Shown: positions 1 to 21,438 of the stretch, in pieces
Position numbering within the stretch: position 1 is the stretch's first letter
How the letters are laid out: every line of letters starts with the position of its first letter
Source: a virus
Direction: 5' to 3' (one strand)
Virus record (IMG/VR): IMGVR_UViG_3300006805_000191
Coordinates: 1-21,438 of that record
DNA length: 21,438 nucleotides
Notes under the pieces: generated by a model
What the model was told of the DNA's origin: nothing
What the model saw: the letters and a program-made list of their open reading frames with translations, nothing else
Databases searched by the model: none
Position numbers and translations under genes: made by a program

Positions 1-212
1 TAGCAGTCCACATCGTTTCCTATACCAATAAGAACGGTTTTGTTCCTGGTAAGAAGCAGATCGACCACATGTGTAACAATCGCAAGTGTGTCAACGAACA
101 CCATCTTCAGATGGTCACTCACAAGAAAAACCAGAAGCTTAGAGCTGAACGGTCCAAACTGAATCCCTTTGATCTTCCCTATAGCATTAGCGATTCCCAT
201 GCCCCTCCCTAA
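1..212 (+). CDS. HNH endonuclease, 3' end (5' part outside window)
   Basis: An open frame enters at the left edge (codons from base 3) and stops at TAA 210-212. The visible part carries the HNH signature of His-Me finger homing endonucleases: VHIVSYTNKNGFVPG, then IDHMC, then NNRKCVNEHHLQMVTHKKN. The His of IDH is the expected catalytic residue, and the Cys pair and HH are typical of the zinc-binding version of the fold. These proteins are free-standing DNA nickases or endonucleases that spread into neighbouring phage loci. The start lies outside the window, so length and any N-terminal NUMOD or AP2 domain cannot be judged. It lies just before the integrase module and overlaps the next small ORF by 14 nt. 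Confidence 0.8.
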   Translation, partial: AVHIVSYTNKNGFVPGKKQIDHMCNNRKCVNEHHLQMVTHKKNQKLRAERSKLNPFDLPYSISDSHAPP

Positions 213-369
213 GCCTTCCGAGGCTGCTATCAAACGAGCCATCAACGCTTGGCTTGCCTGTGGCCTCGCTGTAGGCTCTGTAAGCGTCTCCCAGGATGGG
301 TCCATCAGGATCGAAGCACCAGTTGCCAACATCCCCAAGGCCCCTGAGAAGAAGCCCCAGGACTGGTAG
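199..369 (+). CDS. Small integrase-associated protein, unknown function
   Basis: This 56-aa ORF (ATG 199, TAG 367-369) ends 9 nt before the integrase start. A TTG at 169 in the same frame would add 10 residues, but neither start has a clear Shine-Dalgarno sequence. The middle reads as a helix (SEAAIKRAINAWLACGL) then a strand pattern (VGSVSVSQDGSIRIEA), followed by a Pro/Lys-rich tail. From memory, similar short proteins with a 'V..V.v..DG.IRI' core sit directly upstream of tyrosine integrases in alphaproteobacterial prophages. That supports a real gene and hints at host range, but the function is unknown. It could be an excisionase-like or accessory factor; no DNA-binding motif is evident. 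Confidence 0.6.
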   Translation: MPLPKPSEAAIKRAINAWLACGLAVGSVSVSQDGSIRIEAPVANIPKAPEKKPQDW

Positions 370-378
370 GAGACTACG

Positions 379-1413
379 GTGGCAGTGAACCTAAAGTATG
401 TGACACGGGAAATTCTTCCAAGTGGTCAGATACGTTACAGATTTCGTAAGAACGGAACCAAGGTAACACTTACTGGTTCACCTGGAACCCCCGAGTTCCA
501 TGCTCACTACGCTGAGCTGCTCAAGGGAAAACCAAAGGCTGAAGATCCCCTCTTGGGGTCGATCAGCTGGCTAGTCACACTCTACCTTGAGAACCTTCAA
601 GCCCGTGTGACGGCAGGCTTAGCCTCTCCTCTCACCTACAAGGGGCATAACCATCATCTAGCTAAGCTTGTGGCTGAGTATGGTGAGAAGAACGTAAACA
701 TGCCCAGAGGAAAACTCATCGAGTTTAGAGATAGGTTCACGTCTACCCCTGGAGCTGCTGACAACCTCATGAAGTCAGTTTCTGCTCTATACAAGTGGGC
801 TATCCAAAGAGATCTGGTTTCTATAGATAACCCAACCCGTGGAATACATAGATTAAATCGGTCTAGTTCTGGTTTTGTTCCTTGGGTCCTAGAAGATTTT
901 GCAGCGTATTTTGGGAAGCATGTTTCCCCGAGTATCGCTCACACTGCTCTCATGCTGGCCATAGGCACTACAGCAAGACGCAGTGACATGATCCAGATCG
1001 GAGCTGACCACGAGTTCCAAAGGGACGGACGTACATGGCTTCGCTGGACCCAGGCAAAGAAGCCTAACAGGGTGGTTGAACTTCCTATGAGCCAGTCTCT
1101 CCTGGAAGCTACAAGACCCCTCAGACAGACACCCTACCTCATCACAGCCTATGGTAGACCATTCACCATCAATGGTTTTGGTGAGAAGTTCAGATCCTGG
1201 TGTGACGAAGCAAATATCAGCAAATCTCTCCACGGAGTTCGCAAAGGAGTATCATCACTTTTACCCTCCCATGGCACAACATCTCTTGAATTAGATGTTC
1301 TTCTCGGTCATGAGATGAACAGCGAAGAAACCAAAGTGTATATTGCCGTCGCTGAGCGTTCAGCTCTAGCAGTCTCGGTCATCGACAGGCTCGACAAGAT
1401 CTTGCTAAAGTGA
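379..1413 (+). CDS. int: Tyrosine recombinase / phage integrase
   Basis: A 344-aa tyrosine-family site-specific recombinase. The GTG start at 379 is chosen because AGGAGA lies 6-7 nt upstream. Residues about 60-160 form the SAM-like core-binding domain and 165-344 the catalytic domain. All catalytic residues can be assigned: Arg200 in TTARRSD, Lys227 or Lys228 in the beta-hairpin QAKKPNRVVELP, His285 and Arg288 in HGVR, His311 in LLGHE, and nucleophile Tyr321 in KVYIAV. The first 60 residues probably form the arm-type DNA-binding domain. The gene is intact and should cut and join attP and attB. A candidate attP with repeated motifs lies immediately downstream, as expected for an integration module. 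An integrase is unexpected in a phage with an otherwise N4-like, lytic replication region. Confidence 0.93.
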   Translation: MAVNLKYVTREILPSGQIRYRFRKNGTKVTLTGSPGTPEFHAHYAELLKGKPKAEDPLLGSISWLVTLYLENLQARVTAGLASPLTYKGHNHHLAKLVAEYGEKNVNMPRGKLIEFRDRFTSTPGAADNLMKSVSALYKWAIQRDLVSIDNPTRGIHRLNRSSSGFVPWVLEDFAAYFGKHVSPSIAHTALMLAIGTTARRSDMIQIGADHEFQRDGRTWLRWTQAKKPNRVVELPMSQSLLEATRPLRQTPYLITAYGRPFTINGFGEKFRSWCDEANISKSLHGVRKGVSSLLPSHGTTSLELDVLLGHEMNSEETKVYIAVAERSALAVSVIDRLDKILLK

Positions 1414-1465
1414 CCCACGTATTTTCAAAAGTGACCCACGACCATAAAAAACTACGTATTTTCAA
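1407..1465 (+). repeat. Tandem direct repeats after int (candidate arm-type sites)
   Basis: AAAGTGACCCACG occurs at 1407-1419 and 1428-1440, 21 bp apart (two helical turns). ACGTATTTTCAA occurs at 1417-1428 and 1454-1465. The first copies merge into the 18-mer TGACCCACGTATTTTCAA (1411-1428), which overlaps the integrase stop codon. A degenerate 18-mer, TGCCCCACGAATTTTGAA, recurs at 1595-1612 (15 of 18 positions match). Repeats with this spacing beside an integrase gene suit integrase arm-type sites or excisionase/repressor operators. No protein-binding evidence is available from sequence alone. Confidence 0.6.
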
Positions 1466-1484
1466 CAACATAATCTATGACTTG

Positions 1485-1504
1485 AAGTCCCTCCGGGCCT
1501 ACCA
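1485..1504 (+). other. Candidate attP core: tRNA 3'-end mimic
   Basis: AAGTCCCTCCGGGCCTACCA fits the last 20 positions of a tRNA. AAGT matches T-loop positions 57-60, CCCTC is the T-stem 3' strand (61-65), CGGGCCT the acceptor 3' strand (66-72), then A73 and CCA. The preceding bases (GACTTG) do not continue the T-arm, so this is not a tRNA gene. tRNA 3' ends are common integration sites for tyrosine recombinases, and attP usually carries this segment next to int. It lies 71 bp after the int stop codon and between the repeated TGACCCAC motifs. The target tRNA would have an acceptor 5' strand of AGGCCCG; its identity cannot be told from this window. Confidence 0.6.
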
Positions 1505-1537
1505 ACTCCATTGAAATCATTGGCTTTTCCAGAAAAA

Positions 1538-1552
1538 CTGACCCACAGTCAG
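1538..1552. repeat. Inverted repeat CTGAC-CCACA-GTCAG
   Basis: A perfect 5-bp inverted repeat with a 5-nt centre. It contains a third TGACCCAC copy (1539-1546), so it belongs to the same motif family as the repeats after the integrase gene. Its position between the candidate attP core and the next operon is compatible with an excisionase or repressor operator. It is short and could be coincidental. Confidence 0.4.
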
Positions 1553-1630
1553 TCGATTTCGGCCATCCTAGTATCAATGGGTTAGGACCTGGAGTGCCCC
1601 ACGAATTTTGAACCATGAAGGAACTTTTCC

Positions 1631-1861
1631 ATGAGTAATACTCGAATCCATCTGACCACTACGGTCTCATACCCTACGATGAACCTTGCCATTAACCTGG
1701 AAGAAGAAGCTAAGGCTCTGAAGTCTGATGAGTATAAGACGTACTTCAAGAAGGCTTCTCACGCCAAGCTGATGCAGACGATCAACGGTCGTCCCTTCCA
1801 GCCTGTGTTCTCGGCTGATCACTTCATCAAGCCTCAGCCGGTGCTGGCACATGCTGGGTGA
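1631..1861 (+). CDS. Hypothetical protein (76 aa)
   Basis: ATG 1631 is preceded by AAGGA (1618-1622) with a spacing of about 8 nt, a good ribosome-binding site, and the frame ends at TGA 1859-1861. The product is soluble, with a Lys/Glu-rich helix around residues 22-45 (EEEAKALKSDEYKTYFKKAS) and no membrane segment or recognised motif. It is the first gene after the candidate attP region, so a promoter is expected in 1505-1620, but no convincing -35/-10 pair could be picked out. It overlaps the next ORF by 11 nt, suggesting translational coupling. Function unknown. Confidence 0.7.
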   Translation: MSNTRIHLTTTVSYPTMNLAINLEEEAKALKSDEYKTYFKKASHAKLMQTINGRPFQPVFSADHFIKPQPVLAHAG

Positions 1862-2201
1862 ACCAGCTCGGGTGAACTACCCGATCCCAGACGCCATCGA
1901 TCCTCGTGAAAAATTCTTGATCTGTAAACGGAACGACAGCATCGAAACTGTCGTTCAGTCTGACTCCACTCCTGATCGAGCACAGCACAGCGTCGATGTA
2001 CTGAATGAACATGAAGTTCTGAACAACCGCAGTCCCAACTATTATTGGAGACTCCGCAAAGTGAGCGAAACAAATGAAGAGGTACGCAGGAATTGGCGCG
2101 CGAGAAACACCAGAGTCCAGTTTGAAAGCTATGAGAAGTATCGGCAAATACCTTGCTATTTCGGGACTTCTTCTACGCTCGGGAGGAACCAAGGGAGCTG
2201 A
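1851..2201 (+). CDS. Hypothetical protein (116 aa), overlaps next gene
   Basis: ATG 1851 lies inside the end of the previous gene, and no clear ribosome-binding site is seen, so translation would depend on coupling. The first about 75 residues have the look of a real protein (IPDAIDPREKFLI, DVLNEHEVLNN, YYWRLRKV). The last 43 residues are encoded in a stretch that also codes, in another frame, for the well-supported SLOG protein from 2074. The long 128-nt overlap is unusual. Either the overlap is real, or the gene once ended near 2070 and has lost its stop or suffered a frameshift. No family recognised. Confidence 0.5.
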   Translation: MLGEPARVNYPIPDAIDPREKFLICKRNDSIETVVQSDSTPDRAQHSVDVLNEHEVLNNRSPNYYWRLRKVSETNEEVRRNWRARNTRVQFESYEKYRQIPCYFGTSSTLGRNQGS

Positions 2202-2580
2202 TACAGCCTTCGAGGAAGGATGTGACATAGCCAAGGGTCTCAAACAAATCTACTTGCCATACAAATCATTCAACCGTAATGAGTCTCCCTTCTTTACTGT
2301 AACCAAGGAAGCCAGATTACTGGCAAAGAAGTACCATCCAGCATGGGAACATCTTGGAGACAAAGGACGGGACTTTATGGGTCGTAATGCCTATCAAGTC
2401 CTTGGCTTAGACTTGAATACTCCAGTTGATTTCATCGTTTGTTGGACTAATCATGGCCGTATTGAAGGCGGCACTGGTCAAGCTTTGAGAATGGCTGAAG
2501 ACCTGAAGATACCTGTTTGCAATCTTGGAAACATGAACCTCACGGAAGTTGAGGCTTTTCTTAAACAACAAATCGAGTAA
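2074..2580 (+). CDS. SLOG-domain (DprA/LOG-like Rossmann) protein
   Basis: A 168-aa single-domain protein of the SLOG superfamily, which includes DprA and LOG proteins. The visible signatures are the N-terminal strand with IGARETP (7-13), the glycine-rich LRSGGTKGADTAFE (34-47) and the second binding loop GGTGQALRMAED (132-143) after VDFIVCW. These loops bind nucleotides or nucleotide-derived ligands in characterised members. Phage versions are often labelled 'DNA recombination-mediator protein A-like' but lack the winged-helix tail of DprA, as here. ATG 2074 has only a weak ribosome-binding site (AGTGAG). Close neighbours are a cupin and a macro-domain-like protein, so a role in nucleotide-signal sensing or counter-defence is possible but unproven. 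Confidence 0.8.
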   Translation: MKRYAGIGARETPESSLKAMRSIGKYLAISGLLLRSGGTKGADTAFEEGCDIAKGLKQIYLPYKSFNRNESPFFTVTKEARLLAKKYHPAWEHLGDKGRDFMGRNAYQVLGLDLNTPVDFIVCWTNHGRIEGGTGQALRMAEDLKIPVCNLGNMNLTEVEAFLKQQIE

Positions 2581-2584
2581 AGCA

Positions 2585-3055
2585 ATGATAACAAAACGAC
2601 TTTTGCGTTATGCACTTAGCACCATTTACAAACGTGAACCTGATTTCGTAGTTGGTGGGAGACAAGCACCATACATGCTTCGATGGTGGGTGTTACCTCG
2701 TAACAGGTTCTTCAACGTTTACGTTCACATGTTCCTGAGAGATGACGATGATCGTGCACTTCATGATCACCCTTGGGCAAGTTTGTCTCTGCTTTGTCGG
2801 GGTACACTTACCGAAGTCACCCACGACAGCATTAAGACTATTCTTGCTGGTGAGTGGAGCTTCCGCTCAGCTACTCTAGCTCACAGACTCGTTGTTCCCC
2901 CTCAAAAAGAGTGCCCTATCACCCTGTTTATTACAGGACCTCGGGTACGTGAGTGGGGATTCCATTGTCCTAAGGGCTGGAAACCATGGATGGAATTCTG
3001 TGGTATTGGAGACAAGGGCACTGTTGGTGCTGGATGTGGGGAGGAAGATCTATGA
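2585..3055 (+). CDS. Cupin-fold protein of phage type, unknown substrate
   Basis: ATG 2585 (156 aa) is preferred over a TTG at 2549, which would overlap the SLOG gene and has no ribosome-binding site. The core matches a small cupin: a HDHPW motif (60-64) with two potential metal-ligand His, Glu77 in LTEVTH, and His100 in LAHRLVV. TLFITGPRVREWGFHCPKGW follows at 113-132. The HxH...H arrangement implies a metal site. Homologous proteins with the GPRVR.WGFH.P.GW block are, from memory, frequent in phages and remain uncharacterised. No signal peptide or membrane segment. It ends in an ATGA overlap with the next small gene. Confidence 0.7.
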   Translation: MITKRLLRYALSTIYKREPDFVVGGRQAPYMLRWWVLPRNRFFNVYVHMFLRDDDDRALHDHPWASLSLLCRGTLTEVTHDSIKTILAGEWSFRSATLAHRLVVPPQKECPITLFITGPRVREWGFHCPKGWKPWMEFCGIGDKGTVGAGCGEEDL

Positions 3056-3177
3056 CCCCACACAGCTCAGCCTGTAACTGTGAAAACTGTGATCCTTCAC
3101 CAGGAAAATACCCTTTGATGGGAACTCTTCTCATCACTTTGGGTGTCGCTTTCTTTGCGGTTTTTCTCATAACTTAA
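3052..3177 (+). CDS. Small single-TM protein (41 aa)
   Basis: ATG 3052 overlaps the stop of the cupin gene (ATGA) and follows an excellent ribosome-binding site (GGAGGAAG, spacing 4). The N-terminal half holds three Cys in a CNCENC pattern. Residues about 23-40 form one hydrophobic helix (MGTLLITLGVAFFAVFLI), ending Thr at the C-terminus. Topology would be N-terminal Cys cluster on one side and essentially no C-terminal tail. The strong ribosome-binding site and coupling argue for a real gene. Function unknown; a small membrane-active or lysis-accessory peptide is possible. Confidence 0.65.
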   Translation: MTPHSSACNCENCDPSPGKYPLMGTLLITLGVAFFAVFLIT

Positions 3178-3193
3178 AGGACATAAGAAGAAA

Positions 3194-3583
3194 ATGAAAA
3201 CTGAGCAGATGATCTTCGTTTTCGGCTCCAATCTTTCAGGCATCCACGGGGCGGGAGCAGCACGATATGCCCGACTCGAACGAGGAGCTGTAGTAGGTGT
3301 AGGAGAGGGTATCACAGGACAGTGTTACGCTTTGCCTACCAAAGGCTTCAAGCTTCAAGAGATGACCATTCAGGAAGTCCAAACCTCTGTTGAGACGTTC
3401 CTTCAGTACGCCTATGACCACCCAGAAATTGAGTTCCAAGTAACTCAGGTTGGATGTGGTCTTGGTGGTTTTTCCAGAGACGACATCGCACCGATGTTCG
3501 AGTACGCGCCAGAGAACTGCTACTTTGACCGTATGTGGAAGAATTATCTTCCCTCAGCTGCTAAGTTCTGGGGGAGCTTCTAG
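3194..3583 (+). CDS. Macro-domain-like protein
   Basis: A 129-aa protein with the pattern FVFGSNLSGIHGAGAA (8-23), GVGEGITGQCYALPTK (35-50) and TQVGCGLGGF (84-93). It belongs to a compact, widespread bacterial and phage family that resembles macro (ADP-ribose-binding) domains: the GxHGAGAA and GCGLGG loops correspond to the phosphate-binding loops. AAGAAG lies just upstream of ATG 3194. A role in binding or removing ADP-ribose or related nucleotides fits the fold, but the substrate is not established. It is the last gene before a strong terminator and shares an operon with the SLOG protein. Several family members carry only generic names, so function is inference. Confidence 0.7.
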   Translation: MKTEQMIFVFGSNLSGIHGAGAARYARLERGAVVGVGEGITGQCYALPTKGFKLQEMTIQEVQTSVETFLQYAYDHPEIEFQVTQVGCGLGGFSRDDIAPMFEYAPENCYFDRMWKNYLPSAAKFWGSF

Positions 3584-3588
3584 AGTAC

Positions 3589-3648
3589 CCCTTGGTGATT
3601 CCGACCCTAGCCAAGGGATAAACGAGTGTGGATCCGAGTCCCCTCGTT
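3589..3648 (+). other. Two consecutive RNA hairpins before the terminator
   Basis: CCCTTGG (3589-3595) pairs with CCAAGGG (3611-3617) across a 15-nt loop. AACGAG (3621-3626) pairs with CTCGTT (3643-3648), with an inner GGA/TCC pairing (3630-3632 with 3639-3641). No T tract follows either, so they are not terminators by themselves. They sit at the 3' end of the macro-domain transcript and could protect the RNA or be the remains of an RNA gene. No tRNA cloverleaf can be drawn. Confidence 0.4.
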
Positions 3649-3651
3649 ATG

Positions 3652-3705
3652 AAAGCCCATGTCATCATGCAAATCCCCTCCATGGTGATGTGGGCTTTCT
3701 TTTTT
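3652..3705 (+). terminator. Rho-independent terminator upstream of nrdJ
   Basis: The arm 3652-3669 pairs with 3681-3698 over 18 positions (three G-U wobbles) around an 11-nt loop. The CTTTTTT tract at 3699-3705 follows. It ends the accessory operon before the ribonucleotide reductase. Confidence 0.85.
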
Positions 3706-3723
3706 CCATCACACTATATAGAC

Positions 3724-3744
3724 CAGTCCATTCGCTATGGACTG
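3724..3744. promoter_or_regulatory. Perfect 8-bp palindromic hairpin in the nrdJ leader
   Basis: CAGTCCAT and ATGGACTG flank the loop TCGCT, 27 nt upstream of the nrdJ ATG and 18 nt after the terminator T tract. It has no T tract. It could be an operator, a leader RNA structure near the ribosome-binding site, or a structured promoter (N4 RNA polymerases recognise hairpin promoters, though with shorter stems and loops). No sigma70-type promoter is convincing in the same gap. Confidence 0.45.
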
Positions 3745-3771
3745 TAGTTATAACAAAAGGAATTTACTCGA

Positions 3772-6135
3772 ATGACAGGCACCAATCCATTTCCACAACC
3801 AATCTGTGAGCAGATCTGGAATGACAAATACAAGCTTGAAACTCCGAACCCTGACATCCCCAATGATACCTGTGTCGAAGACACTTGGGCACGTATTGCC
3901 CATGCTTGCGCAATGTCTGAACCAGAGATTTATGGCAAGTTTTCCAACAATTCTCATAACCCTTCTGAACTGTTTCTTCAGTATGTCGAAGCACTCAATG
4001 ACTTCAAGTTTATCCCTGCTGGACGCATCACAGCTGGAGCTGGATCCGGTCGGAGTGTCACCCTGTTCAACTGCTACGTTATGGGCACGATCCCCGATTC
4101 CATGGGCGGTATCTTCGATATGCTCAAAGAAGCTGCCCTGACCATGCAACAGGGTGGTGGTATCGGTTACGACTTCTCCCCACTGCGGCCTGCCAATGCC
4201 CCTGTAAAGGGTGTAGACGCTGACGCCAGCGGCCCTATCACGTTCATGAACGTCTGGGATGCCATGTGCAGGACAGTCATGTCTGCTGGCTCTCGTAGAG
4301 GCGCTATGATGGCAACGATGATGTGTGATCATCCAGACATCGAAGCTTTCATCACGGCCAAGAGAGATCCCCTGGCTCTCCGCATGTTCAACCTGTCGGT
4401 ACTCATCACCGACAAGTTCATGGAAGCTGTGGAAAGAAACCTGAGCTGGGATCTGGTCCACGAAGTTGCTCCTAGTGCAGGTAGCAAAGCTCGTGACTAC
4501 GGTAATCGCAGTGTCCATGTCTACAAAACCATCATGGCTCGGGATCTCTGGAACCTGATCATGCAGTCTACCTACGCTCAAGCTGAGCCTGGAGTCATCT
4601 TCATCGACCGCATCAATACCCAGAACAACCTCTGGTACATGGAGAACATTAGCGCCACCAACCCATGTGGTGAACAGCCTCTGCCTCCGTATGGTGCATG
4701 TCTTCTTGGTTCGATCAACCTGACCAAGATGGTGGTCAAACCTTTTGATGATGACGGTGGTATTGACTACGATCTCCTCATCCAAACAACCAAAGCTGCT
4801 GTTCGGATGCTCGATGCTGTGATCGACATCTCTAACTTCCCTATTCCCCAACAGAAAGCTGAAGCTAAAGAGAAGCGTCGGATGGGTATTGGCATCTCTG
4901 GTTTGGCTGATGCACTGTTCATGATGAACGTCACTTACGGTACAGATGTTGCTGCTGATATTGCTGAAACGATCATGAATCGGATCACAATTTCAGCCTA
5001 TGAAGAGTCGATTGAGCTTGCCAAAGAGTTCGGACCTTGCCCAGCTACTGCTACTCTTGAGCAACGTCAGAAGTTCATTGAGTCTGGTTTCATGCAGGGT
5101 ATGCCTCACCATATCAAAAACGGTATCATCAAATGGGGTATCCGAAATACTCACCTGACCTCAGTTGCACCAACTGGAACTATCAGCCTCTATGCTGGGA
5201 ACATCTCCAGTGGTGTCGAACCAATCTTTGCACCCAAATATACTCGCAAAGTTCTGGAGAAAGACGGATCTCGTCGTGAAGAAGTAGTCGAAGATTATGC
5301 CATCATGCTTTATCGTGAAATGAAGCCAGGACAAGCATCTGGTCATTTGGTTACAGCTCAAGATCTGAAACCAATGGAACATTTGAGGATGCAAGCTGCC
5401 GTCCAGAAATGGGTGGATAGCTCAATCTCCAAGACGATCAACTGTCCTGAAGACATCAGTTATGAGGACTTCGTTGAAGTCTATCTTGAGGCTTGGAAGC
5501 AAGGCTGCAAGGGCTGTACCACTTACCGTCCCAATGCTATCACTGGATCTGTTCTCAGTGTTGAAACCAAGCAAGAAGAGAAGGGTAGTCCTGAACTGAT
5601 CACCCCTCAAGTGATTGCTCCGACTCTGGAGAAACGTCCCGACTCTCTCAAAGGTTTGACCTACAAAGTCAAAGCTGGAACCAACCATGCCATGTATATC
5701 AGCATGTCCTACAGTGAGATTGACGGGAAGAAAGTCCCATACGAAGTGTTCATGAACTCAAAGAATATGGATCATTTCGCATGGACTGTGGCTTTGACCC
5801 GAATGATCTCTGCCATCTTCAGACGAGGTGGCGATGTCTCTTTCGTGGTTGAAGAGTTGAAAGCTGTATTTGATCCAAGGGGTGGGAGCTGGATCAAGGG
5901 AAAATACGTCCCAAGTGATGCAGCTGCTATCGGAGGAGTGATTGAACAATTCATGAAGGATATTGACTATATCTCAAATGAGGTGCAGATCACTTCTATT
6001 AAAGACGAACCTATTCCTAGTAAGAGTGTCGAGCTTGTAGCGCCTATTCTTTGTACAAGCTGTTTTGGTTCCAATTTCAAAAAAGAAGCGGGCTGTGAAA
6101 CCTGCATTGATTGCGGCCACTCCAAGTGTGGTTGA
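3772..6135 (+). CDS. nrdJ: Adenosylcobalamin-dependent (class II) ribonucleotide reductase
   Basis: A 787-aa enzyme that reduces ribonucleotides to deoxyribonucleotides using a B12-derived radical, so it needs no oxygen-dependent small subunit. Key residues are visible: redox Cys101 in FNCYVMG, the thiyl-radical Cys299 and catalytic Glu301 in NPCGEQPLPP, and a partner Cys310 in GACLLGSINL. The phosphate-binding APTGTISLYAGNISSGVEP (466-484) and the barrel motif QQGGGIGYDFSPLR (126-139) are also present. A Cys-rich tail (CTSC, CETC, CIDC) matches the C-terminal zinc-binding or redox region of NrdJ. Length and motif order are complete. AAAGGAA precedes ATG 3772. The gene stands alone between two terminators, so it is probably its own transcription unit. 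Class II enzymes are known in N4-like roseophages. Confidence 0.95.
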   Translation: MTGTNPFPQPICEQIWNDKYKLETPNPDIPNDTCVEDTWARIAHACAMSEPEIYGKFSNNSHNPSELFLQYVEALNDFKFIPAGRITAGAGSGRSVTLFNCYVMGTIPDSMGGIFDMLKEAALTMQQGGGIGYDFSPLRPANAPVKGVDADASGPITFMNVWDAMCRTVMSAGSRRGAMMATMMCDHPDIEAFITAKRDPLALRMFNLSVLITDKFMEAVERNLSWDLVHEVAPSAGSKARDYGNRSVHVYKTIMARDLWNLIMQSTYAQAEPGVIFIDRINTQNNLWYMENISATNPCGEQPLPPYGACLLGSINLTKMVVKPFDDDGGIDYDLLIQTTKAAVRMLDAVIDISNFPIPQQKAEAKEKRRMGIGISGLADALFMMNVTYGTDVAADIAETIMNRITISAYEESIELAKEFGPCPATATLEQRQKFIESGFMQGMPHHIKNGIIKWGIRNTHLTSVAPTGTISLYAGNISSGVEPIFAPKYTRKVLEKDGSRREEVVEDYAIMLYREMKPGQASGHLVTAQDLKPMEHLRMQAAVQKWVDSSISKTINCPEDISYEDFVEVYLEAWKQGCKGCTTYRPNAITGSVLSVETKQEEKGSPELITPQVIAPTLEKRPDSLKGLTYKVKAGTNHAMYISMSYSEIDGKKVPYEVFMNSKNMDHFAWTVALTRMISAIFRRGGDVSFVVEELKAVFDPRGGSWIKGKYVPSDAAAIGGVIEQFMKDIDYISNEVQITSIKDEPIPSKSVELVAPILCTSCFGSNFKKEAGCETCIDCGHSKCG

Positions 6136-6144
6136 TACAAATCC

Positions 6145-6179
6145 ACCCCCTACCTTGAATAAGGGTAGGGGGTAATTTT
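6145..6179 (+). terminator. Rho-independent terminator after nrdJ
   Basis: ACCCCCTACC (6145-6154) pairs perfectly with GGTAGGGGGT (6164-6173) around a 9-nt loop. AATTTTC follows, so the T tract is modest. It separates nrdJ from the replication operon, whose promoter should lie in 6180-6211; TTGCAC at 6183 is a possible -35 but no matching -10 fits. Confidence 0.8.
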
Positions 6180-6211
6180 CGCTTGCACATTTTAATAAGG
6201 GACAGAAGGTC

Positions 6212-7486
6212 ATGGCACTCAATGCTGACCAGCAAAAAGGATTCATGGATGTAATCAAATTCATCAACGATCCTGACCAAAAATTCATGGACATCTCTGG
6301 TGGTGCTGGAACTGGTAAGACCTATTTCATCAGCCAGATTGCCGACAACATTCTCAAACACAAACAACCGGGATGCCCACTTCACACTGTGGCTATTACT
6401 GCCACCACAAATAAAGCTGCTGCTGTCATCTCAGATGCCATGCCACATAGAGCTGGTCAGATTGGTACGATCTACGGATACATGAACCTTCGGGTCCATG
6501 AGAACTTCAGCACTGGTGAAGTCTCCATCGTTCCTACAGCAAACTGGGAAGTGCATAGCGGTACTCTCGTCATCATTGACGAGTGTTCCATGGTAAACAA
6601 GGAACTCTTCAAGTTTCTGGTGATGGGGCTTGATAGCTCCTGCAAGGTACTCTTTGTCGGAGACAAGAACCAACTGGCTCCTGTCAAGGAAACCATCTCC
6701 CCCATCTACACCAAGGGATACAAGACGAGCTATCTCTCACAGCCCGTCAGAAACGCCCTACAGCCTGCTCTGATGGCTCTGTGTGAACAGGCTAAGCAGA
6801 CGGTGCTGACAGGTGTCTTTACGCCTGTGGTGGAAGTTCCTGGGGTAATCGACTTCGCGGATGCCACTGAGCTAAAGGGTGTCCTTGAGCGTGAGTTCAC
6901 TGCTGAGGATCCAGGTAAGCGTGTCCTGTCCTATACCAACAGTCGGGTGGTTCAGTACAACGAATACATCCGTCAGATCCGAGGTTACAAAGAACCGTTC
7001 GAGATAGGGGAGATCCTTTCCAACAACACTTCAGCTGAACTGCTAGGTAAGGAACGACTCTACACTGACCAAGTGGTTCGGGTATTGAGTATCACCAGTG
7101 ATGATTACGATCTGGGGATTGTTCCTGGTCAAACCATTCGGACAATCACACTTCAAGTAGAAGATGTGACCAACAAAGCTGTGTATCAGGTAACGACATT
7201 TGCCTACCCCCAAGATCGTGAAGCGGCTCTGTCCTATTACTCAAGCCGAAAGCAGTGGGATAGATTCTTCAAAGTGAAGAACAATTTCCCTGATCTACGC
7301 TCTGTCGCAGCTTCCACTACCCATAAGGCTCAAGGCTCCACATATGATCGTATCATTGTAGACCTTGGTGATATTGGGAAGTGTACTAACAAAGAACAAA
7401 CTGCACGTATGCAGTATGTCGCTTTCAGTCGTCCAAGGACTGGGATTGTTATCCGTGGTCAATTACCTGAAAGGTATTTCCAATGA
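6212..7486 (+). CDS. SF1 DNA helicase, Dda/RecD2-like
   Basis: A 424-aa superfamily 1 helicase that unwinds DNA at the phage fork or at recombination intermediates. Motifs in order: Walker A GGAGTGKT (30-37), motif Ia TATTNKAA (63-70), Walker B IIDECSM (121-127), motif III GDKNQLAPV (150-158), QPVRN (177-181), motif V THKAQGST (370-377) and motif VI YVAFSR (402-407). Length and motif spacing fit the phage T4 Dda and RecD2 group rather than UvrD. It corresponds in position to the helicase before the polymerase in N4-like phages. AAGGGA precedes ATG 6212 with a spacing of about 9 nt. It is the first gene of the replication operon and overlaps the next by ATGA. Confidence 0.9.
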   Translation: MALNADQQKGFMDVIKFINDPDQKFMDISGGAGTGKTYFISQIADNILKHKQPGCPLHTVAITATTNKAAAVISDAMPHRAGQIGTIYGYMNLRVHENFSTGEVSIVPTANWEVHSGTLVIIDECSMVNKELFKFLVMGLDSSCKVLFVGDKNQLAPVKETISPIYTKGYKTSYLSQPVRNALQPALMALCEQAKQTVLTGVFTPVVEVPGVIDFADATELKGVLEREFTAEDPGKRVLSYTNSRVVQYNEYIRQIRGYKEPFEIGEILSNNTSAELLGKERLYTDQVVRVLSITSDDYDLGIVPGQTIRTITLQVEDVTNKAVYQVTTFAYPQDREAALSYYSSRKQWDRFFKVKNNFPDLRSVAASTTHKAQGSTYDRIIVDLGDIGKCTNKEQTARMQYVAFSRPRTGIVIRGQLPERYFQ

Positions 7487-7785
7487 GTAAAATGGAAGTT
7501 GCTTATGGTTGGTTCAGGCCATCCAACGAAAAGATTGAACCAGAAGACACAGATGATTTCTATGAACTCGAACAAAAGAACGGAGTTCATTATGTCAAAG
7601 TTGAAGGCAAGCTCTATGAGTTTGCTCGTTACAATGATGATATTGAAGCCTATGGATTCTCTCTCCTAATTCCAAATATGGATGACATGGGTGATACCCA
7701 ACGCTTCATTTGTATGTGGTACAATGGTGGAGCTGGAATTCATGAAGTCGTTGAATCTCTAATTAAGGCATCTCTCAATGACTGA
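7483..7785 (+). CDS. Hypothetical acidic protein (100 aa)
   Basis: ATG 7483 overlaps the helicase stop (ATGA), implying coupled translation. The product is acidic and rich in aromatic residues, with strand-like stretches (NGVHYVKVEGKLYEFARYND) and a C-terminal helix (AGIHEVVESLIKA). No membrane segment and no recognised family. Position between helicase and polymerase suggests a small replication-associated or early protein, but that is only context. Confidence 0.75.
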   Translation: MSKMEVAYGWFRPSNEKIEPEDTDDFYELEQKNGVHYVKVEGKLYEFARYNDDIEAYGFSLLIPNMDDMGDTQRFICMWYNGGAGIHEVVESLIKASLND

Positions 7786-7999
7786 TTTGATTGTTCGATT
7801 GACTCCAGGAGATCAAAAGCAATTGGCTGTCACGATCTTCAATGGAGAAGAGTATTACGGACAAGGCGGAACCATTGATGACGCCTTGATGGATCTAGGT
7901 TTGCAGTTGAAGGAAGCCGAAAATGAAATACGAGTTGATAGGCAACAGCAACAGCACTCCAGATATTTCCGTTCTGTGTCCTCGAATCCAGGTTGGTGA
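7778..7999 (+). CDS. Hypothetical protein (73 aa), overlaps polymerase start
   Basis: ATG 7778 lies within the last codons of the preceding gene. Residues 1-48 look coding: two strands (LIVRLTPGD, LAVTIFNGEEYYGQGG) and a helix (TIDDALMDLGLQLKEAENE). The last 25 residues overlap the start of the polymerase gene in another frame and are Gln/Ser-rich, so the C-terminus may have been extended by loss of a stop. The polymerase ATG (7923) is well placed inside it, so translation of the two is likely coupled. Function unknown. Confidence 0.6.
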   Translation: MTDLIVRLTPGDQKQLAVTIFNGEEYYGQGGTIDDALMDLGLQLKEAENEIRVDRQQQQHSRYFRSVSSNPGW

Positions 8000-10013
8000 A
8001 GTAACAAAGCATTATTACACTCCTTACCTGGAATCTCTGGGTAAGGATGTAATGGTGTGTGATATCTACTTGGATCCAACCAAGAAGAAGACTTCAGCTG
8101 CTGACATTAAAGACTACCTTGATGATTTGCTTCCCAATCTAATTGCTGCTGGAATCAAACTGATTGTTGTGACCCAACCTGATTACTTCAAGGTTCCCAC
8201 CAAGCAGGCAAAGACTGACTCGACTATTGGCGATGTGCTTCCCACCATTGTCAAAGATTTGTATGCAGCCTATTGCCCAAACTACTCACGGATCTTTTAC
8301 GATCCAGACAAAACCAAAGACAAGATCAAGACTGCGCTTAGTTCTGTAGTGCGTTGGCTCAATGGGGATAAGTCCTCTATTGGTCAAAGTATTATGAAAT
8401 TCACTGCTTATCCCAAGACTGATGATGAAATCATCGACTGGCTTGAAAAGCTTCTTGATATGGACTGTGATCTGACTTGTGATATTGAAGGTTTCTCCCT
8501 CAAACATTACGATGCAGGCATTGGTACTATTTGTTTCTGTTGGGATGAGCATAATGGGATTTCTTTCCCAGTTGATTACTCACCTATTGCCAATCCTGTA
8601 GGCAATACCTTTGGTGTTCAGATTACCAATCGCAGGCTTCACCGAGCATTGCGAAAGTTTTTTGAAGTCTTTCGGCACAAGATGATTTATCACAACATCA
8701 GCTATGATGCTTATGTCTTGATCTATCAACTCTTCATGACAGACATCCTCGATCAAGAGGGATTGCTCACTGGTCTTGAAGTCATGCTGAAGAATTGGGA
8801 TTGCTCTCAGCTGATCACATATCTTGCAACCAACTCTTGCTCAGGAAATGAGCTTGGATTGAAAACACAGGCTCAAGCCTTTGCAGGTAACTACGCTCAA
8901 GATGACATCCATGACATCACCAAGATTAAAATGGATGACCTCCTTGAATACAACCTGATTGATGGACTAGCCACTTGGCATGTCTACAATAAGAACCTGC
9001 CGATCATGATTGCTGATCAGCAAATGGACGTGTACCAAACAATCTTCCGACCAGCTGTAGTTGATATCATTCAGATGCAGCTGACAGGTATGCCCATTAA
9101 TATGGGTAAGGTTGAGAAGCTCAACGTTCTGCTTCAAAAAGAATCTGATCTCAATGAGCATCGGATGAATAGTCTGTCTCTGATTCAATCCTTTATGGAT
9201 ACACTCAGAGATGAATTGGTGGACAAGAAGAATGCCAAACTCAAGAAGAAGCAAATCACTCTTGCCGATCTGGGTAAAACCAAAGACACGACAATTGCAT
9301 TCAACCCCAATAGCTCCAATCAGCTTCAGAGACTTCTGTATGATGAAGACTTCCTTGGTTTGCCTGTGCTCGATTACACCGACGCTAAGCAACCAGCTAC
9401 AGGGGCAGAGACTCTTGAGAAGCTGGTAAACCATACCAAGGATCCAGACGTTGTTACGTTTCTGGAGCTGCTGATTGACTTCAAGGCTACGGCAATCATC
9501 CTGTCTACTTTCCTCCCTGCATTCTTGAAAGCCAAGAAGGGCAGCGACGGTTGGCACTACCTGTTTGGCAACTTCAGACTTGGTGGAACTGCATCAGGTA
9601 GACTCTCTTCCAACAATCCAAACCTTCAAAATATTCCAGCCTCTGGCTCATCTCCAGCAAAGCAAAGACTTGCCAAGCTGATCAAAGAATGTTTTGAAGC
9701 TCCTCCCGGTTGGTTGTTTGTCGGTCTGGATTTTGACTCCCTAGAGGACAAGATCTCTGCCGTCACAACCAAAGACCCTGAGAAGATCAAGGTCTACTCG
9801 GATGGGTATGATGGCCACTGTCTAAGAGCTTTGGCTTACTTCGGTGAGCACATGCCCAATATCGAAACTTGTCCTAATGGGGCTACAGCCTATGAAGCAA
9901 CCATCGGAGACAAGTCGATCTACTTCCATTCTGAAGAGGAAGTAGAATATCTCGGAACCACCTACCAAGGGTCCGAGCTTTTCAAACACCTAGAGCAAAA
10001 GGAATTTGCATGA
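7923..10013 (+). CDS. Family-A DNA polymerase, N-terminal part (exonuclease and palm motif A)
   Basis: 696 aa of a phage pol I-type replicative polymerase. The 3'-5' exonuclease domain has Exo I DIE (187-189), Exo II HNISYDAY (257-264) and Exo III LEYNLIDGLATWHVY (341-355). The polymerase part has TASGRLSSNNPNLQNIP (556-572) and motif A GLDFDSLED (601-609), with metal-binding Asp603 or Asp605. Motifs B and C are absent: the frame stops at 10011-10013, about 50 residues beyond DGYDGH. They resume about 1.2 kb downstream (11212-11956), so this protein alone cannot polymerise DNA. It must pair with the second part or be inactive. An N4 gp39-type polymerase (about 850 aa) has the same total size as both parts. 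The stop overlaps the ATG of a coupled 55-aa gene. Confidence 0.92.
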   Translation: MKYELIGNSNSTPDISVLCPRIQVGEVTKHYYTPYLESLGKDVMVCDIYLDPTKKKTSAADIKDYLDDLLPNLIAAGIKLIVVTQPDYFKVPTKQAKTDSTIGDVLPTIVKDLYAAYCPNYSRIFYDPDKTKDKIKTALSSVVRWLNGDKSSIGQSIMKFTAYPKTDDEIIDWLEKLLDMDCDLTCDIEGFSLKHYDAGIGTICFCWDEHNGISFPVDYSPIANPVGNTFGVQITNRRLHRALRKFFEVFRHKMIYHNISYDAYVLIYQLFMTDILDQEGLLTGLEVMLKNWDCSQLITYLATNSCSGNELGLKTQAQAFAGNYAQDDIHDITKIKMDDLLEYNLIDGLATWHVYNKNLPIMIADQQMDVYQTIFRPAVVDIIQMQLTGMPINMGKVEKLNVLLQKESDLNEHRMNSLSLIQSFMDTLRDELVDKKNAKLKKKQITLADLGKTKDTTIAFNPNSSNQLQRLLYDEDFLGLPVLDYTDAKQPATGAETLEKLVNHTKDPDVVTFLELLIDFKATAIILSTFLPAFLKAKKGSDGWHYLFGNFRLGGTASGRLSSNNPNLQNIPASGSSPAKQRLAKLIKECFEAPPGWLFVGLDFDSLEDKISAVTTKDPEKIKVYSDGYDGHCLRALAYFGEHMPNIETCPNGATAYEATIGDKSIYFHSEEEVEYLGTTYQGSELFKHLEQKEFA

Positions 10014-10177
10014 TACAACGTATACACATGAACTTTGATGAAGCAATTGCGCTTCTTCAAGTTGGAGCCACTAGCTTCACTTTCAAAAACCAAGCTGGTG
10101 AAATTTTCAAGGCTGATAAAGACAAAGATCTCTTTATTACTATCACTCATGTCCCCAAACAGGAGAATGTCCAATGA
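10010..10177 (+). CDS. Small coupled ORF in the polymerase insertion (55 aa)
   Basis: ATG 10010 overlaps the stop of the polymerase N-part (ATGA) and follows AAAAGGA with a spacing of 6, a strong ribosome-binding site. The product starts MIQRIHMNFDEAIALLQ and has a strand pair (SFTFKNQAGEIFKAD, LFITITHV). Its own stop overlaps the next ATG (CAATGAAG). No family recognised. The N-terminal helix resembles the openings of small phage proteins fused to or preceding gp49-type proteins, but this is weak. Confidence 0.65.
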   Translation: MIQRIHMNFDEAIALLQVGATSFTFKNQAGEIFKADKDKDLFITITHVPKQENVQ

Positions 10178-10680
10178 AGAACTCAAAGCAATATATTGGA
10201 ACCAAGGTAATCTCGGGAACTCCAATGACCCGAATCCAATACAATGATTACCGGGGATGGGTTATTCCTGAAGATGAAAATCCTTTAGATGAGGGCTATT
10301 TGGTTGAGTACGAACCAAATGAAGATAGTCCTCCGAACCATATTGATCATGCTGGTTACATCAGCTGGTCTCCAAAAAGTGTCTTTGAGGAAGCTTATAA
10401 GCCTACCTCAGAAGGTATGTCTTTTGGATATGCACTGGAGATGGTCAAGACTCAAGGTGCTCGTGTGGCTCGTAAGGGTTGGAACGGCAAAGGGATGTTC
10501 ATCTTCCTGGTTCCTGGATCCAAGTTCGTAGTCAACCGCGAACCTCTGATGTCCCTGCTCGGTGAGAATGCAGTGGTAAATTACCACGGTCACATCGACA
10601 TGAAGACTGCTGATGGAATGATCGTTCCTTGGCTTGCATCACAGACTGATGTGCTGGCTGAAGACTGGCAGATTGTCTGA
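10174..10680 (+). CDS. N4 gp49/Sf6 gp66 domain fused to Tad2 (DUF2829) anti-Thoeris domain
   Basis: A 168-aa two-domain protein. Residues about 6-77 match the N4 gp49/Sf6 gp66 family (KQYIGTKVI, PMTR, DEGYLVEY, GYISWSPKSVFEEAYKP). Residues 82-168 match DUF2829: FGYALEMVK, RKGWNGKGMF (100-109), MKTADG and VPWLASQTD, ending LAEDW. DUF2829 proteins include Tad2, which in studied phages captures the cyclic ADP-ribose-type signal made by TIR proteins of the Thoeris defence system, so the NADase effector is not activated. Signal-sponge activity here is inferred from the domain; the gp49 domain has no known function. AGGAG lies 8 nt before ATG 10174. The gene sits inside the split polymerase and is coupled on both sides. 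Confidence 0.85.
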   Translation: MKNSKQYIGTKVISGTPMTRIQYNDYRGWVIPEDENPLDEGYLVEYEPNEDSPPNHIDHAGYISWSPKSVFEEAYKPTSEGMSFGYALEMVKTQGARVARKGWNGKGMFIFLVPGSKFVVNREPLMSLLGENAVVNYHGHIDMKTADGMIVPWLASQTDVLAEDWQIV

Positions 10681-11228
10681 TGCTGATGAAACCCATCACT
10701 GGGTATGAAGAAGAATACTCGGTCACAGATTGTGGCCGGGTGTTCTCTCACCATTCCAACAGATTTCTAAAGCCTGCTACCCATAAGGATGTCGAGTATC
10801 TTCATGTATCTTTGTGGAAGAATGGATTTGGTTCTAGCTTTTATGTTCACCGACTAATCGCTATTACCTTCATTCCAAATCCATTTTTTCTCCCTGAAGT
10901 TAATCATAAGGATGGTGATAGACACAACAACAGTGTGTCCAATCTTGAATGGGTCACTCGAAAAGATAACGCTATTCACGCAGTGTCCACTGGGCTTCGT
11001 GTTTACACGAACAGAATGACCAACGATGAGTTTTTGGAATGCTTACAAGATGTAATTGATGGTGAGTCATACTACTCATTGTCTTTAAGGGTTCCGTATC
11101 AAGTTCCGTATTTGTCAGTGAAACTTAGACGGATTGCCAAAGAAGAAAGATTCGAAGACCTTCTTAACCAATCCCTATATAAACAGAAGGTAATGAGAGC
11201 GAGGACCAATAGTGCTAAAAATCAATAA
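10680..11228 (+). CDS. HNH homing endonuclease (NUMOD4 + HNH)
   Basis: A 182-aa endonuclease. Residues 6-31 form a NUMOD4 DNA-binding motif (ITGYEEEYSVTDCGRVFS). Residues 56-100 form the HNH domain: VHRLIAITFIPNP, VNHKDGDRHNN with the catalytic His, and NLEWVTRKDN. The C-terminal about 80 residues probably bind DNA. Such enzymes cut intron-less or insert-less alleles and are spread by repair. ATG 10680 overlaps the stop of the Tad2 fusion (TGATG); an ATG at 10686 is an alternative. By eye it is more AT-rich than its neighbours, consistent with later arrival. It lies in the gap of the split polymerase gene, so it is the likely agent that placed the insertion there. Confidence 0.9.
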   Translation: MLMKPITGYEEEYSVTDCGRVFSHHSNRFLKPATHKDVEYLHVSLWKNGFGSSFYVHRLIAITFIPNPFFLPEVNHKDGDRHNNSVSNLEWVTRKDNAIHAVSTGLRVYTNRMTNDEFLECLQDVIDGESYYSLSLRVPYQVPYLSVKLRRIAKEERFEDLLNQSLYKQKVMRARTNSAKNQ

Positions 11229-11382
11229 TGAAATTACGGATGTTCGGAAGGTGGATTCTTCCAAACACAATGTTGCTCGTGTAAACAGCATCAAAGTAGA
11301 TTATCCAGTCTGGAGGCAGGACTCTAAGAGTCCTACCTTTCGCACTTACCTATCAGGGGACGTACATTACCCTGATGAATAA
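11212..11382 (+). CDS. DNA polymerase middle segment (start of C-terminal part, before +1 shift)
   Basis: GTG 11212 lies inside the end of the HNH gene and follows AGGA (11202-11205, spacing 6), so it can be started independently. The segment reads MLKINNEITDVRKVDSS, then VNSIKVDYPVWRQDSKSPTF, which is the start of polymerase motif B (O-helix) with its invariant Arg and Lys. After TTT (11338-11340) the frame becomes non-homologous (RTYLSG) and ends at TAA 11380-11382. The homologous continuation, ALTYQGTYITLMNN, is in the +1 frame starting at 11342. Read alone it is a 56-aa fragment; with a +1 shift it joins the next entry. Confidence 0.6.
   Translation: MLKINNEITDVRKVDSSKHNVARVNSIKVDYPVWRQDSKSPTFRTYLSGDVHYPDE
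11338..11341 (+). other. Apparent +1 frameshift site TTT-C in polymerase motif B
   Basis: Frame 1 gives SPTF up to TTT (11338-11340). Skipping the C at 11341 gives GCA CTT ACC TAT CAG, that is ALTYQG, which restores the PTFALTYQGTY block of phage family-A polymerases. Shifting Phe-tRNA from UUU to the better-matched UUC is mechanistically plausible. A one-base insertion in the genome or a sequencing error would look identical. Confidence 0.7.
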
Positions 11383-11956
11383 CTGTGGATTCACCAAGAA
11401 ATTAGCTCAATCAGTCGAAGCCAGTTACCACGATCTCTACGTTGTATCTGACAAATGGGTAGCTGATAAACTCGATCAAGCCTGCAAGGATGGATATGTC
11501 ACTCTAGCCTTTGGTTTGAGGCTGCGTACACCTCTGCTTAAGCAGGTAGTGCTGGGTACATCCAAGACTCCTTATGAGGCTGCTGCTGAAGGCAGGACAG
11601 CTGGCAATGCTCTGGGCCAGAGCTGGTGTATGTTGAACTCCAGAGCCATGAGTGAATTCATGGGTAAAGCTCGTAAGAGCAAACATCGTCTAGATATCAA
11701 ACCATGTGCTCAGATCCATGATGCCAACTATCTGCTTATCAAGGATTCCATGGACACTTTGATGTACACCAATACCCACCTGTCCATTGCTGTTAGTTGG
11801 CAACAAGATCCTCTGATTCAAAACGAACACATTTCAATGAGTGGACAGCTGGCTATTTTCTATCCGAATTGGTCCAAGTCCTTCGACATTCCAAATCAAA
11901 CAACCCCTGAAGAGATTAAGGGATTGATCAAAAAACATATGGGTAAGCTTAAATGA
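11375..11956 (+). CDS. Family-A DNA polymerase, C-terminal part (fingers/palm, motif C)
   Basis: 193 aa from ATG 11375; the open frame runs upstream to about 11342, where it carries the end of motif B (ALTYQGTY). Visible are DGYVTLAFGLRLRTPLL (39-55), the helix with AEGRTAGNALGQSWCMLNSRA and motif C QIHDANYLLIKD, whose Asp116 is the second catalytic metal ligand. Its upstream half is in another frame (11212-11341), so full activity would need a +1 shift or a repaired sequence. ATG 11375 has no ribosome-binding site and cuts off motif B, so it is probably not the biological start; it is only the first ATG in this frame. It ends in an ATGA overlap with the nuclease gene. Confidence 0.88.
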   Translation: MNNCGFTKKLAQSVEASYHDLYVVSDKWVADKLDQACKDGYVTLAFGLRLRTPLLKQVVLGTSKTPYEAAAEGRTAGNALGQSWCMLNSRAMSEFMGKARKSKHRLDIKPCAQIHDANYLLIKDSMDTLMYTNTHLSIAVSWQQDPLIQNEHISMSGQLAIFYPNWSKSFDIPNQTTPEEIKGLIKKHMGKLK

Positions 11957-12951
11957 AAATCACCAATAACCATGGCATCGACCTTCCTCTTGCGGTCTGG
12001 CTTCTACAGGATGGCTACAAAAGTGGGGCCAAGGACGCACCTCCTGGTGAGCTGCTGTCTGTCACCACTCTCATGAAGCCTACTCGTCAGCTGATCCTCC
12101 AGCGTAAGGTAGATATGACCCAGGAGACGATGGACATCTCTGAGATGGTAGCTGCTCGTAGGGGCCATGCTTTCCACGACTCTATCGAACGGTCCTGGAC
12201 TGAGGGTGATTGGCAAAGTGCAATGAGGAAACTTCACTATCCTCAGAAAATAATCGACACGATCAAGATCAATCCGAAGAAAGAAGACTTGCAACCTGGG
12301 GACATTCCCATCTATCTGGAGCACCGTGGCTTCAAGACGTTTGAGGACATTGTAGTCACAGGGCAGCTCGACTTCCTGATCGGTAAAGCCTACCGAGACT
12401 TCAAATCAACATCCACCTTTGCTTGGACCAGTGGATCCAAAGACGGAGATTACGTTCTCCAAGGGTCTCTGTATCGCTGGCTTCTGCCAGACATGATCCA
12501 AGATGATACTATGAGGATCGAGTTCATCTTTACCGACTGGCTCAAGTACAGAGCTAAGGCAGATCCGAAATATCCCCAGGCCATCGTAGGCCATCGGGAG
12601 TACGCTCTTATGGGCCTCAAAGAAACCGAAGACTGGCTTCATTTCAAGCTGGACAACATCCGGTCCAATGCCCGTAAGGGACAAGACAAGATGGTTCGGT
12701 GTACTGACAAAGAGTTGTGGCGTCAGGCTGATAGCTACAAGTATTACTCTGATCCTAAGACCGCCTCTTCTGGTGGTCGCTGCACTAAACGCTTTGACTC
12801 TCCCACTGATGCTGAACTGCACCGTCAAGCCAAAGGCAAAGGTGTAGTCATCAAGGAAGCAGGAGAAGTAAAAGCCTGTCTCTATTGTCCCGCATTCACA
12901 GCCTGTGAACAGCGGAAAGAATATTTCAAAGATGATGGTTCATCCGTATGA
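11953..12951 (+). CDS. PD-(D/E)XK exonuclease, Cas4/RecB-like
   Basis: A 332-aa nuclease. The fold is shown by GHAFHDSIE (71-79), VVTGQLDFLIG (134-144, Asp140), YRDFKSTSTFAW (147-158, Asp149 and Lys151) and the Gln-Tyr helix YVLQGSLYRWL (167-177). Near the C-terminus, Cys277, then Cys309, Cys312 and Cys318 (CLYCPAFTAC) form a CxxC-x5-C pattern like the iron-sulphur cluster of Cas4 and AddB nucleases. It would process DNA ends during replication and recombination. Its place between polymerase and primase matches gp42 of N4. The start overlaps the polymerase stop (ATGA). The cluster is inferred from Cys spacing only. Confidence 0.85.
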   Translation: MKITNNHGIDLPLAVWLLQDGYKSGAKDAPPGELLSVTTLMKPTRQLILQRKVDMTQETMDISEMVAARRGHAFHDSIERSWTEGDWQSAMRKLHYPQKIIDTIKINPKKEDLQPGDIPIYLEHRGFKTFEDIVVTGQLDFLIGKAYRDFKSTSTFAWTSGSKDGDYVLQGSLYRWLLPDMIQDDTMRIEFIFTDWLKYRAKADPKYPQAIVGHREYALMGLKETEDWLHFKLDNIRSNARKGQDKMVRCTDKELWRQADSYKYYSDPKTASSGGRCTKRFDSPTDAELHRQAKGKGVVIKEAGEVKACLYCPAFTACEQRKEYFKDDGSSV

Positions 12952-12973
12952 CCATTTAAGAAAGGAACTCCCC

Positions 12974-15136
12974 GTGAAACAGATGTTCGATCTAGAGGTG
13001 TTGGAAAACACACCTCACCACCCTGCTATGGGGGAGCTTGTAGATCTACTTTGCCACCGTACTGGTAACGTTAATCGTGATTTCTTTCAGGCAGAAGTGG
13101 CTTACTTCCTTGGGTTGATCCCTAGCTCGATGAGAGCTACGATCATCAGCCCTGAAAGAGGTAAGATCCCTACCAACATTTACTCCATTGCTCTGGCCAC
13201 TTCTGGCTTTGGCAAAGGACACTCTGTCAGCCTTATGGAAGATGTCATCTGTGATTTCAGAGATACATTTGCCAAGGACGTATTCCCGTTCATCGCTGAC
13301 AAATCACTGTTCGATCTCGCAGTTGAGATCGCTGCTTCAAAGGGTGGCGATGAAGTCAAAGAGAAAGAACTCCTGGATGCTGATTTTAAGCGTCAGGGGC
13401 ATGCTCCGTTCATCTTTGACAGTGGTACTGGGCCAGCAGTGAAGCAGCTACGCTACAAGCTTCTCCTGGCTCGTGCTGGTGCAATCAACTTCCAGATGGA
13501 TGAGATCGGTTCCAACCTCGTGGGTAACACCGAGATCATCAACATTCTCCTGGAGCTGTATGACCTCGGTCGTATCAAAACCAAGCTGGTCAAGAACACT
13601 GTGGACAGTGAACGAGGGATAGACCTGATGGGTTCTACCCCAGCGAACATCCTGATGTTTGGCACCACGTCCAAACTGTTCGACGGTAGCAAGACTGAAG
13701 AAGAATTCTATGCGTTCCTGGAAATGGGTTACGCTCGTAGATGCTTCTTCGGCATGGGAAGATCTGAGGCCCCTTCATCTTCAGTAAATCCTGAAGATGT
13801 CTACAATGGTCTGGTTTCTCAGAACCGTTCCCAGGCTCTGGTGAATTGGAAGAAGAAGCTCAATGCTTTTGCTGATCCAGCATTCTACAACCTGAAGATC
13901 GACGTACCCAAGGAAACAGGCGTAGCTCTTATCCGCTACCGTCTTCACTGTGAAAATCTTGCCAATGCTATGCCTGAGCATGATGTCTTGCGTAAAGCAG
14001 AGATGAGCCATAGGTATTTTAAAGGTCTGAAGCTTGCTGGTGTCTATGCTTTCTTGGACCACAAAGCCGAGATCTCAATTACGACCCTGAACCAAGCTCT
14101 CAAAGTTTGTGAGGAGAGTGGTGCAAGTTTTCAGACACTTCTCAAAAGGGAGAGAAACTTTGTTCGTCTTGCGAAATACATTGCTGAGTCTCCTGGCAAT
14201 CTTACCCATGCTGATCTAGTCGAAGATCTGCCTTACTATCCGTCATCTTCAGTACCACGTAGAGAGATCATGGATCTTGCTATGGCATGGGGTGTGGGAA
14301 ACCATGTTGTTATCAAAAAGAATGTTGTCAGTGGTGTTGAGTTCTTCTCGGGAACAACCCTCCAGGAAACTGATCTCCAAAAAATCCAGTTCAGTTTCTC
14401 AGACAACTTCGCCTCAGGCTATTCATCGGAGATGAAACCAATCGAGAAGCTGCCGAAGATGCTGGCAGCTCCTGGGTTCCATTGGTGCAACCACTACTTC
14501 GACAAAGAGCATCGCTCTGAGGAAAATGTGATCGAAGGCTTCAACTGTCTTGTGGTTGATGTCGATGGCACCATGCCTCTCGATGCTGTCCATGAGATGA
14601 TGAAAGACTACACCTTCATCACAGCCACGACCAAGCGTCACACTGATGCTGTCAACAGGTTCAGGCTGATCATGCCCACCAACTACAATCTGTCCCTGGA
14701 CAAAGCTGACTACCGTGAGTTCATGGATAGCTTCCTTCTCTGGCTCCCATTTGAGTCAGATATATCTGCTAACCAGAGATCCAAAAAGTGGATGACTAAC
14801 CCTGATGCGAAGATTACTTTCCATCGTGGTCCCAATCTGGTTAACGTTCTGCCTTTCATTCCAAAGACTAAGCAGAACAGTGAATATCGTACCAGTATTC
14901 TCGACCTGGGACGACTGAACCACTTGGAACGTTGGTTCTTGAACAACATGGATGTGGGAAACCGTAACAACAACCTGCTTAGCTTTGCCATGATGCTCTT
15001 TGATGCAGGCATGGGATATGACGAGCTGGCTCAGAAGGTTCACAGCCTCAACGAACAGTCTACATCACCTTTGAAAAAAGATGAGGTCTCTATGACTGTT
15101 CTCAAATCTGTCGCGGCTAAGTACGCGAAGAAGTAA
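12974..15136 (+). CDS. Helicase-primase: DUF3987-like ATPase plus AEP-type primase
   Basis: 720 aa from GTG 12974, chosen because AAAGGA (12960-12965) lies 8 nt upstream. An in-frame GTG at 12905 would overlap the nuclease gene and lacks a ribosome-binding site. The N-terminal half is a RecA-like ATPase: Walker A-type ATSGFGKGHS (75-84) and Walker B NFQMDE (172-177), followed by a DUF3987-like middle (GYARRCFFGMG). The C-terminal third is an archaeo-eukaryotic-type primase: catalytic VVDVDG (527-532), ATTKRHTDAVNRFRLIMP (551-568). It would make primers and unwind DNA. The helicase-first, primase-last order is the reverse of many phage primase-helicases, but fits gp43 of N4 in position. Confidence 0.8.
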   Translation: MKQMFDLEVLENTPHHPAMGELVDLLCHRTGNVNRDFFQAEVAYFLGLIPSSMRATIISPERGKIPTNIYSIALATSGFGKGHSVSLMEDVICDFRDTFAKDVFPFIADKSLFDLAVEIAASKGGDEVKEKELLDADFKRQGHAPFIFDSGTGPAVKQLRYKLLLARAGAINFQMDEIGSNLVGNTEIINILLELYDLGRIKTKLVKNTVDSERGIDLMGSTPANILMFGTTSKLFDGSKTEEEFYAFLEMGYARRCFFGMGRSEAPSSSVNPEDVYNGLVSQNRSQALVNWKKKLNAFADPAFYNLKIDVPKETGVALIRYRLHCENLANAMPEHDVLRKAEMSHRYFKGLKLAGVYAFLDHKAEISITTLNQALKVCEESGASFQTLLKRERNFVRLAKYIAESPGNLTHADLVEDLPYYPSSSVPRREIMDLAMAWGVGNHVVIKKNVVSGVEFFSGTTLQETDLQKIQFSFSDNFASGYSSEMKPIEKLPKMLAAPGFHWCNHYFDKEHRSEENVIEGFNCLVVDVDGTMPLDAVHEMMKDYTFITATTKRHTDAVNRFRLIMPTNYNLSLDKADYREFMDSFLLWLPFESDISANQRSKKWMTNPDAKITFHRGPNLVNVLPFIPKTKQNSEYRTSILDLGRLNHLERWFLNNMDVGNRNNNLLSFAMMLFDAGMGYDELAQKVHSLNEQSTSPLKKDEVSMTVLKSVAAKYAKK

Positions 15137-15146
15137 GGAAAACCAA

Positions 15147-15299
15147 ATGAATGAGATTCAACTTAGGCTTGAGAAAGCCTATAACGAATATATTGATTCA
15201 ATCACAGCAATAGGTTTAAGCAGAGAAACTTCTCTAGCTTTGACCAATGCTCAGCAAGCTCAGATGTGGGCACGAGAGAGGATCAAGAATGTCAGCTGA
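15147..15299 (+). CDS. Small hypothetical protein (50 aa)
   Basis: ATG 15147 follows AAGGAAA (15134-15140) with a spacing of about 7 nt, and the frame ends at TGA 15297-15299, overlapping the start of the ATPase gene. The product is mostly one or two amphipathic helices (NEIQLRLEKAYNEYIDS, NAQQAQMWARERIKN). No family recognised. The good ribosome-binding site, exact fit in the gap and overlap with the next start support it as a real gene that couples translation of the ATPase. Confidence 0.7.
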   Translation: MNEIQLRLEKAYNEYIDSITAIGLSRETSLALTNAQQAQMWARERIKNVS

Positions 15300-16032
15300 A
15301 CATCCAAAGAGTATCCTGATCTCGGGAGAGTCAGGACACGGCAAGTCTTTCTCCCTCATGAATCTTCGGGATCAAAAGGGAGTCCTCTATATCAACGCTG
15401 AAGGTGGAAAACCCCTACCCTTCAAAAACAAGTTCAAGCGTGTCACTGTTGATGACCCCTACGAAATCTTCGATCTATTTGATCAAGTCATCAGCGATAC
15501 TACTGGACGTTTCCACACTATCGTCATAGACACAGTTTCGTTCATGATGAATAGATTCGAATCCCTACACGTCATTGGTGCTGCAAACACCATGGCTCAA
15601 TGGGGAGCCTACGGGCAGTTCTTTCCAAAACTGATGTACGATTATGTGGCTAAGGCTCCACAGTATGTCATCATGCTCGGCCACCTGGAGTCGATCCTTA
15701 ATGAGGACACAGGTCGTTACGATTCCAAAGTTCCTGTCAAAGGTGCTTTGAGCAAGAATGGACTTGAAGCGTATTTCACCACAGTTGTTAACTGCAAGAA
15801 AATGCCCATCAAGGACATCAAACGTGATGCTAAGGAAGGTAAACTTCTTCACATCACGGAACGAGATGAGAACCTTGGATACAAACATGTGTTCCAGACT
15901 CGGACTACCAAGCAGACTGTAGGAGACCGCATTCGCTCTCCCTTTGGTCTGTTCAGCGATGATGAAACGTACATCGACAACGATGCACAAATCGTCATTG
16001 ACCAGCTCGTTGGTTACTATCAGGACGCATAA
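15289..16032 (+). CDS. RecA-like ATPase, Sak4-type recombination factor
   Basis: A 247-aa single-domain ATPase. ATG 15289 is chosen over an upstream in-frame start at 15247 because AGAGAGG precedes it and it overlaps the 50-aa gene by 11 nt. Walker A GESGHGKS (13-20) and Walker B TIVIDTVS (77-84) are clear, with a sensor-like VIMLGHLES further on. The size and pattern match phage Sak4 or AAA_24 proteins, RecA-core ATPases that act with the phage SSB in single-strand annealing and recombination-dependent replication. The SSB gene follows directly, which is the usual Sak4-SSB pairing. Position equals gp44 of N4. Confidence 0.85.
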   Translation: MSAEHPKSILISGESGHGKSFSLMNLRDQKGVLYINAEGGKPLPFKNKFKRVTVDDPYEIFDLFDQVISDTTGRFHTIVIDTVSFMMNRFESLHVIGAANTMAQWGAYGQFFPKLMYDYVAKAPQYVIMLGHLESILNEDTGRYDSKVPVKGALSKNGLEAYFTTVVNCKKMPIKDIKRDAKEGKLLHITERDENLGYKHVFQTRTTKQTVGDRIRSPFGLFSDDETYIDNDAQIVIDQLVGYYQDA

Positions 16033-16085
16033 CCTAGAAACCTAACCAAGAATTTACCTCTGAAATCAAATAGAAAGATACAACA

Positions 16086-16907
16086 ATGAGCAACGCATTT
16101 GCAAAACTCAAAACTGCTTCCAATGACAGTGGGGTCGAAGAAGACTTCATGGGTGGTGGTGGTGTCCTCGATACGGACATCTACAACGTCAAGATCAAAA
16201 CTGCCTTCATCGGTAAGGCTTCTTCGTCTGAAGCCAAGAACGTGACTCTCCTCATGGACTACAAAGGCCGTGAAGTTCGTTCGCAGATTTGGGTCTCGAA
16301 CAAAGCTGGTGAAGTCACTTACAAGGACAAGACCTCCAAGGAAGACAAGAACCTTCCTGGTTTCAACCAGATCAACAGCCTGTGTCTGCTGGTCACTGGT
16401 AAGCCGCTCGGTGAGCAGGATGTCGAAGAACTGACAGTGAAGCTGTATGACTTCGAAACCAAGAAAGAGATCCCCCAGGCAGTTGACTGCTTGACTGCTC
16501 TACATGGTGAGATGGTCAACATCGCACTACAGCGTCAGACCGTGGACAAGACTGCCAAGAACGATGCTACTGGTGGTTATGACCCCACTGGTGAGACTCG
16601 TGACCAGAACGAAGTTGTGAAGTTCTTTGCAGCCGACAAGCTCGTTACGATCTCGGAAGTGGCTGAGTTCATCAAGAGCCTTGGCGGAAACTTCGATGAT
16701 GAAGTCGAGAATGGCAAACTTCTGAAAGCCATCAGCAAAATGGGTGACGAAGCTGGCAACTATGCCGACAAGTGGCTTGAGCGTAACAAGGGTCAAACCT
16801 ACGACAAGTCCACTGGTAAAAAAGGTGAAGGCAAAGCCTTCGCTGGCAAAGCTGCCAACACCAACGGTGAGACTCAGAAAAAGAAATCGTCTCTCTTTGA
16901 CGATTGA
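16086..16907 (+). CDS. Single-stranded DNA-binding protein (N4 gp45-like)
   Basis: A 273-aa protein just after the Sak4-like ATPase, in the position of the N4 SSB gp45. The first 160 residues have the alternating strand pattern of an OB-fold protein (DIYNVKIKTAFIG, KNVTLLMDYKGREVRSQIWV). The C-terminal third is Gly/Lys/Thr-rich and flexible, ending KKKSSLFDD. An acidic, aromatic tip after a basic linker is the standard partner-binding tail of SSBs. It would coat single-stranded phage DNA and recruit polymerase, helicase and ATPase. The ribosome-binding site is weak (AGAAAGA). No cysteine-based zinc site is seen. The assignment rests on context, tail and fold pattern more than a family motif. 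Confidence 0.75.
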   Translation: MSNAFAKLKTASNDSGVEEDFMGGGGVLDTDIYNVKIKTAFIGKASSSEAKNVTLLMDYKGREVRSQIWVSNKAGEVTYKDKTSKEDKNLPGFNQINSLCLLVTGKPLGEQDVEELTVKLYDFETKKEIPQAVDCLTALHGEMVNIALQRQTVDKTAKNDATGGYDPTGETRDQNEVVKFFAADKLVTISEVAEFIKSLGGNFDDEVENGKLLKAISKMGDEAGNYADKWLERNKGQTYDKSTGKKGEGKAFAGKAANTNGETQKKKSSLFDD

Positions 16908-16956
16908 TCAAGATCAGCTATTAGACTGATCGAATAGAATTTGAAGGTTGTGATTT

Positions 16957-17913
16957 TTGACTCAGGTATTTCAGCTCAAGCTACCAATGCGAATGTCCGT
17001 CAACTCCCATGGACATGTTGAGAGCATGAACCTGAACATCTATCGCAACCTTCATTTTCGAAAACTGAGCTACCAGAAAAGTGCTTTCCACAAGAAGGTT
17101 CATCCCCTTCTTCGTGGTCTTCCCAAGCTAGGAAAAGTGAGTCTCCATTATGAGATCCACCCCAAAAGTGAGGGAAGGTTGGATACCATGAACGTTGGTT
17201 CCATCGTAGACAAATACTTTTCAGATACCCTGGTTGAAGCTGGAGTCATCTTGGATGATGACTACAAGAACGTTGTATTCAACTCATTCTCTTTCGGGTG
17301 TGTGTGTCCAAAGGATCCGCATGTACTCGTCACCATCACAGAAACCGAACCAAGGAAAGAATCAAACATGCGTATCCTACTGGATCAAAATGAAATCCAG
17401 CAAGCCCTTGAAGCCTTTGTCCAGACGATGGGCCTTCAAGGAATTTCTGGTGTGGATCTGACTGCTACGGCAGACGGCACCATTACTGCCGAGATTGTCA
17501 TGGGTATGCAGCCCAAGGCAACTCACCCTGTCTATCGTGAAACCGATTCGTCCGGTATTGTCGTTCGCCCGAAACGTGGTGGACGTCCTCTTGGTTCGAA
17601 GAACAAACCAAAGGAGGATAGTGATGATGTGGGATCAACTGGTGAGGATCGCCCTCATAGCAATGGGACAGGAACTCCTGAACCAGCAGAAGAGGAAGTT
17701 GGTCACACCGAGACCGACGACGAAACTGATGAAGAAGACAACGGGTTTGGATCCGAGGAATCGAATGGTAAGCCCTCCCCAAACCTTTTTGGGGACTCGG
17801 ACACCGAATCTGCCAGCGATACTCCTGAAGAAGACGAGGAAGAAGCTGGTGATCAAACCGTAGTCCCCGCTGAGGAAACCCGTGTGAAGAAGGCTTCGAT
17901 CTTCGATGAGTAA
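16957..17913 (+). CDS. RusA-type Holliday junction resolvase fused to AT-hook and acidic tail
   Basis: A 318-aa fusion. TTG 16957 is chosen because GAAGG lies 9 nt upstream and the added residues form the first RusA strand (VFQLKLPMRMSVN). Residues 1-130 are RusA-like: RLDTMN (75-80; Asp76, Asn79), VDKYFSDTLVEAGVILDDD (84-102; Asp90, Asp100-102), the acidic cluster that cuts Holliday junctions. Residues 138-184 form a second domain (MRILLDQNEIQQALEAFV, DLTATADGTITAEIVMG) found, from memory, as a separate phage protein. Then come an AT-hook-like RPKRGGRPLGSKNKPKE (204-220), a long Asp/Glu/Ser disordered tail and the tip KKASIFDE. The tip copies that of the SSB one gene upstream. An internal ATG at 17368 may give a separate C-terminal product. 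Confidence 0.8.
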   Translation: MTQVFQLKLPMRMSVNSHGHVESMNLNIYRNLHFRKLSYQKSAFHKKVHPLLRGLPKLGKVSLHYEIHPKSEGRLDTMNVGSIVDKYFSDTLVEAGVILDDDYKNVVFNSFSFGCVCPKDPHVLVTITETEPRKESNMRILLDQNEIQQALEAFVQTMGLQGISGVDLTATADGTITAEIVMGMQPKATHPVYRETDSSGIVVRPKRGGRPLGSKNKPKEDSDDVGSTGEDRPHSNGTGTPEPAEEEVGHTETDDETDEEDNGFGSEESNGKPSPNLFGDSDTESASDTPEEDEEEAGDQTVVPAEETRVKKASIFDE

Positions 17914-18100
17914 TATCGTAGCAGGAATCATCTTCACGCTGATTATCGGAATACTGTCAGTTGTTGTCATTGTAGCCGGTGCAATCCTTGGAGCTTTGAT
18001 GAGCATAGCTTTTCCAATTTTCATCCTATTCACGGTAGGATGTTTCTTGGGAGCTTGCTATGAGGAGCACAAGAAGGAAACCAAAAACAAGAAACAATAG
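17906..18100 (+). CDS. Small two-helix membrane protein (64 aa)
   Basis: ATG 17906 overlaps the end of the resolvase gene by 8 nt. Two hydrophobic segments are visible, about residues 4-27 and 31-52, followed by a charged Lys/Glu C-terminal tail (EEHKKETKNKKQ). The size, two helices and basic tail resemble a class II holin, but similar peptides with other roles are common in phages, and no endolysin lies nearby. It is the last gene of the + strand operon. Confidence 0.7.
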   Translation: MSNIVAGIIFTLIIGILSVVVIVAGAILGALMSIAFPIFILFTVGCFLGACYEEHKKETKNKKQ

Positions 18101-18114
18101 CTGCCAGTTTCAAA

Positions 18115-18153
18115 ACTACTGAGTTGATTGGGTCTACCAGAAAATTCAGTAGT
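18115..18153. repeat. 8-bp inverted repeat upstream of the terminator
   Basis: ACTACTGA (18115-18122) and TCAGTAGT (18146-18153) are perfect inverted repeats 23 nt apart. They sit directly before the terminator hairpin, so the transcript end would carry two stacked stem-loops. A regulatory or RNA-stabilising role is possible; none is shown. Confidence 0.4.
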
Positions 18154-18156
18154 AGA

Positions 18157-18200
18157 GGGGGAGAGCACCAGGTTGCCTGGAGTCTCTCCCCTTCTTTTTT
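18157..18200 (+). terminator. Terminator between convergent transcription units
   Basis: GGGGAGAG (18158-18165) pairs with CTCTCCCC (18184-18191). An inner CCAGG/CCTGG stem (18168-18172 with 18176-18180) closes on a TTG loop. TTCTTTTTT follows at 18192-18200. The T tract reaches the stop codon of the - strand gene, so the two units meet here. On the - strand the same hairpin lacks a strong T tract, so it may stop - transcription only weakly. Confidence 0.88.
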
Positions 18201-21200
18201 ACTTAACCAACTCTACCCACGGGTTCATCGACGGAGCATCAAACAACATCTCCATACCAAGTGAGTAGTCGATAGATCCATCTAGAACCTTAGGCACAAG
18301 GTTGTCTGTAATAGGACCAGAGCCAGTCTGAGCCACCATCAGTGACTTTAACGGGTTGTCCCTCATCGCTGCCATAGCCACTTTCATGGATCTGATCTTA
18401 AAGGTCAGGAACCATGTCCCACCCATTGCTTCCAAATACGTTCTCATACGACCTGGAAGCAGAGAAAAGTTCACAAACTCCTCGTTCACTTTCACCATTG
18501 CTTCAGCATCAGTCAGACCTTTGTCTGATGTCAGGAAGTCATAGTAGATCGACTTCGCGATGAAGTCCCCATACTGCACGGCTTTGTTAGCCCCTCTGTA
18601 GAGCGCAGTATCCTTAGAGAGCAGCCCATACTTAGCAATCGTCTGGACCCCACCAGGAAGACGGTTCAGCTGGCTTTCGACCCATTCCCCAATACGACCC
18701 GATGTCAGAGACACATCCATGTCTGTGATACCTTCAGAAATGTTCTTGTAGGCACCAGCAGCCACAAGAGGAGCAATGCTCATGCGAGCGTTCTCATCAT
18801 AGATCACCTGACGCTGTTGCTTCAACACCGCTACTCTGTTGGCATCAGTACCAGCAAATTCGATACGTGCATTTAGCTCGATCACTTTCTTTTCGTTTTC
18901 GTTGTACTGGTCGATCTCAGAAAATTTCTTCTGGTATCCTTTCAGAACCTGTTTGATAGCCACACCTCTACCAGCCAACTGAAAAACGTTGGACTGAGTA
19001 TTCATGTAAGGCACAACCAAAGACCGAACCACGATGAGATCTTTCGCATTAGAAATCGTGGTCATCAGGAGATCTTCACCTTTACCCAGGATCGTCACTG
19101 CCTTGTCACCCATGGTGAGTTTGGCAATAGCCTTGATTGCTACCTTCATTGGTTCAGGAAGTCTGGTTTTCCCAGTCCACACGTCCACGATAGAAGCATC
19201 ACGATACCCAAGAGCAGTGTTGATCATGTCCCTACGAACCATGAAGCCACCATCTTCACCGAAGACCCGAAGGATGTGGCCCTTGGTTTGAGGAGGGATA
19301 ACCTTCCAGGATTCCCGATACACTCTATCTTTGTCACCCAAACCAGGATCACTCATGTCGATGAACAAGTCATCGGACCCAGTATCCCGGTTGTCCCAGA
19401 TGTCTTTGAGTTTCGAGACCAGTTCATTATTGTAAGACTGGGCGAATTTCTCTTCCACCTGACGACCAGCCCATGCACCCAGCATCAGAGCCAAGTTAGA
19501 CTTGGGCTGAGTAAATTGCTGGATCTTGTCTGGGTTCAGAGCACGTTCGTAGTAGAGAACCCCAGTCTCATCATACACAGGGATCAAGGTTTCCTTAGCA
19601 TCTGCCACAGACATTCTCTGGTTCAGGTTCTTCGTAACCTCGGACACACCGATCCCAGAGATGACCCCTGAGACGGTCCCATTCACTGTGAGGCCGGTGG
19701 TAGCGTTCACGCCTCTGTAGCTGTCCTGGACCTGTTGCAGGACGCCCTGGGAGTAGTTCCCACCCTGCTTCACAGACGTGGTGTAGTACCCACGAGCAGA
19801 AGACGAGAAGCCCCTCTCAGCGGTATAGTCACCCACACGGACGTAACCCATCTTGGTGAGTTCTTCTTTCTTCGCATCGCTCTCGATGATGAGGCTGGTT
19901 TCCCCAGCACCATGGTCAGGGATGTATCCCTTGTACCCATTCAGTCTTGCCGCTTCGGAGATGTCTTTCGACTCCTCTTCACGGTTCAAACCTTGCATGT
20001 AGATGACCATGTTGTGGATGGCTTCAGGGTCAGCATCGTGCATCTGGGAAACCATATCCTTCTGAGTCTGGTCTGCACCATCCAGAGCATAGAGCGTCAC
20101 CATCTTATTGATCTCAGGGATCAGGTTATCTTTTTTGCCACCAGAGAGTTTATGGATGGCATAGGCATTCTTGAAGAGCTGGAAACCCGCACCCTTACCA
20201 TTCATGAAGTCAGCTAGTTGCTGTGACTTCTCAAGGATATTGTCCGCAGTATTCTTGTCGAAGTTCCTACGGATGAGTTTCTCCTGGTTCGCAATCTTCC
20301 GGCTCAGACGAGCATTGTCCGAGATCAGAGTCATGGCATCATCTGGATCAGTGATGCTGAACACCGAGGCCACATCCAGCTTACCCAGGATCTTGTGCAT
20401 GGCAGTCCACTGGGCTTCGTCAGGATGCTTCTGGAACAGGTTCTGAAGGATGACCGGGAGTTCTTCACGGTAAGCCTGACGAGCTGCCTGCACAGCAAAC
20501 TGAACCTTGTCCAAGAGCAGGATCACATCCTTGTTGATGTCATCGGCTCCGACAACTTCAGAGATGAATTCCCGAACAGGAACAAACATGTCCAGAACCC
20601 CACCCATGTGAGTGACTTCTTTCACTGTGTCAGAAGAGACCTTTGCCAGATCTTCATCCAGATACTGAACAGCAAGAGCAATAGCTCCACCAACCACCTT
20701 GGTCAGACCAGACCGAGTTGAGTTCTGAAGATCCACATTTACCGTTTGAGCTTTGTTAGCCAGGATGCTCAGAGCACCACTAAGGAAATCATCTGCCTTA
20801 GTCAGAGATCCCATCAGGGTACGAAGACCATAAAACTCTTTCTCAGTATCCTGAAACAAGATGGAATCAGACAGTTCATCTAGAACCTGCTTCACATCCT
20901 TGCCAGCCATGTCGATAGAACCCACAGCCTTCCGCATCAGGAAACCAGTGGCTGAGGTCAGCAGATTGTTCAGAGAGGACGCAGTAATTCCATCAGCTGC
21001 CTCGATCTCCGGGATTTGGTCGAGAGCAGTTCTAAAGGCTGTGCTTGTTTGAGACAAAGCCAACAGAACAGCGATAGCATCAGAAACACCTTCATCATTT
21101 TTTGTAGCTCCCAGTAGATCCATGATTGCCGAATAACGATCTTGTGCAGCTGTGCCTGTACCAAACATTGCAGGCGTCAGATTGTTGGTGACGTGATCGT

Positions 21201-21438
21201 ACATATTGCCCATGGCTAGAAGTGACTGGGTATCCAGTCTCATCTCAGTAGCCAGAACAGCATGGATCGCTCTAAAGGTTTGCTTCTGGTATTCACTCAA
21301 AGCGAAACCACCAAAGTCCAGCTTGGTAGTAGCATCATCAGCCACCTTGATATAGCGGTTCAGCTGCTTGATCTTGCCTTTACCATCACGAGTTTGGTTA
21401 GCAATGTTCAGACGTTCTCTGACAAGATCAATCCAGAA
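18199..21438 (-). CDS. Giant virion protein, C-terminal 1079 aa; probable N4-like virion RNA polymerase (gp50)
   Basis: The frame is open from the stop (complement of 18199-18201) to the right edge of the window with no start required: a GTG at 21345 is merely internal, and 31 further codons upstream are open. The product is therefore a fragment of a larger gene. It is helix-rich, with no signal peptide, and contains LLPGRMRTYLEAMGGTWF and RSMKVAMAAMRDNPLKSL near the C-terminus, which resemble, from memory, the ends of N4-like gp50 proteins. In N4 a roughly 3500-aa RNA polymerase is packaged in the virion, is injected with the DNA and lies on the opposite strand facing the SSB gene, exactly as here. 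The catalytic RNA polymerase motifs would be farther upstream, outside the window. An internal ejection protein of another type is the alternative. Confidence 0.7.
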   Translation of the reverse strand, partial: FWIDLVRERLNIANQTRDGKGKIKQLNRYIKVADDATTKLDFGGFALSEYQKQTFRAIHAVLATEMRLDTQSLLAMGNMYDHVTNNLTPAMFGTGTAAQDRYSAIMDLLGATKNDEGVSDAIAVLLALSQTSTAFRTALDQIPEIEAADGITASSLNNLLTSATGFLMRKAVGSIDMAGKDVKQVLDELSDSILFQDTEKEFYGLRTLMGSLTKADDFLSGALSILANKAQTVNVDLQNSTRSGLTKVVGGAIALAVQYLDEDLAKVSSDTVKEVTHMGGVLDMFVPVREFISEVVGADDINKDVILLLDKVQFAVQAARQAYREELPVILQNLFQKHPDEAQWTAMHKILGKLDVASVFSITDPDDAMTLISDNARLSRKIANQEKLIRRNFDKNTADNILEKSQQLADFMNGKGAGFQLFKNAYAIHKLSGGKKDNLIPEINKMVTLYALDGADQTQKDMVSQMHDADPEAIHNMVIYMQGLNREEESKDISEAARLNGYKGYIPDHGAGETSLIIESDAKKEELTKMGYVRVGDYTAERGFSSSARGYYTTSVKQGGNYSQGVLQQVQDSYRGVNATTGLTVNGTVSGVISGIGVSEVTKNLNQRMSVADAKETLIPVYDETGVLYYERALNPDKIQQFTQPKSNLALMLGAWAGRQVEEKFAQSYNNELVSKLKDIWDNRDTGSDDLFIDMSDPGLGDKDRVYRESWKVIPPQTKGHILRVFGEDGGFMVRRDMINTALGYRDASIVDVWTGKTRLPEPMKVAIKAIAKLTMGDKAVTILGKGEDLLMTTISNAKDLIVVRSLVVPYMNTQSNVFQLAGRGVAIKQVLKGYQKKFSEIDQYNENEKKVIELNARIEFAGTDANRVAVLKQQRQVIYDENARMSIAPLVAAGAYKNISEGITDMDVSLTSGRIGEWVESQLNRLPGGVQTIAKYGLLSKDTALYRGANKAVQYGDFIAKSIYYDFLTSDKGLTDAEAMVKVNEEFVNFSLLPGRMRTYLEAMGGTWFLTFKIRSMKVAMAAMRDNPLKSLMVAQTGSGPITDNLVPKVLDGSIDYSLGMEMLFDAPSMNPWVELVK

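Follow-up and report, generated by a model that had tools for sequence, protein, structure and literature searches.

The window, which is the whole stretch of DNA analysed here and comprises all 21,438 bases of virus record IMGVR_UViG_3300006805_000191 (positions 1-21,438), carries at its left end a predicted integrase gene and a putative phage attachment site (attP) between two N4-like genes. The features of this locus are as follows.

3-212, plus strand: N4 gp22-like HNH endonuclease gene, left neighbour of the cassette (phrog_10495, 2e-22); its 5' end lies beyond the contig
199-369, plus strand: small ORF of 56 aa that opens the cassette, with homologues upstream of related integrases
379-1413, plus strand: predicted tyrosine integrase, 344 aa, GTG start
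1410-1419, plus strand: putative arm-type site P1 (GTGACCCACG), -75 from the core; same position in four rebuilt attP sites
1431-1440, plus strand: putative arm-type site P2 (GTGACCCACG), -54 from the core
1485-1504, plus strand: putative attP core, 20 nt identical to tRNA(CAT) from T-loop position 57 to the CCA end
1538-1547, plus strand: putative arm-type site P'1 (CTGACCCACA, two mismatches), +34 from the core; +32 to +37 in relatives
1572-1584, plus strand: IHF-consensus site TATCAATGGGTTA (WATCAANNNNTTR), +68 from the core
1594-1603, plus strand: putative arm-type site P'2 (GTGCCCCACG), +90 from the core; +79 to +93 in relatives
1631-1861, plus strand: small N4-like ORF, right neighbour of the cassette, found directly 3' of the gp22-like HNH gene in relatives

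The ORF at 379-1413 is predicted to be a tyrosine recombinase (phage integrase, PF00589) with intact catalytic residues. Its match to PF00589 lies above the Pfam cut-off (6e-8; 33.1 bits against 27.1), and it also matches phrog_1 (integrase) at 8e-19; no match to PDB sequences was found at E<=0.01. An earlier note on this DNA had credited the enzyme with all catalytic residues, and this is borne out by the alignment: R200, K227, H285, R288, H311 and Y321, which from knowledge of the family we take to be the tyrosine-recombinase catalytic set (R-K-H-R-H-Y), are invariant in 14 sequences, namely the window integrase and 13 relatives. The small ORF at 199-369 gave no Pfam or PHROG match. Its homologues in Rhodobacteraceae elements (E 1e-9 to 1e-4) lie directly 5' of related integrases at L177, L178, L180, L183, L184, L192, L197 and L204. 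As they hold the same place in several elements, this ORF appears to travel with the integration module, and it could possibly encode a directionality or regulatory factor.

The core begins 71 nt 3' of the integrase stop codon, and its resemblance to a tRNA 3' end, as claimed in the earlier note, proved to be an exact identity with the 3' end of tRNA(CAT). An exact scan of bacterial genome contigs with the 20-mer gave at least 119 matches; of the 119 listed, 115 are the 3' end of a tRNA(CAT) called by ARAGORN, and the remainder are either truncated tRNAs or probably further copies of an att site. The search of alphaproteobacterial genomes for such a tRNA, which the earlier note had proposed, was thereby successful, the identical 20-mer ending tRNA(CAT) in more than 100 of them. 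The tRNA(CAT) matches listed are mostly from Rhodobacteraceae, and also from Pseudovibrio, Thalassospira and SAR11/HIMB59-type genomes. ARAGORN labels this tRNA as tRNA-Met on account of its CAT anticodon. Since the E. coli tRNA that best matches a representative tRNA(CAT) is annotated as tRNA-Ile (80-81% identity over the full length), the target is more likely the lysidine-modified tRNA-Ile2.

By simple arithmetic, a 20-nt match between a 21-kb window and any of about 45 tRNA 3' ends is expected by chance with a probability of about 2e-6, and a fortuitous resemblance is ruled out, as genuine tRNA genes of more than 100 genomes contain all 20 nt without a mismatch. A remnant of a phage-borne tRNA gene was likewise rejected, as ARAGORN found no tRNA in the window; moreover, the match extends only to T-loop position 57, as is expected of an att core. 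A reversed core was also considered. In several relatives the CCA end of the tRNA faces the integrase, and in a larger sample two orientations were found, one of which is that of the window. Exact copies of the 20-mer also occur outside any recognisable tRNA on bacterial or viral contigs (L067, L091, L130 and L142), where they are probably att sites of other integrated elements. Three further contigs (L122, L125 and L137) belong to phages of a non-N4 type with DnaB-like helicase and primase-like genes. In these, the integrase adjoins a sequence that matches the same tRNA(CAT) end over a greater length, and this bacterial attachment site (attB) is therefore common to unrelated phages.

With regard to the sequences surrounding the core, the earlier note had placed it within repeated motifs, and shuffled sequences lend weight to this description: the window contains three copies of the motif GTGNCCCACG (at 1410, 1431 and 1594), all within 200 bp, against 0.16 expected. 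One of the four putative arms, P'1, is degenerate, with two mismatches. The IHF consensus, found twice against 0.86 expected, is by itself weak evidence; the site carries weight because its position is conserved, and not because the consensus is rare. This conservation emerges from comparison with related elements.

Integrases related to that of the window were detected in 81 of 395 genomes sampled from the family of a Ruegeria genome (Rhodobacteraceae), the best being 52% (L177) and 48% (L178) identical. In the tree, the window integrase groups with Rhodobacteraceae prophage-type integrases and forms a single four-row clade with L177, L306 and L178 (support 100/99). Its nearest relatives, L177 and L306 (both 52%), use a tRNA-Leu, in the orientation opposite to that of the window. 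The arrangement of the window, in which the integrase is followed by a core in plus orientation, recurs in L178, L182, L186, L187, L191 and L194, with about 75-130 bp between the two and zero to three mismatches to the window core. In four of these six, a partner tRNA(CAT) gene in which the core is repeated over 15-21 bp is located 40-58 kb away and therefore marks the far end of an integrated element.

For these four elements (L178/G219, L187/G354, L186/G112 and L182/G282, with integrases 48, 35, 35 and 35% identical to that of the window, respectively), attP was rebuilt by joining both flanks. Relative to the core, the rebuilt sites have arms at -75/-77, -53 to -57, +32 to +37 and +79 to +93. 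All four also contain an IHF-consensus site at +58 to +71, exact in three and with one mismatch in G282. The sequence of the arm repeat varies among elements, as is expected for the arm sites of diverged integrases, whereas the spacing is conserved. The elements at tRNA(CAT) in Rhodobacteraceae thus share their orientation and their arm, IHF and core geometry with the window; the upstream small ORF was detected for L178. On this basis, the window is predicted to hold a full lambda-type attP matching a tRNA gene, comprising a core, arms on both sides and an IHF site at conserved spacing.

None of the tested N4-like proteins was found inside the four tRNA(CAT) elements, and an N4-like prophage at the relatives of the integrase was rejected more broadly, with L177, L178, L182, L186, L187, L191, L194 and L306-L309 all lacking the tested N4-like proteins. 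Viral contigs gave no match when searched with the integrase alone; a three-sequence integrase alignment retrieved only four loci, all without N4-like genes.

The remainder of the contig, in keeping with the earlier note, is N4-like, and is assigned from its gene content to the Schitoviridae, with a Rhodovirinae-like character. N4-like phages inject an RNA polymerase that initiates their transcription, and they are commonly held to be strictly lytic. The C-terminal ~1079 aa of the virion RNA polymerase are encoded on the contig (phrog_2206, 1032 bits), which stops inside this gene, so that the rest lies beyond its end. Profile matches identified an N4-type primase, exonuclease, SSB, helicase and Sak4-like protein, and the N4-type replication module is in the conserved order. 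The primase is 65-71% identical to those of Rhodovirinae roseophages (the group of vBDshPR2C, RD-1410W1-01 and DSS3phi2). The order of the replication genes is also that of Dinoroseobacter phage vBDshPR2C and Roseobacter phage RD-1410W1-01, the two examined, as is the gene order on both sides of the cassette. In contrast to the window, neither phage has an integrase at the position of the cassette, and different small ORFs and DprA come after the gp22-like gene there. The host is probably a member of the Rhodobacteraceae of the roseobacter type. Both premises on which the earlier note had staked its proposal therefore hold, as bacterial tRNA genes share the 20-mer and the genome is N4-like. 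The window represents 21 kb of a presumed ~75-kb genome, of which ~50 kb are missing.

The cassette spans about 165/199 to 1610 and consists of the small ORF, the tyrosine integrase and an attP of ~200 bp, with the gp22-like HNH gene on its left and the DprA/RNR gene block on its right. In the close N4-like contigs L155-L158, the gene at the matching place is 68-83% identical to the HNH gene (3-212), and about 0-25 bp separate it from the next gene, the homologue of ORF 1631-1861, whereas ~1.4 kb intervenes in the window. This comparison points to a clean insertion of the 1.4-kb cassette between two adjoining N4-like genes. Because close N4-like relatives lack it, the cassette seems to have been gained and not to be the relic of a temperate N4 ancestor. 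The earlier note had suggested that the phage is capable of integration or descends from one that was. This suggestion fits, given the occurrence of this integrase family at tRNA(CAT) genes with the same attP layout, but the part on descent needs refinement in view of the apparent gain. The GC content of the cassette (49%) is close to that of the phage (47-48%), compared with 51-65% at the loci of the relatives, which suggests long residence with adjustment or a donor of low GC content.

An integrase above the PF00589 cut-off was found in none of 71 N4-like records (0/21 and 0/50), many of which are fragments, so that single absences are uncertain. One of the 50 records has a divergent integrase below the cut-off. 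Besides that of the window, a second N4-like record, L305 (IMGVR_UViG_3300025887_000038; primase 50% identical), encodes a tyrosine integrase, different from that of the window, at 791-2094 (phrog_1, 2e-31), located ~8 kb before the primase and preceded by an overlapping excisionase-like ORF. In the N4-like contigs L165, L167 and L174, the ribonucleotide reductase gene is apparently split by insertions of roughly 0.5-0.9 kb. The early region of the window also encodes, next to the DprA-like gene, an ORF (2549-3055) of the PHROG family 'cysteine dioxygenase' (4e-49), which is also present in the N4-like relative L156 and was not detected in the other relatives compared.

A separate interruption affects the N4-type DNA polymerase gene of the window at 9865-11375, the two parts of which are found at 7923-about 9865 and about 11290-11956. 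Between them lie the following features.

10011-10176: short ORF
10174-10680: Tad2-like anti-Thoeris gene
10680-11228: NUMOD4/HNH endonuclease gene

The downstream part shows a one-base frame shift relative to relatives, and no Rfam intron match was obtained for the interruption. It may represent an intron, a split gene or a broken gene.

The explanation that we favour, and in which we have considerable confidence, is that an N4-like phage gained a complete cassette from temperate Rhodobacteraceae elements and would integrate by means of it at the 3' terminus of a host tRNA(CAT) gene. It builds on what can be read directly from the DNA: the integrase and the core, the geometry of the arms, the insertion, its N4-like surroundings and the homologous elements that are integrated in bacterial genomes. 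A lineage regarded as lytic would have captured the integration module of such temperate elements. The N-terminal domain of the integrase would bind the arm sites, and host IHF would bend the DNA at the +68 site. Recombination would then take place between the 20-bp core and its exact counterpart in the host, the 3' terminus of a tRNA(CAT) gene that most probably encodes tRNA-Ile2. As the phage copy of the core would regenerate the 3' end, the tRNA would be left intact. The phage would come to lie after the tRNA, with the integrase at the far end and pointing outward, as in G219, G354, G112 and G282. From the conserved features we infer catalytic activity, use of IHF and actual integration; the captured module is probably competent for integration, and insertion of the phage into the chromosome of its host is possible. 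Weighing against this explanation are the lack of the N4-like primase in the genomes sampled and of a recognisable repressor among the scanned proteins, the two mismatches in P'1, the use of a tRNA-Leu in the opposite orientation by L177 and L306, and the short distance from the contig start to the integrase.

What integration would lead to is less clear. We give an even chance to a cassette that works in an otherwise lytic cycle, integration being rare and transient; the main mechanism is the same as in the favoured explanation, and the outcome alone differs. There is experimental precedent in the T7-like cyanophages P-SSP7 and S-TIP37, which carry int and a tRNA-Leu attP and no repressor, and whose integration was shown to be transient, with no stable lysogens (PMC8776855). 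Like the phage of the window, these are marine podoviruses of a lytic lineage in which the integrase is followed by a tRNA-identical attP, although phage family, host and tRNA are different. The search for N4-like prophages proposed in the earlier note also favours this outcome. The N4-like primase was found in none of 395 Rhodobacteraceae-family and 385 class-level alphaproteobacterial genomes, and no integrated N4-like provirus was seen in these ~780 genomes, which constitute a sample and not a proof of absence; the same query recovers five N4-like records at 49-78% identity as a positive control. Similarly, no repressor or lysogeny-control gene was found among the scanned proteins of the window. 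These considerations are tempered by the ~50 kb of genome that are missing and by the N4-like proviruses reported in other hosts, mainly Moraxella (PMC10654107).

Stable lysogeny at tRNA(CAT), controlled by regulators whose genes would lie in the portion not covered by the contig, is possible, and we hold it only tentatively. The cassette is apparently intact and its GC content adjusted to the phage, which is consistent with maintained function, and integrase-bearing N4-like genomes and proviruses are on record (PMC10654107). The empty genome sample, the lack of a repressor in the available part and the absence of the cassette from the close relatives L155-L158 all speak against it. The specific claim that a Rhodovirinae-like phage which injects an RNA polymerase is a true temperate phage, integrating at tRNA-Ile2(CAT) via a captured lambda-type module, appears rather unlikely.

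It is improbable that the cassette is a fresh passenger or decaying remnant, picked up from a prophage through illegitimate recombination and without a useful role. Its sporadic occurrence among N4-like records and the degenerate P'1 arm would fit, but at ~50% identity to its nearest relatives a neutral cassette is not expected to have kept an open frame, six catalytic residues, four arms and an IHF site at conserved spacing, and an exact 20-nt core. An assembly chimera of a prophage integration module and an N4-like genome is very improbable: the contig begins only 379 bp before the integrase, with about 165-212 bp of N4-like sequence to the left of the cassette, but N4-like genes in conserved order on both sides would require two breakpoints at one gene junction, and the GC content of the cassette matches that of the phage.

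An integrase in an N4-like virus is not new as such. Integrase-bearing N4-like viruses and proviruses, the latter mainly from Moraxella, were reported in 2023, with 54 N4-like genomes carrying lysogeny hallmark genes and a lysogenic strategy suggested for some of these viruses (PMC10654107). The surprise expressed in the earlier note, that a lytic group should carry an integrase, is accordingly smaller than claimed. Those viruses combine an N4-like core with an integrase, as does the window; the passages describing them give no attP anatomy and no mention of the tRNA, both of which are defined here (PMC10654107). In the literature on Rhodovirinae, to which the phage of the window lies close, a non-exhaustive search found no report of an integrase. 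The novelty therefore lies in an attP described at base level, with arms and an IHF site, the identification of the attB tRNA, the boundaries of the insertion and the likely class of donor. The observation is stronger than first stated, and a temperate lifestyle is unproven.

With a base-defined core, arms and IHF site and a named attB, integration by an N4-like phage becomes directly testable in marine alphaproteobacteria. If the phage is truly temperate, dormancy must shut down a virus in which a virion-carried polymerase, and not the host enzyme, transcribes the early genes. More generally, the cassette suggests that a lytic lineage can acquire integration machinery in one 1.4-kb step.
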